Assembly: GCA_034189865.1 (NCBI GenBank)
Contig: JAXHTV010000015.1
Span: forward strand, 1 to 64,000
DNA: 64,000 bases
Reading direction: 5' to 3'
Source of the DNA: Pseudomonadota bacterium
Lineage (GTDB): Bacteria > Pseudomonadota > Gammaproteobacteria > UBA5335
Of the stretch, positions 1 through 64,000 are shown piece after piece. Each line of letters begins with the position of its first letter. The stretch's first letter is position 1. Position numbers and translations under genes: made by a program. A model generated the notes under the pieces. It did no database searches. It worked only from the letters and a program-made list of their open reading frames with translations, and was not told the origin of the DNA.

Positions 1-2
1 CA

Positions 3-590
3 AAAGTCGGCCTCACGTTCGCGTCGTCCTTGCGGGCCTTCCTGCGGCAAGATCCGGACGTGATCATGGTTGGCGAAATCCGGGACCTGGAAACCGCCGA
101 AATCGCGATCAAAGCAGCACAGACGGGGCACTTGGTGTTATCCACACTGCACACCAACGATGCACCGAAAACCTTGGAGCGTCTGGTCAACATGGGCGTC
201 CCTCCCTTTAATATCGCCGCCTCGGTGAACCTCATCATTGCGCAAAGGCTGGCCCGTCGTTTATGCAGCAACTGCAAAACACCGGCCGATCTACCGAGAG
301 AAGCCCTGTTGGATGCCGGATTCCGGGAAGACGAGCTGGCGGAGGTCAATGTCCACGCCCCTAAAGGTTGCGACCAATGCACCGACGGATACAAGGGACG
401 GGTAGGGATCTACCAAGTCATGCCCGTGTCGCGGGAGATCGGGCGAATCATCATGGAAGGTGGCAACTCTATGGATGTGGCGGCGCAAGCGGAGAAGGAC
501 GGCATTAACGACTTACGCCGTTCGGGTTTAAACAAAGTCCGCGATGGATTGACGAGTTTGGAAGAAGTTAACCGGGTAACCATCGATTAA
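3..590 (+). CDS. pilB: Type IV pilus extension ATPase PilB, C-terminal part (cut by window edge)
   Basis: The frame is open from the first bases of the window, so only the last 195 residues of this roughly 570-residue ATPase are present. It shows the Asp box ([12 protein letters not shown]), the His box ([14 protein letters not shown]) and a tetracysteine zinc site (CSNC, then CDQC about 40 residues later), which is typical of PilB/GspE ATPases and absent from the retraction ATPase PilT. PilB powers pilus extension at the inner-membrane platform. It is followed after 10 nt by pilC and then pilD, the usual pilBCD order. The assignment to pilus rather than type II secretion rests on those neighbours. 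Confidence 0.93.
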
Positions 591-600
591 GGCCGCAATT

Positions 601-1821
601 ATGGCGAACCAATCAGTAAAAAATGCGACGTTTGCCTGGGAAGGCAAAAATAAAGCGGGCAAGGTAGTCAAGGGACAACAGTCCGGCCCCAGCGAAGCCG
701 TGGTTAAAGCCATGCTTCGTCGCCAGGGCATCAACCCCACCTCCGTAAAGAAACAAAGCGCGCGCAGTGCACGAAGCAAAACCAAGAAGATCAAACCGGT
801 GGAAATCGCCATTTTCTCCCGCCAGTTGGCGACCATGATGGCGGCCGGCGTGCCCTTGGTCCAGGCGTTCGACATCGTAGGCCGCGGGAACGACAATCCC
901 GCCATGCAAGTACTGGTCATGGGCATCAAGACCGAAGTGGAAGGCGGAGCCTCCCTGGCCGAATCATTGGCCACCCAACCTCGCTACTTCGATGACCTGT
1001 ACGTAAACTTGGTGGCCGCAGGAGAAAAATCCGGGACACTGGAAACTCTGCTCGACAAAATTGCCCTGTATAAGGAGAAATCGGAAGCGATCAAGGCGAA
1101 GGTCCGAAAGGCGATGACCTATCCGTCGATCGTACTCACGGTCGCTCTGGTCGTTACCGGTATCCTGCTCTATTTTGTGGTACCACAATTCGAAGGCTTG
1201 TTCGGCAGTTTCGGGGCCGATTTACCGGCTTTTACCAAAATGGTCATCTCGCTCTCGGAGTTCGTTCAGGCTTGGTGGTGGATCATCCTCGGCTCTATCG
1301 GCCTTATGTTTGCCACCATATCTTATTTCAACCGCACCTCGGCCACGTTCCGAAAGGGCCGCGACCGGCTTCTACTTCGCCTGCCCGTTATCGGTAAAAT
1401 TTTTTATAAAGGGTCCATCGCCCGATTCGCACGGACCTTGTCCACCATGTTCGCAGCCGGCGTGCCGCTGGTTGAAGCCTTGGACTCGGTCAGCGGCGCC
1501 ACTGGGAACATCATCTTTCAGGAAGCGGTGCAGAACATGCGTGAACAGGTAGCGACCGGGCAACAACTCCACATCACGATGCAAGCGAGCGGATTGTTTC
1601 CCAACATGGCCGTACAAATGATCGGAATCGGGGAAGAATCCGGTGCCTTGGACGACATGTCAGCGAAAGTCGCCGAATTTTACGAGGCGGAAGTCGATAA
1701 CATGGTAGACAACCTAAGCACGCTGCTTGAACCAATGATTATGGCCATACTGGGTATCTTGGTGGGTGGACTGGTGACGGCCATGTACCTTCCCATATTT
1801 CAGATGGGTCAAGTCATTTAA
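601..1821 (+). CDS. pilC: Type IV pilus inner-membrane platform protein PilC
   Basis: 406 residues, the normal length for PilC. Two GspF-type domains are visible, each with a conserved FSRQLATMMAAGVPL-like or FARTLSTMFAAGVPL-like stretch (near residues 71 and 276). Hydrophobic segments lie near residues 175-195, 225-240 and at the C-terminus (MIMAILGILVGGLVTAMYLP). PilC is the polytopic platform that couples the PilB ATPase to pilin assembly. It starts with ATG 10 nt after the pilB stop and is followed 32 nt later by pilD, consistent with one operon. A second, separate GspF protein (mshG) begins at the other end of the window. Confidence 0.95.
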   Translation: MANQSVKNATFAWEGKNKAGKVVKGQQSGPSEAVVKAMLRRQGINPTSVKKQSARSARSKTKKIKPVEIAIFSRQLATMMAAGVPLVQAFDIVGRGNDNPAMQVLVMGIKTEVEGGASLAESLATQPRYFDDLYVNLVAAGEKSGTLETLLDKIALYKEKSEAIKAKVRKAMTYPSIVLTVALVVTGILLYFVVPQFEGLFGSFGADLPAFTKMVISLSEFVQAWWWIILGSIGLMFATISYFNRTSATFRKGRDRLLLRLPVIGKIFYKGSIARFARTLSTMFAAGVPLVEALDSVSGATGNIIFQEAVQNMREQVATGQQLHITMQASGLFPNMAVQMIGIGEESGALDDMSAKVAEFYEAEVDNMVDNLSTLLEPMIMAILGILVGGLVTAMYLPIFQMGQVI

Positions 1822-1853
1822 TGCCCGTCACGCCTTAAGGAGCCACAAGCGCC

Positions 1854-2726
1854 ATGGAGTTGATCGCCGTATTGGAGGCCGAACCGGCTTTGTGGCTAAC
1901 GACGACGCTCATTCTGGGTCTATTGGTCGGCAGTTTTCTCAACGTCGTCATTCTCCGGCTCCCACCCATGCTGGAATACCGCTGGCGTGAGAACTGTCGA
2001 GAATTTCTGCAACAGCCCGCGTCCGACAACGCGCCCCCCCCGGGTCTCGTGAGTCCGCGATCATGTTGTCCGAACTGTGGTCACAGCATCGGTGCCCTGG
2101 AAAATGTGCCAGTCCTTAGTTACATCGCGTTACAAGGCAAGTGCAAAGGCTGTCACGCGCCCATCAGTATCCGATACCCCGCCATCGAGCTACTCACCGG
2201 TGGTATTTCTTTGCTGGTGGCTTGGCATTTTGGCGTCAGCTGGGAAGCGATCGGCGCGCTCGGATTGAGCTGGGCGTTGATCGCTTTAAGCTTCATCGAC
2301 ATCGACCATCAACTATTGCCAGACTCCATCACACTGCCCGGTATCTGGGCAGGCCTGCTTTTCAGCCTGTTCGCTAAACTGAGCGACCCGATTTCCAGTA
2401 TTCTCGGCGCGGTACTCGGGTATCTAGCTCTATGGTCGGTATACCAGCTTTTTCGCCTGCTGACGGGGAAAGAGGGTATGGGCTATGGCGACTTCAAGCT
2501 CCTGGCGATGATTGGCGCTTGGACGGGTTGGCAGGCATTACCCGGCACCATTCTGTTATCCTCCCTGGTTGGGGCCCTGTTGGGCGGTACAATGCTCCTG
2601 GTTGGCGATCGCGAACGGGAACAGCCGATTCCCTTTGGCCCCTATCTAGCAGTTGCCGGATGGCTCATGTTGGTGTGGGGCGAGCACATCAATACCGGCT
2701 ACCTCCGGTTCGCCGGACTCGCGTGA
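1854..2726 (+). CDS. pilD: Prepilin leader peptidase / N-methyltransferase PilD
   Basis: 290 residues. The N-terminal membrane segment (LGLLVGSFLNVVILR) is followed by a cytoplasmic zinc-binding loop with two CxxC pairs (C72/C75 and C97/C100). The aspartic-protease core shows the FIDIDHQLLPDS motif (about 147-158) and GYGDFK (D213 region), the two catalytic Asp sites of type IV prepilin peptidases. PilD removes the leader of type IV prepilins in the inner membrane and N-methylates the new N-terminal Phe. It probably serves both the Pil pilins and the MSHA pilins at the far end of the window, because no other prepilin peptidase is seen here. Confidence 0.95.
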   Translation: MELIAVLEAEPALWLTTTLILGLLVGSFLNVVILRLPPMLEYRWRENCREFLQQPASDNAPPPGLVSPRSCCPNCGHSIGALENVPVLSYIALQGKCKGCHAPISIRYPAIELLTGGISLLVAWHFGVSWEAIGALGLSWALIALSFIDIDHQLLPDSITLPGIWAGLLFSLFAKLSDPISSILGAVLGYLALWSVYQLFRLLTGKEGMGYGDFKLLAMIGAWTGWQALPGTILLSSLVGALLGGTMLLVGDREREQPIPFGPYLAVAGWLMLVWGEHINTGYLRFAGLA

Positions 2727-2760
2727 GTCCGGGACAAGACCAGGCCTGGATGGGAAACAC

Positions 2761-3417
2761 ATGTTCATTGTCGGCTTGACTGGCGGTATCGCCAGCGGTA
2801 AATCGACTGTCGCTCATCATTTCGAGCGCTTAGGAATAGCGGTGATCGATGCCGACCAAGTCGCCAGGGAAGTTGTCGAACCTGGCGAGCCCGCCCTCGC
2901 TAAACTACGGGAAATTTTTGGCGAAACTATTATCGACGCCAAAGGGCGGCTGGATCGCGCCCGAATGCGCGACATTGCTTTTGCCGACCCATCGCTTCGG
3001 CGTCAGCTCGAAGCAGTGATGCATCCGGCGATCGGACAACGGATGCAAGAAAAATTGCGAGCTGCCAACAGCCCTTACGTGATTCTCATGGTGCCACTTT
3101 TGGTCGAAACCGGGCAGCATCGACTGGTCAATCGAGTCTTGGTGGTGGATGTGCCAGGGCAACAACAGCTGGAGCGACTGATGGCGCGTGACGGTATCAA
3201 CTTGGAACAGGCCAAGGCAATATTGGCTGCCCAAACGGACCGCGAACAACGGCTCGAAGCCGCCCACGATGTCATTGAGAACACCGACTCGACTGATGCG
3301 TTGGCGGATATCGTCTTGCAACTACATGCGTCCTATACACGCATGGTTGACCAACCCGAACTACGGGCCCGGCGCTTCCATTTTGGGCCGAAAACGTCGG
3401 CACCCGCCCTGAGCTGA
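2761..3417 (+). CDS. coaE: Dephospho-CoA kinase
   Basis: 218 residues, the family length. The start at ATG 2761 gives MFIVGLTGG followed at once by the P-loop (GGIASGKST, residues 8-16); a longer frame from 2653 overlaps pilD in another reading frame and is not needed. DADQVARE at about 34 is the conserved adenosine/CoA-binding region. The enzyme phosphorylates the 3'-hydroxyl of dephospho-CoA, the last step of coenzyme A synthesis, in the cytoplasm. pilD-coaE-zapD-yacG is a standard gammaproteobacterial gene order. Confidence 0.95.
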   Translation: MFIVGLTGGIASGKSTVAHHFERLGIAVIDADQVAREVVEPGEPALAKLREIFGETIIDAKGRLDRARMRDIAFADPSLRRQLEAVMHPAIGQRMQEKLRAANSPYVILMVPLLVETGQHRLVNRVLVVDVPGQQQLERLMARDGINLEQAKAILAAQTDREQRLEAAHDVIENTDSTDALADIVLQLHASYTRMVDQPELRARRFHFGPKTSAPALS

Positions 3418-3435
3418 GATGGAATAATACGTGTC

Positions 3436-4227
3436 ATGGAACACGCGACACTCGGACGAACCGTAGAATTCGAGCACCCACTCAATGAACGTGTGCGGAA
3501 ACTCATGCGGCTCGAATTTCTCCTGGCTCAAACCCGGCATCATTTGTCGGGACGTAGCGGATGGGACACCCGGGCTGCCATTGGCTCGATGCTTGAAACC
3601 CTAGAAGGGCTCGGCCGCAGCGATATCAAGGGTGAGCTGATTCAGGAAATGGATCGTCAGCGCGGTCACCTGGAACAACTTAGGCATCGGGCAGGAATCG
3701 ATCAGGAAGAACTCAACAAGCTGCTCGGTGAGTTACGAGACCTCACCGATCAACTCCACACACTCCCAGGGCAGCCTGGGCAAATCCTGCGGGAAAACGA
3801 ACTGATCAGTTCGTTTCGTCAACGAATGACCATTCCCGGCGGCACCGCATACTTCGATTTACCCGGGCTCCATCGTTGGCTTAACCAGCCCCTGCACCAA
3901 CGCCAAGAGACACTTTCGGGCTGGTACAGCCAGTTCACGCTTCTGGAGCAATGTCTAGATATGGTTTTGCGACTGATCCGCGAAACAGGAAAACGAACGC
4001 TGGAGGTCGCCCGCGGCGGCATCTACGAACAAGTACCCGATGCGGAACGCCCTTGCCAACTATTGCGGATCGCGCTCCCCGTCGACTGTGGCGCATATCC
4101 GGAAATCAGCGCCGGACGACATCGCATTACCATTCGATTCGTGACCCAAGTATCGTTGGAACAACGACCCTGCCAGGTCACCGATGACCTGGAGTTCCGA
4201 CTGGCCTGTTGTCGAGGCGCCACATGA
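3436..4227 (+). CDS. zapD: Cell division protein ZapD (FtsZ-bundling factor)
   Basis: 263 residues of the ZapD (DUF1342) family. It opens with the family pattern EFEHPLNERVRKLMRLEFL, has an alpha-helical middle rich in Glu, Gln and Leu, and a beta-rich end (RITIRFV). ZapD is a cytoplasmic protein that crosslinks FtsZ protofilaments and helps the Z-ring form. It starts 18 nt after coaE and its stop overlaps the yacG start by 4 nt (ATGA), so the two are probably translationally coupled. FtsZ itself is also encoded in this window, at 12130-13275. Confidence 0.93.
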   Translation: MEHATLGRTVEFEHPLNERVRKLMRLEFLLAQTRHHLSGRSGWDTRAAIGSMLETLEGLGRSDIKGELIQEMDRQRGHLEQLRHRAGIDQEELNKLLGELRDLTDQLHTLPGQPGQILRENELISSFRQRMTIPGGTAYFDLPGLHRWLNQPLHQRQETLSGWYSQFTLLEQCLDMVLRLIRETGKRTLEVARGGIYEQVPDAERPCQLLRIALPVDCGAYPEISAGRHRITIRFVTQVSLEQRPCQVTDDLEFRLACCRGAT

Positions 4228-4442
4228 AGAGAAAAAACATGTTCGATCCCGGCATGCAATCGCGCATTGGCCGATGCCCGACGTGTGGCGAAACCACGGA
4301 CGTGGGCCATGCCAACCCGGCCCGGCCATTTTGTAGCCGTCGTTGCAAGCTCATCGATTTGGGCGGATGGTTAGAAGAAAGCCGCAGTATCCCGGTGACG
4401 GACGCCGACCTTCCAGAGGACAACTCGAACACACGAAACTAA
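4224..4442 (+). CDS. yacG: DNA gyrase inhibitor / zinc-ribbon protein YacG
   Basis: 72 residues. The four zinc ligands are visible as CPTCG near residue 18 and CSRRC near residue 39, followed by IDLGGWLEE, a YacG signature. YacG binds GyrB and inhibits gyrase in E. coli. ATG 4224 was chosen because it overlaps the zapD stop as ATGA; an in-frame TTG at 4209 would add five residues. A second in-frame ATG at 4239 is also possible. The acidic tail (DADLPEDNSN) is poorly conserved. Confidence 0.88.
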   Translation: MKRKNMFDPGMQSRIGRCPTCGETTDVGHANPARPFCSRRCKLIDLGGWLEESRSIPVTDADLPEDNSNTRN

Positions 4443-4446
4443 CCTG

Positions 4447-5406
4447 TTAGTGTTCGCCACGCCACAGACCGCGAATGGCAGCTATTCCTTGGGCACCGGC
4501 GCCCCTGGCCGTGTCCAAATCCTCATGCTTCATACCCCCGATGGCATACACCGGAATGGTGGTTCGGTCAGTCAGGATGCGAAACTGATCCCAACCGAGG
4601 GTGGGACCTTCGGGATGGGATCGGGTGTTGCAGACCGATCCCAAAACCACAAAATCCAAGCGCATCTCCTGGGCGAGAGCCAGCTGTTCATGATCATGGC
4701 AGGATGCAGCAACCAAGAACTCCCTCCCGGCAGGACGAGATTCCGGCCGGTAAGCTCGCAAACGAGCAGCATTGAGATGGACACCATCGAATCCCAACGC
4801 TTCGGCCTGGACACTATCGCCATTCAATAGCACACGCGCCCCGGCCGCATGGCAGATCGGCAGGCACCGCGCGGCGAAGGTTTTCAATGATTGTTCAGTC
4901 GCGCTGGGGAGGCGAAGCTGAATAAGTCGAGTACCTCGATCCAGCGCTTGGATCAACCCGCGCTCCAACCCACCGATATCGCACGCCATATCAGGCGTAA
5001 CTAAATAATGGTCAGGAAGGTCGAGAGCACGGACGATGGGCTCATTGGCAGATGGCAATTGCCAGCGTTTTAAATCCGCCGGCGCAACCCAAGCCAACCG
5101 CTGCCCCTCCCGACCACGGGGTTGGCCGTGATATCGAATCACGGTCCACACGTCGAGCAATACACGCTTCTCCGGGTAGGCATGGGGCAAACGGATCAAG
5201 GGCCGGGCCACATCCACGACGATGCCCAATTCCTCGAGCAATTCGCGGGTTAACGCGGTGCTCACGGACTCTTCGGGCTCCAGCTTTCCGCCCGGAAACT
5301 CCCAGTAGCCCGCCAAGTGTTTACCCGTAGGTCGTTGTGCCAACAAGACGCGGCCTTCGCGATCCTGAATCACACCAACCGCAACATGGATATCACCCAA
5401 CGCCAT
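4447..5406 (-). CDS. Nudix hydrolase fused to a thiamine-phosphate-synthase-like (ThiE/TenI) domain
   Basis: 319 residues in two domains. Residues 1-130 are a MutT-like Nudix domain with a full Nudix box (GGKLEPEESVSTALTREL followed by LEELG), suggesting hydrolysis of oxidised nucleotides such as 8-oxo-dGTP. Residues about 140-319 resemble ThiE/TenI TIM barrels (GVHLNAARL, AASCHDHEQL, YAIGGM, GAQGIAAIRGLW). This fusion is widespread in gammaproteobacteria; the role of the second half is not settled, and no other thiamine gene lies nearby. ATG 5406 was preferred to a TTG one codon upstream. It converges with yacG (4 nt apart) and lies 39 nt downstream of argJ. Confidence 0.9.
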   Translation of the reverse strand: MALGDIHVAVGVIQDREGRVLLAQRPTGKHLAGYWEFPGGKLEPEESVSTALTRELLEELGIVVDVARPLIRLPHAYPEKRVLLDVWTVIRYHGQPRGREGQRLAWVAPADLKRWQLPSANEPIVRALDLPDHYLVTPDMACDIGGLERGLIQALDRGTRLIQLRLPSATEQSLKTFAARCLPICHAAGARVLLNGDSVQAEALGFDGVHLNAARLRAYRPESRPAGREFLVAASCHDHEQLALAQEMRLDFVVLGSVCNTRSHPEGPTLGWDQFRILTDRTTIPVYAIGGMKHEDLDTARGAGAQGIAAIRGLWRGEH

Positions 5407-5445
5407 CAAAATCTCGACAGAATAACCGCCTCTAAAATGGCAATT

Positions 5446-6657
5446 TCAGGTTCTGTAGTCCGCATTGATACGAACATAGTCGTAACTCAGATCGCAGGTC
5501 CATACGGTGGTTACCGCATCGCCACGACCAAGATCGATACGAACCGTGATCTCGTCACGGTTCATGACAGACTGTCCGCGTGATTCACAATAGGCCGAAT
5601 CCGGCATGCCATCGGTGACGACCGGAACATCATCAAGCTGAAGGGAAACCCCCGAGATATCGAGTTCGGGAATCCCAGCTCGGCCGACCGCGGCCAGGAT
5701 TCGCCCCCAGTTGGGATCACTGGCAAAGAATGCGGTCTTAACCAAAGGAGACTGGGTGATCGTATCGGCGACCTGACGGGCTTCAGATTGATCTCGCGCG
5801 CCGTGAACTGCAACCGTAATAAACTTGGTTGCGCCTTCCCCATCCCGGACGATGGCCTGTGCCAATTCGACGCATACTTCTTTCAGCGCACGATTGAATT
5901 CCGACCAACCAGGCCCACCCGATCTCAATGCAGCGGCTTTTCCGGTGGCAGCGATCGCGCAAGCATCGTTGGTTGAGGTATCGCCGTCGACACTAATGCG
6001 ATTGAATGAAACCTCCACGGCATCCTCTAAAGCCTTTTGCAGATCATCAGATGAGACTGCCGCATCGGTTGCCAAAAACGCCAGCATGGTGGCCATGTCG
6101 GGCCGGATCATGCCTGCCCCCTTGGCGATTCCACTGAGCGTCACCGTGTGCTCGCCCACACGCACGTGACGAGTCGCACCTTTGGGGCGGGTGTCTGTGG
6201 TCATAATGCCTTTCGCGGCATCACCCCACCCATCGGCCGACAAATCGACAACCAACCGGGGCACGACGGCTGCGATCCGCTCGGCGGGCAGTTGTTCTCC
6301 AATCACACCTGTAGAAAACGGTAAGACCGCTTCCGGTTGACACCCGAGCGCGCCTGCCACTGCCTCACAGCAGACCCTAGCGGCTTTCAGACCCGCTGGG
6401 CCGGTACCGGCATTGGCATTACCACTGTTGATCAAAAATGCCCGGGGCGAACACCGCGTTAGATGCTCTTTGGCCACCAACACGGGAGCGGCACAAAACG
6501 CGTTGCGCGTAAATGTGGCCGCACATGTGGTCCCCTCATCGAAGCGAAACAGCACGACATCCGGTCGATTCGCTCGACGAACACCCGCACTGGCCGTCGC
6601 TGCGAGAACCCCCGCTACTGATGCTACGGGACCAAACGAATCAGGACCAACCGCCAT
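5446..6657 (-). CDS. argJ: Bifunctional glutamate N-acetyltransferase / amino-acid acetyltransferase ArgJ
   Basis: 403 residues, the normal length. The self-cleavage site is visible in KGAGMIRPDMATMLAF: the bond before the Thr of ATML is cut to give alpha and beta chains, with that Thr as nucleophile. The C-terminus carries the beta-chain motifs (DPNWGRILAA, VRIDLGRGDA). ArgJ moves the acetyl group from N-acetylornithine to glutamate in the cyclic arginine pathway; some homologues also accept acetyl-CoA. It lies 84 nt downstream of secA on the same strand, the secA-argJ-Nudix order known from many gammaproteobacteria. Confidence 0.95.
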   Translation of the reverse strand: MAVGPDSFGPVASVAGVLAATASAGVRRANRPDVVLFRFDEGTTCAATFTRNAFCAAPVLVAKEHLTRCSPRAFLINSGNANAGTGPAGLKAARVCCEAVAGALGCQPEAVLPFSTGVIGEQLPAERIAAVVPRLVVDLSADGWGDAAKGIMTTDTRPKGATRHVRVGEHTVTLSGIAKGAGMIRPDMATMLAFLATDAAVSSDDLQKALEDAVEVSFNRISVDGDTSTNDACAIAATGKAAALRSGGPGWSEFNRALKEVCVELAQAIVRDGEGATKFITVAVHGARDQSEARQVADTITQSPLVKTAFFASDPNWGRILAAVGRAGIPELDISGVSLQLDDVPVVTDGMPDSAYCESRGQSVMNRDEITVRIDLGRGDAVTTVWTCDLSYDYVRINADYRT

Positions 6658-6741
6658 GGCGATATCGATAACCTTTGCTCGCTGATGGAAAGAATCGCTG
6701 TTAAAACACGAATCATGTGCCGCCGGCCGATAGCGACATGG

Positions 6742-9465
6742 TCATGTCAACCGCCCATGACACTGTTTGAATTTTTTGCCCGACCCACAAGGACAGGGTT
6801 CGTTACGTCCCACCTTGCGTTCGCCGCGCACAAAGGGCTGCACCGCTTGGGCACCTTCGGTACCGGTCGCCGGAAGAGCCTCTTCGCCGACGGACTCGGG
6901 CGACGCCGCACCGGGATGGCGAAACTGCATGTGGGTCGGCCTTGCCCGCTGCTCCTCAATCGCTTCCACATCTTGAGGATCCCGAACGTGGATTTTGTAA
7001 AGCAAGCCCACAGCATCGTGCTTGAAACGCTCCAGCATTTCGGAGAACATCTCGAAAGCCTCGCGCTTATACTCTTGCTTGGGGTTTTTCTGTGCATACC
7101 CGCGCAGGTGGATCCCTTGACGCAGATAATCCATTGCCGCCAAATGCTCTCGCCACAGACCATCCAGAACCCGCAACATGACGGATTTCTCGATCTGCTG
7201 CATGACTTCGGGACCGATGCGCTCGGCGCGCGCATTGTACTCGGAGGTCAACGCCTCAAGAATACGCGCGCGTAAACTGCGTTCGTTGAGTTCGGGCTCT
7301 TGTTCAAGCCACTGCTTTATGGGCAGATCGATCTGATACTCGCGCGTCAGATGCTCTTCTAAGCCCGCGACGTCCCACTGCTCTTCAACACTCTGGGGCG
7401 GGATAAATTGACTGATCAGTTCTTCAACGACGTCCGCCCGCATAGAATCGAACATTTCATCAGTTTGAGCGCCCGCCAGCAGTTCGTTTCGCTGCTCATA
7501 AATCACCCGACGCTGATCGTTTGCGACGTCGTCGTACTCCAACAGTTGTTTTCGGATGTCGAAGTTGTGCCCCTCGACTTTGCGTTGCGCGTTTTCGATC
7601 GCTCGCGTCACCCAGGGATGTTCAATGGACTCCCCTTCCTCCATGCCCAGGCGTTGCATCAGCCCGGTGAGGCGACCGGATCCAAAAATGCGCAGCAAGT
7701 CATCTTCCAAGCAAAGATAGAATCGACTGGATCCGTGATCGCCCTGACGTCCGGCACGACCTCTTAACTGATTGTCAACGCGTCGGGATTCATGACGCTC
7801 GCTGCCGATAATGTGCAGACCACCGGATTCCAACACTTTTTCCTGACGTTCCCTAGCGGCCGCCCGTATGGCTTCGATCTGCTCTGGTAATCCCTCCTCA
7901 CCCAGAGCCTCGATCTCCATTTCCGGGTTACCGCCCAACACGATATCCGTTCCACGACCAGCCATATTGGTGGCGATTGTCACCGCTCCGGGGCGGCCCG
8001 CCTGGGCGATAATCTCCGCCTCTCTTGCATGCTGCTTGGCGTTGAGAACTTCATGCGGAATTTTAAGCTTGGTCAGCTGCCTTGAGAGCAACTCGGAGTT
8101 TTCGATGGATGTGGTGCCGACCAAAACGGGTTGCTGGCGGTTCCTGCAGGCCTGGATATCTTTGGCGATCGCATCGAACTTCTCCCGCTTGGTCATGTAG
8201 ATCTGATCGGGGTAATCCTCGCGAACCATCGGCTTGTTAGTCGGAATGACGACCACTTCCAAGCCGTAGATCTGCTGGAACTCGTATGCCTCGGTGTCCG
8301 CCGTACCGGTCATCCCCGCGAGCTTGTCGTATAGACGGAAGTAGTTCTGGAACGTGATCGACGCCAGAGTCTGATTCTCACTCTGGATCGCCAGCGACTC
8401 TTTGGCCTCTATCGCCTGATGGAGACCGTCCGACCACCGGCGCCCCGGCATCGTTCGCCCCGTAAACTCATCGACGATGACCACTTTTCCGTTCTGAACG
8501 ATGTAGTGAACATCCTTGTTAAACAGGTGATGGGCACGGAGTCCGGCATTGACGTGATGCATCAGCAGGATATTGCTCGCGTCGTATAGGCTTTGCCCTT
8601 CCGGCAACAGACCAGCGTCGGCCAACAGCGTTTCGACGCGCTGATGACCCGCATCGGTCAAATGCACCTGCCGGGTTTTTTCGTCGATACTGAAATCTCC
8701 CGGACCATCTTCGGTTTGTTGTGGTTCAAGCCCGGGAATCAGGGAATTGATCTGGCGATAAAGTTCCGTGTTCTCGTCCGTTGAGCCGGAAATGATCAAA
8801 GGGGTCCGGGCTTCATCGATCAAGATGGAATCGACTTCATCGACGATGGCGAAATTCAGGGGACGCTGCACTTTGTCCTCGGCTTGAAAAGCCATGTTAT
8901 CGCGCAGGTAATCGAATCCGAACTCGTTATTGGTACCGTACGTCACGTCCGCAGCGTAAGCCGACCGCTTCTCTTCCGGCGACTGGCCGCTAAGAATCAC
9001 GCCCACCGACAAGCCAAGAAACTCATACAACGGGCGCATCCATTCAGCATCACGCTGTGCCAAATATTCGTTGACAGTGACAACATGCACGCCCCGACCG
9101 GATAAGGCATTCAAATAGACAGGAAGTGTTGCGACCAAGGTCTTACCTTCCCCGGTGCGCATCTCGGCAATCCGACCTTGGTGAAGAACCATCCCGCCCA
9201 TGAACTGGACATCGAAATGCCGCATATTCAAGACGCGTTTGCCGGCTTCCCGAACGGCCGCAAAGGCTTCCGGCAACAAATCGTCGAGTGAAGCTCCCGC
9301 CTCCGAGCGCTCCTTGAGGATCTCAGTTCGACCTCTCAAGCTGGCATCGTCAAGGGCGGCCAACTCATCTTCCAGCGCATTGGCCTTATAAACGATTTTT
9401 GACAAGCGACGAACGTTTCGATCGTGCCGTGTACCGACAATCTTGCGAAAGACTTTGCTAATCAT
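6742..9465 (-). CDS. secA: Preprotein translocase ATPase SecA
   Basis: 907 residues. The motor shows Walker A ([12 protein letters not shown], about residue 103), DEVDSILID of Walker B, and [15 protein letters not shown] of NBD2. The C-terminus ends in the zinc-binding SEC-C motif ([14 protein letters not shown]), which binds SecB and lipids. SecA drives post-translational export through SecYEG. No SecM-like arrest peptide is seen upstream; the preceding gene is an M23 peptidase. The start ATG 9465 sits a few bases after a run of seven T in the leader. Confidence 0.97.
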
Positions 9466-9568
9466 TGCTCAATCTGCATAAAAAAATAGACTTTGCCCGG
9501 GGATTCAGCCGCGCCGAAAAACGCCAGTCTACCGTGTTTTTCAGGAAGAATGGGGCCTGGGGGGCTAA

Positions 9569-9597
9569 ACCTTATGCCGACCCGAGTCCAGGGTCAA
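9569..9597 (-). promoter_or_regulatory. Candidate sigma-70 promoter of secA
   Basis: On the minus strand TTGACC (9592-9597) is followed after exactly 17 nt by TAAGGT (9569-9574). The -35 matches 5 of 6 consensus bases, the -10 only 3 of 6. It overlaps the stop codon of the upstream M23 peptidase gene and would give a leader of about 95 nt before the secA ATG at 9465. Confidence 0.4.
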
Positions 9598-10535
9598 TGA
9601 TTCGCGGCGTAGATGAATTTTCGCGGGTTGATGGTCTTGCCGTTGTGCAAAACTTCGAAGTGAACATGAGGGCCTGTAGAACGCCCGGTCGACCCCATAC
9701 GTGCAATTTGCTGACCCCGGCTGACCTTCTCGCCGACGGCAACCAACACCTCACTGTTGTGACCGTAGCGGGTTCGATACCCGTTGCCATGATTAATTTC
9801 AATCAGCTTGCCGTATCCTTGGCGCGCGCCCACCTGGGCAACCAATCCATCCGCGACGGCGATGACAGGCGAACCCGTTTTGCCGGCGAAATCGATGCCA
9901 TCGTGAAAGGCACGCCGCCCGGAGATGGGATCGTTCCGAACACCGTATGGGGAAGACAACCACCCACTGACAATAGGCCGTCCTTGAGGAGAAATGGCAT
10001 CCTGCAACTGACGATCAAGCAATAGATTTTCCAATACCGCCAGTTCGTGGTAACGGCGCTGCAACGCGCGGTCTATGGTATCGGCCGCCGTCACCAACTC
10101 CGTCGCGGTCGTTGGCGAAACGCGCTCGTCGGACTCCGACTCCGGGCCACCCAGCGCAGGTGGTCGATCGAAGTCGAATTCGGCCGAATCCAGTTTCGCC
10201 ATTTGCACCAAACGACTGCCCAGTGCCTCAATGCGAATCACTTTCGCCTCCATCTGCCCAAGCTTGCCTGACAGTGCATTGACGGCGTGTTCTGCCTCCT
10301 GCTTCGCCTTAAGAATCTCGGACCTTTGCATTGCCAACGCCTGATAGGCCCAATCCGGATTCGCTCGATCAGCGGCAGAAAACGCCAGTTCACTGCGGCC
10401 CAGTGTAAAGCCGACCGTGGCTGCCCCACCAACCAATGCCACCAGCAGAATCACACTAAGCGACAGAAATAGCCCACCCGACAAATCAAATTGTCGAACA
10501 GCACTTTTGCGCTTCGTGAGGAAGATCAATTTCAT
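9594..10535 (-). CDS. M23 family metallopeptidase with N-terminal membrane anchor
   Basis: 313 residues. ATG 10535 gives MKLIFLTKRK followed by one strong hydrophobic segment (about 25-50), then a coiled-coil-like helix (about 80-130), and a C-terminal M23 LytM domain with the zinc ligands in FHDGIDFAG and GPHVHFEV. It is predicted to be a periplasm-facing endopeptidase or an amidase activator. The place between lpxC/dciA and secA is typical of gammaproteobacteria. An open frame continues 66 codons upstream, but it would cross the divergent dciA gene and lacks family similarity. The key HxxxD and HxH residues look intact, so it may be an active enzyme. Confidence 0.87.
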   Translation of the reverse strand: MKLIFLTKRKSAVRQFDLSGGLFLSLSVILLVALVGGAATVGFTLGRSELAFSAADRANPDWAYQALAMQRSEILKAKQEAEHAVNALSGKLGQMEAKVIRIEALGSRLVQMAKLDSAEFDFDRPPALGGPESESDERVSPTTATELVTAADTIDRALQRRYHELAVLENLLLDRQLQDAISPQGRPIVSGWLSSPYGVRNDPISGRRAFHDGIDFAGKTGSPVIAVADGLVAQVGARQGYGKLIEINHGNGYRTRYGHNSEVLVAVGEKVSRGQQIARMGSTGRSTGPHVHFEVLHNGKTINPRKFIYAANH

Positions 10536-10589
10536 GGCAAATGGTGTATGTTGTTTACATCTGGTCTTGTGATACTGAAAAAACCGACG

Positions 10590-11084
10590 ATGCCCATCCG
10601 CCAGCGCCTGAAACCCATAGATCACCACTGTCGAGCAGAACCGACGATGCGGGAAATCGTGGAACGCGCAAAACAGCTCCGGCGCTTGGACCGAAATCTC
10701 GGCCGCCAGCTCCCATCGCCTTTGGCAGAACATTGCCGCGTCGCCAACGTCACAAACAATACGCTTATCGTGCTGGCGGACGATCCAACCTGGGCCGCAC
10801 GATTACGCTACGCGGCGCCCAGTATCCTGTCTTTGTTATCGGACGAAACAGACCTCGCCTTAACCGCAGTTCAGGTCAAGGTTGCGCCCCCTTCGGCGCC
10901 GAGTCGCAAGGTGACCCGCCAGAGACTTCGCTTGTCCGAGAAAAATGCCGCGGGACTGCGAACCCTGGCCCTTAACATATCAGACCAAAAACTCGCGGAA
11001 AAAATCCTTCGACTTGCCCAACACGGGGAACGCTCCACTGACACGTTCCCCGAAGCCGACCAAATAGTATCAAGTCGCCAGTAA
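10590..11084 (+). CDS. dciA: DciA family (DUF721) replicative helicase loader
   Basis: 164 residues. The DUF721 pattern is visible: a helix (LKRL-like [25 protein letters not shown]), then [21 protein letters not shown], a KH-like fold; the charged tail is variable. DciA loads the DnaB helicase in bacteria that lack DnaC. ATG 10590 (MPIRQRLKP) is the likely start, but there is no clear Shine-Dalgarno sequence and in-frame upstream codons exist. It is divergent from the M23 gene (54 nt gap) and its last 15 nt overlap the end of lpxC on the other strand. Confidence 0.85.
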
Positions 11085-11984
11085 CGGACTCAAAAATGAA
11101 ATCGGTGCGGCATCGACATCCTGGAATGTGACCTGCTCCCATGCCGACTTGTTCGCCATCAATTTACGGAGCAGTTTGTTGTTCAAATCATGCCCGGATT
11201 TGTGACCGCTAAAGGCACCGATCAAACTGTGCCCAAGCAAGTAGAGATCGCCGATGGCATCGAGAATTTTGTGCTTAACGAACTCGTCGTCGTAGCGGAG
11301 CCCTTCTTCATTCAAAATGCGGTAGTCGTCCACCACGATGGCATTGTCCAGGGTACCGCCCAAAGCCAAGTTGTTCTTCCTGAGTAGTTCGATATCACGA
11401 ACGAACCCAAACGTTCGAGCACGACTGACTTCTTTCACGAACGAAGTCGTCGAGAAGTCCACCTCCGCCCGATTACTGTGATTTTTGAACACCGGGTGAT
11501 CGAAATCGATCAGGAAGCTGACCTTGAATCCCTCGAACGGGTCAAATCGCGCCCACTTGCCATCGCTTTCTTTCACTTCCACCGGTTTCTTAATACGGAT
11601 AAAGCGCTTGGGCGCTTCCTGCTCGACAATTCCGGCAGACTGAATCAGAAAGACAAAGGGACCGGCGCTGCCATCCATGATCGGAACTTCCGCAGCACTG
11701 AGCTCCACGAAGGCGTTGTCGATCCCAAGACCGGCCAACGCCGAGAGCAAATGCTCAACCGTGGCGACTCGGATATCGTCGCGAACCAAGGTCGTGGATA
11801 GCCGGGTGTCTCCGACATTTTCCGGGCTGGCCTTAATCTCGGGTTCACCCGGCAGATCGACCCGCCGAAATACAATGCCGACATCGACCGGTGCCGGGCG
11901 CAAGGTGAGAAACACCTTCTGCCCGGAGTGGAGCCCGACGCCGGTCGCACGAATCACATTTTTTAGGGTGCGCTGCTTCAACAC
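11070..11984 (-). CDS. lpxC: UDP-3-O-acyl-N-acetylglucosamine deacetylase LpxC
   Basis: 304 residues. Zinc ligands are seen in [16 protein letters not shown] (His about 79) and in [14 protein letters not shown] and [13 protein letters not shown] near the end. LpxC performs the first committed step of lipid A synthesis. The family N-terminus (M-x-KQRTLKN) places the start at GTG 11984 (GTG TTG AAG), 8 nt after an AAGGA Shine-Dalgarno sequence. An out-of-frame ATG at 11986 overlaps this GTG and stops after two codons (ATG TGT TGA). It is downstream of ftsZ, the classic end of the dcw region, but has its own promoter candidate. Confidence 0.96.
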
Positions 11985-12057
11985 ATCCGGTGTCCTTTTA
12001 GTTGAACGGCCTTTTGAGACTACCCAGCGGATCGCAAGTTCAGCGCCCGACTGAAAT

Positions 12058-12109
12058 CAGACATACTTCGGCCAAAACCGATTATAACCCAGATATATTT
12101 CGGCCCAAA
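12058..12109 (-). repeat. 20-bp imperfect direct repeat around the lpxC promoter
   Basis: On the minus strand the 20-mer at 12090-12109 (TTTGGGCCGAAATATATCTG) recurs at 12058-12077 with 17 of 20 identical bases, 32 bp apart, about three helical turns. The -10 box lies between the copies and the predicted transcription start falls in the second copy. This layout suits an operator, but no protein is known to me to bind it. Confidence 0.55.
12081..12108 (-). promoter_or_regulatory. Candidate sigma-70 promoter of lpxC
   Basis: A perfect TATAAT (12081-12086) lies 16 nt downstream of TTGGGC (12103-12108) on the minus strand. The -35 is weak. The predicted start near 12074 gives a leader of about 90 nt before the lpxC GTG. 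It allows lpxC to be expressed separately from ftsZ. Confidence 0.6.
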
Positions 12110-12129
12110 CCGCGAACAGTTAATCTCAT

Positions 12130-13275
12130 TCAATCCGCCTGCCGTCTCAGAAACGCCGGTACGTCCAGGTAGTCCATATCGACATCGGTGGGCGCATGTC
12201 GTTCACCGACGACGCGCTTGCGAATAACCGTTGGACGATCCAGCTCCGAATAGTTCACCTCGCCACTGTTGTTACGTTGGACCAACTTGGCCGGTGGGTG
12301 ATCCGGTTGATGGTTAATCGCCGACCCGATACCGGTGGCCACCACCGTCACTCGCAACTCGTCACTCATCTCAGGATCGATCACCGTACCGACCACGACG
12401 GTCGCATCGTCGGAAGCAAAATCCTTAACCGTGTTGCCAACTTCCTCGAATTCTCCGATGGCCATATCCATACCGGCCGTCACGTTGACCAGGATGCCAC
12501 GGGCGCCCGCGACATTGACTTCGTCCAGCAAGGGGCTGTTTAAGGCCTTCTCGGCTGCCTCCCGGGCCCGGCCCTCGCCGCTGGCTCGCCCGGTCCCCAT
12601 CATCGCCATGCCCATTTCCGACATCACGGTGCGTACATCGGCGAAGTCGACGTTGATCAAGCCCGGGCGGGTGATGAGTTCGGCGATCCCGGAAACAGCG
12701 TTGAGCAGCACCTCATCCGCTGCTTTAAATGCCTGAAGCAGGCTGGCTTGTTTACCGAGCACCGTCAGTAAACGTTCGTTGGGAATGGTGATAAGGGAAT
12801 CGACATTCTCGCTCAGAGCGGCGATACCGTGTTGGGCAACCGCGGAGCGCTTGGTACCTTCGAAGGGAAACGGCTTGGTCACCACGGCAACGGTGAGAAT
12901 GCCGAGCTCTTTGGCAATGTGGGCAACCACCGGCGCTGCGCCCGTCCCCGTTCCGCCGCCCATACCGGCGGTGATGAACAGCATATCGGTCCCGGCAATC
13001 ACATCCGCAATGCGCTCGCGATCTTCCATAGCGGCTTGCCGACCAATCTCCGGATTGGCACCGGCACCCAGACCCTTCGTAATCCCCGATCCCAGCTGCA
13101 ACGCGGTTCGACCGGCGCTGTTGCTTAGCACCTGGGCATCCGTGTTCGCGGCAATAAACTCGACACCTTCGATACCGGCCTGAACCATATTCTCCACGGC
13201 GTTACCGCCGCCACCGCCGACGCCAATAACCTTGATCACCGCGTTTTGCGGATAAGAATCCATCAACTCAAACAT
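12130..13275 (-). CDS. ftsZ: Cell division GTPase FtsZ
   Basis: 381 residues. The tubulin signature [11 protein letters not shown], the N-terminal [10 protein letters not shown] loop and the conserved C-terminal peptide [14 protein letters not shown] (binding site for FtsA, ZipA and ZapD) are all visible. FtsZ polymerises under the membrane at mid-cell. Start ATG 13275 follows a strong AGGAGGT Shine-Dalgarno sequence; a frame extending six codons upstream runs into it and was rejected. The linker (about 318-365) is short. It follows ftsA after a 60-nt gap. Confidence 0.97.
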
Positions 13276-13335
13276 ATCTTGACCTCCTCTCATACTTCAC
13301 ACCCCGCCAAATACAATCGAAAACACATCGGGTAT

Positions 13336-14562
13336 TCAGAAATTCCCCTGAAACCAACTCTTCATCCGAGCCCAGATACTGCGTATCCCAAGCTCCATCG
13401 GCTCGGCGCGATTGGCGCCGGTTTGACTACCGAAAAGCAATAGGCCAACGCCGGTCGCATGGATGGGATTGCGAACGACATCGGCCAAGCCGGTCACGTG
13501 TTCGGGCACGCCGAGACGTACCGGCATATGAAACACTTCTTCCGCCAGCTCGACGGCACCTTCCATCTTGGAACTGCCCCCGGTGAGAACCACGCCGGCG
13601 GCCACTAAGTCTTCAAACCCGCTGCGCCTGAGCTCAGCGAGAATCAATCCGAACAATTCCTCGTACCGCGGCTCCACCACCTCGGCCAAGGTCTTGCGCG
13701 CCAATCGTCGCGGCGGCCGATCACCCACGCTAGGCACATCAATGCTCTCGTCCGGACTCGCCAGTTGAGGTAGTGCGCAGGCGTACTTCAGCTTGATCTC
13801 TTCCGCATGGTGACTGGGCGTGCGCAGCGCGACGGCGATGTCGTTGGTGATTTGATCACCAGCAATGGGAATCACCGCGGTGTGGCGGATCGCCCCATCG
13901 GTGAACACGGCGATATCCGTCGTGCCGCCGCCGATGTCCACCAGACAAACTCCTAGATCCTTTTCATCCTGAGTCAGCACGGAGTAGCTGGACGCCAATT
14001 GCTCAAGGATGATGTCATCGACATACAAACCGCAGCGACGTACGCATTTGGTGATGTTCTGAGCGGCACTGGCCGAACCGGTCACCATGTGTACCTTGGC
14101 CTCCAGGCGGACACCCGACATGCCGATGGGCTCTTTGATGCCCTCCTGCTCGTCAATGATGAATTCCTGAGGCAGGATGTGGAGGATCTTCTGATCAGCC
14201 GGAATGGCAACGGCGCGCGCTGCATCAATCACCCGGTCAACGTCCTCCTGACGAACCTCCCGGTCGCGGATAGCGACGATGCCGTGGGAGTTCAGGCTCC
14301 GCACATGGCTGCCGGCAATCCCGGTAAACACCGAATGGATTTCGCAGCCCGCCATCAATTCGGCTTCTTCCACCGCCCGGCGAATGGACTGCACCGTGGA
14401 TTCGATGTTCACCACCACGCCCTTTTTCAAACCGCGCGAGGGGTGCGATCCCAGACCGATGACCTCAATCCCGTTATCGGTGATCTCGCCAACGATGCAA
14501 ACGACTTTGGACGTCCCAATGTCGAGTCCAACGATGAGGCTGTTTTCCGGCTTCTTCGCCAT
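13336..14562 (-). CDS. ftsA: Cell division protein FtsA (actin-like Z-ring anchor)
   Basis: 408 residues of the FtsA/actin fold. The phosphate loops GLDIGTSKVVCIVGE (start) and LVDIGGGTTDIAVF, and GVVLTGGSSKMEG, are seen. The last residues (IRSIWARMKSWFQGNF) form the amphipathic membrane-targeting helix. FtsA tethers FtsZ to the inner membrane and recruits later divisome proteins. It starts 14 nt after ftsQ. Confidence 0.97.
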   Translation of the reverse strand: MAKKPENSLIVGLDIGTSKVVCIVGEITDNGIEVIGLGSHPSRGLKKGVVVNIESTVQSIRRAVEEAELMAGCEIHSVFTGIAGSHVRSLNSHGIVAIRDREVRQEDVDRVIDAARAVAIPADQKILHILPQEFIIDEQEGIKEPIGMSGVRLEAKVHMVTGSASAAQNITKCVRRCGLYVDDIILEQLASSYSVLTQDEKDLGVCLVDIGGGTTDIAVFTDGAIRHTAVIPIAGDQITNDIAVALRTPSHHAEEIKLKYACALPQLASPDESIDVPSVGDRPPRRLARKTLAEVVEPRYEELFGLILAELRRSGFEDLVAAGVVLTGGSSKMEGAVELAEEVFHMPVRLGVPEHVTGLADVVRNPIHATGVGLLLFGSQTGANRAEPMELGIRSIWARMKSWFQGNF

Positions 14563-14576
14563 CTCCCGATCCCTAT

Positions 14577-15347
14577 TCAGTTATCCGTTGTGGGCATTGC
14601 CGATCGCACTGCGAACCCGTTGGGATAACGCAGGTCGATGTATGCCAATTGGTTCAAGCGGTCTCGCACCGCCGGCAAGCCGAGCTTGAGAAAATGCGAC
14701 AAGGTGGCTTGAGGCCGACCTTGGCCCATACGAAGCTCCACACCCTGCGCCAGGGTGGCGCGCCAGCTTCCGCGGTGATCGACTGCCAGCTCCACCAATT
14801 GCAGCTGCCGTTCGGCCAGCAGATTGCGACAGTCCTGATAAGTCATCAGGACCTTTTTCTCGCTGCCCTCCGGGCCGTTGAGCAGCGGCAGATCAATCGA
14901 GTCGATAGCCTCGGCGAAACGTTCACCGCGGCGATTCAACAGCGCCAGCTCCCCCCAACGGGCCACCGGAGCGTGCTCCCAGATTTCTATCCGGATCACA
15001 TCGGGCCAGCGGCGGCGGACATTGACCTGATCCACCCACGGCAACGACTCGACGGCATCGGCTATGGTGGCCAGCGGCGTACCGAAAAATCCCGCGGACA
15101 CATACGGACGGATGACCTCTTCGATTTCCGCCAAACCCACCGCCACGAATGGCCCTTCAATCTCGACCCGACGAATGGGCCGCCACTCGGTCAAGGGCAC
15201 CTGGGCCAGCGCGTAGCCCGCCCCCGCCAGCGCCAGCACAGCCGCCACGACTCCGCCGGCCCGCAGGGAGCCGACGGCCCTCACGCGCTCGCGGAGCGAG
15301 TCCTTTTGGGTTGTGGAGGTTATCGGGGTTCTGCGATTGCGGGTCAT
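14577..15347 (-). CDS. ftsQ: Cell division protein FtsQ
   Basis: 256 residues: a basic cytoplasmic N-terminus, one membrane segment (about 35-55, GGVVAAVLALAGAGYALAQV), a POTRA-like domain beginning PIRRVEIEGPFVAV, then the FtsQ domain. FtsQ bridges FtsA/FtsK to the FtsB-FtsL pair in the periplasm. ATG 15347 overlaps the ddl stop as ATGA; an upstream frame start at 15395 lies inside ddl and is less likely. Confidence 0.93.
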   Translation of the reverse strand: MTRNRRTPITSTTQKDSLRERVRAVGSLRAGGVVAAVLALAGAGYALAQVPLTEWRPIRRVEIEGPFVAVGLAEIEEVIRPYVSAGFFGTPLATIADAVESLPWVDQVNVRRRWPDVIRIEIWEHAPVARWGELALLNRRGERFAEAIDSIDLPLLNGPEGSEKKVLMTYQDCRNLLAERQLQLVELAVDHRGSWRATLAQGVELRMGQGRPQATLSHFLKLGLPAVRDRLNQLAYIDLRYPNGFAVRSAMPTTDN

Positions 15348-16309
15348 CTCCGGCCTCCCTCGGGGTCCGAGATGCTCGTTTCCAGGATCCGCCACACCAA
15401 CTCTTCAAACGCGATGCCCGCGGCTTTGGCGGCCATGGGAACCAGACTGTGATCGGTCATGCCCGGGATGGCATTCATTTCGAGCAGCCAAGGCTGGCCA
15501 GCCTCATCAAGCATGAAATCGATGCGCCCCCAGCCTCGCCCGTCCAGAGATGCGAATGCCCGCCGGACCAGATGCACCAGCTCTCCCTCGACCGCGTCGC
15601 CCAAGCCACTGGGACAGAAATAACGGGTGGTGGAGGCTTCGTATTTGGCCGCATAGTCGTAAAAGCGGTGAGGCGTCTCCAACCGAATCATGGGCAGTAC
15701 GTCACCGTCCAAAATGGCGGCCGTGTACTCGCGACCGCGGATAAAGGCCTCGGCGATCACTTCGGAGTCGAATTTTCGTGCTTGCTCGAATGCCACGTGG
15801 AACTGGTCTTTCCCGTCTACCAGACTCATCCCCACGCTTGAACCTTCGTGGCTGGGCTTGATGACCATGGGCAAGCCCAACTGGTCGGCGGCGCGCTCCA
15901 TATCTGCCGCGCTGGCGATCGACAGATAGGCCGGCGTCGGCAAATCCTGCGCCCGCCAGATTTGCTTGGTCCGCACCTTGTCCATGCTTAAGGCGCAGGC
16001 CAACACACCGCTCCCGGTGTAGGGAATCCCCAATAGCTGCAGCGCGCCCTGAATCACCCCGTCCTCGCCACCTCGCCCGTGTAAGGCGATGAAGGCACGA
16101 TCGAATCCACCGCCCATGAGATGTCGGACGACGTCGCCATCGACGTCCACCGCTTCGGCTGCCACGCCCTGATCAAGAAGCGCCCGATGAATGGCCGCCC
16201 CGCTTTTCAGAGAAACATCCCGCTCTGCGGATTGGCCACCCATCAGGACGGCAACTCGCCCGAACGCGCTGGGATGAGTGCAACGGCGGGCCTGGGCGGA
16301 GGTATTCAT
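15344..16309 (-). CDS. ddl: D-alanine--D-alanine ligase
   Basis: 321 residues with ATP-grasp fold. The N-terminal GRVAVLMGGQSAERDVSLKSG and the central KPSHEGSSVGMSLV loop, plus RIDFMLDEAGQPWLLEMNAIPGMT (metal-binding Glu and Asn), are Ddl signatures. It makes the D-Ala-D-Ala dipeptide used by MurF. Its 4-nt overlaps with murB and ftsQ indicate translational coupling. By position this is the DdlB paralogue. Confidence 0.96.
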   Translation of the reverse strand: MNTSAQARRCTHPSAFGRVAVLMGGQSAERDVSLKSGAAIHRALLDQGVAAEAVDVDGDVVRHLMGGGFDRAFIALHGRGGEDGVIQGALQLLGIPYTGSGVLACALSMDKVRTKQIWRAQDLPTPAYLSIASAADMERAADQLGLPMVIKPSHEGSSVGMSLVDGKDQFHVAFEQARKFDSEVIAEAFIRGREYTAAILDGDVLPMIRLETPHRFYDYAAKYEASTTRYFCPSGLGDAVEGELVHLVRRAFASLDGRGWGRIDFMLDEAGQPWLLEMNAIPGMTDHSLVPMAAKAAGIAFEELVWRILETSISDPEGGRR

Positions 16310-17193
16310 TCCGACCTCCCGACGATCCGCACTTCCGGCTCCAGATCGATATCAAATTGCGACCGCACGGCGTTTTGGATCCGACGAATCAATGCCTCGA
16401 TATCCGCCGCAGTGGCGCCACCGAGATTGACGATGAAATTGGCGTGTTTGGCAGACACCTCGGCGCCACCGATACGTAGCCCCTTGAGCCCGCAGGCTTC
16501 AATCAACCGGGCGGCGTGGTCGCCTGCGGGATTGCGAAACACCGAGCCACAGCTCGGAACACCCAATGGCTGGGTCGCGCTCCGTTTGGCCAACAGCGTC
16601 TTGATCTCGGAGGTTTCATCGGGCCTGGCCACGGGAAACTCGAAACGGGCCGCTACAAACCACTCATCTTTTTGCGGAGAAATCACGGTTCGATAGCCCA
16701 CGCGATACTCCCTGGGCTCCCGCCACCGCATGACCCCGCTGCGGTTAACCACCCGTATCGCGACGACGTGCCTCCAGGTCTCGCCGCCAAAGGCACCGGC
16801 ATTCATGGCCAGAGCACCACCCGTCGTGCCGGGAATGCCGGCGAAAAAATCGGCCTCCGCCAAGCCCCAACGGGAACAGCGACGGGCCAGTTTGGCGCAC
16901 GAAACACCGGACTCGACCTCCACGAGTCCGCCCTCGCAACGCGTGATTCCGGTCAACGCGCTCTGGGTGGAAATCACGGTGCCTTCCAAGCCGCCGTCTC
17001 GCACTAGGAGATTGCTGCCCAAGCCTAGCCAGAACACCGGCTCATCGGGTGCCAAGCTGCTGAGAAACTCCACCAGATCGTCCAAATCCGCCGGTCGATA
17101 GAAACGGTCGGCCGGACCGCCCACACGCCAGGAGGTATGACGGGCCATGGGCTCCGCGCCGCGCAGTTCGCCGCGTAGCAGGTCCGGCGTCAT
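16306..17193 (-). CDS. murB: UDP-N-acetylenolpyruvoylglucosamine reductase MurB
   Basis: 295 residues. The FAD-binding domain shows [13 protein letters not shown] and [16 protein letters not shown]; the catalytic region has the [20 protein letters not shown] serine motif, and LEPEVRIVG near the end supplies the catalytic Glu. MurB reduces the enolpyruvyl group made by MurA (also in this window, 41345-42604), giving UDP-MurNAc. It overlaps murC and ddl by 4 nt each. Confidence 0.95.
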
Positions 17194-18635
17194 GACCGTT
17201 CGTCTCCAGCGTTCGAAAGCCGCTGCGCCAGCACTGGTGGCATTCGGCCGATATCGCCCGCGCCCAAAGTCAGAACCAGGTCGCCATCGCGGATGATGTT
17301 GGCCAACGCGCCCGGTAACTCATCCAAACTGGAGACAAAAACCGGTTCGAGCCGTCCCCGGTTCCGGATCGCGCGCGCCAACGCATGGGCGTCGGCGTTG
17401 GGAATCGGCGATTCCCCGGCCGCATAGACCTCGCAAAGCAGCAAGCAGTCCGGCGTAGAGAGCACCTGCGCGAAATCGTCAAACAAATCTCGCGTGCGAG
17501 AATAACGATGGGGCTGAAAAATGGCCACCAGTCGACGATCCGGCCACGCTTCCCGGGCCGCTTTCAATGTCGCCGCCAATTCGGTGGGATGGTGCGCGTA
17601 GTCGTCCACCAGCAACGCTTGTCCATCGGTCAATTCAATCGAGCCGTAAGATTGGAAACGCCGACCGATACCTTGGAAATCCTTGAGGGCACGGCGAATC
17701 GCGTCCAACGGCACGCTCAACTCATAACCGATGGCGATCGCCGCCAGCGCGTTCAAAATGTTGTGCTGCCCCGGCAGGTTGAGCACGACCTCGCCACCCG
17801 TGCCATCCGGCAGTTCCAAAACAAAACGGCTCGTGGGACCGTTCGTTTGGACATCACGGGCCTGCACATCGGCTTGCTCGTGGAAACCGTAGGTCAGCAT
17901 CGGTCGCCCCACTTCGGGTAGCGCCTCCGCCAGCACCGGGTCATCCAGACACAGCACGGCCAATCCGTAGAAAGGCAAATTCTGCAAGAAGTCGAGAAAC
18001 GTTTGCCTCAACTGGCGGAAGTCCCCACCGTAGGTGGCCAGGTGGTCGGCGTCCACATTGGTCACGACCGCCATCATCGGCTGCAGATGCAAGAACGACG
18101 CATCGCTTTCGTCGGCTTCGGCCACCAAATACATCCCCGAGCCCAAACGGGCATTGGTCCCGGCGCTGTTGAGCCGTCCTCCGATGACAAAGGTGGGGTC
18201 CAAGCCGCCCTCGGCGAGCACACTGGCGACCAAACTGGTGGTGGTGGTCTTACCGTGGGTGCCCGCCACCGCAATGCCGTAGCGAAAACGCATGATCTCC
18301 GCCAGCATCTGCGCCCGGGGAATCACCGGCACATGTCGCTCCAAAGCGGCCTGGACCTCGGGGTTGTCGGCCTCCACCGCGCTGGAGACCACCACCACAT
18401 CGCAGTCCGCCACATGCTCCGCGGCATGCCCCAGAAAAACTCGCGCGCCCAGGCCCGAGAGGTGATGCGTCACCGCATTAGCCCGCAGATCGGAGCCGGT
18501 CACCTCGTAACCCAGATTCAACAATACCTCGGCAATACCGCCCATCCCGGCACCGCCGATACCCACGAAGTGGATACGCCGAACTCGACCCATTCGGGCC
18601 AACTGCGTCACGGAGCTGGCAACCGGTGTACTCAT
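17190..18635 (-). CDS. murC: UDP-N-acetylmuramate--L-alanine ligase MurC
   Basis: 481 residues. [20 protein letters not shown] is the N-terminal Rossmann motif, [16 protein letters not shown] the ATP loop, and [17 protein letters not shown] the C-terminal domain signature. MurC adds L-Ala, the first amino acid of the peptidoglycan stem, in the cytoplasm. It overlaps murG and murB by ATGA junctions. Confidence 0.97.
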
Positions 18636-19714
18636 GCCGGCCCTCCCAGCTCCATTAGCGCATCGGCCACCGCCCGGGTCGCTTGCGGTTTACCCAAAGC
18701 GCGCGCCGCTTCGGCCATACGCAGCAATTGCGCCCGATCGCTCACCAAGGGTTTCAGGGTATCGGCCAAACGCTTGGGGCTCAGTTGATCTTGCGGCAAC
18801 AACACGGCGGCACCGGCATTCACCAGCGATTGGGCGTTACGGGTTTGGTGATCGTCGACAGCATGCGGGTAAGGCACCAACACCGAAGCCAAACCCGCTG
18901 CAGACAATTCCGCGATGGTCAGCGCACCGGAACGGCAAACCACCAGATCCGCCCAGCTATAGGCCTGTGCCATATCGTCAATAAAAGGCTCTACCTTCGG
19001 ATCGCCCGGGAAAGCCTGGTAGGCCTTCATTGCCGCTTCCAGATTTCGTCCACCGGCTTGGTGTCGCACCTCGATGGCCTCGTGTGTCACCAATCGGCTG
19101 AGCGCCTTGGGCAACAGCTCATTCAAAGCGACCGCGCCCTGGCTTCCGCCCAATATCAGGATGCGAACGGGCCCGCTGCGGCCTTGCATGCGCTGTCGTG
19201 GTGGCGGGAGCTGAGCGATCTCGCTGCGGATCGGATTGCCGACCACTTCCGGCCGGTATTTTTCGGGCAATGCGCCGGGAAAAGCCATCATGAGGCGACG
19301 ACTCAGCGGCGCCAAAGCCCGGTTGGTCCAACCCGCCACCGCGTTCTGCTCGTGCACCAGCAACGGCCGTCGCAACAGCCAAGCGCCGAGGCCCCCGGGA
19401 CCGGAGGCGAATCCACCCATGCCCAGAACCGCGGAAGGACGAACGCGAATCAGAATCCATAACGCTTCGGCCAAGGCCAATAGCAAGCGCAAAGGCGCGA
19501 GCGCCCACGATAGAGTTCCCTTGCCGCGAAGCCCGCGTACCCGAATGGTGTAGAGCGGAATATGCGCTTTCGGCACCAATTCGGCTTCCAGGCCATGGCG
19601 GCTGCCCAACCAGACCACCTCGCCCCCGCGGGCTAACAATTCACGCGCGACCGCCAGCGCCGGAAAGACATGTCCGCCGGTGCCACCTGCCATGATGAGA
19701 ATGGGCCGTCTCAC
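18632..19714 (-). CDS. murG: Undecaprenyl-PP-MurNAc-pentapeptide GlcNAc transferase MurG
   Basis: 360 residues from GTG 19714, which overlaps the ftsW stop (GTGA) and places [16 protein letters not shown] at the very N-terminus as in the family; a frame open for 89 more codons runs inside ftsW and is rejected. [34 protein letters not shown] and [10 protein letters not shown] are seen. MurG makes lipid II from lipid I on the inner face of the membrane. Confidence 0.95.
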
Positions 19715-20892
19715 GCCGAATCCTCCTCTCGAAGCCGAGGCAGGCGGTTCTCCAGCTCCGCGCGCAGCAGCAAACCGACCATGGCGCACATCACCAGCAG
19801 ACTGCTGCCACCGTAGCTCATGAGGGGCAGGGTCAAGCCCTTGGTGGGCAGCACACCCATGTTGACACCGATGTTCACAAAGGCTTGCACGCCGATCCAA
19901 ATGCCAATCCCGAACGACAGGTAGGCCGAGAACCATCGCCCACCGGCAGCCGCGCGGTCGGCAATAATCAGCGCCCGCCAAACCAGCCCTGCGTAGAGCA
20001 ATACCACCGCGATGGATGCAAACAAACCGAGCTCTTCGGCCAGGATGGCAAACAGAAAGTCCGTGTGAGCCTCCGGCAGGTAGAACATTTTCTGAACGCT
20101 CTCACCCAAGCCCAGACCGAACCAATGACCCGAACCGATGGCCATGAGCGATTGCGTCAACTGAAAACCAGTGTTGAACGGATCCGACCATGGATTGAGA
20201 AAACCGGTGAAACGTGCCCAACGGTAGGGTGAGTACCAGATCAGTCCGGCCATGGCGACGGCGCAGGCTAGTAACAGGGCAACAAAGGTCGTCCACCGTG
20301 CGCCGGCCACGAAGATCATGGCCAAAGCGGCGACCATCAGAACGGCCGTGGCCCCGAAATCAGGCTCCAGCAACATCAAGATACCGGCCACCACCAGCAC
20401 CAGAATGGCTCGCAATGCCACCAATGGATTGACCGCCAGACTCTCGCTGTACCGAACCAGGTAACCGGAGAGGTAGATCAACAAGGCGAGACGAGCAGGC
20501 TCCGAAACCTGAATCTGGAACACCTTCAGATCAATCCAACGGGCACTGCCGTTCACGGTCTTACCCACACCCGGGATCAGGACCAAAACCAACAACACCA
20601 GGGCGGACGCCATGAACAGAAAACCGGTCCGCTCCAAAACACGCATGGGAACGAACAACGCCAACCAGGCGGCGACCAGCCCCAGCAGCGCGAACACCAT
20701 TTGTCGTTCGAAGTAATAGAATGGGTTGCCCGTCAAACGATCGGCCATAGGCATGGAAGCAGACGCCACCATCACCAAGCCCAGAGCGACCAACGTGAGC
20801 GTGATCAGAACCAGCGGCATATCCAGGCGGCCCCGCCATCCCCCATCGGCCTTCGGCACTGCGTGCTGCTCACGGAAAACGACGGCACTCAT
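19711..20892 (-). CDS. ftsW: Septal peptidoglycan glycosyltransferase FtsW
   Basis: 393 residues, about ten membrane segments, SEDS family. VNGSARWIDLKVFQIQVSEPARLAL, FGATAVLMVAALAMIFVAG, and HTDFLFAILAEELG are conserved SEDS stretches. FtsW polymerises glycan strands at the septum with FtsI, its partner encoded at 26253-27971. It overlaps murD (ATGA) and murG (GTGA). Confidence 0.96.
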   Translation of the reverse strand: MSAVVFREQHAVPKADGGWRGRLDMPLVLITLTLVALGLVMVASASMPMADRLTGNPFYYFERQMVFALLGLVAAWLALFVPMRVLERTGFLFMASALVLLVLVLIPGVGKTVNGSARWIDLKVFQIQVSEPARLALLIYLSGYLVRYSESLAVNPLVALRAILVLVVAGILMLLEPDFGATAVLMVAALAMIFVAGARWTTFVALLLACAVAMAGLIWYSPYRWARFTGFLNPWSDPFNTGFQLTQSLMAIGSGHWFGLGLGESVQKMFYLPEAHTDFLFAILAEELGLFASIAVVLLYAGLVWRALIIADRAAAGGRWFSAYLSFGIGIWIGVQAFVNIGVNMGVLPTKGLTLPLMSYGGSSLLVMCAMVGLLLRAELENRLPRLREEDSA

Positions 20893-22268
20893 GTCGCCAA
20901 CCCCTGCACCAGGGAAACGAACACGTCACCTCGATGACGGTAGTCGCGAAACATATCCTGACTTGCGCAGGCAGGGGAAAGCACCACGCAATCGCCGCTT
21001 TGGGCCTGCTGCGCGGCGAGGCGAACCGCCTGCCCCAAGCCATCTGCACGATAAATCGCGGTCGCGCCACGCAAGGCCTGCTCGATGCGATCTGCATCCT
21101 CGCCGATCAACACAATGGCCCGAGCCTTACCCGCGATGAGCGGCCGCAGGGCCGTGAAGTCAGCGCCTTTCCCCTGACCGCCGAGAATCAAAACCGCCGG
21201 ACGATCCAACCCGTGAACCGCGGCGGCGGTTGCGCCCACGTTGGTACCCTTGGAATCGTTGAAGTAGGCAACACCGCAGTGCTCCGCCACCCACTGCATC
21301 CGGTGGGGAAGTCCTTCAAAAGCGCGAAGCACGTCCAAGGCGACCGTTCGATCGATACCAACGCACTCGGCAAGCGCCAAAGCCGCCAGCGCGTTGGCGC
21401 GATTATGGCTGCCGAACAGCTTCAACTCCCCTGCCGCAATCAACCGCTCACTGCCCCGGCATAACCAAGTCTCGTCACCGACCACCCGACAGCCGTAATC
21501 CACGCCCGCCCGCGGTGACCCAAGGCTGAAGGCGATCACTGCGCGCCCGGGCTCCGCCATCGCCGCCACCGCCGGGTCATCGGCGTTCAAAACCATGAAC
21601 CCGGGTTTTCGGCCGGGTCCGTAACGAAAAATACGCTGCTTGGCGGCGCTGTAGGCTGCCAGCGAGTCATAGCGGTCCATATGGTCTTCGGATATATTCA
21701 AAACCGCCGCTGCGGAGGCATTGAGACTGCGCGTGGTTTCCAGTTGGAAACTGGACAGCTCAAGCACGTAGAGATCCGGCTCGTTGTTCGCAAGCAAATC
21801 CAGCGCCGGGGTACCCAGGTTACCGCCCACACGAACCTCTCGACCGTCGGCTGCCGCCATTTGGCCGACCAAGGTGGTCACCGTACTCTTGCCGTTGGAA
21901 CCGGTGATGGCGATGATCGGCGCCTGGGCCTCACGCGCGAACAACTCGATATCGCCGATCACTTCCGCGCCCCGTTGTGCGGCTGCCTGAATGGCCGGAT
22001 GAGCAGTCGCCACGCCGGGAGAGACAATCAGACGGTCTGCATCGGCGAAAGCGCCCGCTGTGAAGGGCCCCAGGTTGACCTCCACCGCGGGAAGCTCAGC
22101 GCGAAGGTCACCCAACGCCGGAGGCGCAGAACGACTGTCGACCACCGCAACAGACTGACCGCGACGGGCGAGGAAGCGGGCGACGGAAAGCCCCGTCATG
22201 CCCAATCCCACGACCACGTTACGAACCGTATCGGTGTGGCTATTCATACTGTACGCCGTTCCCGCCAT
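20889..22268 (-). CDS. murD: UDP-N-acetylmuramoylalanine--D-glutamate ligase MurD
   Basis: 459 residues. VVVGLGMTGLSVARFLARRG is the Rossmann start, ITGSNGKSTVTTLVGQMA the ATP loop, and YFNDSKGTNVGATAAAVHGL the C-terminal domain signature. It adds D-Glu to UDP-MurNAc-L-Ala. ATG 22268 lies 3 nt after the mraY stop; an in-frame ATG at 22247 is an alternative that removes seven poorly conserved residues. Confidence 0.95.
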   Translation of the reverse strand: MAGTAYSMNSHTDTVRNVVVGLGMTGLSVARFLARRGQSVAVVDSRSAPPALGDLRAELPAVEVNLGPFTAGAFADADRLIVSPGVATAHPAIQAAAQRGAEVIGDIELFAREAQAPIIAITGSNGKSTVTTLVGQMAAADGREVRVGGNLGTPALDLLANNEPDLYVLELSSFQLETTRSLNASAAAVLNISEDHMDRYDSLAAYSAAKQRIFRYGPGRKPGFMVLNADDPAVAAMAEPGRAVIAFSLGSPRAGVDYGCRVVGDETWLCRGSERLIAAGELKLFGSHNRANALAALALAECVGIDRTVALDVLRAFEGLPHRMQWVAEHCGVAYFNDSKGTNVGATAAAVHGLDRPAVLILGGQGKGADFTALRPLIAGKARAIVLIGEDADRIEQALRGATAIYRADGLGQAVRLAAQQAQSGDCVVLSPACASQDMFRDYRHRGDVFVSLVQGLAT

Positions 22269-22271
22269 GGC

Positions 22272-23354
22272 TCACCGCAACTTCAATGTCGCCAAGCCAA
22301 TCAAAACCAGAATCACGGTGATAATCCAGAACCGGACAATCACCCGTGGCTCGGGCCACCCTTTCAATTCAAAGTGATGGTGTATGGGGGCCATGCGAAA
22401 AATGCGCCGGCCGGTCAAACGAAACGACAACACCTGCAACATGACCGACACGGTTTCCACCACGAAAACCCCACCCATGATCAGCAAGACCAACTCTTGC
22501 CGGACAACCACGGAGACCACACCCAATGCCGCGCCCAAGGCCAGCGCGCCCACATCGCCCATAAACACCATCGCGGGATAAGTGTTGAACCACAAAAAAC
22601 CCAAGCCCGCACCCGCGATGGCACCGCTAAAGATCAGAATCTCCCCGGCACCGGAAACATGCGGCACGGCGAGATAGGCCGCGAATTTGGCGTGCCCCGC
22701 GACATACGCGAACACCCCCAAACCGCCGGCGACCAAAACGGTGGGCATGATGGCGAGCCCATCAAGGCCATCGGTCAAATTGACGGCATTGCTGGACCCG
22801 ACAATGACGAAATAGACAAAGGGCACGAACAGCCATCCCAGCGGCAGGGCAACGTCTTTGAAAAACGGCACAATCAAGGTGGTTTCCACCGGATCGGTCG
22901 CGCTGGCGAACAAAATGACGGCAGCCGCAAAACCGATGACCGATTGCCAAAAGTACTTTTGCCGCGCCGACAGGCCCTTGGAGTTGCCGCGGGAAAGCTT
23001 CAGGTAGTCATCGATGCCGCCGACCAAACCAAACAACAGGGTAGTCACGAGCACCACCCAGACGTAGCGATTCGTGAGGTCCGACCACAGCAAGGTGCTG
23101 AAAGCGATGGCGACCAGAATCAAGGCGCCACCCATGGTGGGGGTACCCGCTTTGGAAAAATGACTCTGCGGGCCGTCTTCCCGGATCTGCTGACCAATCT
23201 GGTGAAAATTCAACCGTCGAATGAGAGTTGGCCCCACCAGCAGGCTGATCAGCAAAGCCGTCAACACACCCATAATCCCCCGCAAGCTGATATAGCTGAA
23301 GGCATGGAATGCGGTGTCGTATTGAACCAGATATTGAGTCAGATGGTAGAGCAC
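22272..23354 (-). CDS. mraY: Phospho-MurNAc-pentapeptide transferase MraY
   Basis: 360 residues with about ten membrane segments. [28 protein letters not shown] and the [20 protein letters not shown] loop are the catalytic signatures. MraY links the nucleotide-bound muropeptide to undecaprenyl phosphate, giving lipid I. Its start overlaps the end of murF by 16 nt, the longest overlap in the cluster. Confidence 0.97.
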
Positions 23355-24739
23355 GAAGACGCTCCTGCTCGCAATGCCTTAACGACACGATCCATGCCCG
23401 CGCTGCGGGACCCCTTCACCAAACAGCAGGGAGACGGCCCACCCGCCAGTTGATCCAAATCGCCCTGAATCACCGCCACAGCGTTGTCCTGGTTGGCGAA
23501 CGCACGACCACCCTCGCCAAAGGCCGACGCCGCAGCCTGTGCCAGATCGCCGCCGATCGCATAAAGGCGGGTCACACCGGCCGCACGTGCCGACCGGCCG
23601 ACGGCCTCGTGGAGCGCCTGACTGTCCGCACCCAATTCGGCCATCTCACCCAGCACAACCCAGTGGGGACCGGGGAGTTGCACGAGCGTCTCGATGGCGG
23701 ACTGAAACGAAGCGGGATTGGCGTTGTAACTGTCGTCTACCAGCCGAAGCCCGCCAGCGCCCTCGACCATCCTGGCCCGGCCGCCCACACCCCGGAACTC
23801 AGACAGGCCAACCACGATGTCGTCCCAGTCCAGCCCGACCGCTGTGGCAGCCGCCGCCGCTGCCAATGCATTGCGTACGTTGTGAACACCCGCGGCGCAA
23901 AGCTCCACCCATCCTTGTCCTCCGGGTGTGCGCATCCGAAAGCGGGTGCCCCATTCACCGTCTTTGTGAACGAGCGAAATGGAGTCCGGTTCAGCGTGAA
24001 ACTCAGCCGCCGAATCGAACCCGAAGCAAAATTGAGTCCGGGATCCGGCCATGCGGCGCCACAGCGGCGCAAACGCATCGTCGGCGTTAATGACCGCCAC
24101 CCCGTCCGCCGGAAGCGAAGAAAACAGCTCTCCCTTGGCCTGTGCGACACCACGCAGGGAACCGAAGCCCTCCAAATGCGCGGGACCCGCATTGGTCAAA
24201 ATGCCGACGTTGGGAATCACCAGCGACGTGAGATAGGCAATCTCGCCCGGCCCGCTGGCGCCCATTTCCACCACCGCCGCCCAGTGCTCACCGCCCAAAC
24301 GCACCAGGGTCAGCGGTACGCCGATCTCGTTGTTGAGATTCCCTTGTGTCACCAGCGCCGGCCCGCGGCGGAGCAAGATAGCCGCCACCATTTCTTTGAC
24401 CGTGGTCTTGCCATTACTGCCCGTCACGCCGACCACCGGGACCGAGAATCGTTCTCGCCAAGTACGCGCCAAAACGCCCAAGCCAAGGCGCGTGTCGGCA
24501 ACGCGAAGACCCGGCAGGCGGGTCGTCACCTCTCGGTGAACCATCACGGCCCCGGCTCCAGCCGCTTCCGCCTGGGCCAGATAATCGTGTCCGTCGAAAC
24601 GTTCGCCCTGAAGCGCGACGAACAGATTGTTCTTCTCTAGGCCCCGGGTGTCGGTGCTCAAACCGCGGAATTCCGCATCCCCACCGTACACATTGGCCTC
24701 CAGCGGCCCAGCAAACTCCGTTAAGCGCCCCGCAATCAT
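23339..24739 (-). CDS. murF: UDP-MurNAc-tripeptide--D-alanyl-D-alanine ligase MurF
   Basis: 466 residues. The ATP loop [19 protein letters not shown] and [20 protein letters not shown] are Mur-ligase signatures of MurF. It attaches the D-Ala-D-Ala made by Ddl. ATG 24739 overlaps the murE stop (ATGA); a TTG three codons upstream is in frame but less likely. The end overlaps mraY. Confidence 0.95.
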
Positions 24740-26253
24740 GGCCGCCAACCCCGCAGCGCCGCCTCGACCACCGCAGCGTCGCTGAATTCCATCCGCTGAT
24801 CACCCACCAACTGATAGTTCTCGTGGCCTTTTCCGGCCACGAGAATCACATCACCCACTGCCGATCCTTCGATGGCCCGGTGGATAGCAAGGCGCCGGTC
24901 GTGCTCGACCGCCACGAGGGAACCGGCCACAACACCGGCACAAATGTCCGCAACGATCCGTTCTGGCGATTCATTGCGCGGATTGTCATCGGTAATGACG
25001 AGTTCATTCGCCAGCTCGGCGGCGATACGGCCCATCTCCGCACGTTTACCTCGGTCCCGGTCGCCGCCGCAGCCGAAGACACAGCGAAGTGTGCCAGCTG
25101 TATGATCCCGACTCGCCTGCAGGGCTTGGCGCAAGGCATCCGGCGTATGGGCGTAATCCACAATGACCTGAGGCCGATCACCCCCACCGTGCCGTTCCAT
25201 GCGGCCCGGCGCGGGAGCGACTCCCTCCAGACGGGCGAGGGCCTGATCCAAACTCACATCCTGCGTCAGCAACACGGCAAGCACCGCAACGACATTCATC
25301 GCATTAAAACGACCCACCAACGGCACGCGGAGATCGAAAGCACCCCAACTGCTCACGCCCTTGACGTCCAAACCCATGCTCGAAGGGGCGACATGCTCCG
25401 CCCACACATAGTCCACACCGCTGGGAAGCGTCGGCCGGGACCCGGTGCCGAAGTACACGCAGCGGCAGGTTGATGGCAAAACTTGCCGTATGTCCCCGGC
25501 TCGCGGGTCTTGCCCGTTAATCACGGCAATGCGCAGCCCTTCACGCTCGAACAACCGGCGCTTGGCGAGAAAGTAAGCGTCCATATGCTCGTGGTAGTCC
25601 AGATGATCGCGGCTGAGATTCGTAAAAACGGCCGTATCAAAGGGCACAGCTGCTACGCGCTGTTGTGCCAGCGCATGGGAGGAGACTTCCATGGCCACGA
25701 ATTGCAGCCGTTGCTGTCGGAATCGGGCCAGCCAAGATTGCACACCAATGGCGTCGGGCGTCGTATGGACACCTTCATCCAAATTAGGCAACACGCCGTA
25801 ACCTAAGGTTCCAAGTAACCCGCATCCCCGTTCGCCATCGGCCAATGTCTGTGCCAACAAATGGCTACAGGTGGTCTTGCCGTTGGTGCCAGTGACCCCG
25901 ATCACAGTCAAATCTCTCGCCGGCTCGCCGAAGAAGCGCGCTGCAATCACACTGACATGACGAGGGAGATCTGCCAGTGGAATGAAGGGAACGTCGCGCA
26001 CCGGGCCCGCTGGGCGCCGCATCGTCGGCTGATACAGCACGGCGATGGCCCCGCGGGAGAGGGCTTCATCGACATAGTCCAGCCCGTGAACCCGCTGACC
26101 CTCGAGAGCGAGAAACAAATCCCCCGGTTGCACTCGAGAGCTGTCCAGGGTTAGACCGGTAACGGTGCAATCCACTTCCGGCACATCGACATCCAAACCC
26201 CGCAAGAGTGTTTGCAGGCTTACTCCGAAGTTCGCAGGCGCCGCCATCGCCAT
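24736..26253 (-). CDS. murE: UDP-MurNAc-L-Ala-D-Glu--meso-diaminopimelate ligase MurE
   Basis: 505 residues. GVTGTNGKTTCSHLLAQTL is the ATP loop; DYAHTPDALRQAL and the DDNPRNESPERIV motif are visible. DNPR in that motif selects meso-diaminopimelate over lysine, so the peptidoglycan type is meso-DAP. ATG 26253 shares one base with the ftsI stop (TGATG); a GTG one codon upstream would give a 4-nt overlap instead. Confidence 0.95.
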   Translation of the reverse strand: MAMAAPANFGVSLQTLLRGLDVDVPEVDCTVTGLTLDSSRVQPGDLFLALEGQRVHGLDYVDEALSRGAIAVLYQPTMRRPAGPVRDVPFIPLADLPRHVSVIAARFFGEPARDLTVIGVTGTNGKTTCSHLLAQTLADGERGCGLLGTLGYGVLPNLDEGVHTTPDAIGVQSWLARFRQQRLQFVAMEVSSHALAQQRVAAVPFDTAVFTNLSRDHLDYHEHMDAYFLAKRRLFEREGLRIAVINGQDPRAGDIRQVLPSTCRCVYFGTGSRPTLPSGVDYVWAEHVAPSSMGLDVKGVSSWGAFDLRVPLVGRFNAMNVVAVLAVLLTQDVSLDQALARLEGVAPAPGRMERHGGGDRPQVIVDYAHTPDALRQALQASRDHTAGTLRCVFGCGGDRDRGKRAEMGRIAAELANELVITDDNPRNESPERIVADICAGVVAGSLVAVEHDRRLAIHRAIEGSAVGDVILVAGKGHENYQLVGDQRMEFSDAAVVEAALRGWRP

Positions 26254-27971
26254 CACCCCAACTCCGCCCGATCACCGGGGGAGATCACCCATCCGCCGTT
26301 TTCGGGCAGATCATCCGGGGAAATGTCCATCAAACGTAGGGCACCCGACATCACACGGGAGAACACGGGCGCAGCCACCGTGCCGCCGTGATACTGATCG
26401 CCCTGCGGCTCGTTGATCACGACCACCCCGACCAAGCGCGGGCGGCTGGCCGGCACCATCCCGGCAAACAAGGCCAGATAGCGGTCTTCGGTATAACCTC
26501 CGACGCCGGGCTTACGCGCGGTTCCCGTCTTGCCGGCCACCCGATAGGCCGGTATCGCCGCCGCCGATGCGGTCCCCTCGGTGACCACCCGCTCCATCAT
26601 CTGCCTCACTTCCCGAACCACCGAAGGTTTCAGGACCGTATCCGCGGTGACGTCTCCAGACACCTTCACCAACGACACGGGACGCAACTGACCATCAGTT
26701 GCGAGCACCGAATAGGCTTGGGCAAGCTGAAGAGCCGTCACCGACACACCGTAACCGAAAGCCAAAGTCGCGTGATCAATCGTGTACCACTCGTGGAAAT
26801 GACGCAGCCGACCAGCCCGCTCACCCGGAAATCCGCTTGCGGTCAAGCCACCGAACCCCACTTGGCGGAGGGTATTCCAGAGCGCTTCCCGAGGCGTTGC
26901 CAACGCGATTTTGCTCGCGCCGACATTGCTCGACTTGGCCAGCACACCACCGAGGTCCAAGCGCCCGTAGTTGCGCAAGTCCCGGACGGTACCGCCGTGC
27001 ACGCTGAACCATCCCGGTGTCGTGTCCACGTGGCTCGTGGGTTGGAATACGCCTTGCCCCATCGCAGCGGCCACCACGAACGGCTTGATCGTCGAGCCGG
27101 GCTCAAATACGTCGGTCGCCGCGCGATTTCGGTATTGCGCTCCGCGCATACCGGTTCGATTGTTGGGATTGAATCCCGGCTGATTGGCCGCTGCCAATAT
27201 CTCGCCGGTGGCCACGTCCAACACCACTACCGACCCCGACTTGGCTCGGTGATGCGCGATGGCGGCCTTCAGTTCGCGATAGGCGAGATACTGCAAACGC
27301 CGATCGACACTTAAGGCCAGTGCCTGCCCCGGCCGTGGCGCCTCGATCTGCCCCAGGTCGTCGATCACGTTGCCGCGACCATCGCGCATCACCCGCCGCC
27401 GACCGGGCACACCACGCAGCCATTCGTCATAGGCCAGCTCCATCCCTTCCTGACCCCGGTCATCGATATCGGTAAAACCCACCAGATGCGCCGTAACCTC
27501 GCCGGTGGGGTAATAGCGCCGATACTCGCGCTGGGTATAGACGCCCGGCAGCGCGAGCGCTCTCACACGTTCGGCGTCCTCGGGCACCATATGGCGCCGC
27601 ACATAGACAAATTCACGATCCGCACGAGACTCCAAGCGGGTCTCGAGGTGCCTGGGATTGACGCCCGCCACCTTCGCGAGCGCCCGTATCGATGCCGTAT
27701 CAACAGGGAAGGCTTGCGGATTGACCCAAACAGAATCCACCGGCGTGCTCACCGCTAGAGGTTCGCCGTGGCGATCCGTGATCATCCCTCGATGGGCGGG
27801 AATACTCACCACGCGCTGGTGACGAGCCCGCGCCTGACCGGACAAAAAGCCCTTCTCGAAGACGTGCAAATCCACCGCCCGCCAACCGAGCGTTAGCGCG
27901 CCCAGGGTCAACACCCCGAAAAGCAATCGGCTGCGAAATCGCCAAACGCGAGGCTGAATAGGCTTACTCAT
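26253..27971 (-). CDS. ftsI: Septal transpeptidase FtsI (penicillin-binding protein 3)
   Basis: 572 residues. One N-terminal membrane segment (about 12-30), a pedestal domain, and the penicillin-binding domain with all three active-site motifs: STIK (in FEPGSTIKPF), SSN (in AKSSNVGASK) and KTG (in AGKTGTARK). FtsI crosslinks septal peptidoglycan with FtsW. Its start overlaps the end of ftsL by 8 nt. Confidence 0.97.
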   Translation of the reverse strand: MSKPIQPRVWRFRSRLLFGVLTLGALTLGWRAVDLHVFEKGFLSGQARARHQRVVSIPAHRGMITDRHGEPLAVSTPVDSVWVNPQAFPVDTASIRALAKVAGVNPRHLETRLESRADREFVYVRRHMVPEDAERVRALALPGVYTQREYRRYYPTGEVTAHLVGFTDIDDRGQEGMELAYDEWLRGVPGRRRVMRDGRGNVIDDLGQIEAPRPGQALALSVDRRLQYLAYRELKAAIAHHRAKSGSVVVLDVATGEILAAANQPGFNPNNRTGMRGAQYRNRAATDVFEPGSTIKPFVVAAAMGQGVFQPTSHVDTTPGWFSVHGGTVRDLRNYGRLDLGGVLAKSSNVGASKIALATPREALWNTLRQVGFGGLTASGFPGERAGRLRHFHEWYTIDHATLAFGYGVSVTALQLAQAYSVLATDGQLRPVSLVKVSGDVTADTVLKPSVVREVRQMMERVVTEGTASAAAIPAYRVAGKTGTARKPGVGGYTEDRYLALFAGMVPASRPRLVGVVVINEPQGDQYHGGTVAAPVFSRVMSGALRLMDISPDDLPENGGWVISPGDRAELG

Positions 27972-28233
27972 GGCGAACGATCACCGTGTTACCAGGCGCC
28001 GGATGGATCATCCCCAAACGATCCCGTGCCAAAGTCTCTACCCGCGCTGCCGTTGCCCAAGCGCTGAGCTCGAGCTGCAAACGACCCCATTCCACCTCCA
28101 ACTCATCGCGCTCCTCGACCAGTTTTTGCCAACGAGTCCAGCACTCCCTGCTCTCAAATTGCAGATAGGCAAGGCCCAAGGCCGAACAGAACACACTCAC
28201 TGCGAGCAACACCCCGAGGATTCCACGCGTCAT
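27964..28233 (-). CDS. ftsL: Cell division protein FtsL
   Basis: 89 residues: short N-terminus, one membrane segment (ILGVLLAVSVFCSALGLAYL), then a periplasmic coiled coil with heptad leucines and the end LARDRLGMIHP typical of FtsL. It forms the FtsQLB subcomplex that activates FtsWI. ATGA overlap with rsmH. Sequence identity in this family is low, but topology, length and position agree. Confidence 0.93.
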   Translation of the reverse strand: MTRGILGVLLAVSVFCSALGLAYLQFESRECWTRWQKLVEERDELEVEWGRLQLELSAWATAARVETLARDRLGMIHPAPGNTVIVRHE

Positions 28234-29168
28234 TTTGAGGCCACCCGCTCGGCAGCCCTGAGCACCGCGCTGCGAGCCCGCGGGTTCGCAGCCACCTCGG
28301 CAGCGTCAGCTCGCATTTGACGAATCACGATGCGCAACGCACCGGCCGCCGCATCGCCTGTTACCGGCAATTTGGCCGGCAGCCGTTCGCCTCGCGCCTG
28401 GTCGCGCATGAATCGCTTCACGATCCGGTCTTCGAGCGAATGAAAGCTGACCACGACAAGTCGACCGCCGAGAGCCAGGACGGAGAGACTCTGCTCCAAC
28501 ACCGCTTGAAGCGCCTCGAGCTCATGATTGATCCGCAACCGAATGGCTTGAAATGTCCGCGTCGCGGGATGTTTATGCCGATCCCGATACGGAATCGCTT
28601 GCGCAACCAGCTCCGCCAAACGATCGGTCGTTTCGATCGGACGCTCCCCGCGGGCAGCCACAATGGCCCGCGCAATACGTCGATGAAAGCGCTCTTCACC
28701 CAAGTCTCTCAAAACCTGGCTGATCTCGGCCTCGTCGGCCCCCGCAAGCCATTGCGCGGCACTGACACCGCGGGTCGGATCCATCCGCATGTCCAACGGG
28801 CCGGCAGCGGAAAAGCTAAAACCACGGGCGGGTTCATCGATCTGCGGCGAGGAGACGCCAAGGTCGAGCAGTATGCCGTCGACTCTGCCCTTAAGCCCCG
28901 CACCGTTCATGACTTCCTCCAGCCGATCGAAATTCGCGTGGACCAACTCCAATCGCGGCTCACCGACGAAACGCTCATGGCCCGCCGCGATCGCTTGTGG
29001 ATCCTGGTCGAACGCCCAAAGGCGGCCTTCAGGCCCGAGCCTTGCGAGCACCGCTTCGGCATGCCCTCCGCGACCGAACGTGCCGTCTACGTAGATACCG
29101 TCCGGCTTAACCGAAAGCGCCTCGACAGCCTGCGAAAGCAAAACTGAACGGTGACCGAACTCGCCCAT
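28230..29168 (-). CDS. rsmH: 16S rRNA (cytosine(1402)-N4)-methyltransferase RsmH
   Basis: 312 residues. MGEFGHRSVLLSQAVEAL and YVDGTFGRGGHAEAVLARLG (AdoMet site) and LDLGVSSPQID are clear MraW/RsmH signatures. It methylates N4 of C1402 in 16S rRNA. The enzyme that methylates the 2'-O of the same base, RsmI, is encoded just beyond mraZ and rnpB. ATG 29168 is preferred to a GTG one codon upstream; it starts 8 nt after mraZ. Confidence 0.96.
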   Translation of the reverse strand: MGEFGHRSVLLSQAVEALSVKPDGIYVDGTFGRGGHAEAVLARLGPEGRLWAFDQDPQAIAAGHERFVGEPRLELVHANFDRLEEVMNGAGLKGRVDGILLDLGVSSPQIDEPARGFSFSAAGPLDMRMDPTRGVSAAQWLAGADEAEISQVLRDLGEERFHRRIARAIVAARGERPIETTDRLAELVAQAIPYRDRHKHPATRTFQAIRLRINHELEALQAVLEQSLSVLALGGRLVVVSFHSLEDRIVKRFMRDQARGERLPAKLPVTGDAAAGALRIVIRQMRADAAEVAANPRARSAVLRAAERVASK

Positions 29169-29176
29169 CACCGCCC

Positions 29177-29641
29177 TTATATGGACAAGGATTCGAGCGC
29201 CTGCGAGCGGGACATATCGTCTTCTCGCAACATCGCCAGCCAGTCTTCCTGCTTCTGCTTCCAGAGATCCTCATCCCACAACTCGAACTTGTTTCCTTGC
29301 CCGATCAACACACCGCGGCGCTCCAATTTGGCAAACTCCCGCAGCGGTGGCGTGAGCAACACACGACCCTGGGAATCCAATTCCATGTCGGTGGCAAAGC
29401 CCATGTACAAACGCTGAAGAACCCGCGCACGCGAATCCATCGAGGGCAAGTCTTTTAGTTTGAGTTCAACTTTTTCCCATTCGGGCTGGGGATAGATCAG
29501 CAGGCAATAGTCAGGGTCTACGGTCGCGACCAACGCGCCGTCGGCGCAGTCCTGCAGCTGCTGGCGATAGCGCGCAGGAATGGCCATTCGACCTTTACTG
29601 TCGATGGCAACGTGACTGGCACCTCGAAGCAATTGACTCAC
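29177..29641 (-). CDS. mraZ: Transcriptional regulator MraZ
   Basis: 154 residues, close to the 152 of E. coli. Two AbrB-like repeats are seen: RGASHVAIDSKGRMAIPARY (first) and DMELDSQGRVLLTPPLREFA (second). The start was set at GTG 29641 because the sigma-70 promoter at 29687-29716 places the transcript start near 29680, after the first bases of a longer open frame. MraZ is a cytoplasmic DNA-binding protein that represses the dcw promoter in E. coli; phased GTGG repeats in its own leader support the same role here. Confidence 0.92.
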   Translation of the reverse strand: MSQLLRGASHVAIDSKGRMAIPARYRQQLQDCADGALVATVDPDYCLLIYPQPEWEKVELKLKDLPSMDSRARVLQRLYMGFATDMELDSQGRVLLTPPLREFAKLERRGVLIGQGNKFELWDEDLWKQKQEDWLAMLREDDMSRSQALESLSI

Positions 29642-29680
29642 GTACCCCGTTTCCCCACGATCCACCACGATTGACCACTT
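29642..29680 (-). promoter_or_regulatory. Putative MraZ operator: GTGG repeats with 10-bp period
   Basis: Read on the minus strand, three consecutive 10-mers AAGTGGTCAA, TCGTGGTGGA and TCGTGGGGAA share GTGG in the same register (29651-29680), followed by ACGGGGTACG. E. coli MraZ binds TGGGN repeats spaced by 5 nt, i.e. the same 10-bp period. The array lies between the -10 box and the start codon, where bound protein would block transcription. Confidence 0.65.
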
Positions 29681-29686
29681 GGGCAC

Positions 29687-29716
29687 ACTATAGGTACCCC
29701 TATACACCACTGTCAA
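29687..29716 (-). promoter_or_regulatory. Sigma-70 promoter of the mraZ/dcw operon
   Basis: A perfect TTGACA (29711-29716) is separated by 18 nt from TATAGT (29687-29692) on the minus strand. The expected start is near 29680, about 39 nt before the mraZ GTG. It is the strongest-looking sigma-70 promoter in the window and probably drives the whole mraZ-to-ftsZ operon, though internal promoters are likely. Confidence 0.8.
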
Positions 29717-29955
29717 GGAAATATGAGGCCGCAGAACAAAGAAATAATTCTTAATTCACAAACACTTACCTGGAGACAGCTGAGACATCAGATTGGCGGC
29801 GAAGCAACTCCGGCGCAGACACAACCGAAATCAGATGCTTACAGAAAAGCGTTGAAAATCGACTTTAATTTTGGGTTGAGGCGGGCGAGGAAAATGTGAA
29901 GGCGAATCGCTCGGACGAGCACTGAAGAAGAATGCGCATCAAACCTAAAAGACGA

Positions 29956-30320
29956 GGGAGTCGGCCGATAAGCCGGGTTCTGTCGAAGACAGTCATTCAT
30001 CTGGGATGTGCGTCACCGCACACCTCAAGCAGCCAACCCGGGAACACCATGCGGGCCACACGCTCGGCGATATGCCGAAGTTCCCCTATTTGGCCTTGCT
30101 TCGAGTGGGGTTTACCCTGCCACCCGCGTTACCGCAAGCGCGGTGCGCTCTTACCGCACCATTTCACCCTTACCGGCGCCGAAGAACGGCACTTAGGCGG
30201 TGTATTTTCTGTGGCACTTTCCGTAGGCTCGCGCCCCCCAGGGGTTACCTGGCACTCTGCCCTGCGAAGCCCGGACTTTCCTCCACGGCGATTGCCGCAG
30301 CGACTGCCTGGCCGACTCCC
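29956..30320 (-). ncRNA. rnpB: RNase P RNA (type A)
   Basis: About 365 nt on the minus strand. The 5' end (GGGAGTCGGCC) pairs with the 3' end (GGCCGACTCCC) to form helix P1. In between are the universal stretches GAGGAAAGTCCGGGCT, GGGCAGAGTGCCAGGTAA, GGGTAAACCCCACTCG, GAAGCAAGGCCAAATAGGGG, and AACCCGGCTTATCGGCC near the 3' end. RNase P matures the 5' ends of tRNAs. Its place between rsmI and mraZ is usual for gammaproteobacteria. Ends are estimated from P1 pairing and could be a few bases longer; no separate terminator hairpin is obvious, only a short TTTT after P1. Confidence 0.95.
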
Positions 30321-30326
30321 TAAACC

Positions 30327-30355
30327 AATTTACCACGGCCGGGCAGGGTCGACAA
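30327..30355 (-). promoter_or_regulatory. Sigma-70 promoter of rnpB
   Basis: TTGTCG (30350-30355), a 17-nt spacer and TAAATT (30327-30332) on the minus strand end 6 nt before the predicted 5' end of RNase P RNA at 30320. The distance to the RNA end makes this a good match. Confidence 0.7.
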
Positions 30356-30384
30356 AAACGAATGCGCCGCAGAACACAGAATCC

Positions 30385-31248
30385 TTAGGGTTTTTCTTTC
30401 AGCGCCAGCGCTTTGCGGTACCAGTCGTTCCGGCGCCCACCGACCGCTTCGACCATGACGGCAGCGATCGTGCCCACCGGCAGCTCGCCAACCAACATCT
30501 CCAACAACCGATCGGCATCAATCGTTGAAGGCGAGGGACCCGCTTCGCCACCTTGGACACACACCACGAACTCCCCCCTCAGCTGATCCGGCGCCTCGGT
30601 CAAACGCCCTATGATCTCTGAGAGCGTTCCTCGATAGTGCGTTTCGTGCAGCTTGGTCAACTCCCGCCCCACATAGGCGGATCGCGCCGGACCGAACGCA
30701 GCGATCATATCGTTGAGCGACTCCAGCACACGCCGGGGTGTCTCGTAAAAAATGAGCGTCCTCGATTCATCACTGAGCGCCTTCAATCGGGCTTGCCGGG
30801 GACCGGCCCGGGCGGGAAGAAAGCCTTCGAAGGTAAATCGATCCGTCGGTAGCCCGCTTACGCTCAGCGCCGCAATTGCCGCGCATGCGCCGGGGACCGG
30901 TATCACTCCGTACCCGGCTGCGGCGATCTCCCGGACCAAGTGATAGCCGGGATCGCTCACCAGGGGCGTGCCTGCATCACTGACCAGCGCCACGGCATCG
31001 CCGTTCGCCAACAGCTCTAAAATCCTCGCACACCGTTGACGCTCGTTGTGCTCATGCAAAGACACCGTGGGCGTCGCGATCCCGAAATGACGCAACATTC
31101 GACCGGTGTGCCGGGTGTCCTCGGCCGCAATCCAGCGCACATTCGCCAGAACCTCCAACGCCCGCGAACCCAAATCGCCCAGGTTGCCAATGGGAGTGGC
31201 GACAACGTACAAGGTTGATTTCGCGGTGGACTCCGTCACCTCATTCAT
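30385..31248 (-). CDS. rsmI: 16S rRNA (cytidine(1402)-2'-O)-methyltransferase RsmI
   Basis: 287 residues. LYVVATPIGNLGDLGSRALE, IAAEDTRHTGRMLRHFGI, LVSDAGTPLVSDPGYHLV and PVPGACAAIAALSVSGLP are the four RsmI motifs. It 2'-O-methylates C1402 of 16S rRNA. Start ATG 31248 follows a GGAGGAG Shine-Dalgarno sequence; a longer open frame has no such site. It is divergent from lpoA, as in E. coli where yraL and yraM are divergent. Confidence 0.95.
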   Translation of the reverse strand: MNEVTESTAKSTLYVVATPIGNLGDLGSRALEVLANVRWIAAEDTRHTGRMLRHFGIATPTVSLHEHNERQRCARILELLANGDAVALVSDAGTPLVSDPGYHLVREIAAAGYGVIPVPGACAAIAALSVSGLPTDRFTFEGFLPARAGPRQARLKALSDESRTLIFYETPRRVLESLNDMIAAFGPARSAYVGRELTKLHETHYRGTLSEIIGRLTEAPDQLRGEFVVCVQGGEAGPSPSTIDADRLLEMLVGELPVGTIAAVMVEAVGGRRNDWYRKALALKEKP

Positions 31249-31277
31249 TGACACTCCTCCAGAGCTCAGCAGATACT
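31248..31277 (+). promoter_or_regulatory. Candidate sigma-70 promoter of lpoA
   Basis: A perfect TTGACA (31248-31253) lies 18 nt before GATACT (31272-31277, 4 of 6 bases). Transcription would start near 31284, which leaves almost no leader for an ATG at 31288 but a 55-nt leader for the ATG at 31339 used below. It overlaps the rsmI start region. Confidence 0.4.
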
Positions 31278-31338
31278 TAGCCCGCTTATGAGCACGAGCA
31301 CAATTCCATTCTTCCGACGCCGACCGAATCCTGACCTG

Positions 31339-33211
31339 ATGCGTTCCACTTCGCAAGCCATCCTCCGACTTGTCAGCGGACTGTTAATTCTGCTCGCCGT
31401 GGCCGCCTGCGCCCCGCCCGCTGCCGTGCAGGAAGACGTTAGCGAGCGCCCCGATGCTCGCGTGGTCGAGATCGAGCGCGTTGCTATCGAAGACCCGGGC
31501 CGGGCTGCCGAACAACTAGAAGCCCTGCTGGTGGGCGCGCGCGCTACTGAAAAGGACGGGTGGGTTTTAAAAGCCGCCGAACTATGGCTCCAGGCAGATC
31601 AACCTGACCGCGCCTTGCGCCTGCTTCAGGGCCCCTTGAGCGCCGAAGCCCCCGCGGAGAGCCAACAACTGCAAAACATTCTTCTCGCGGAAGCCTTGCT
31701 GGCCCAGGGACGTCCCGCCCAAGCCATGAGTTGGCTTGCCAGCTTACCCACCCCACTGGCCGATCAACTCGAAATCAAAAGACTCCACGTTCTAGCCCGC
31801 GCCCACGCCGCACAGAACGAAACCACCGCGATGGTGGTGGCAATGAATCGTCGTGATGGCTTGCTCACCGAGCCCGCCGACCAAGCGACCAACCGCCGCG
31901 AAACATGGAATTTTCTGCTGGCGAGCCGCGCCGACTTGGCCGAGAAAGCGGGGCAGCCCCAATTATCACAGACAGAGCGGACCTGGTTGGAACTCGGCGC
32001 CATTGGCCAAAGCCGCTGGCAGGACCCACAAGGTTATATCGCCAAACTTGAATCCTGGCGGGCAGCGAATCCAGCGCATCCCGCCAGCTTAAGCCTGGTA
32101 GACCAAATTGTGGCGGAGTTTCGATCACGCTCATCGTATCCCGAACACATCGCCGTATTGCTTCCCACCCGGGGCCGCTTCGCCAAAGCTGCACAAGCGG
32201 TCAGGGATGGCTTTTTGGCCGCACACTTTGAAAGAGCTGCCACCCAGGGCGATTCGGCGAACCTACCGCGCATCAGCTTCTACGACACCAGTGATGACGT
32301 GTCGGCCAGCTATCAAGCGGCCCGAACCGACGGTGCCGAATTTATCATCGGCCCGCTGTCGAAAGAAGCGATCGAATCACTCGCCGCTGGTGGACCGATC
32401 GAGCTGCCCACGCTGGCGCTGAACCGGATGGGTGAAGCGCCGAGCGGGCAACCCACGCTTTTTCAGTTTGCATTGTCTCCCGAAGAAGAAGCTCGGCAAG
32501 TGGCCGAGCGTGCAGCGCTGGATGGTCACCAAAACGCCATTGCCCTCGTTCCCGGCAATCCTTGGGGACAGCGCATATTCGCAGCATTCGCTTTCCGATT
32601 CGAAGAATTGGGTGGCAAGGTGGTCGGGTTCCGGGCGTACGATGAAGATCAGTTCGACCATTCGGCGGTCATTAAGCGTTTACTCATGATCGATCAGAGC
32701 GAATCGCGACATCGGGCGCTGACCAATCTGATCGGTCGTGCGCCGGAATTTCAGCCCAGACGACGACAGGACGTCGACATGGTGTTTATGGCCGCCTTCC
32801 CCCGACAGGGGCGGCTGATTCGACCTCAGTTACGCTTTCATCGGGCAAGCACGCTGCCCATCTACGCCACCTCTCACGTGTACTCGGGCTGGCCGAACAC
32901 CAAGGCCGACCGGGATCTCGACGGGGTGATCTTTCCCGACATGCCGTGGAATTTGTCTCCCGACGATTTTCCGCTGAGACAAGCGCTATCCAACGCCTGG
33001 CCCACCGGCTTTCAAAGCCAGTCCAGGCTATATGCGCTCGGCTACGATGCGTTCCGCCTCGTCCCGCGATTACGGAACAATCCGGACGGGTTCGCCAATC
33101 TGATCCCAGGAGCAACCGGCACGTTGGTCATCCAGCCCACTGGCCTGATTGACCGCAAGCTGAACTGGGCCGTTTTTCGCCGAGGCCTTCCGGTCCCGCA
33201 AACCTTGAACC

Positions 33212-33240
<29 letters not shown>
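31339..33240 (+). CDS. lpoA: Outer-membrane lipoprotein LpoA, activator of penicillin-binding protein 1A
   Basis: 633 residues. The signal peptide ends in the lipobox VAAC with the lipidated Cys at residue 24 when ATG 31339 is used; the ATG at 31288 would make an unusually long 40-residue leader. The N-terminal half (about 50-270) is helical with TPR-like repeats; the C-terminal half (about 285-630, beginning HIAVLLPTRGRFAKAAQAVRDG) is a type 1 periplasmic-binding-protein fold. LpoA reaches across the periplasm and stimulates PBP1A. lpoA-yraN-diaA is conserved in gammaproteobacteria; no dolP gene follows here. Confidence 0.88.
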
Positions 33241-34299
<1,059 letters not shown>

Positions 34300-34320
34300 A
34301 GGAAAGGCGGAGGAGATGCG

Positions 34321-34713
34321 CTATTTAACGACCGAAAGATGAGGTTTCTGGCCGCTTCCATCCGGGGGATTTCCGCCGGGATCCGAACCGTCATCTCCGC
34401 TTCCATCCTCCTCACGGAACATCATTCCCTGGCCATTTTCCCGAGCGTAGATAGCCAATACGGCCGAAGCAGGCACGTGGATATCAAATGGAGCTCCAGA
34501 AAAACGCGCCTGGCAGGAGAACTCGTCGTTTCCCAACTCAAGAGCTCGTACCGCACCGGGGCTTAGATTGAGTACAATCTTGCCGTCTTGTACCCCGCTC
34601 TGCGGCACCTGGACATTTGGATGAGTGCAGTCGACTAGTATGTGCGGCGTTAATCCGTTGTCAACGATCCAATCGTAGAGTCCACGAATGAGATAGGGTT
34701 TTTGAGAAGTCAT
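34321..34713 (-). CDS. sspB: ClpXP adaptor SspB (stringent starvation protein B)
   Basis: 130 residues. PYLIRGLYDWIVDNGLTPHI is the family start; NLSPGAVRAL and FSGAPFDIHVPASAVLAIYA form the SsrA-tag-binding fold; the tail ends in KPHLSVVK, the short ClpX-docking motif. SspB delivers SsrA-tagged proteins to ClpXP. It starts 29 nt after sspA on the same strand and converges with diaA. Confidence 0.94.
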   Translation of the reverse strand: MTSQKPYLIRGLYDWIVDNGLTPHILVDCTHPNVQVPQSGVQDGKIVLNLSPGAVRALELGNDEFSCQARFSGAPFDIHVPASAVLAIYARENGQGMMFREEDGSGDDGSDPGGNPPDGSGQKPHLSVVK

Positions 34714-34742
34714 TTTCTGAGACACGAACTCGTCCCGCCACC

Positions 34743-35369
34743 TTAGCGACGGATGTCCTTCTCGGCATCAGTCAAGCTATTCACGAACCCGCTGCGCCGA
34801 AACACACGTTCTGCGTAGTCCAGAATCGGTTGCGCTTGCTTGGGTAGCTCGACCTCGTAGTAAGGCAAGCGCCACAAAATCGGACAAATACTGATATCCG
34901 CAACCGAGAATTCCGTGCTCAAGAAATACGGCTTCGCAGCGAATACCGGTGTACTCGCGATCAGACTTTCACGCAGTTCCTTTCGAACCTTGGTCCTTTG
35001 TTTCTCGGATTTTGTTTCGAACTGGTCAACGCTTCCGTACCAGTCTTTCTCAATACGAAACATCGCCAATCGAATTTGCGCACGCGAGACGGGGTCGACC
35101 GGCATCAGCGGCGGATGCGGAAACCGTTCGTCCAAATACTCGATTATGATACGGGAGTCATACAATACCAACTCCCGGTCAACCAAGGTGGGCACCGAGC
35201 CATACGGATTCAGATGAGCCAAGTCTTCCGGTACGGCCCCCGATTCGACGTTGACGACGTCGTAACTGACACCCTTCTCGGCTAATACGAACCTCACGCG
35301 GTGACAATCGGGACAATCCGGCCTGGAAAATAAAGTGATCATCGATCGCCGATTCGGCACTACCGTCAT
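34743..35369 (-). CDS. sspA: Stringent starvation protein A (GST-like RNA-polymerase-associated factor)
   Basis: 208 residues. A thioredoxin-like N-terminal domain (MITLFSRPDCPDCHRVRFVL) and a helical GST C-terminal domain (AKPYFLSTEFSVADISICPI). SspA binds RNA polymerase and affects stress and acid survival in E. coli. It forms a pair with sspB. It lies 108 nt downstream of the cytochrome bc1 genes, with a hairpin terminator candidate in the gap. Confidence 0.93.
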   Translation of the reverse strand: MTVVPNRRSMITLFSRPDCPDCHRVRFVLAEKGVSYDVVNVESGAVPEDLAHLNPYGSVPTLVDRELVLYDSRIIIEYLDERFPHPPLMPVDPVSRAQIRLAMFRIEKDWYGSVDQFETKSEKQRTKVRKELRESLIASTPVFAAKPYFLSTEFSVADISICPILWRLPYYEVELPKQAQPILDYAERVFRRSGFVNSLTDAEKDIRR

Positions 35370-35430
35370 CGCTGAACCCCCAAGATGCCCAATGGTCTGT
35401 GCCGCGACCGTTCGGAAACGAAAATGAGCT

Positions 35431-35456
35431 GATTCCGGCGACGGAACGCCGGAATC
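35431..35456 (-). terminator. Hairpin terminator candidate after petC
   Basis: A perfect 10-bp stem (GATTCCGGCG / CGCCGGAATC) with a 6-nt loop, 21 nt after the petC stop on the minus strand. It is followed by AGCTCATTTTC, a weak U-tract, so termination may be partial. It separates the bc1 genes from sspA. Confidence 0.55.
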
Positions 35457-35477
35457 AAAATCCTGTGGCGATAGTTC

Positions 35478-36239
35478 TCAGTGAACATCCCGCCAATACT
35501 CGTGTTTCAGGGCATAGGCGAATACCCCGAAAATCGCGAGGAACAGCAATACGAAGATACCCACTCGCTGTCGTTTCGCTTGGATCGGCTCAGCGATGTA
35601 GGCCATGTAGTTGACCAAATCCAATACGGCCCGATCGTATTCTTCCGGTGTCATCGAACCTGGAACCACGAGCTCAAACATCTCCTCGCTTGGCTCCCCG
35701 TGGGTCGATTCTTCCCCTTGAACAGGCTGGGCATGATCATCGTGCCCGCCGGCCAAAGCCTGCCAACCTTGCAACTCCCACAAAACATGGGGCATGCCCA
35801 CATCTTTAAACACCAAATTGTTGGCGCCGGTGGGCGAAGACTGATCCAGATAGAAAGACGTCAGGTATGTGTAAAGCCAATCCGCACCCCGCTGACGAGC
35901 CGTCAGCGTCAAATCCGGCGGTGCCTTGCCGAACCAGTTGGCGGCGTCTGCGGCGGGCATGGCAATCGTCATGGTATCCCCGATCTTAGCGGGTCCGAAC
36001 ATGAGATTTTCTTTGACCAAATCAACCGGAATTTCCAGATCAGCGGCCATCCGCTTATACCGCATGTATTGCGCGGAGTGGCAACTCAGACAGTAATTGT
36101 GGAACAGCCGTGCGCCGCGCTGTAAGGATTGCACGTTGTTGATATCGATCTGCGCTTTCTGCAACGGCACGCCTTCGCTGGCAGCCCATGCCGCATAGGG
36201 CAAGCAGATCAAAACGACCAGACAGAGAAGTTTTTTCAT
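35478..36239 (-). CDS. petC: Cytochrome c1 of the ubiquinol-cytochrome c reductase
   Basis: 253 residues. The signal peptide MKKLLCLVVLICLPYAAWA is followed by a c-type heme site CLSCHSAQYMRYKR near residue 50 and a C-terminal membrane anchor (VGIFVLLFLAIFGVFAYAL). Met ligand candidates lie in the DTMTIAMPA stretch. It passes electrons from the Rieske centre to soluble cytochrome c. ATG 36239 was chosen; an ATG at 36254 would overlap the cytochrome b stop as ATGA and add five residues. Confidence 0.95.
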   Translation of the reverse strand: MKKLLCLVVLICLPYAAWAASEGVPLQKAQIDINNVQSLQRGARLFHNYCLSCHSAQYMRYKRMAADLEIPVDLVKENLMFGPAKIGDTMTIAMPAADAANWFGKAPPDLTLTARQRGADWLYTYLTSFYLDQSSPTGANNLVFKDVGMPHVLWELQGWQALAGGHDDHAQPVQGEESTHGEPSEEMFELVVPGSMTPEEYDRAVLDLVNYMAYIAEPIQAKRQRVGIFVLLFLAIFGVFAYALKHEYWRDVH

Positions 36240-36250
36240 CACGCCCCCAA

Positions 36251-37492
36251 TCATGTCAGCCGGTCCGGCACGGGTTTGGTTTTATCCAGGCTGGAATAAA
36301 TCGGCATTAACAGGAAGAACGCGAAGTAGATGACGGAAAGCACCCGCGCCGCCATGGTGTAAGTCGGGCTGGGTGGATTCATCCCTAAATAGCCCAAGCC
36401 GATAAAGCTGACCACGAACAATACCAGCGCCGTCTTGAACAGCGGCCCCTTATATCGGATCGACTTCACAGGAGAACGATCCAACCAAGGCAACAACGCC
36501 ATAATCATCACGGCACCCCCCATGGCGATGACGCCGCCCAGCTTGCTCGGAACCGCCCGAAGAATCGCGTAGAACGGTGTAAAATACCAAACTGGGGCGA
36601 TATGCTCCGGCGTTTGCAGCGGATCAGCCGGCTGGAAGTTGGCGTGCTCGAGGAAATAACCGCCGAACTCGGGCGCGAAGAAGATAATCACGGACGCCAG
36701 GGCCAGGAACACCACCACGCCCCACAAGTCCTTCACGGTGTAATACGGATGGAAGGTGATACCGTCGACGGGATGCCCATCACTACCCAGGTTCGCCTTA
36801 ATCTCAACGCCGTCGGGATTATTGGACCCGACTTCGTGCAAGGCCATCAAGTGCGCCACCACCAAGCCTACCAAGACCAGCGGCATCGCTATCACGTGTA
36901 GCGCAAAGAAGCGGTTGAGGGTGACATCGGACACCACAAAATCACCCCGAATAAACTGCGCGAGCGCTTCCCCCACAAACGGAATCGCACCAAACAGGGA
37001 GATGATGACCTGCGCACCCCAATAGGACATTTGCCCCCAGGGCAACAGATATCCCATAAACGCTTCGCCCATCAACACGAGGTAGATCAAAATTCCGAAC
37101 AACCAGACCAGCTCGCGGGGTTTTCGATAGGAGCCGTAGATTAGGCCGCGGAACATGTGGAGATAAACCACGACGAAGAACATCGACGCGCCGGTACTGT
37201 GCATATAGCGAATCAGCCAGCCCCAGCTGACATCTCGCATGATGTACTCAACGGACGCAAAGGCATCGGCTGCGCTGGGTTTGTAGTTCATCGTCAACCA
37301 CACGCCCGTAAGCAACTGATTGACCAAAACGACCAACGCCAGACTGCCGAAATAGTACCAGAAGTTGAAATTTTTCGGTGCGTAGTATTCGCCCGCCTGC
37401 TCGTTCCAGAGCTTGGTCACGGGCAACCTGGCATCGACCCAATCCATTCCCTGCGCCGCTTTGTCGCGGGCATACTGCATTACATCACGCAT
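36251..37492 (-). CDS. petB: Cytochrome b of the ubiquinol-cytochrome c reductase
   Basis: 413 residues, eight membrane segments expected. Heme-ligand helices with paired His are visible (YMHSTGASMFFVVVYLHMF and FFALHVIAMPLVLVGLVVAH), and the quinol-site PEWY-like motif reads HIAPVWYFTPFYAIL here (PVWY). ATG 37492 shares its first base with the petA stop (TGATG); a longer frame runs through petA and is rejected. Carries both b hemes of complex III. Confidence 0.95.
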   Translation of the reverse strand: MRDVMQYARDKAAQGMDWVDARLPVTKLWNEQAGEYYAPKNFNFWYYFGSLALVVLVNQLLTGVWLTMNYKPSAADAFASVEYIMRDVSWGWLIRYMHSTGASMFFVVVYLHMFRGLIYGSYRKPRELVWLFGILIYLVLMGEAFMGYLLPWGQMSYWGAQVIISLFGAIPFVGEALAQFIRGDFVVSDVTLNRFFALHVIAMPLVLVGLVVAHLMALHEVGSNNPDGVEIKANLGSDGHPVDGITFHPYYTVKDLWGVVVFLALASVIIFFAPEFGGYFLEHANFQPADPLQTPEHIAPVWYFTPFYAILRAVPSKLGGVIAMGGAVMIMALLPWLDRSPVKSIRYKGPLFKTALVLFVVSFIGLGYLGMNPPSPTYTMAARVLSVIYFAFFLLMPIYSSLDKTKPVPDRLT

Positions 37493-38085
37493 CACGCGGC
37501 TCCTCTGTCTTCGCCAACCAGCAACTGGGTGTCGCTGAGGAAGATATAAGGCGGCACCGCCATGTTGGTGGGCGCCGGAACGCCCGCAAAAACCCGGCCG
37601 GCCATATCGAAGCGGGAGCCGTGACACGGACAGAAGAAACCACCTGGCCAATCGCTGCCCAAATCACTGGCGCCCGGTTCGGGCCGATAGGTGGGCGAGC
37701 ACCCTAGATGGGTACACAAGCCGATCAGAACGAGAATCTCAGGGCGCCGCGAACGGTGCTCGTTTTGCGCATAGCCAGGCTGCTGTGGCTCGTCTGATTG
37801 CGGATCACGAAGCTCGCCATCAAGCGTTTTCAGCCCATCCAGCATGGCTTGAGTCCGACGCACAACCCACACGGGCTTGCCGCGCCACTCAACGGTCAAG
37901 CGAGCGCCGGGCTCCAGTTTGCTGATATCGATTTCGACCGGTGCACCCGCGGCTTCTGCTTTAGCGCTGGGTTGCATGGCCGCAATAAAAGGATACGCTC
38001 CGAAGGCCGCACCAACACCTCCGACGGCGCCAGTGGCCACCGTCAAGAAACGTCGACGACCGGTGTCGACACCCCCATTACTCAT
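37492..38085 (-). CDS. petA: Rieske iron-sulfur subunit of the ubiquinol-cytochrome c reductase
   Basis: 197 residues. The N-terminus has a twin-arginine signal/anchor (RRRFLTVATGAVGGVGAAFG). The 2Fe-2S cluster ligands are in CTHLGC and CPCHGSRFD. It carries electrons from quinol to cytochrome c1. ATG 38085 fits the Tat signal; a frame start 35 codons upstream does not. First gene of petABC; the 186-nt gap to hisC upstream may hold its promoter, though I see no strong -35. Confidence 0.95.
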   Translation of the reverse strand: MSNGGVDTGRRRFLTVATGAVGGVGAAFGAYPFIAAMQPSAKAEAAGAPVEIDISKLEPGARLTVEWRGKPVWVVRRTQAMLDGLKTLDGELRDPQSDEPQQPGYAQNEHRSRRPEILVLIGLCTHLGCSPTYRPEPGASDLGSDWPGGFFCPCHGSRFDMAGRVFAGVPAPTNMAVPPYIFLSDTQLLVGEDRGAA

Positions 38086-38271
38086 TACAGTGAATCTCCC
38101 AAAGCCATCTTTGTGGAATCGTGCGACCGACGACCGCCGAATCGTGTTTGGGTGGTACTCAGGCACTCCGCCAGGTTCACGGGTCGGCAATTCTACACTC
38201 TTGCCTCCCGATATGGCTACTTGCCTGCGAAAAGCATTGGCCGATATTCGTTCAGCACGTCCTTTCCGCGA

Positions 38272-39363
38272 TCAGACCACCCCAGCCAGTGAATCCAGAA
38301 AACGCTGGTTTTCTTCCGGCGTGCCCACCGTTACGCGAAGGCAGTTCTCCAACATCGGGTGGGCACCATGCAATTGCTTAATCAGAATGCCGTCGTCCAA
38401 CAGCCGAGCATAGACCGCCGGAGCGCTGACCGAATGAACCCGAAAGAGAATGAAATTCGCACGACTCGGATAGGCCGTCACTCCCTTGAGCGCACCAAGC
38501 ACACCAAACAACCGCCCCCGCTCAGCCCGAATCTGCTCTGCTTGGGCTAGCAGGACCTCGTTGTGTTCAAGCGCAAACTGCGCCGTCCGCTGGGTCAAAG
38601 CGTTGATATTGTAGGGCAAGCGGACCTTGTCCATCTCCCGAATCCATTCGGAGCTGCCGACCAACAAACCTAAGCGCAGACCCGCCAGGCCCAATTTTGA
38701 CAATGTTCGCAGAATCAACAAGTGCGGATATTGCGCCAAACGCGGCATCCATGTTGCGTTCGCGAACGGGGCATAGGCTTCGTCAATGACGACCAATCCA
38801 CTGGCCGCCTCCAGGATACGCTCAATGTCCGAATCATTGAACAGATTACCCGTTGGATTGTTGGGGTAAGCAAGAAAAATTAATGCCGGGCGATGTAGCT
38901 CAACCGCCTTCAACAGGGCCGGGAGATCCAGACTGAAATCGGCGGAACGCAGGGGAACCCCAACGTAATTGAGCCCCAGAGCGCGCGCGATGAGCCGGTA
39001 CATTACAAAACCGGGCTCCGGCGCCAAAACCGACCGCCTGGCCCCCGCCACGGCGGTCATTAATATTTGAATCAACTCGTCTGAGCCGTTGCCAAGCAGT
39101 ATCTCAGCCCCATCCGGCACAGCCATGGCGGCCCGCATCAATGGCAACAGATCGCGCGCCACTGGGTCCGGATAACGATTGAGCGGGACATCTCGAATCG
39201 CCGCCAACCACCCCTGAACCAACTCGGGCGGCCAGCCGTAAGGGTTCTCCATGGCATCCAGTTTCACCAATCCATCCGCGCTGGGCACATGATAGACATC
39301 GAGCTCGCGAACCTCTGCCCGAATCAGTTTTTCCGGGGTGGGATATTCTGCTGTCACGATCAA
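38272..39363 (-). CDS. hisC: Histidinol-phosphate aminotransferase
   Basis: 363 residues, class II aminotransferase fold. The PLP-lysine region reads [15 protein letters not shown] (Lys in TLSK), and [13 protein letters not shown] and [10 protein letters not shown] are cofactor contacts. It makes histidinol phosphate. It overlaps hisD by 4 nt in a hisG-hisD-hisC set; the other histidine genes are not in this window. Confidence 0.95.
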
Positions 39364-40673
39364 GCGTCCGACGTGCCCACGATCCTAAGCGCCGCCGATT
39401 GAGCATGGGCCTCCAGGCCCTCCCCTCGGGCGAGGCATGCGGCAATCCGACCGAGTTCCGCGCCCCCTTCGGGCGAACAGCGAATGACGCTGCTGCGCTT
39501 CTGAAAATCATAGACACCAAGCGGCGAGAAAAAGCGGGCGGATCCTGACGTCGGGAGCACGTGATTGGGACCGGCGCAATAATCCCCCATGGCCTCGGCG
39601 GTATAGCGCCCAAGAAAGACCGCACCGGCGTGTCGAACCCGCGGCAACCAAACTTCCGGTTCGGACAGCGCTAACTCCAAATGCTCCGGCGCTATCCGAT
39701 TGACTAGATCCAACGCCTCATCCAGGCTGGCAACCTGAATCAGTGCCCCACGCCGAGCTAAGGACTCAGCGATAATTTCACGCCGGGGTTGCCTGGGAAG
39801 TTGCTGTTGGATGGTCTTCGTCACCAAATCCAGGAAGTCTCGGTCCGGGGAAATCAGAATGGCCTGGGCATCCTGGTCGTGCTCGGCTTGGGAGAACAAA
39901 TCCATAACCACCCAATCCGGGTCGGACTCGCCGTCGCTGACCACCACGATTTCCGACGGCCCGGCGATCATATCGATTCCAACAGCCCCGAAAACGAGCT
40001 TCTTGGCCGCCGCCACGTAAGCGTTGCCCGGCCCGACGATTTTGTCCACCCGCGGCACGGTGTCGGTGCCATAGGCCATAGCCGCAATCGCCTGTGCGCC
40101 ACCGACGGTCACCACGCGATCCACGCCAGCCAAGTGAGCGGCTGCCAGCACCCATTCGTTGAGCGCATCGTCCGGCGCCGGCACGCACATGACCACTTCG
40201 CCCACACCGGCCACTTTGGCGGGAATCACATTCATCAACACCGAAGAGGGATAAGCCGCTTTCCCGCCAGGCGTATACACCCCAACCCGATCCATGGGCC
40301 GAATTTGCTGACCCAACTCGTTGCCAAACGAGTCGGTGAAAGACCACGACTCGAGTTTCTGACGTTCTGCATATTGCCGAATCCGATCCGCCGCCTGCTC
40401 CAGGGCGTTCCGCGCATCGGCCGGCAACGACGCAAAGGCGGCCTCCAGTCGCGCCGGCGCGACTGCAAGATCAGCAGCCGATTGAATATCGCGCCGATCG
40501 AATTGTCGGGTGAAATCTACCAGTGCCGGATCACCTTCCAGCCGTACGCGATGCACGATCCGTTGCACGGTTTCCAGCACATTGGTCTCGACGGTGTCGG
40601 CCGTCTCTAAAAGCGCGACCAAGGCTGCTTGAAATGATGCTTCACTCGAACACAGCCGTCGGATAGCGCTCAT
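39360..40673 (-). CDS. hisD: Histidinol dehydrogenase
   Basis: 437 residues. [38 protein letters not shown] and [18 protein letters not shown]-like [19 protein letters not shown] are signatures; zinc ligands lie in QAEHDQDAQ and the C-terminal [13 protein letters not shown]. It oxidises histidinol to histidine in two steps. ATGA overlaps on both sides with hisG and hisC. Confidence 0.96.
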
Positions 40674-41326
40674 TTCGCAGGCACCTCGTTCATCGACAAG
40701 GCCATCTCTCCACCCAGCGCGATCCGCAAGTCGTTGATGAAACCAGCGATTTCGGCATGCTTAACTTTCATAGCCGCTTTGTTTACAACCAACCGCGAAC
40801 TGATATCGGCGATGCGCTCAAACTCCACCAATCCGTTGGCCCGAAGCGTATTACCCGTGTCGACCAGGTCAACGATCTGGTCGGCCAACCCAACCAGTGG
40901 CGCCAACTCCATGGAACCGTAGAGCTTGATGATTTCCACTTGCTGACCACGCGTCGCGAAGAACCGCCGCGTGGTATTGACATACTTGGTCGCAATACGA
41001 AGCCGCCCTTTCGGCGTAGGCGCATCGACCCGACCAGCGGTCACCATTCGGCACTGCCCGATCCCTAAATCCAACGGCTCGTAGAGGCCGTCGCCTTCGT
41101 ACTCCATCAGCACATCCTTGCCGGCCACCCCAACGTCAGCGGCCCCGTAGGCGACATAGGTGGGAACGTCGGTGGCACGAATCACCACCAAGGTCACGTC
41201 CGGGTGATTGGTTGCTAGAATCAGGCGCCGACTGCGAGCAGGATCTTCCTGCGGCTCGATTCCCACTCGGGCGAGCAAGGGAATCGCTTCTTCAAAAATA
41301 CGGCCTTTGGATAGCGCGATTTTCAT
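40670..41326 (-). CDS. hisG: ATP phosphoribosyltransferase, short form
   Basis: 218 residues, so this is the short HisG that needs the HisZ regulatory subunit; hisZ is not in the window. [18 protein letters not shown] and [15 protein letters not shown] are family signatures. First step of histidine synthesis, normally under feedback control by histidine through HisZ. Start ATG 41326 follows GGGGAA; six codons of open frame upstream begin with TTG. Confidence 0.93.
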
Positions 41327-41344
41327 GAATTCCCCAAGCAACAA

Positions 41345-42888
<1,544 letters not shown>

Positions 42889-43100
42889 CTCTCCCGGGAA
42901 AGTCACATGGGGCGTGGCAATTCGCACCTGACCACGCGTTTGAATGGGGAATGATACCGGAAATTGGATGCTCGAGCGTATTGTCGTGAGAGACGTTAGG
43001 ATAGGATTGTCACGGCCCGACGCAAAATCGCGAAATGAATTCGAGCGAACCCCAGCGTCGACGTCCCTCGAATCAAATAAAATACCTGGAAACAGCGTTC

Positions 43101-44081
43101 ATGATCTCCCAGCTTTTGATGATTTTGGCCGGCTTCATTCTGTTGGTTTGGGGCGCGGATCAATTCGTTGGCGCGGCCGCAAAAACGGCCCGGAAGCTTG
43201 GTGTATCAACCCTGATCGTCGGTGTCGTGATCGTTGGGCTGGGGACATCGGCACCAGAGATGCTGGTCTCCGCCATCGCGGCTGTTGACAACCACCCCTA
43301 CCTCGGGATCGGCAACGCCATCGGCTCGAATATCACCAATCTCGCCCTGGTGTTAGGCACAACCGCCATACTGGCTCCGTTAACGGTTCACTCCCGTGTC
43401 CTGTGGCGAGAATTCCCACTACTGATCACCTTCACCGCGCTGGCCTACCTGTTGCTGTTCGACGGGCAATTCGCTCGGATCGACGGCATCCTACTGTTAC
43501 TGGGTTTAGTGGGACTCATGTACTGGCTGATCCATCTGGCCCGCACTACCGAGCGCAGCGACCCCTTTCTTTCCGAAGCCCAAGCCGAGGGGGAAAGCGA
43601 AGCGAGTAATGACACATCGCTGTATCGCGCCGCCATCACGCTGGTTATTAGCCTCGCCGTGCTGCTGCTCGGCTCCCGCTTGCTGGTCTCCGGCGCCTCA
43701 AACCTCGCAACCATGATGGGCGTCAGTGATCTGGTCATCGGCTTGTCCATCGTGGCCATCGGGACCAGCCTACCGGAATTGGCCGCCACCATCGCCGCTG
43801 TCCGCAAGCAGGAAGACGACATGGCCATCGGCAACATTCTCGGATCGAACATGTTCAACATACTCGGTGTTCTGGGCCTGGCGGGCGCGATCGCGCCGAG
43901 CGCCATCGAACGCACGATACTCTGGCGGGACTTTCCGGCGATGTTCGCCGTGACATTGGGCGTCTTCGCTATAATTTGGCACCCGGGAGAACCGCATCGA
44001 TTACGTCGATGGCACGGCGTGATACTCGTATTGATCTTCGCGGCCTACCAAATTCTGCTGTTTGACGCCCACGCTTCTTAA
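43101..44081 (+). CDS. yrbG: Calcium/sodium antiporter, YrbG family
   Basis: 326 residues (E. coli YrbG 325). Two inverted five-helix halves each carry an alpha-repeat motif: GLGTSAPEMLVS-like and AIGTSLPELAATIAAV, each followed by GNAIGSNITNLALVLG or GNILGSNMFNILGVLG. These are the ion-binding repeats of the CaCA superfamily. ATG 43101 gives a family-like N-terminus; an ATG at 43035 would add 22 hydrophilic residues. It is divergent from ibaG and upstream of kdsD, as in E. coli. Confidence 0.92.
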   Translation: MISQLLMILAGFILLVWGADQFVGAAAKTARKLGVSTLIVGVVIVGLGTSAPEMLVSAIAAVDNHPYLGIGNAIGSNITNLALVLGTTAILAPLTVHSRVLWREFPLLITFTALAYLLLFDGQFARIDGILLLLGLVGLMYWLIHLARTTERSDPFLSEAQAEGESEASNDTSLYRAAITLVISLAVLLLGSRLLVSGASNLATMMGVSDLVIGLSIVAIGTSLPELAATIAAVRKQEDDMAIGNILGSNMFNILGVLGLAGAIAPSAIERTILWRDFPAMFAVTLGVFAIIWHPGEPHRLRRWHGVILVLIFAAYQILLFDAHAS

Positions 44082-44169
44082 GTAAGGTGTCCGACAGACA
44101 ACACACCAAAGGCGTGCGAGCAGGCCGGCTGCTGGCGTAATATGCCTGCGTACTCACGACACATACCCC

Positions 44170-45141
44170 ATGAATAGCGAAGCAGTGAAAAAAATGGCCC
44201 TCGCCGTTTTGGAAACGGAGGCCGATGCGGTGTTGGCGTTGCGGGAGAGGATCGACCACAACTTCGTCCTCGCCTGCCAGCACCTGTGGAATTGTTCTGG
44301 CCGCATCGTTGTCACCGGAATGGGCAAATCCGGGCATGTGGGAACCAAAATCGCGGCCACCCTCGCCAGCACGGGGAGTCCCGCATTTTTTCTTCATCCC
44401 GCAGAGGCCAGCCACGGCGACTTGGGGATGATCACCGCGCAAGACGTGGTTCTCGCCCTATCCAACTCGGGCGAAACGCGCGAGATTCTTGAAATCCTCC
44501 CCATCATCAAGCGTCAAGGCGTCGCCTTAATTGCCATGACCGGAAACCCCCGCTCCACCCTGGCTAAAGCGGCAACCGTCAATATCGACGTAACGGTTGA
44601 AAAAGAAGCGTGTCCTTTAGGGCTCGCCCCAACCGCCAGTACCACTGCAACACTGGCCATGGGCGATGCCCTGGCTATTTCACTGCTGGAGTCCCGCGGC
44701 TTCACCGAGGAGGATTTTGCCCGCTCGCATCCCGGCGGCACCTTGGGCAAGCGACTCCTGCTGCGGGTCGAAGACCTGATGCACGCCGGGGCGACGACCC
44801 CCAGGGTGCGCGCCGGTGCCACGATAGCCGATGCCCTGGTGGAAATGACCCAAAAAGGGCTTGGCATGACGACCATCGTCGATGCCGAAGGCCACCTTCA
44901 GGGTGTCTTTACCGACGGAGATTTACGGCGCGCATTGGCACAACCGGCCGACATTCAAAACACGCCGATTGAACGAGTCATGACCCGAAACGGTCACAGG
45001 GTGAACAGCCAAATCCTGGCAGCGGAAGCTTTGAATGTGATGCAAACATACAAGATCCAACAGCTTGTGGTCGTGGACGACGAGGAGCGAGTCATCGGCG
45101 CCTTGACCATGCATGACCTACTTCGGGCAGGCGTGGCATGA
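44170..45141 (+). CDS. kdsD: Arabinose-5-phosphate isomerase KdsD
   Basis: 323 residues: an SIS domain (residues about 35-180, IVVTGMGKSGHVGTKIAATLAS) and two CBS domains (about 205-323). It converts ribulose-5-phosphate to arabinose-5-phosphate for Kdo of LPS. It is 88 nt downstream of yrbG and overlaps kdsC by 4 nt. Confidence 0.96.
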   Translation: MNSEAVKKMALAVLETEADAVLALRERIDHNFVLACQHLWNCSGRIVVTGMGKSGHVGTKIAATLASTGSPAFFLHPAEASHGDLGMITAQDVVLALSNSGETREILEILPIIKRQGVALIAMTGNPRSTLAKAATVNIDVTVEKEACPLGLAPTASTTATLAMGDALAISLLESRGFTEEDFARSHPGGTLGKRLLLRVEDLMHAGATTPRVRAGATIADALVEMTQKGLGMTTIVDAEGHLQGVFTDGDLRRALAQPADIQNTPIERVMTRNGHRVNSQILAAEALNVMQTYKIQQLVVVDDEERVIGALTMHDLLRAGVA

Positions 45142-45671
45142 AGGTCAACGATTCGATCAGGGGGCGGGCACAGCACATACGCCTGGTGGTGTTTGATGTG
45201 GACGGCGTATTAACCGACGGCCGGATCTATCTCACCCCCGAGGGGCCGGAGATGAAGGTATTCCACGCCCGCGACGGCATGGGTATTCGGCTGCTTCGTG
45301 AACACGGCATCGAGGTGGCCGTCATCTCCGGGCGACAGTCAGAGGTCGTTAACCGTCGCATGAACGCCCTGAACGTGGCTCACGTTATTCAAGGGCAAGA
45401 CGAAAAAACCGACGCTCTTCGCAAACTCACGGAGCAACTGGCCATTCCACTATCCCATTGCGCCTTCATCGGCGATGACGTCATCGACATTCCACCCATG
45501 CAGGCGGTGGGGCTGGCCTGTGCGGTGGCGGACGCGCACCCTGCTGTCCGGCGCCACGCCCATTGGATTACAACGGCAACCGGCGGACATGGCGCCGCGC
45601 GCGAGGTGTGCGACATGATTCTAATGGCACAGGAGCGACTGCCGCCGGCACTGATGCCCGATCCATGCTGA
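45138..45671 (+). CDS. kdsC: 3-deoxy-manno-octulosonate-8-phosphate phosphatase KdsC
   Basis: 177 residues, HAD superfamily without a cap domain. VVFDVDGVLTDGRIYL carries the nucleophile Asp, VISGRQSEVV and CAFIGDDVIDIPPM are the other HAD motifs. It makes Kdo from Kdo-8-phosphate. It overlaps kdsD by 4 nt and lptC by 7 nt. Confidence 0.96.
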   Translation: MKVNDSIRGRAQHIRLVVFDVDGVLTDGRIYLTPEGPEMKVFHARDGMGIRLLREHGIEVAVISGRQSEVVNRRMNALNVAHVIQGQDEKTDALRKLTEQLAIPLSHCAFIGDDVIDIPPMQAVGLACAVADAHPAVRRHAHWITTATGGHGAAREVCDMILMAQERLPPALMPDPC

Positions 45672-46237
45672 ACCCACGCCGAGCCATGCTGTTAGGCGTC
45701 GTGGCATTTCTGGTCCTTGGCAGCTGGCTGGTCTTACGGCAGACCGATGCGCCAGAAAACGATTCGGCACTGAATCAAAGCGCCCAAGCGGATTATTATT
45801 TGTCCGACAGTCGCTTGCGAGTCCACGACAAGCAAGGGGTGTTGCGCTATGAAGTCACCTCCTCCTCGGCTGAACACTTCCCCCAGACGCGGCAAACACA
45901 ACTTTTGGAAGTGGCCATGGTTTTTTCGCCACAACAGGATGACGTTTGGTTCCTAACCGCGCGAACCGCCACGCTGCCCGATGATCGAGACGCCATCGCC
46001 GAGCTCGTCGGCGAGGTGAAACTCCACGCAACATCGAACAAGGGGGATCGGTTGCATTTGAGTACGCCTCGCATGCAGGTCCTCCCGGACACCGAAAAAC
46101 TGTGGACCGATTCGGGCGTTCTGATTCAAGGTCGCGGCGTCGAGATCTCGGCTCAACGCCTGGAGGCCCACATGTCGACACAACGCCTTCAACTCGCTGG
46201 CCAGGTTCAAACACGTTATGCAGTCGAAACACCGTAA
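45665..46237 (+). CDS. lptC: LPS export protein LptC
   Basis: 190 residues: one N-terminal membrane helix (AMLLGVVAFLVLGSWLVL) and a periplasmic beta-jellyroll domain (YYLSDSRLRVHDKQG onward). LptC connects the LptBFG transporter to LptA. ATG 45665 lies inside the end of kdsC. Length matches E. coli LptC (191). Confidence 0.93.
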   Translation: MLNPRRAMLLGVVAFLVLGSWLVLRQTDAPENDSALNQSAQADYYLSDSRLRVHDKQGVLRYEVTSSSAEHFPQTRQTQLLEVAMVFSPQQDDVWFLTARTATLPDDRDAIAELVGEVKLHATSNKGDRLHLSTPRMQVLPDTEKLWTDSGVLIQGRGVEISAQRLEAHMSTQRLQLAGQVQTRYAVETP

Positions 46238-46793
46238 GCCGCCGCAAACAACATCAAACCAGAAATTGGCCATTCTCCGCCAACTCGCCGCCACCCTGGG
46301 CGTCGGGGCGCTGATGTTGGCGCTTGTTGGCGGGATATCTGCCTCGGCTCAAGGGGCGGATGATTCCATTCTCATTGAGGCAGACACCGCCGAGTTGGAT
46401 CAAGTCACCGGCACAGGCACATACCGCGGACGGGTCCGTATCTCCCGGGTCGATCTCAAGATCGCAGGCGAACGGGTCACCATCAGGCAAAACGAACGGG
46501 GGCAACCGTCATCTTTAACAATCGAAGGCAATCCGGCGCGTTTCAGTCAAGCCGCCACCGCCACCCAGGACGCATTGGAAGCCAGTGCCCAGCTTGTGGA
46601 GTACGACGCTCAGCAAGAGATCATCACCCTCACCGGCAATGCCCAAGTGATACGCGGTAGCGATGAAATCAAGGCGAGTGAAATCCGCTACGACCGCCGC
46701 ACCGGTCAGCTACAGGCCAAAGGTTCCGACCAACCGGATGGGCGCGTGCGAATCATATTCCAAGCCAACGGCGAGCAGCCCGACACGCCATGA
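46218..46793 (+). CDS. lptA: LPS transport bridge protein LptA
   Basis: 191 residues. A signal peptide (hydrophobic 26-42, [19 protein letters not shown]) and a beta-jellyroll OstA domain ([37 protein letters not shown]). It forms the periplasmic bridge that carries LPS to LptDE. It overlaps lptC by 20 nt and lptB by 4 nt. Confidence 0.94.
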
Positions 46794-47515
46794 GTGTGCT
46801 GCTGGCCGAACAACTGGAAAAACGTTTCCGCGGCCGAAGCGTCGTTGACGGTGTCTCGCTCAAGGTCCATACCGGCGAGGTGGTCGGGCTGCTGGGTCCC
46901 AACGGGGCTGGTAAAACCACCACCTTTTACATCATGCTAGGACTCATCACCGCCGACGGCGGCCGAATCTCCTTAGGTGAGCGTGATTTAACCCGGTTAC
47001 CCATCCACGCACGGGCCCGCCTCGGCGTCGGTTATCTTCCTCAGGAAGCATCCGTGTTTCGCAAGCTCTCCGTCGACGATAACTTAATGGCAGTGCTGGA
47101 ACTCCGGCCGGGCCTCACTCGCAAGCAACGCCAGGAAACGCGGGATCAGCTGCTGGAAGAATTCCACATCGCCCACATCCGGGACAGCAAAGGTTACAGT
47201 TTGTCGGGTGGGGAACGACGGCGGGTGGAAATCGCCCGCGCACTGGCAAGTGATCCGCGTTTTATTTTGCTAGACGAACCGTTTGCGGGGGTCGATCCCA
47301 TTTCAGTCATCGACATCCAGCGGATCGTGGCCCATCTGTGCGACCGTGGGATCGGCGTTCTGATCACGGACCACAATGTTCGAGAAACGCTTGGAATCTG
47401 CAGCCGGGCTTATATTTTAAATGCCGGAAGCGTGATCGCCGAAGGCGCGCCGGAAAAGATACTTGCGAATGAAACCGTTCGCGAAGTATACCTTGGGAAA
47501 GACTTCCGGCTGTGA
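46790..47515 (+). CDS. lptB: LPS export ABC ATPase LptB
   Basis: 241 residues. Walker [10 protein letters not shown], signature [17 protein letters not shown], Walker [14 protein letters not shown] and the H-loop TDHNVRET. It powers LPS extraction by LptFG, which are not in this window. It overlaps lptA (ATGA); rpoN follows after 232 nt, the usual order. Confidence 0.97.
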
Positions 47516-47747
47516 TCAGCTTCCGTTCGTGGGGAAACGGGCCGACCGCCGACTATCGCGACATAACCTGCCGAAGCAGGGTCGCATAACCTCCCCCGAG
47601 CCAGACTGAACATCAACCCCGTCAACCGATTAGCCGTTGATAGGCCCCTGCAACCAATCGCGTCTAAGGCTGAACTGCACCTTAGCCGCTAACAGAGTAG
47701 AATTTTAAACTGAACGATCTAAGTATCTTCTGGCGCAAGCGACACTG

Positions 47748-49208
47748 ATGAAGCAATCCTTACAACTCAAGCTCGGCCAACGTCTGACTATGACACCGCA
47801 GTTGCAACAAGCAATTCGCTTGTTGCAACTGTCGACCATTGAATTACAACAAGAGATCCAGACCGCCCTAGAAGCCAACATGATGCTGGAGGCTGGGGAA
47901 CCCACATCGGAAGACGAAACACCCGAAGCCAGCGCCAACGAGCTGGACAACCGGGAGTCGGAAACCTCTGGCGAAACGTCCGACACGCCTGAGTACGAGT
48001 CGGCTGAAGCGGCCGACGACGAAACCTGGAGCGACCCTTGGCGGGAAACAGAAGACACGGGGTATGGCAACAACAGCAGCGGCGACGGCTGGGATTTCAA
48101 TCAAACTCCCGACAACAGCGGGGATGACCTGCACGAATATTTGATGTGGCAGCTGGAACTGTCCCATTTCAGCGAAACGGACCATGCCATCGCCGTGGCG
48201 ATCGTCGATGCCATCAACGATGACGGCTACTTCAGCGAAGATCTCGATGAGTTCGTCGCCGACATGGACAACTCGTTAGAAGTCGACCCCGACGAAGTAC
48301 TGGCCGTACTCCACCGGATTCAACGATTCGACCCCATCGGTATCGGCGCGCGCGACCTCCAAGAAGCGTTGAGCATCCAACTCCGATCGTTGCCCCAAGA
48401 CACACCCGGCCACGAGATCGCCACAGCCCTGGTCACCAACCACCTCGATCTACTCGCCGCGCGCGACTTCAACACCTTGATGCGAAAACTGAAAGTCGAC
48501 GAGGACGAGCTGAAAACGGCGATTCAACTCATTCAACAAATGAACCCGCGCCCTGGCGCCCAGATCTCGACTAAAACCGCGGAATATGTGGTTCCGGACG
48601 TGTACGTCCGCAAAACCCCCAAAGGTTGGAAAGTCGACCTCAATCCCGATGTGACGCCTCACTTGCGGATCAACCGACTGTATGCCTCGTTAATCCGCCG
48701 ATCCGACAGCAGCCGCGACAACGAAACCCTGAAACAACATTTGCAGGAAGCGCGTTGGTTCATCAAGAGCCTGCACAGCCGGAACGAAACCTTGCTCAAA
48801 GTGGCCTCATGTATTGTGGAGCGCCAACAGGCCTTCTTCGAGCACGGTGAGGAAGCCATGCAACCGATGGTGCTGCGCGAGATCGCCGAATCAGTGGAGA
48901 TGCATGAAAGCACCGTATCCCGGGTTACCAATCAAAAGTTCATGCACACTCCCCGGGGCATTTTGGAATTCAAATATTTTTTCTCAAGCCATGTCAGCAC
49001 GGCGGATGGTGGCGAATGCTCTGCAACGGCGATCCAAGCCATGATCCGCAAACTCATCGCTGCGGAGAACCCCCGCAAGCCCTTGAGTGATAACAAATTA
49101 GCACAAGAACTTATGAACGATGGCATTCATGTGGCACGCCGCACCGTCGCGAAATATCGCGAAGCAATGTCCATTCCGCCGTCAAACGAGCGCAAGCAAC
49201 TTGTTTGA
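47748..49208 (+). CDS. rpoN: RNA polymerase sigma-54 factor RpoN
   Basis: 486 residues. Region I is Gln/Leu-rich (LKLGQRLTMTPQLQQAIRLL), region II is acidic (residues about 45-110), and the DNA-binding end carries the RpoN box ARRTVAKYRE. Needs ATPase activators to open promoters. The 232-nt gap upstream holds only weak hairpins and no clear promoter. Conserved neighbours hpf and ptsN follow. Confidence 0.97.
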   Translation: MKQSLQLKLGQRLTMTPQLQQAIRLLQLSTIELQQEIQTALEANMMLEAGEPTSEDETPEASANELDNRESETSGETSDTPEYESAEAADDETWSDPWRETEDTGYGNNSSGDGWDFNQTPDNSGDDLHEYLMWQLELSHFSETDHAIAVAIVDAINDDGYFSEDLDEFVADMDNSLEVDPDEVLAVLHRIQRFDPIGIGARDLQEALSIQLRSLPQDTPGHEIATALVTNHLDLLAARDFNTLMRKLKVDEDELKTAIQLIQQMNPRPGAQISTKTAEYVVPDVYVRKTPKGWKVDLNPDVTPHLRINRLYASLIRRSDSSRDNETLKQHLQEARWFIKSLHSRNETLLKVASCIVERQQAFFEHGEEAMQPMVLREIAESVEMHESTVSRVTNQKFMHTPRGILEFKYFFSSHVSTADGGECSATAIQAMIRKLIAAENPRKPLSDNKLAQELMNDGIHVARRTVAKYREAMSIPPSNERKQLV

Positions 49209-49243
49209 TACTCGCTCCAAAACCAAAACCATGGGAGTGCGAT

Positions 49244-49567
49244 ATGAAAATCGACCTGACCGGACAGAATATCGAAGTGACCTCAGCCATTCGTGACTAT
49301 GTGAACGAAAAGCTGGAACGGATACATCGCCACTTGGAACACGCCGGTGACGCCCATGTGGTGCTGCGCGTTGAGAAAGAGCGGCACACCGCGGAAGCCA
49401 AGATTCCGGTCAACGGTGGCGCACTGTTCGCTGAATCAACCGCTGCCAGCATGTATGCAGCCGTCGACGACTTGGCCGATAAATTGGATCGCCAAGCCAA
49501 AAAGTATAAAGACAAGTTGACCGACCACCACAATCGCGAAGCGCGTAAATCGGATCTCTACTCCTGA
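49244..49567 (+). CDS. hpf: Ribosome hibernation promoting factor, short form
   Basis: 107 residues of the HPF/YfiA family: IDLTGQNIEVTSAIRDYVNE at the start and DLADKLDRQAKKYKDKLTDH at the basic end. It binds the 30S decoding site and stabilises idle ribosomes. ATG 49244 follows GGGAG; a frame start 39 nt earlier overlaps rpoN. The long-form C-terminal domain is missing, as in gammaproteobacteria. Confidence 0.93.
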   Translation: MKIDLTGQNIEVTSAIRDYVNEKLERIHRHLEHAGDAHVVLRVEKERHTAEAKIPVNGGALFAESTAASMYAAVDDLADKLDRQAKKYKDKLTDHHNREARKSDLYS

Positions 49568-49711
49568 CGCGGAACCACACGCCGAGTCGGCCGTCGGAAA
49601 TGTCTGCCCCCTTCGTGAGCTCCTGATCAGCGCGCCTGGGGTCATAAGCAGCTGTCCGGCACCGACAACAGCTTTCCGGTAGACCGAGAGGTTAAAACCA
49701 AACTTCGAACC

Positions 49712-50197
49712 ATGAACGACAATAACAATATCGGCATCCTCCTCCAGCCCGACCGCGTTATGATTTGCCACGATATTCGTAGCAAGAAGCGATTGCTTGA
49801 AAAAATCAGCGAAATCCTCGCCGGCGCCGAGCCGGGCCTGACGGAAATGGACGTCCGGGACTGCCTGCTCAAACGCGAACGCCTTGGTAGTACCGGCTTG
49901 GGTCATGGCGTGGCGATGCCACACGGACGAATCGCGGGTATCGATCGCAGCCTCGCCTGTTTTGTCAAACTGACGCCACCGGTGGATTACGATGCAGCGG
50001 ACGGAGAACCCGTCGACTTGGTCATGGCGATACTGATGCCGGAGAGCTGTAGCGATACTGATCTGCGTTTGCTCCCTCAGCTGTCTCAACAGTTGGGTGA
50101 CAGGAACCTATGCGAGCGGCTCCGCCGGATTCAACGGGAGGAGTTGTTGTTCAACGCACTACAGCCGAGCCGACCTCAGGCAATCGTCAACGAATAG
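49712..50197 (+). CDS. ptsN: Nitrogen-PTS EIIA protein PtsN
   Basis: 161 residues. The phosphorylated His is in GHGVAMPHGRI. PtsN is a regulatory phosphoprotein of the PTS-Ntr chain (EINtr-NPr-EIIANtr) that influences potassium transport and other functions. It starts 144 nt after hpf without a clear Shine-Dalgarno. No NPr gene (ptsO) or HPr kinase gene is found between here and mgtE. Confidence 0.93.
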   Translation: MNDNNNIGILLQPDRVMICHDIRSKKRLLEKISEILAGAEPGLTEMDVRDCLLKRERLGSTGLGHGVAMPHGRIAGIDRSLACFVKLTPPVDYDAADGEPVDLVMAILMPESCSDTDLRLLPQLSQQLGDRNLCERLRRIQREELLFNALQPSRPQAIVNE

Positions 50198-50344
50198 GCC
50201 CAGTTGCCTTCGCTCTATTTTGGGGATTTGTCGATCTTCGCGGGCACCCACCGCGCCCTACCGAAATACGCGAGAGATCCGGTGGGAACATGATAGTCGT
50301 CAAACGGTCATACTCATTCGGAAAACAATGTGTCACAGTGGGGC

Positions 50345-50372
50345 GATGTAGGTCGGTCATGACCGCCACATC
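50345..50372. other. Imperfect palindrome upstream of rapZ
   Basis: The 10-bp palindrome GGTCATGACC is extended by GATGT and ACATC arms with two unpaired bases on one side. It lies 25 nt before the rapZ start in the otherwise empty 199-nt ptsN-rapZ gap. It could be a leader hairpin or a protein site; nothing else supports either. Confidence 0.4.
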
Positions 50373-50396
50373 CCCTTCTCACCACGGCAACTCGAA

Positions 50397-51245
50397 ATGA
50401 AACTGATCGTACTCAGCGGCTTGTCTGGCGCCGGCAAGAGTGTGGCTCTGCACATGCTGGAAGACCTCGGCTACTACTGCATTGATAACATCCCGGTTTC
50501 CCTTTTGGAGCCGTTGATCGACGACATGCGCGATGACAAATTCCAGACGCTGACCGCCGTCGGAATCGACTCACGCTCCCGGGTTGGCGACACCGGCACC
50601 TTTGGGGAACGCATCGGCCGGTTTCGAAACCGAGGCATCGAGGTCGAAACGCTCTTCCTCCAGGCTGACCCCGAAATCATCATCAAACGCTACAGCGAAA
50701 CCCGACGACGACACCCCCTCAGCGACCGACAAACGCCTTTAGCTGAAGCCATCGAACGCGAACGGACCTTGCTCCACCCCATCGCCGAGCAAGCCGACAT
50801 GGTGATCGATACCAGCCGCAAAACGGTTCACGAGTTACGGGATTTGATTCGCGACAGAGTGCACGGCCGGGAAGGTCTGCTCTCCTTGTTATTCCAGTCT
50901 TTTGGTTTCAAACACGGGATCCCCACCGATGCGGATTTCGTGTTCGACATTCGCTGCTTACCCAACCCACATTGGCAACCGGACCTGCGTGCGATGACGG
51001 GCAAAGATCAGGCCGTAGTCGACTATCTCAACGCCGATCCCCTAGCCGAGGAAATGTACCAGGACATCCGAACTTATCTGGAACGCTGGCTACCCCGTTT
51101 CGAATCGGAAAACCGCAGTTACATGACGGTGGCCATCGGTTGTACTGGCGGACAACACCGTTCCGTTTATTTCGTCGAGCGTCTCGCAACAGATTTCGCT
51201 CGGCATCAACGCCGGGTTCTCATCCGGCACACCGAACTGCCTTAG
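50397..51245 (+). CDS. rapZ: RNase adapter protein RapZ
   Basis: 282 residues. Walker A GLSGAGKS (8-15) at the start and the C-terminal IGCTGGQHRSVYFVERLA region that binds RNA in E. coli. RapZ guides RNase E to the GlmZ small RNA and so tunes glucosamine-6-phosphate synthesis for the envelope. It normally ends in front of ptsO; here a 405-nt gene-poor stretch follows. Confidence 0.95.
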   Translation: MKLIVLSGLSGAGKSVALHMLEDLGYYCIDNIPVSLLEPLIDDMRDDKFQTLTAVGIDSRSRVGDTGTFGERIGRFRNRGIEVETLFLQADPEIIIKRYSETRRRHPLSDRQTPLAEAIERERTLLHPIAEQADMVIDTSRKTVHELRDLIRDRVHGREGLLSLLFQSFGFKHGIPTDADFVFDIRCLPNPHWQPDLRAMTGKDQAVVDYLNADPLAEEMYQDIRTYLERWLPRFESENRSYMTVAIGCTGGQHRSVYFVERLATDFARHQRRVLIRHTELP

Positions 51246-51650
51246 CGTCGATAATGCCCGAGCACGGCGCCGCCTCCCACTCAGCCGACACCACCGACAA
51301 ACCCCATGTATTCATTCTTAAGCCACGATCGAGCGGATCGGCGACGCGGGCTGGTATCGTCTTCCGTGGACGCCGCAACGGTCCCCGAGTAAACTTTCGA
51401 ACGCGACAGTGGGACGAACAATGAGGCCAACCCCGTCCGGGCGAGAACGACCCATGTCGGTCTACCGGGAGCCGGATGTTTAAGCGCACCGATGGTGATT
51501 TCGATCGCCCATGGCCCGGATTGCCGGTAGAAGCCCGGACAATCCACATCTGAACATTCCGACACAACACGTCCTGCGAACTCGATTTCGACACCGGCAA
51601 GCACAAGTTTTCATGCCATTGCCGCGCCGCTATTTTCCGGAACTGTCACC
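51246..51650. other. Gene-poor stretch between rapZ and mgtE
   Basis: 405 nt with no recognisable gene. A 56-codon frame at 51254-51424 (+) has no Shine-Dalgarno and a composition rich in Arg, Ser and Gly, unlike real genes nearby; longer minus-strand frames look equally unlike proteins. In E. coli and relatives this is where ptsO (NPr) would lie. I see no HPr-like motif. It may hold the mgtE promoter. Confidence 0.5.
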
Positions 51651-53009
51651 ATGAGCGAATCCGCCAGCCAAGCCACAACCAGCCGGCAACTGGAAGCCAT
51701 CACGAACGCGCTGACGAGCGGCACCTTTCAACAGGCCCGCCGCCTGCTGAGCGCCCTCCATCCTGCCGAAATTGGTCTGCTTCTGGAGTCGACACCGTCA
51801 CCCGAGCGGGAATTGATCTTCGAACTGGTCAGCCCAGACGACGAAGGGGAGGTGTTGCTGCATGTCAACGATGAGGTTCGCGCAGGCCTGATCAACGCGA
51901 TGGACCAGGAGCAACTAGTAGCCGCCACCCAGAACCTGGATATGGATGACCTGGCGGACATCATCAGCGACCTACCCAGGGCGGTGATCGGGCAAGTGTT
52001 GCGCGCCATGGACCAGCAAGAGAGAGCGCGCCTGGAAGCCGTATTGGCCTACCCGGAAGACAGTGCTGGCGGTCTGATGAACACAGACACGGTCACGGTC
52101 AGGCCCGACGTCAGCATTGACGTGGTTCTCCGGTACCTGCGCGTGCGGGGTAAACTCCCCGAACTTACCGACGCGTTAATCATCGTCGATCGTTACGGCC
52201 ACTACGTGGGTATGCTGCCCATCGCGGAGCTGTTCATCGGTGATCCCGAAGCAACCGTGGCCGATGTCATGATCACTGACGCCGAACCCATTCCGGTAGC
52301 CACCCCCTCGCAACAAGTCGCAAAGATCTTTGAAGACCGCGATCTGATCTCGGCCCCCGTGGTCAACGAAACCGGCGTCGTGGTAGGCCGAATCACTATC
52401 GATGACGTGGTCGACGTGATTCGCGAAGAAGCCGAGCACTCCCTTTTGAGCATGGCCGGTCTCGACGAAGAAGAAGATATGTTTGCGCCCGTAATCACCA
52501 GCTTTCAGCGGCGCTCAGTTTGGTTAGGTGCCAACCTGTTAACAGCTTTCGCCGCATCGGCGGTTGTCGGACTGTATCAACCCACGATTGAGAAAGTTGT
52601 CGCCCTGGCAGTTCTGATGCCCGTTGTCGCCAGCATGGGAGGTATCGCTGGCAGCCAAACGCTGACGCTGATGATCCGGGGTCTGGCGCTCGGCCAACTG
52701 GGTCGCAGCAACACCGGCAAACTGATGAGCAAGGAGCTTGCCTTGGGATTGCTCAACGGCGTGGCATGGGCCTTGGTGGTTTCAGTCATTGCCTTGTTGT
52801 GGTTCGGCAGCGCCTCCCTGGGCCTCGTGATTGCCATGGCCTTGATCGCAAATCTGCTAGTCGCCGCACTCTCCGGCGTACTGATCCCGCTGATTCTCAA
52901 GCGCTTTGGGGTCGATCCGGCGCTCGCCGGTCATGTCATTTTGACCACCGTGACCGATGTGGTCGGCTTTTTCATATTTCTCGGCCTGGGCAGCGTTTTG
53001 CTGCTGTGA
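51651..53009 (+). CDS. mgtE: Magnesium transporter MgtE
   Basis: 452 residues: an acidic helical N-domain (residues 15-130), two CBS domains (about 135-260, IIVDRYGHYVGMLPIAELF and NETGVVVGRITIDDVVDVI), and five membrane helices with the pore motif region (PVVASMGGIAGSQTLTLMIRG). Cytoplasmic Mg2+ binding to the N and CBS domains closes the channel. No Mg2+-sensing M-box is recognised upstream. Confidence 0.95.
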   Translation: MSESASQATTSRQLEAITNALTSGTFQQARRLLSALHPAEIGLLLESTPSPERELIFELVSPDDEGEVLLHVNDEVRAGLINAMDQEQLVAATQNLDMDDLADIISDLPRAVIGQVLRAMDQQERARLEAVLAYPEDSAGGLMNTDTVTVRPDVSIDVVLRYLRVRGKLPELTDALIIVDRYGHYVGMLPIAELFIGDPEATVADVMITDAEPIPVATPSQQVAKIFEDRDLISAPVVNETGVVVGRITIDDVVDVIREEAEHSLLSMAGLDEEEDMFAPVITSFQRRSVWLGANLLTAFAASAVVGLYQPTIEKVVALAVLMPVVASMGGIAGSQTLTLMIRGLALGQLGRSNTGKLMSKELALGLLNGVAWALVVSVIALLWFGSASLGLVIAMALIANLLVAALSGVLIPLILKRFGVDPALAGHVILTTVTDVVGFFIFLGLGSVLLL

Positions 53010-53038
53010 AAGCCACCGCGCGGTCCACGACGCGTGAC

Positions 53039-53065
53039 CAAAGCTTTTCCGCCGCTTGCCGACAA
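53039..53065 (+). promoter_or_regulatory. Sigma-28 (FliA)-type promoter of the REC/degenerate-GGDEF gene
   Basis: CAAAGCTT (53039-53046), an exact 11-nt spacer and GCCGACAA (53058-53065). The E. coli FliA consensus is TAAAGTTT-N11-GCCGATAA, so 6 of 8 and 7 of 8 bases match. Transcription would start near 53072, 19 nt before the ATG. Confidence 0.6.
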
Positions 53066-53090
53066 CCGATAAAGTAGAGGCGAGCCAGCT

Positions 53091-54152
53091 ATGAGCGCAG
53101 CGAAAAAACTGAAAATCTTGGTTGCAGATGACTCACGCGTCATGCAGGAGTCGATCCGGCGATTCCTCGAACCCCAACACGAGGTCATCACCGTTGCGGA
53201 CGGCGAAGCCGCCTGGGACACACTCCAGGCCGACACATTCGATTTGCTGATCAGCGACATCTCCATGCCGAACCTAGACGGCTACGGGCTGATCTGTCGC
53301 ATCCGGGGCGCAAGCCCGGAGGAAAACTACCAACGCATCCCGATCATCGTAATCACCGGACTGGAAGATAATGTCGTCCGAGTCCGGGCATTCGCCTGCG
53401 GTGCCGATAACTTCATCCCCAAACCGGTGACTCGGGAGACGCTCCTAAAGAATATCGCTTCGGAATTGACCCAACGACGACAATCCTGCGCTGAGCGTGA
53501 ATCAACCCGTGCGCCGGTGACCGCTGACGCGTTCAATGCATCCCTTGATACACTGTTACGACAAACTGATGACGCACACCCGGTATCATTGGTGTGGGTC
53601 ACTGCTCACGCGCCGGAAGAAATTCTCGAGCAGTACGAAAATGAGTTGGGCTACTGGCTGACTCAGGTCGCTGGCGCGCGGCAGAGAGCGAGCGACGTAC
53701 TTGGCCAACTGCAACCCGCCAGTTGCACCCTACTATTACCGGAAACGGATCAACTGACCGCGATGACCATGGCCGAACGGCTCTATTCCGACTTCGCCGC
53801 CCATCCGTTACCGCTCGGCCCGGTATCGGCGCTGGTCACGCCTGTGGTGGGCTACGCGACGGCCGATCAAGCGCAGATCACCACCAAAGCATTCATCCAT
53901 CAGGCCCTGGCTGCGGCCGAAGCAAGTCACGAGAACATTGCGGTGGAGATGGAAGAGTCCGTCATCGAACAACCCACATTGGATCAAGCAGCGGCCATGC
54001 TTCAAAATGGCGAGGAAGGTAAACTGCTACCATACGCCGCAGACATCATGGCGCGAATGTTGCCGCTGTTGGACACTTGTACGGACCAACTCGGCATGGA
54101 TGTGGATAAAGAACTGTCCACGTTACGCGCCAAGCTGGAGTTCTTCCTATGA
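53091..54152 (+). CDS. Response regulator: REC domain plus degenerate GGDEF-like domain
   Basis: 353 residues. REC (1-130) has the acid pair D13/D14, phospho-acceptor D56 (LISDISMPNLDG), T89 and K111, so it should be phosphorylated. Residues about 160-285 look like a GGDEF fold: DVLGQLQPASCTLLLPETD aligns with the usual xxRxGGDEFxxLLPET, but the GGDEF signature itself is replaced by QPASC (208-212), so cyclase activity is not expected. A helical tail (290-353) follows. No histidine kinase is adjacent. A sigma-28-type promoter lies upstream, linking it to motility or surface behaviour. The REC call is firm, the GGDEF relation an inference. Confidence 0.85.
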   Translation: MSAAKKLKILVADDSRVMQESIRRFLEPQHEVITVADGEAAWDTLQADTFDLLISDISMPNLDGYGLICRIRGASPEENYQRIPIIVITGLEDNVVRVRAFACGADNFIPKPVTRETLLKNIASELTQRRQSCAERESTRAPVTADAFNASLDTLLRQTDDAHPVSLVWVTAHAPEEILEQYENELGYWLTQVAGARQRASDVLGQLQPASCTLLLPETDQLTAMTMAERLYSDFAAHPLPLGPVSALVTPVVGYATADQAQITTKAFIHQALAAAEASHENIAVEMEESVIEQPTLDQAAAMLQNGEEGKLLPYAADIMARMLPLLDTCTDQLGMDVDKELSTLRAKLEFFL

Positions 54153-54243
54153 GTACGGGCGCGCAAGCTGTTAATATTCCCGCCTGATCGAACACACCTC
54201 GGAACCATTTGCACAACCTCACAAGGAATGGCTGGACGCTTCA

Positions 54244-55257
54244 ATGGACGACGGAAAAACCCTAACCGCCTTCCTCAGCGAAGAACGTAAACGCAACCCT
54301 CACGTAACTGAAGATTTGGCCGGCGTGGTCGAAGACATGGCACGCGCCTGCAAACTCATCGCACACAAAGTGAGCCGCGGCGCCCTATCAAACGTATTGG
54401 GGAGTGCCGGCTCGCAAAACATCCAAGGCGAGACCCAAAAGAAACTGGACATCATCGCCAATGACATTGTGCTCCAGTGTCACGAATCCACCGGCCGGGT
54501 GGCCGCGATGGCCTCGGAGGAGATGGACTCCATTTACCTGTTACCCATCGGGGCACGTCGCGGTGACTACCTGTTGGTTTTCGACCCGTTAGACGGGTCG
54601 ACGAACATCGATGTGAACCTGTCCATCGGCACGATCTTTTCGATACTGCCCTGCCCGCGAGGGGTCAACGAACCACGCGAAGAAGACTTCTTACAGCCGG
54701 GTCGCAACCAGGTCTGCGCGGGGTATGTCGTCTACGGACCGTCGACTGTTCTTGTATTATCGCTCGGCAGCGGGGTCCACAGCTTCACCCTGGATCGCAA
54801 CATCGGCGAATTCATCCACTGCGCCGGCCAAATACAAATCCCGAAAGACACGGCGGAATATGCGATCAACAGTTCAAACCGGCGCTTTTGGGAACCCCCG
54901 ATCGCCCGTTACATCGACGAATGCAAAGCCGGCGCGGCCGGTCCGCGCGAGAAAAACTTCAACATGCGCTGGGTTGGCGCCATGGTCGCAGACTGCCACC
55001 GGGTAATCTGCCGTGGAGGCATATTTCTGTACCCACGGGATACCCGGGATCCCAATAAACCGGGGAAACTTCGCCTACTCTATGAGGCCAACCCCATCTC
55101 TTACCTGTTTGAACAGGCCGGGGGTGAATGCACCACCGGTTATCAATCGATCTTGGATATCACACCCGAAACACTCCACCAAAGGGTACCCGTGATTGTG
55201 GGTTCGGCCCACGAAGTCGCTCAGGTCCGTTCTTATCACGAGACCGACGAAAACTAA
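54244..55257 (+). CDS. fbp: Fructose-1,6-bisphosphatase, class I
   Basis: 337 residues. VFDPLDGSTNIDVNLSIGTI carries the metal and phosphate ligands; GGIFLYPRDTRDPNKPGKLR and LYEANPISYLFEQAGG the substrate site. It makes fructose-6-phosphate in gluconeogenesis (or the Calvin cycle in autotrophs; nothing here shows which). It starts 91 nt after the response-regulator gene and ends near a long palindrome. Confidence 0.96.
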   Translation: MDDGKTLTAFLSEERKRNPHVTEDLAGVVEDMARACKLIAHKVSRGALSNVLGSAGSQNIQGETQKKLDIIANDIVLQCHESTGRVAAMASEEMDSIYLLPIGARRGDYLLVFDPLDGSTNIDVNLSIGTIFSILPCPRGVNEPREEDFLQPGRNQVCAGYVVYGPSTVLVLSLGSGVHSFTLDRNIGEFIHCAGQIQIPKDTAEYAINSSNRRFWEPPIARYIDECKAGAAGPREKNFNMRWVGAMVADCHRVICRGGIFLYPRDTRDPNKPGKLRLLYEANPISYLFEQAGGECTTGYQSILDITPETLHQRVPVIVGSAHEVAQVRSYHETDEN

Positions 55258-55268
55258 AAAACTCGTGA

Positions 55269-55302
55269 AGTGGCGCGGCGCGAAATATCGCGGCGCGCCA
55301 CT
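55269..55302. terminator. Long GC-rich hairpin after fbp
   Basis: Two 15-nt arms (AGTGGCGCGGCGCGA and TCGCGGCGCGCCACT) pair with one mismatch around an AATA loop, 12 nt after the fbp stop. No U-run follows on the plus strand, so it may end transcription only with Rho or may mainly protect the mRNA 3' end. Confidence 0.5.
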
Positions 55303-55478
55303 GCCGATTCTGTTGGTCATGCTTGATCGACTGCTTTAAGTTCTTCATACAGACAGGCTAAAATCGCCAAAACACACGCAACCCCGCCCCTCCTAACCCG
55401 TGCGGATATCCGTACCGGGGCCATTGCCACCGAGGGTTGTCATGGCCAATCTGACCCCAGGCGGACCCGACACTCAAC

Positions 55479-56669
55479 ATGCAGTACTGCGACGCTCTGA
55501 TTGTGGGCGCAGGCCCGGCCGGATCGACATTGGCTTGGCGCTTGACGCAAGCGGGCTACAACGTACACATTGTCGACCGCGCCACATTTCCTCGCGAGAC
55601 ACCTTGTGCCGGATGGATTACGCCACAGGTTGTCGAGTCTTTGGAGCTGAGTCTTCTTGACTATGGCGAGAGCCATACACTGCAACCGGTTTCCGCTTTC
55701 GTCACCGGTATCATTGGTCGCGAACCGCTGTTTACCGGTTACCGAGAACCCGTCGGTTACGGTGTTATACGATCCGAGTTTGACCATTATCTGCTAGAAA
55801 GATCCGGGGCGAGATACCACCTCAGCCAAGCCGTGGAGTGTATTCGGCGACATCAGGGACTGTGGGAAATCAACGAGCGCTTCCGCACACCCTTACTGAT
55901 CGGCGCCGGCGGTCGTTTCTGCCCCGTCGCTCGACACCTCGGCACCGACCGGGGCTGCCCGGAACGCGCCGTATCCGGCGAAGTGATGGAATGGCGACTG
56001 GACGCTTGGCAAAAAGCGAACTGTCCCAGTCGCGGAAAGGCAGCGGAATTGTATTTTTACCCGGATCTTAAAGGCTACGGTTGGATCTTTCGGAAGCACG
56101 ATTACCTCAACATCGGACTGCGTCGGGACGACGCGCACGAGCCGAACGCACACTTTGAAAACTTTGTTCACTGGCTGCAGGAGACCCGCCGCGTGCCGTT
56201 CGATCTGAGCCCCAACCGCCGGGAAGATGCCTATCTGACCCACACCAGCTCAAACCAAACGATAGCGGCCGAGGGAATACTGTTGATTGGAGATGCCGCC
56301 GACATAGCTCCAGCACAAAGCGACGAAGGCATCCGCACGGCGGTAGAGTCCGCTCTTATCGCCGCTCACGCCATCGGCAACGCCCCAGGCGATTACTCCG
56401 AAACCAACCTGAGAGGTTACGAGTACCGACTCCGTTCCCATTTTGGTCGACGTTCGTTGGGCAAGCGAATTCACTCGGATACACCCATCGCCTCCGCCCT
56501 CCGCCGTCGGATGGGTACTTGGTTACTTGAACACCCGACCTTTGTCGAGAAAATCCTGCTGAACCGCTGGCTGCTCCGTCGCCATGAATCGCCTTGGCTG
56601 ACACCCAAAACTGCCTCGAGAGTTCAGTTCTCATCAACCAACAGTCCGCAGATAGACCCCACCGACTGA
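55479..56669 (+). CDS. FAD-dependent oxidoreductase of the geranylgeranyl-reductase-like family
   Basis: 396 residues. DALIVGAGPAGSTLAWRLTQ is the dinucleotide-binding motif, PCAGWITPQVVESL the family motif around a Cys (about 43), and LLIGDAADIAPAQSDEGIRTA the second FAD motif. Proteins of this type reduce isoprenoid chains or have unknown substrates (CbrA-like). No isoprenoid gene lies nearby, so the substrate cannot be given. It starts 222 nt after fbp; no good Shine-Dalgarno supports ATG 55479, though the motif spacing does. Confidence 0.75.
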   Translation: MQYCDALIVGAGPAGSTLAWRLTQAGYNVHIVDRATFPRETPCAGWITPQVVESLELSLLDYGESHTLQPVSAFVTGIIGREPLFTGYREPVGYGVIRSEFDHYLLERSGARYHLSQAVECIRRHQGLWEINERFRTPLLIGAGGRFCPVARHLGTDRGCPERAVSGEVMEWRLDAWQKANCPSRGKAAELYFYPDLKGYGWIFRKHDYLNIGLRRDDAHEPNAHFENFVHWLQETRRVPFDLSPNRREDAYLTHTSSNQTIAAEGILLIGDAADIAPAQSDEGIRTAVESALIAAHAIGNAPGDYSETNLRGYEYRLRSHFGRRSLGKRIHSDTPIASALRRRMGTWLLEHPTFVEKILLNRWLLRRHESPWLTPKTASRVQFSSTNSPQIDPTD

Positions 56670-56722
56670 AACCACCCATCAAGCCAACCCCGACTCGTTC
56701 AAACACCGCGGCATTGGAAAAC

Positions 56723-56748
56723 AAAAAAGGAGGGCGCATGGCCCTCCT
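56723..56748 (-). terminator. Intrinsic terminator of the small secreted-protein gene
   Basis: On the minus strand an 8-bp perfect stem (AGGAGGGC / GCCCTCCT) with a 5-nt loop is followed directly by TTTTTTG. It lies 57 nt after the stop of the gene at 56805-57158. On the plus strand it is only a hairpin after the FAD oxidoreductase. Confidence 0.85.
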
Positions 56749-56804
56749 AATGGAAACACTGAAGCTATCGCTTTGTTATTCGATACGAACCCAAGTACGG
56801 TTAG

Positions 56805-57158
56805 TTAGGGAGCGATGGCAGTGGCCAGCCAACCGTAGACGGCGGCTTTGCCGTAAGAAAAGCCAATCTTGAGGTCCAACACGTCATCAGCGAAATCGCC
56901 GGTGAAGTCGTCGGCTTGAATTTCCTCAAGGACTCCGGCTTTGAAACCATTGAACAGGGACGCGTAGCCGAAAACGGTGGAAGCTTTTGACAAAAGCTCA
57001 GGATTCAAAGCGATGTCAATGATAATGTCGCCGATAACGCCTTGGCCACTGACGGCTTGGAGGTCGGTATCGGTCATCGGCGCCAGTTCGGCATTCGCGG
57101 CGAAGGGGGAAGCAACCAAAGCGGCGGCCAACATCGAGCTTTTCACGATCTTGTTCAT
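56805..57158 (-). CDS. Small secreted protein of unknown function with an M-x-D-x-x-L-x-x-VSGQG motif
   Basis: 117 residues. A clear Sec signal peptide (MNKIVKSSMLAAALVASPFAANA, cut after ANA near residue 22) is followed at once by ELAPMTDTDLQAVSGQGVIG. Motifs of this kind occur at the N-terminus of several surface or pilus-linked secreted proteins in gammaproteobacteria. The rest is acidic and moderately hydrophobic (IIIDIALNPEL, DDVLDLKIGFSYGKAAVYGW), without Cys. It has its own terminator and a promoter candidate, so it is probably a single-gene unit. Function not recognised. It sits beside the MSHA locus but 480 nt from mshQ. Confidence 0.8.
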   Translation of the reverse strand: MNKIVKSSMLAAALVASPFAANAELAPMTDTDLQAVSGQGVIGDIIIDIALNPELLSKASTVFGYASLFNGFKAGVLEEIQADDFTGDFADDVLDLKIGFSYGKAAVYGWLATAIAP

Positions 57159-57638
57159 GAGATCACTCCGTATATCTCTGGAAAGTTGGAAACTTAGTGG
57201 GTATCTGGATAGTGACAGCGTAGTTCGCGTCTACCCGAAGGAGATCGTACCGCAGCGAATCGAACAATCAAACGAATTTTATTGAAGATTTTGTTTCACA
57301 ATCGAATATTCTAATAGTTTTAGTTAATTTAATTTTCTTTACCAATACAAAATTGATGACACGAGCTATCAATTTTATTCATATTAATAGAAAACAATTA
57401 CCAACAAAAAACCCCATGGCACAAACGTCGCGCTACGGGAATATAAGCTTAATATACTGATTTAAATATCTATTATAAAAAAATCACAAGGGACCAGGGG
57501 AATCCAGCGCTGCCTTTGACCAGGAAAGCTGCAACGGTCGCCAAAAAAACGGCGGGGCGCAGACCCTGCAGCGGTAAAATGTCACAAAATATTCAAATTC
57601 GATCACGAAGGCGGCCAATCCCCCCGCAGAGCGCTGCC
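57159..57638. other. AT-rich intergenic stretch
   Basis: 480 nt without a gene. The part from about 57280 to 57490 is strikingly AT-rich (runs such as TTTTAGTTAATTTAATTTT), in contrast to the GC-rich genes on both sides. Such DNA is often bound by silencing proteins or marks a junction of insertion. It holds the likely promoter of the small secreted-protein gene at its left end. Confidence 0.6.
57244..57271 (-). promoter_or_regulatory. Weak sigma-70 promoter candidate of the small secreted-protein gene
   Basis: TTGATT (57266-57271), 16 nt, TACGAT (57244-57249) on the minus strand, each 4 of 6 consensus bases. It would give a leader of about 80 nt. A short dyad (AAGTT TCC AACTT) lies between it and the ATG. 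Confidence 0.3.
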
Positions 57639-60263
57639 TCAAGGAAAGGTTTCACGACGATAGATCTGGCGATTCAACCCCCCATATAAACCAAAGCTCG
57701 CACGCGCGGCGGGGTTTTCCTCGAAGCTGTCGTCGCCATCCTTATCGACCTGGAGCCAGAAGTAGCTCGGCAACAGATCCCAGTCCACGGCCACATCGCC
57801 CACTTGATTCGGCGCGGCGAGGGTCACCGATCCGAGACCACCGACGATCTGAACATCCGTCACCGCCGTCTGGCTGTAGGTGGTATCCCCCACAACCGCG
57901 GCGGACAACACAACCTCGGACGCGGCCGCCAGACTCCCATCGGTGCAGCTATCGGCGCCATTGACAACAAAACCAGTAGTCCCCCCCAGATCGGCGAAAT
58001 ACTCCACTCGCACCGCCAAGGCCAGGGGCAACAATTCGGACCCGAACGCATTGACGAGCCTGAGCTGCCCAAACCGCATTTGTTGATTGCCGCCGGCGAA
58101 CGCCATGCCGGCACCGGGTGTGGCGTCACCAAACCGGATGGGATTGCCCGTATACACCACGCCATCCCCGTCGGCCACGTCCGCACTGAGACTCAGCTCG
58201 GCATCGAATGGCACCAGCGGGACGGTACGAATAAGCGCCAGGCCGCCACCATCGGCAAACGCCAACGCCGTGCTGCCATCGCCGTTGTCCGTCACCACTG
58301 GATCGTTGGCGGGCAAGTCGGCCTCATCCACCGCCAACGTCGACTCCGTGTAGCTACGGTTGGTCACCGTCGCGTCGGAAATCTTGTTTAACGAACCGGT
58401 GTAGTTCGCCGTGATGGCCCCGAAGGCATTGACAGCCGTGACAGTAGCCACCGGCGCGGTCAAATAGAAGAAGGGTTGTCCAACGTAGGTGAAACTGCCA
58501 CAGGCGGGGCTCAACACCGGCGTGTTGTAGCTTACGGAAAAGTCGTCCGGAACAAAGCGCCCCACCGCCACTGGCGTCGATTCAATTTGCCGGCGAGCTA
58601 ACGGCGTCCCGTCAGCGGCATCGACACTGGCAAAGAGCGTATCGACCGCCTGAAGTTGGATCGCACCCACTTCAGAATAGGTCACGCTGTCGCTGCGAGC
58701 CACACCACCAATGGTGGTCCAAGCACCAGTGTTGACGGCGCCCATGCTCGCACCGAGCACGGAAGAAATTAATTGTAGCTCCGGCGTTCCGTCATAACCG
58801 GGCGTCGTGATTCCCCCACCGCTGCGGGCCGTCACGGTTGTAGTGAACGGTCGGCCGGCCTTATGGATCGGCGTGGCCGACATGGTCGTGGCGTTAAGGG
58901 TCCGGCTCGCTCCCGGAGTGCTCGGGTCGGTATCGGTGGCAACCAATTCAAAATCGCCGGGGCGGATCGCAAAGGCATCCGAACTACAGGAAGTGTCGGT
59001 GGTGGGATCGGTGGCATCCCGGGTACCGATTAATTGCAAACGCGCCTCAGCAAGCGCATTACTATAAGCGGGTAGCGAAACGGTCAGCGGGTTGGAGGTA
59101 TTGAACACGGCAGAAGCCAGCAGCACGTTGACCTGGCCACCCCAACTGCTGCGACAGCCGGTCACCGGATCCAAGGCGCCCGAGTTATCTCCGGCATCCA
59201 GCAGCCGAATCTCGACGGTGCCGTCGTAATTCGACTTCAGCGCGTCACCGGCCTCGGTCAAGGCCGCAATGTCCAACACGATGGCATCGCCGACCACCTG
59301 GGTAAAAATGGGCCCGGTGATCGGTGATGATGCGACTTCGACCGCATTGAAACGACCGGGATCGCCACCGGTACTCACCGTTCCCACCAGGATGATGTCG
59401 TCCCAGGACACATCATCACGATCACTGCCGCTGAAAGGCATCCCCGACTCGACGCGAAGGGTATGCGATCCTGCGGACAGACTCAGGCTGGTGGCGATCG
59501 TCCATGGATCGGCGTCGGCATCCAACGTACCCACCAGATTCCCGTCGACCAGGACACGTCCCGGGCTGTAGCCGGACGCTGCGACGTCTCGCAGGCGATA
59601 AAATCGGATCTCGGTAAAAACCCGGTCCTCGGGAATGGTAAAGCTGATATCTAAAGTATTGCTTTCCGGCGCATCGGGATAGTAGCGCCCGGCGTAGTCT
59701 CCTCCGGAGGGATCAGTGCTGTCGCCGATGTGACGGCGGCGGTTCAGGTTGACCGCACTGGTGGTTTCGCCCGACTGCGTTAGAAGCGTGATGGACGAAA
59801 AGCTCAGATCATTCTGCTCATCGGCCGTCCAATCGCTACACAACACCGGCTCATCGCTGAAAAGATAACGATTGTTGATACAGTGGGGATCCAAGGCAAT
59901 GGTGTGCACTCCCGGCGACAGGCTCAAAGGCGATGACAAGGTGACCAAAACCGACGAAGTCCCACTCGCCGAGCGCCGACCTCGAAAAGCGCCATCGATG
60001 TAAAGATCCAGGTACCAAGTACTCCCGCTTTCTTCGACGATGGGGGTATTGAGCCGAACATGCGTGACCGTGACTGCCTCGGTTAAGTAGAAGCGGCTCG
60101 GATAACTGTACATTTCGGTCCGACGCACCGGTTCGCTTGGCACATAACTACCGCTCGTCCCGTCACCCACATGCTGCCACCCCTCTAGCACCACGTCTGC
60201 GCTGGCCGTGTGCACCATCGCGGCGAGTAAGAACGAAAGAACAACACGCCACCGAGTACTCAT
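57639..60263 (-). CDS. mshQ: MSHA biogenesis protein MshQ (DUF6701 domain)
   Basis: 874 residues with a signal peptide (about 1-22, ending TASA). Two similar beta-rich modules lie at about 25-155 and 175-295, both with a SLSPGVHTIAL/SLSAGSHTLRV strand and a D-x-x-x-S/W-D-D-I-like end. From about 300 comes the DUF6701 region, ending ARASFGLYGGLNRQIYRRE, the family C-terminus. MshQ proteins are large surface-exposed parts of MSHA loci, possibly adhesins at the pilus tip; this one is shorter than the Vibrio proteins, which exceed 1000 residues. It overlaps mshP by 4 nt. Confidence 0.85.
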   Translation of the reverse strand: MSTRWRVVLSFLLAAMVHTASADVVLEGWQHVGDGTSGSYVPSEPVRRTEMYSYPSRFYLTEAVTVTHVRLNTPIVEESGSTWYLDLYIDGAFRGRRSASGTSSVLVTLSSPLSLSPGVHTIALDPHCINNRYLFSDEPVLCSDWTADEQNDLSFSSITLLTQSGETTSAVNLNRRRHIGDSTDPSGGDYAGRYYPDAPESNTLDISFTIPEDRVFTEIRFYRLRDVAASGYSPGRVLVDGNLVGTLDADADPWTIATSLSLSAGSHTLRVESGMPFSGSDRDDVSWDDIILVGTVSTGGDPGRFNAVEVASSPITGPIFTQVVGDAIVLDIAALTEAGDALKSNYDGTVEIRLLDAGDNSGALDPVTGCRSSWGGQVNVLLASAVFNTSNPLTVSLPAYSNALAEARLQLIGTRDATDPTTDTSCSSDAFAIRPGDFELVATDTDPSTPGASRTLNATTMSATPIHKAGRPFTTTVTARSGGGITTPGYDGTPELQLISSVLGASMGAVNTGAWTTIGGVARSDSVTYSEVGAIQLQAVDTLFASVDAADGTPLARRQIESTPVAVGRFVPDDFSVSYNTPVLSPACGSFTYVGQPFFYLTAPVATVTAVNAFGAITANYTGSLNKISDATVTNRSYTESTLAVDEADLPANDPVVTDNGDGSTALAFADGGGLALIRTVPLVPFDAELSLSADVADGDGVVYTGNPIRFGDATPGAGMAFAGGNQQMRFGQLRLVNAFGSELLPLALAVRVEYFADLGGTTGFVVNGADSCTDGSLAAASEVVLSAAVVGDTTYSQTAVTDVQIVGGLGSVTLAAPNQVGDVAVDWDLLPSYFWLQVDKDGDDSFEENPAARASFGLYGGLNRQIYRRETFP

Positions 60264-60691
60264 GGCGCCGCCCCCATCAATTTACTGCTCAGCCGCCGGG
60301 CAACGAAGTCCCGGCCGCCCCAGCTACCCCGCTCAGCAGTCACCGTAATTTGATACAGCGGCACGTCGGTGCTTCCGAGACGGTGCACGCTTTGGGTACA
60401 ACTGACGCTGATGGCGAATCCATTCAGCGCGCCCTCACTCAATGAGAAATTGGTATTGCCGCAACTGCCCTCCTGGAGCGCCTTGTAGGCCGCCCACTCC
60501 ATGCCGGCATGGGCCGCGAGATAGGCCCGCGAAGACTCCGCTGCCAACCCGGCACTGGCGTGCTGCACGCCGCTGATGGTCACCATGAACGCACCCAGGC
60601 TGGACAGAATCACCAGCAAGAAAATCGCCGATATCAGTGAGAACCCCTCCTGGGGACTCGAGTCCACGATCCGGAACTGGCCCCGGTCCAT
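60260..60691 (-). CDS. mshP: MSHA biogenesis protein MshP (minor pilin-like)
   Basis: 143 residues. EGFSLISAIFLLVILSSLGAFM is a type-IV-pilin-like N-terminus with a hydrophobic helix but an FSLI start in place of FTLIE; this is usual for PilX/MshP-type proteins. ATG 60691 shares one base with the mshO stop (TGATG). A longer frame reading into mshO is not needed. Likely part of the minor-pilin complex that starts the fibre. Confidence 0.85.
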   Translation of the reverse strand: MDRGQFRIVDSSPQEGFSLISAIFLLVILSSLGAFMVTISGVQHASAGLAAESSRAYLAAHAGMEWAAYKALQEGSCGNTNFSLSEGALNGFAISVSCTQSVHRLGSTDVPLYQITVTAERGSWGGRDFVARRLSSKLMGAAP

Positions 60692-61527
60692 CACGGCACG
60701 TTGTCCACATGCAATTGACGCATCAGACGAACCTGCTCGCCCTTCGACTCCAGCACCACCGCCAGGGTCGCCAATCCATCGCGTTGTGCCGTATCCAGTG
60801 TTTGATAAGTCCAACTACAGGAGGCCACCTGGTTGGTCACCAGCGCGCCATCGTCGGGAGCAAAATCGGCCGCGGTGTTGGGCTGAGCCGCGCCGAAGTT
60901 GTATCCGCTATAACGTCTCAGCTCTCCATTTTCACAGACATAACTCACCGCGGAATCCACTAGAAAAACCCGACGCCCCGGCGAATCAAAGGGAAATTGA
61001 TGAGCCGCCGACAAGCTCACCCGGTATTCCGTTCCGCTACCGGTCGGCCCGGTTACCCCCGAAACCGTAATCACGGTGCCAACCGGCGTCATGACGCTGT
61101 CGAGATAGGGATTGGCTCCGGGCTGACCGAGCGGGTAAATCGCCAGGTGGTGACCACTGAAGGTGCCGGCGCCACCCAGCGGCCCCAAGACGTTGAACTG
61201 ATCATCCGGCGCGGAGAAAACCAAGCGCGTTGCGGGATCACCGGGCGGCTCAGCACGATAGCGGTCACCATCCACCGTGCGCAGCAGCTCCAAGGCGTTT
61301 CCGCTCACCCGCACGCTGTTGGGCAGGGCGGCGCGAATATCGCGGCTCATCTGCCGCAGTGCCACATCCGCCGAATCGGCCAAAGCGGCCCGGCGGCTTT
61401 GATCAACAAAGCTTTGCACCGGCCCGGTAACGAACGCACCCGCCCCGGCCGCCACGGCGCCGAGGATCACCACTACGACGATCAATTCGACCAGAGTCGT
61501 GCCGTGTTGCGAAAGCCCCATGCGCAT
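60691..61527 (-). CDS. mshO: MSHA biogenesis protein MshO (minor pilin)
   Basis: 278 residues. GTTLVELIVVVVILGAVAAG is a prepilin-type helix with the conserved Glu after the cleavage site (G/TTLVEL). It belongs to the GspJ/PilW-like larger minor pilins. It shares one base with mshD upstream (TGATG) and one with mshP downstream. It should be processed by PilD. An in-frame ATG at 61521 is an alternative start. Confidence 0.87.
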   Translation of the reverse strand: MRMGLSQHGTTLVELIVVVVILGAVAAGAGAFVTGPVQSFVDQSRRAALADSADVALRQMSRDIRAALPNSVRVSGNALELLRTVDGDRYRAEPPGDPATRLVFSAPDDQFNVLGPLGGAGTFSGHHLAIYPLGQPGANPYLDSVMTPVGTVITVSGVTGPTGSGTEYRVSLSAAHQFPFDSPGRRVFLVDSAVSYVCENGELRRYSGYNFGAAQPNTAADFAPDDGALVTNQVASCSWTYQTLDTAQRDGLATLAVVLESKGEQVRLMRQLHVDNVP

Positions 61528-62021
61528 CAGTAATCCGCCCGATACCCGGTCAAGGTGACATCAACCCGGTTGTTAAACACCACCCGCACGTCCACCCGGC
61601 GCACATCTGCAGTGGGTACGGTGTCTCCGCCGGGGCCGAGGGCGGTGGTTCCACCCACCGTGACACTCACGCGGTATCCGTCCAGACCGGACCAGGCAAT
61701 TCCGGCCTGATCGCTCGGGGGTTGTTCATTTAACCCGTCGTAGTCCTGCACGTCGTCGTAGACTGACCGGCTTTCTCCGCTTTCGGCCCCACCGGTCTCG
61801 CCCCCGCCAGGATCGTCCAATGGCTTGAGGAGAATTTCCTCTAAATACGCCTCGGCAATCGCGATGGCTTGCTGGGTTAACTGGGGATCGACGCTACGCG
61901 TAATGTTCTGACTGAAAACGAGCAACACACCACCCAGCGAGATCGAGATAATGAGAATTGCCACCACCAACTCCACCAAGGTCGCACCGGCCATGGCGTT
62001 GTGAGCGCGAGGTACGTTCAT
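61527..62021 (-). CDS. mshD: MSHA minor pilin MshD
   Basis: 164 residues. GATLVELVVAILIISISLGG is the prepilin helix with cleavage after Gly and Glu at +5. Resembles GspI/PilV. ATG 62021 overlaps the mshC stop by 4 nt; the long open frame upstream (to 62561) lies across mshC in another frame and was rejected. Confidence 0.87.
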   Translation of the reverse strand: MNVPRAHNAMAGATLVELVVAILIISISLGGVLLVFSQNITRSVDPQLTQQAIAIAEAYLEEILLKPLDDPGGGETGGAESGESRSVYDDVQDYDGLNEQPPSDQAGIAWSGLDGYRVSVTVGGTTALGPGGDTVPTADVRRVDVRVVFNNRVDVTLTGYRADY

Positions 62022-62500
62022 AGCCCTTCGACAAATCCGGTTTCGGCGTGAATAACGAGCTGGTGACTTCCCACACTGAGTGTCGCGTTTGAGACCATAT
62101 TGGTTCGGCCTTGGGCGTCGAAAAGCACCGTGATAGGCGTGGTCCCGCTGATGGTGACACCCGCCGGGGCTGTGCCTGAAAATCCGCTGGAACCGGTCGG
62201 GTGGGGCACGGCTTGGGTGTAGGTGCCTGCAGCGCAAAAGCCGGGCGGCTCGCTGAGCGAATAGCCGGTGGTGGTGATTTGCAGCTGAACCGGACAGGCC
62301 GTGGCGAGCGCACGTTTCTGCGCGAAACGTGCTGCCCCGGCAAGCTCTTCGAAAAAGCCTCGTTGATCGAAGGCTCGGGAATCGGCGAAACGGGGTATCG
62401 CCACGGCGGCGAGGATTCCCGTCAGCACGAGCACCATAATCAGTTCGACCAAGGTGAATCCCGCGCTTGCCGACCGCGGGCGGGCGAATGATGGTCGCAT
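62018..62500 (-). CDS. mshC: MSHA minor pilin MshC
   Basis: 160 residues. AGFTLVELIMVLVLTGILAAVAIPRF is a canonical prepilin N-terminus (first 20 shown positions 14-33). It resembles GspH/FimT. Two Cys (about 68 and 89) may form a disulfide. ATG 62500 was used; a GTG at 62509 would add three residues. It is separated from mshA by a hairpin with a U-run. Confidence 0.87.
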   Translation of the reverse strand: MRPSFARPRSASAGFTLVELIMVLVLTGILAAVAIPRFADSRAFDQRGFFEELAGAARFAQKRALATACPVQLQITTTGYSLSEPPGFCAAGTYTQAVPHPTGSSGFSGTAPAGVTISGTTPITVLFDAQGRTNMVSNATLSVGSHQLVIHAETGFVEGL

Positions 62501-62523
62501 GGCATTCACATCCCGGTGGTCGC

Positions 62524-62549
62524 AGAAAACGGGCGGCTTTCGCCGCCCG
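62524..62549 (-). terminator. Hairpin with U-run between mshA and mshC (probable attenuator)
   Basis: A perfect 8-bp GC stem (CGGGCGGC / GCCGCCCG) with a stable GAAA tetraloop is followed by TTTTCT on the minus strand, 45 nt after the mshA stop and 24 nt before mshC. It should release most transcripts after the major pilin gene and let a minority read on to mshC-Q. Confidence 0.75.
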
Positions 62550-62594
62550 CGGTTCGCTCAACCGATATCGCCGGACAGAGCAATCAGTGGATGA

Positions 62595-63056
62595 TTAGCA
62601 GCCGCCAAGCGCGGGCGTGATATCCGGGGTGTCGTTGGCCGCGGACGGCTCCTCGTACGTGATGGTGCAGGCTCCCGGCGCACCGTCGACGGCAATGGTC
62701 ACACTGGGCGGCGTCGTGGCGTTGGCCGTAGCCGTATAGCCATTCAGATCCTGCAGGGCCGCGACAATGCCGGTCGCTGTTCCCGCCGGATAGCCGTGAA
62801 CCATATCGATGGTTGTCCCGCCGTCGGCGGTGACCGTGCCGGTGGCACCCGTTTGTCCGGTGGCCAAGGCCACGGCGTGAGTCAGTGCCGAGGCGCTACG
62901 AAGACTCCCCTCCAGTGCGTTGGCACTGGCCGTGCGCGCTTGGCCGGTCAGGTCAACGAATCTCGGTACCGCAAATGCGGCCAGGATTCCCAAAATTACA
63001 ATGACAAAAACCAGTTCGATTAAAGTGAAGCCGGCTTGTTGATGTCTCGTTTTCAT
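62595..63056 (-). CDS. mshA: MSHA major pilin MshA
   Basis: 153 residues. AGFTLIELVFVIVILGILAAF is a textbook type IVa prepilin start: short basic leader, cleavage after Gly9, Phe +1, Glu +5. The head is rich in Ala, Thr and Gly and has a C-terminal Cys pair (about 132 and 153) that can close the D-loop. Position before mshC and the strong hairpin after it mark it as the major subunit. A sigma-28-type promoter lies 95-121 nt upstream. MshB, often found next to mshA, is absent. Confidence 0.9.
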   Translation of the reverse strand: MKTRHQQAGFTLIELVFVIVILGILAAFAVPRFVDLTGQARTASANALEGSLRSASALTHAVALATGQTGATGTVTADGGTTIDMVHGYPAGTATGIVAALQDLNGYTATANATTPPSVTIAVDGAPGACTITYEEPSAANDTPDITPALGGC

Positions 63057-63150
63057 TTCTGCTTGCCCGTCCAGTTCGGTTATCGAATGTTGTTAGGTTC
63101 GCGCTCAACACGGAGCGGAACGGCAACCGCCACTTATCGCGCCTCCTATA

Positions 63151-63177
63151 CTATCGACCTAATCGTCTCCCGCTTTA
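63151..63177 (-). promoter_or_regulatory. Sigma-28 (FliA)-type promoter of mshA
   Basis: TAAAGCGG (63170-63177), an exact 11-nt spacer, then GTCGATAG (63151-63158) on the minus strand, against FliA consensus TAAAGTTT-N11-GCCGATAA: 5 of 8 and 6 of 8 bases. It sits between the mshF-like stop and mshA, giving a leader of about 90 nt. The -10 is also near TAGTAT, but no sigma-70 -35 fits that. Confidence 0.55.
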
Positions 63178-63196
63178 GGTATTCAGTTCGTGCAAC

Positions 63197-63703
63197 TTAA
63201 CAGCGAATGAGCCGAGGTAATGACAGATAGCGCTCCGCCGCGATGGATGTGGGACCGTCGGACACAACCACGCGCCAGCACGTCACCGAATCATTGTCGT
63301 CAGGCTCGAAAAAAGGACTGGGCGAGTAGCGCAGAACGCCAGCTTTCGAATTGAAATACCAAGCCCGAACTCTCGAGCCAGCCGAGACCGTGGACGCATC
63401 ACCGCCGTACCACGACGGAAGATCAGGCAGCAGCAGGACCGGATTCGATCCATGAAGCGCTGCCAAATCCCGCCTCTGCCCAGCGGCGATACGCCGCATC
63501 ACCTCGACGTGAAGCGCGCTGCGAAGTTCGGCACCGGTACGGACGACCTGCGTCTGCTCCACGGCGTTGGTTAACGCTGACAAGCGCCCGAGCATCAAAC
63601 CCAGCAGGGTCACCCAAAGCAGGCAAATCAAGGCCCGTTCAAGGGGGGAGTGGCGCCGTACGATTCGCAACCTCCTGCTACGCCAGCGCGCCAGAGAGAT
63701 CAC
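63197..63703 (-). CDS. MshF-like MSHA locus protein
   Basis: 168 residues from GTG 63703. A basic N-terminus and one membrane helix (ALICLLWVTLLGLMLG, about 25-42) precede a periplasmic part with a helix (VVRTGAELRSALHVEVMRRI) and a beta-rich end with two Cys. The order mshG, this gene, mshA matches the place of mshF in Vibrio and Shewanella, where the protein is poorly conserved and of unknown role. The name is therefore an inference from position and topology. It begins 1 nt after the mshG stop. Confidence 0.6.
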   Translation of the reverse strand: MISLARWRSRRLRIVRRHSPLERALICLLWVTLLGLMLGRLSALTNAVEQTQVVRTGAELRSALHVEVMRRIAAGQRRDLAALHGSNPVLLLPDLPSWYGGDASTVSAGSRVRAWYFNSKAGVLRYSPSPFFEPDDNDSVTCWRVVVSDGPTSIAAERYLSLPRLIRC

Positions 63704-63704
63704 G

Positions 63705-64000
63705 CTATCCGCCGCCGCTCATCAGGCCGTACATATCCCACATGGGCAGGAAAACCCCTAACGCCATCAGCAGCACCACACCGCCAACCGCCACGATAAG
63801 CAGCGGCTCAATGGTCGCGCTGAGGTTTTCCACATCGTAGTCCACTTCCCGTTCGTAGAAATCGGCTACTTCTTTCATCATGTCGTCGATGGACCCGGTC
63901 TCCTCGCCCACCGTCAGCATTTGCAACACCATCGGCGGGAACAGACCGGTCGTTCGGGCGGTTCGGCTTAAGGGGTCACCCCGCTCGATGCCGTTGCGCA
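63705..64000 (-). CDS. mshG: MSHA inner-membrane platform protein MshG, C-terminal part (cut by window edge)
   Basis: The frame is open to the window edge, giving the last 97 or so residues. RNGIERGDPLSRT, VLQMLTVGEETGSIDDMMKEV and the final helix PLLIVAVGGVVLLMALGVFL are GspF-family C-terminal features, like PilC at 601-1821. It is the platform on which the MSHA ATPase acts. Upstream genes of the locus lie outside the window. Confidence 0.9.
   Translation of the reverse strand, partial: RNGIERGDPLSRTARTTGLFPPMVLQMLTVGEETGSIDDMMKEVADFYEREVDYDVENLSATIEPLLIVAVGGVVLLMALGVFLPMWDMYGLMSGGG

Follow-up and report, generated by a model that had tools for sequence, protein, structure and literature searches.

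What can a response regulator do when the cyclase-like domain behind its receiver has lost its active site, and is its gene under the control of sigma-28 (FliA)? Both questions are raised by one gene in the 64,000-nucleotide stretch of gammaproteobacterial DNA analysed here (the window), where it lies between mgtE and fbp. A sequence-only reading had proposed a FliA-type promoter, an intact receiver (REC) domain, and a degenerate GGDEF domain acting as a c-di-GMP sensor or a protein-binding module.

Protein Architecture and Receiver Domain

The protein and its domains were placed as follows.

53091 to 54152, plus strand: response regulator gene, 353 aa, REC, degenerate GGDEF, and C-terminal tail
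53115 to 53456, plus strand: REC domain, residues 9-122 (Pfam PF00072, E 1.6e-24)
53508 to 53945, plus strand: degenerate GGDEF domain, residues about 140-285, placed by relatives, profile, and Foldseek and lacking a Pfam match of its own
53952 to 54149, plus strand: conserved C-terminal helical tail, residues 288-353, with a PLL motif at 325-327

Pfam recognized only the receiver in the window protein, and only one copy of it. The phosphorylation set (the acid pair D13 and D14, D56, T89, and K111) is complete, as the sequence-only reading had stated, and in the family alignment D56 is kept in 42 of 43 rows and K111 in 43 of 43. From these residues, the receiver is predicted to be phosphorylatable.

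The GGDEF Fold

The closest relative, P0002, is 36% identical to the window protein, has the same domain order, and matched PF00990 with an E value of 1.9e-4; P0003 matched the same profile at 74 bits. When an alignment of the first two relatives was used for a class-wide search, many full-length relatives were recovered. Thirty-nine members, including the window protein, were aligned and showed the REC, GGDEF, and tail architecture, and PF00990 was matched by 38 of them, the window protein being the sole exception. In genome and viral contig scans, the relatives matched mainly the receiver, and few REC-GGDEF proteins were found.

The family profile matched PleD across receiver and GGDEF domain (E 5.7e-66). 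WspR and PleD were also the top Foldseek matches of the full-length AlphaFold model (pLDDT 78), and the best 50 PDB matches listed for a model of residues 138-353, the domain plus the tail, were all GGDEF proteins; the models were built from few, distant rows, and the domain-plus-tail model is of moderate confidence (pLDDT 67). The comparison with GGDEF folds, in which an unrelated fold would have counted against the sequence-only reading, thus came out in its favor, and we conclude from the alignments and models that the predicted GGDEF fold is real in the window protein.

Loss of the Active Site and Retention of the I-Site

Three sites within this domain bear on its function.

53685 to 53696, plus strand: I-site motif RASD (R199xxD202), kept in 42 of 42 tail-bearing members
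53712 to 53726, plus strand: GGDEF signature position, reading QPASC (residues 208-212)
53778 to 53780, plus strand: R230, probable counterpart of PleD's secondary I-site arginine, present in 34 of 39 members and in 38 of 43 rows

We take R230 to correspond to PleD R390, an assignment made by alignment. The QPASC signature described earlier was recovered at residues 208-212, and T171 stands where the D-x-D pair has its first aspartate, so that the window protein has neither the GG[DE]EF signature nor the metal ligands of an active cyclase. The earlier suggestion that the output domain may not be a cyclase is supported by this loss. That the protein might still work as a diguanylate cyclase despite its unusual signature is hardly credible: L132 and L137 share the tail, keep an intact GGEEF, and are probably active cyclases, but in the window protein both the metal-ligand and the signature positions are replaced.

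GG[DE]EF was found in 2 of the 42 tail-bearing members, whereas RxxD was found in every one. Across the 40 degenerate members, the only GGDEF-domain columns conserved at 93% or more were T144, R199, and D202. Because RxxD survives in a domain that has otherwise drifted almost everywhere, we read the domain as a putative c-di-GMP receptor; the window protein itself combines the lost active site with the kept RxxD. Between the two options left open by the sequence-only reading, the c-di-GMP sensor is thus the better one.

The alternative is that the domain binds no nucleotide, that RxxD serves folding or dimer contacts, and that domain and tail form only a phosphorylation-controlled protein-binding module. 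RxxD is common in this genome, where 30 of the 34 rows of canonical GGDEF domains (some of them duplicates) carry it, so structure or inheritance could explain part of its retention; moreover, the tail also holds invariant residues, and no other member is as degenerate as the window protein, which alone among the 39 is not recognized as GGDEF by Pfam. However, the I-site pair accounts for two of only three near-invariant domain columns, and the equivalent residues contact the ligand in the solved receptor BcsE (PMC7439463). We consider this alternative unlikely.

A second concern is that the gene may be decaying toward a pseudogene in this lineage. In addition to the changes above, the window protein has lost further residues that are almost universal (the D of DxLT, D173, and F212), and its branch in the tree is long (1.63), so relaxed selection is possible. 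In contrast, the reading frame is open over its full length, the phosphorylation residues are intact, RxxD and R230 are kept, and the tail shares 42% identity with those of L124 and L101, which makes decay quite improbable. In the tree, the sister of the window protein is P0002, followed by L101/L102, and the signatures GGGEF, RAAEF, NARRF, and QPASC of these proteins can be read as a loss series.

The C-Terminal Tail, the Family, and Its Neighborhood

The tail comprises about 65 residues, which AlphaFold modeled as helices at 297-305, 309-334, and 339-352, and its PLL motif is nearly invariant. No Pfam match to the tail was found in P0001. When a tail-only profile was searched against 369 gammaproteobacterial genomes, 59 contained the tail, and most of the ORFs that carry it are about 360-490 aa long. 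We found no published description of a typA-linked REC-GGDEF family in the literature searched, and the family is widespread and apparently without a name.

In 14 of the 39 loci the gene immediately upstream, on the same strand, is typA/bipA, the sole frequent immediate neighbor; HDOD and yajQ genes are rarer neighbors. The yajQ gene adjoins the family gene in four loci (L119, L121, L123, and L131), and its product is a c-di-GMP binding protein in Xanthomonas. As far as the relatives' loci were read, msh genes, flagellar genes, and kinase genes did not form a shared neighborhood with the family gene, and the suggested search for the same architecture near msh or flagellar genes gave no such case there. 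No partner kinase was found, and no conserved neighbor indicates the output.

FliA was present in 45 of the 59 family-bearing genomes versus 163 of the 310 others (p about 0.001, uncorrected for relatedness); a general link between the family and FliA is therefore statistical only.

Comparison with Known Systems

Receptors with a degenerate GGDEF domain and RxxD are an established kind, represented by PopA, PelD (PMC10333796), and BcsE (PMC7439463). PopA of Caulobacter (REC-REC-degenerate GGDEF) likewise joins receiver domains to an inactive GGDEF domain with RxxD kept (PMC10333796). Unlike PopA, the window protein has one receiver, which places it outside the REC-REC-GGDEF family proper, as well as a conserved C-terminal tail and its own gammaproteobacterial sequence family; its receptor role is predicted from sequence. 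The REC*-GGDEF* tandem of enterobacterial BcsE is catalytically dead as well and binds c-di-GMP via RxxD (PMC7439463), but the BcsE receiver is degenerate and an additional N-terminal domain is present, whereas the phosphorylation residues of the window protein are intact. No bcs genes were seen near the window gene. PelD of Pseudomonas, a membrane protein of Pel polysaccharide production with a GAF and a dead GGDEF domain, reads c-di-GMP through RxxD; unlike the window protein, it has no receiver.

CbrR of Campylobacter is a response regulator with GGDEF that affects motility, and c-di-GMP binding at its I-site is abolished by I-site mutation (PMC8779298). It differs from the window protein in its annotation, a PleD-like DGC, and it binds GTP in addition to c-di-GMP; the likeness drawn here is one of description. 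The active REC-GGDEF cyclases PleD and WspR are the best fold and profile matches of the window protein and its family, but the active site that they keep is lost in the window protein.

Proposed Function

The alignments establish, at the level of sequence, the architecture, the intact receiver, the ruined active site, and the conservation of RxxD and the tail. Taken together with the known receptors, they suggest that the protein is a phosphorylatable c-di-GMP receptor or adaptor that works like PopA, PelD, or BcsE and whose likely output is the tail; we put the probability of this reading at roughly 0.6. More than 30 other GGDEF domains are encoded in the genome, so c-di-GMP is very likely made. 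D56 of the receiver would be phosphorylated by an unlinked histidine kinase, and the former cyclase domain, presumably unable to bind and convert GTP, would bind c-di-GMP at the retained inhibitory site R199xxD202 together with R230. Phosphorylation and c-di-GMP could then jointly set the dimer or domain arrangement, which in turn may decide the contacts of the C-terminal helical tail. The gene may be coexpressed with flagellar late genes from its sigma-28-like site.

If this reading is true, an uncharacterized c-di-GMP receptor is present in about one of six gammaproteobacterial genomes, where Pfam presents it as receiver-only or as receiver plus cyclase domain. The family would also offer a clean test of the change from enzyme to receptor, as it ranges from GGEEF members through GGGEF and RAAEF intermediates to forms in which the signature is fully lost, the window protein among them; the tail and the recurrent typA neighborhood give leads for a search for the output. 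A more far-reaching proposal is tentative and on balance unlikely: that this orphan family, often found beside typA/bipA, consists of REC-GGDEF cyclases turned receptors that join phosphate and c-di-GMP signals and use a new helical tail to reach an undescribed partner, and that it was drawn here into the sigma-28 regulon with at least one diguanylate cyclase.

The Sigma-28-Like Site Upstream of the Gene

53039 to 53065, plus strand: sigma-28 (FliA)-like site, -35 box CAAAGCTT at 53039-53046 and -10 box GCCGACAA at 53058-53065
53076 to 53081, plus strand: likely ribosome-binding site AGAGGC, proposed from the sequence

A consensus scan returned the claimed match: CAAAGCTTTTCCGCCGCTTGCCGACAA agrees with TAAAGTTT-N11-GCCGATAA at 13 of 16 bases (3 mismatches), and it is the only match at this level in the window. 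The site lies inside the 81-bp gap after mgtE (stop at 53009) and ends 25 bp 5' of the ATG at 53091, which leaves space enough for a transcript start at about 53072 and for the ribosome-binding site. A promoter scan detected no sigma-70-like promoter nearby. With a matrix built from 7 sites upstream of flagellar, chemotaxis, and DGC genes of this genome, the site ranked 1st among 127,948 window positions; its score was 14.4, compared with 11.5-20.7 for the seven training sites left out in turn. It is weaker than most confident sigma-28 sites of the genome.

Control of the gene by sigma-28 is plausible on this sequence evidence, with about an even chance of being correct. The competing explanation, to which we give slightly less than even odds and which is compatible with any reading of the protein, is that the site is fortuitous and that transcription results from mgtE read-through or another promoter. 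Two consensus T's are missing from CAAAGCTT-N11-GCCGACAA, and shuffled windows held a mean of 0.20 matches at the 13/16 level, with at least one in 17 of 100. Furthermore, no such site was found upstream of P0002, the other relatives mostly showed 4-8 mismatches to the consensus (L119 alone has 3), and the three closest relatives (G008, G090, and G317) come from genomes in which no FliA was found. Set against these points are the top matrix score, the placement in a short gap that can hold both a start and a ribosome-binding site, the lack of a sigma-70-like site, and the small number of control matches in promoter position, as described below.

The site had been counted as the second of two sigma-28 promoters that suggested a common regulon with mshA.

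63177 to 63151, minus strand: mshA site, TAAAGCGG-N11-GTCGATAG, 11/16 match

This companion site lies about 95 bp 5' of the pilin start at 63056, scored 12.0 with the matrix (rank 6 in the window), and reaches only 11 of 16 consensus bases, so the link to mshA is weak. The count of two promoters includes this weak match, and the common regulon was not supported, given the match and its rank, the relatives' neighbors read so far, and the lack of FliA in the genomes that carry the three closest relatives.

FliA and Sigma-28-Like Sites Elsewhere in the Genome

FliA is encoded in this genome (TIGR02479, 262 bits, above the curated cut-off), and its gene is accompanied by CheY-like and CheZ-like genes and an FlhG-like ATPase gene. 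Genome-wide, the FliA consensus was matched 33 times at up to 3 mismatches, versus 18 for a reversed control pattern, and 6 times versus 0 at up to 2 mismatches; all 18 control matches have exactly 3. Among 3-mismatch matches with loci examined, 10 of 24 sites were intergenic before a start codon versus 1 of 18 controls (Fisher p 0.012), a comparison that rests on crude ORF calling. Sigma-28-like sites precede flgM, flagellin, an MCP, and a PAS-GGDEF cyclase, and weaker ones precede genes read as fliS and flgK.

Such sites were also present at L035 (G000:C1:50868, minus strand), encoding a PAS-GGDEF protein, and at L057 (G000:C13:40169), encoding a 422-aa GGDEF protein, linking sigma-28 to c-di-GMP in this genome. 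An effect of FliA on c-di-GMP levels has been reported in Pseudomonas (PMC4866697); a receptor under FliA control would be reasonable in that light, though this is no proof here.

Two lone amoC/pmoC-like genes (PF04896), L246:3061-3885 (G000:C4) and L247:5006-5776 on the minus strand (G000:C11), lie behind strong sigma-28-like sites, one of them behind two sites 77 bp apart; no amoA or amoB was recognized near either gene in the stretches read. Finally, the window gene at 56805-57158 (minus strand) and L043 encode small, apparently exported proteins that share an LxxVSGQ-like stretch, and a sigma-28-like site precedes the L043 gene.
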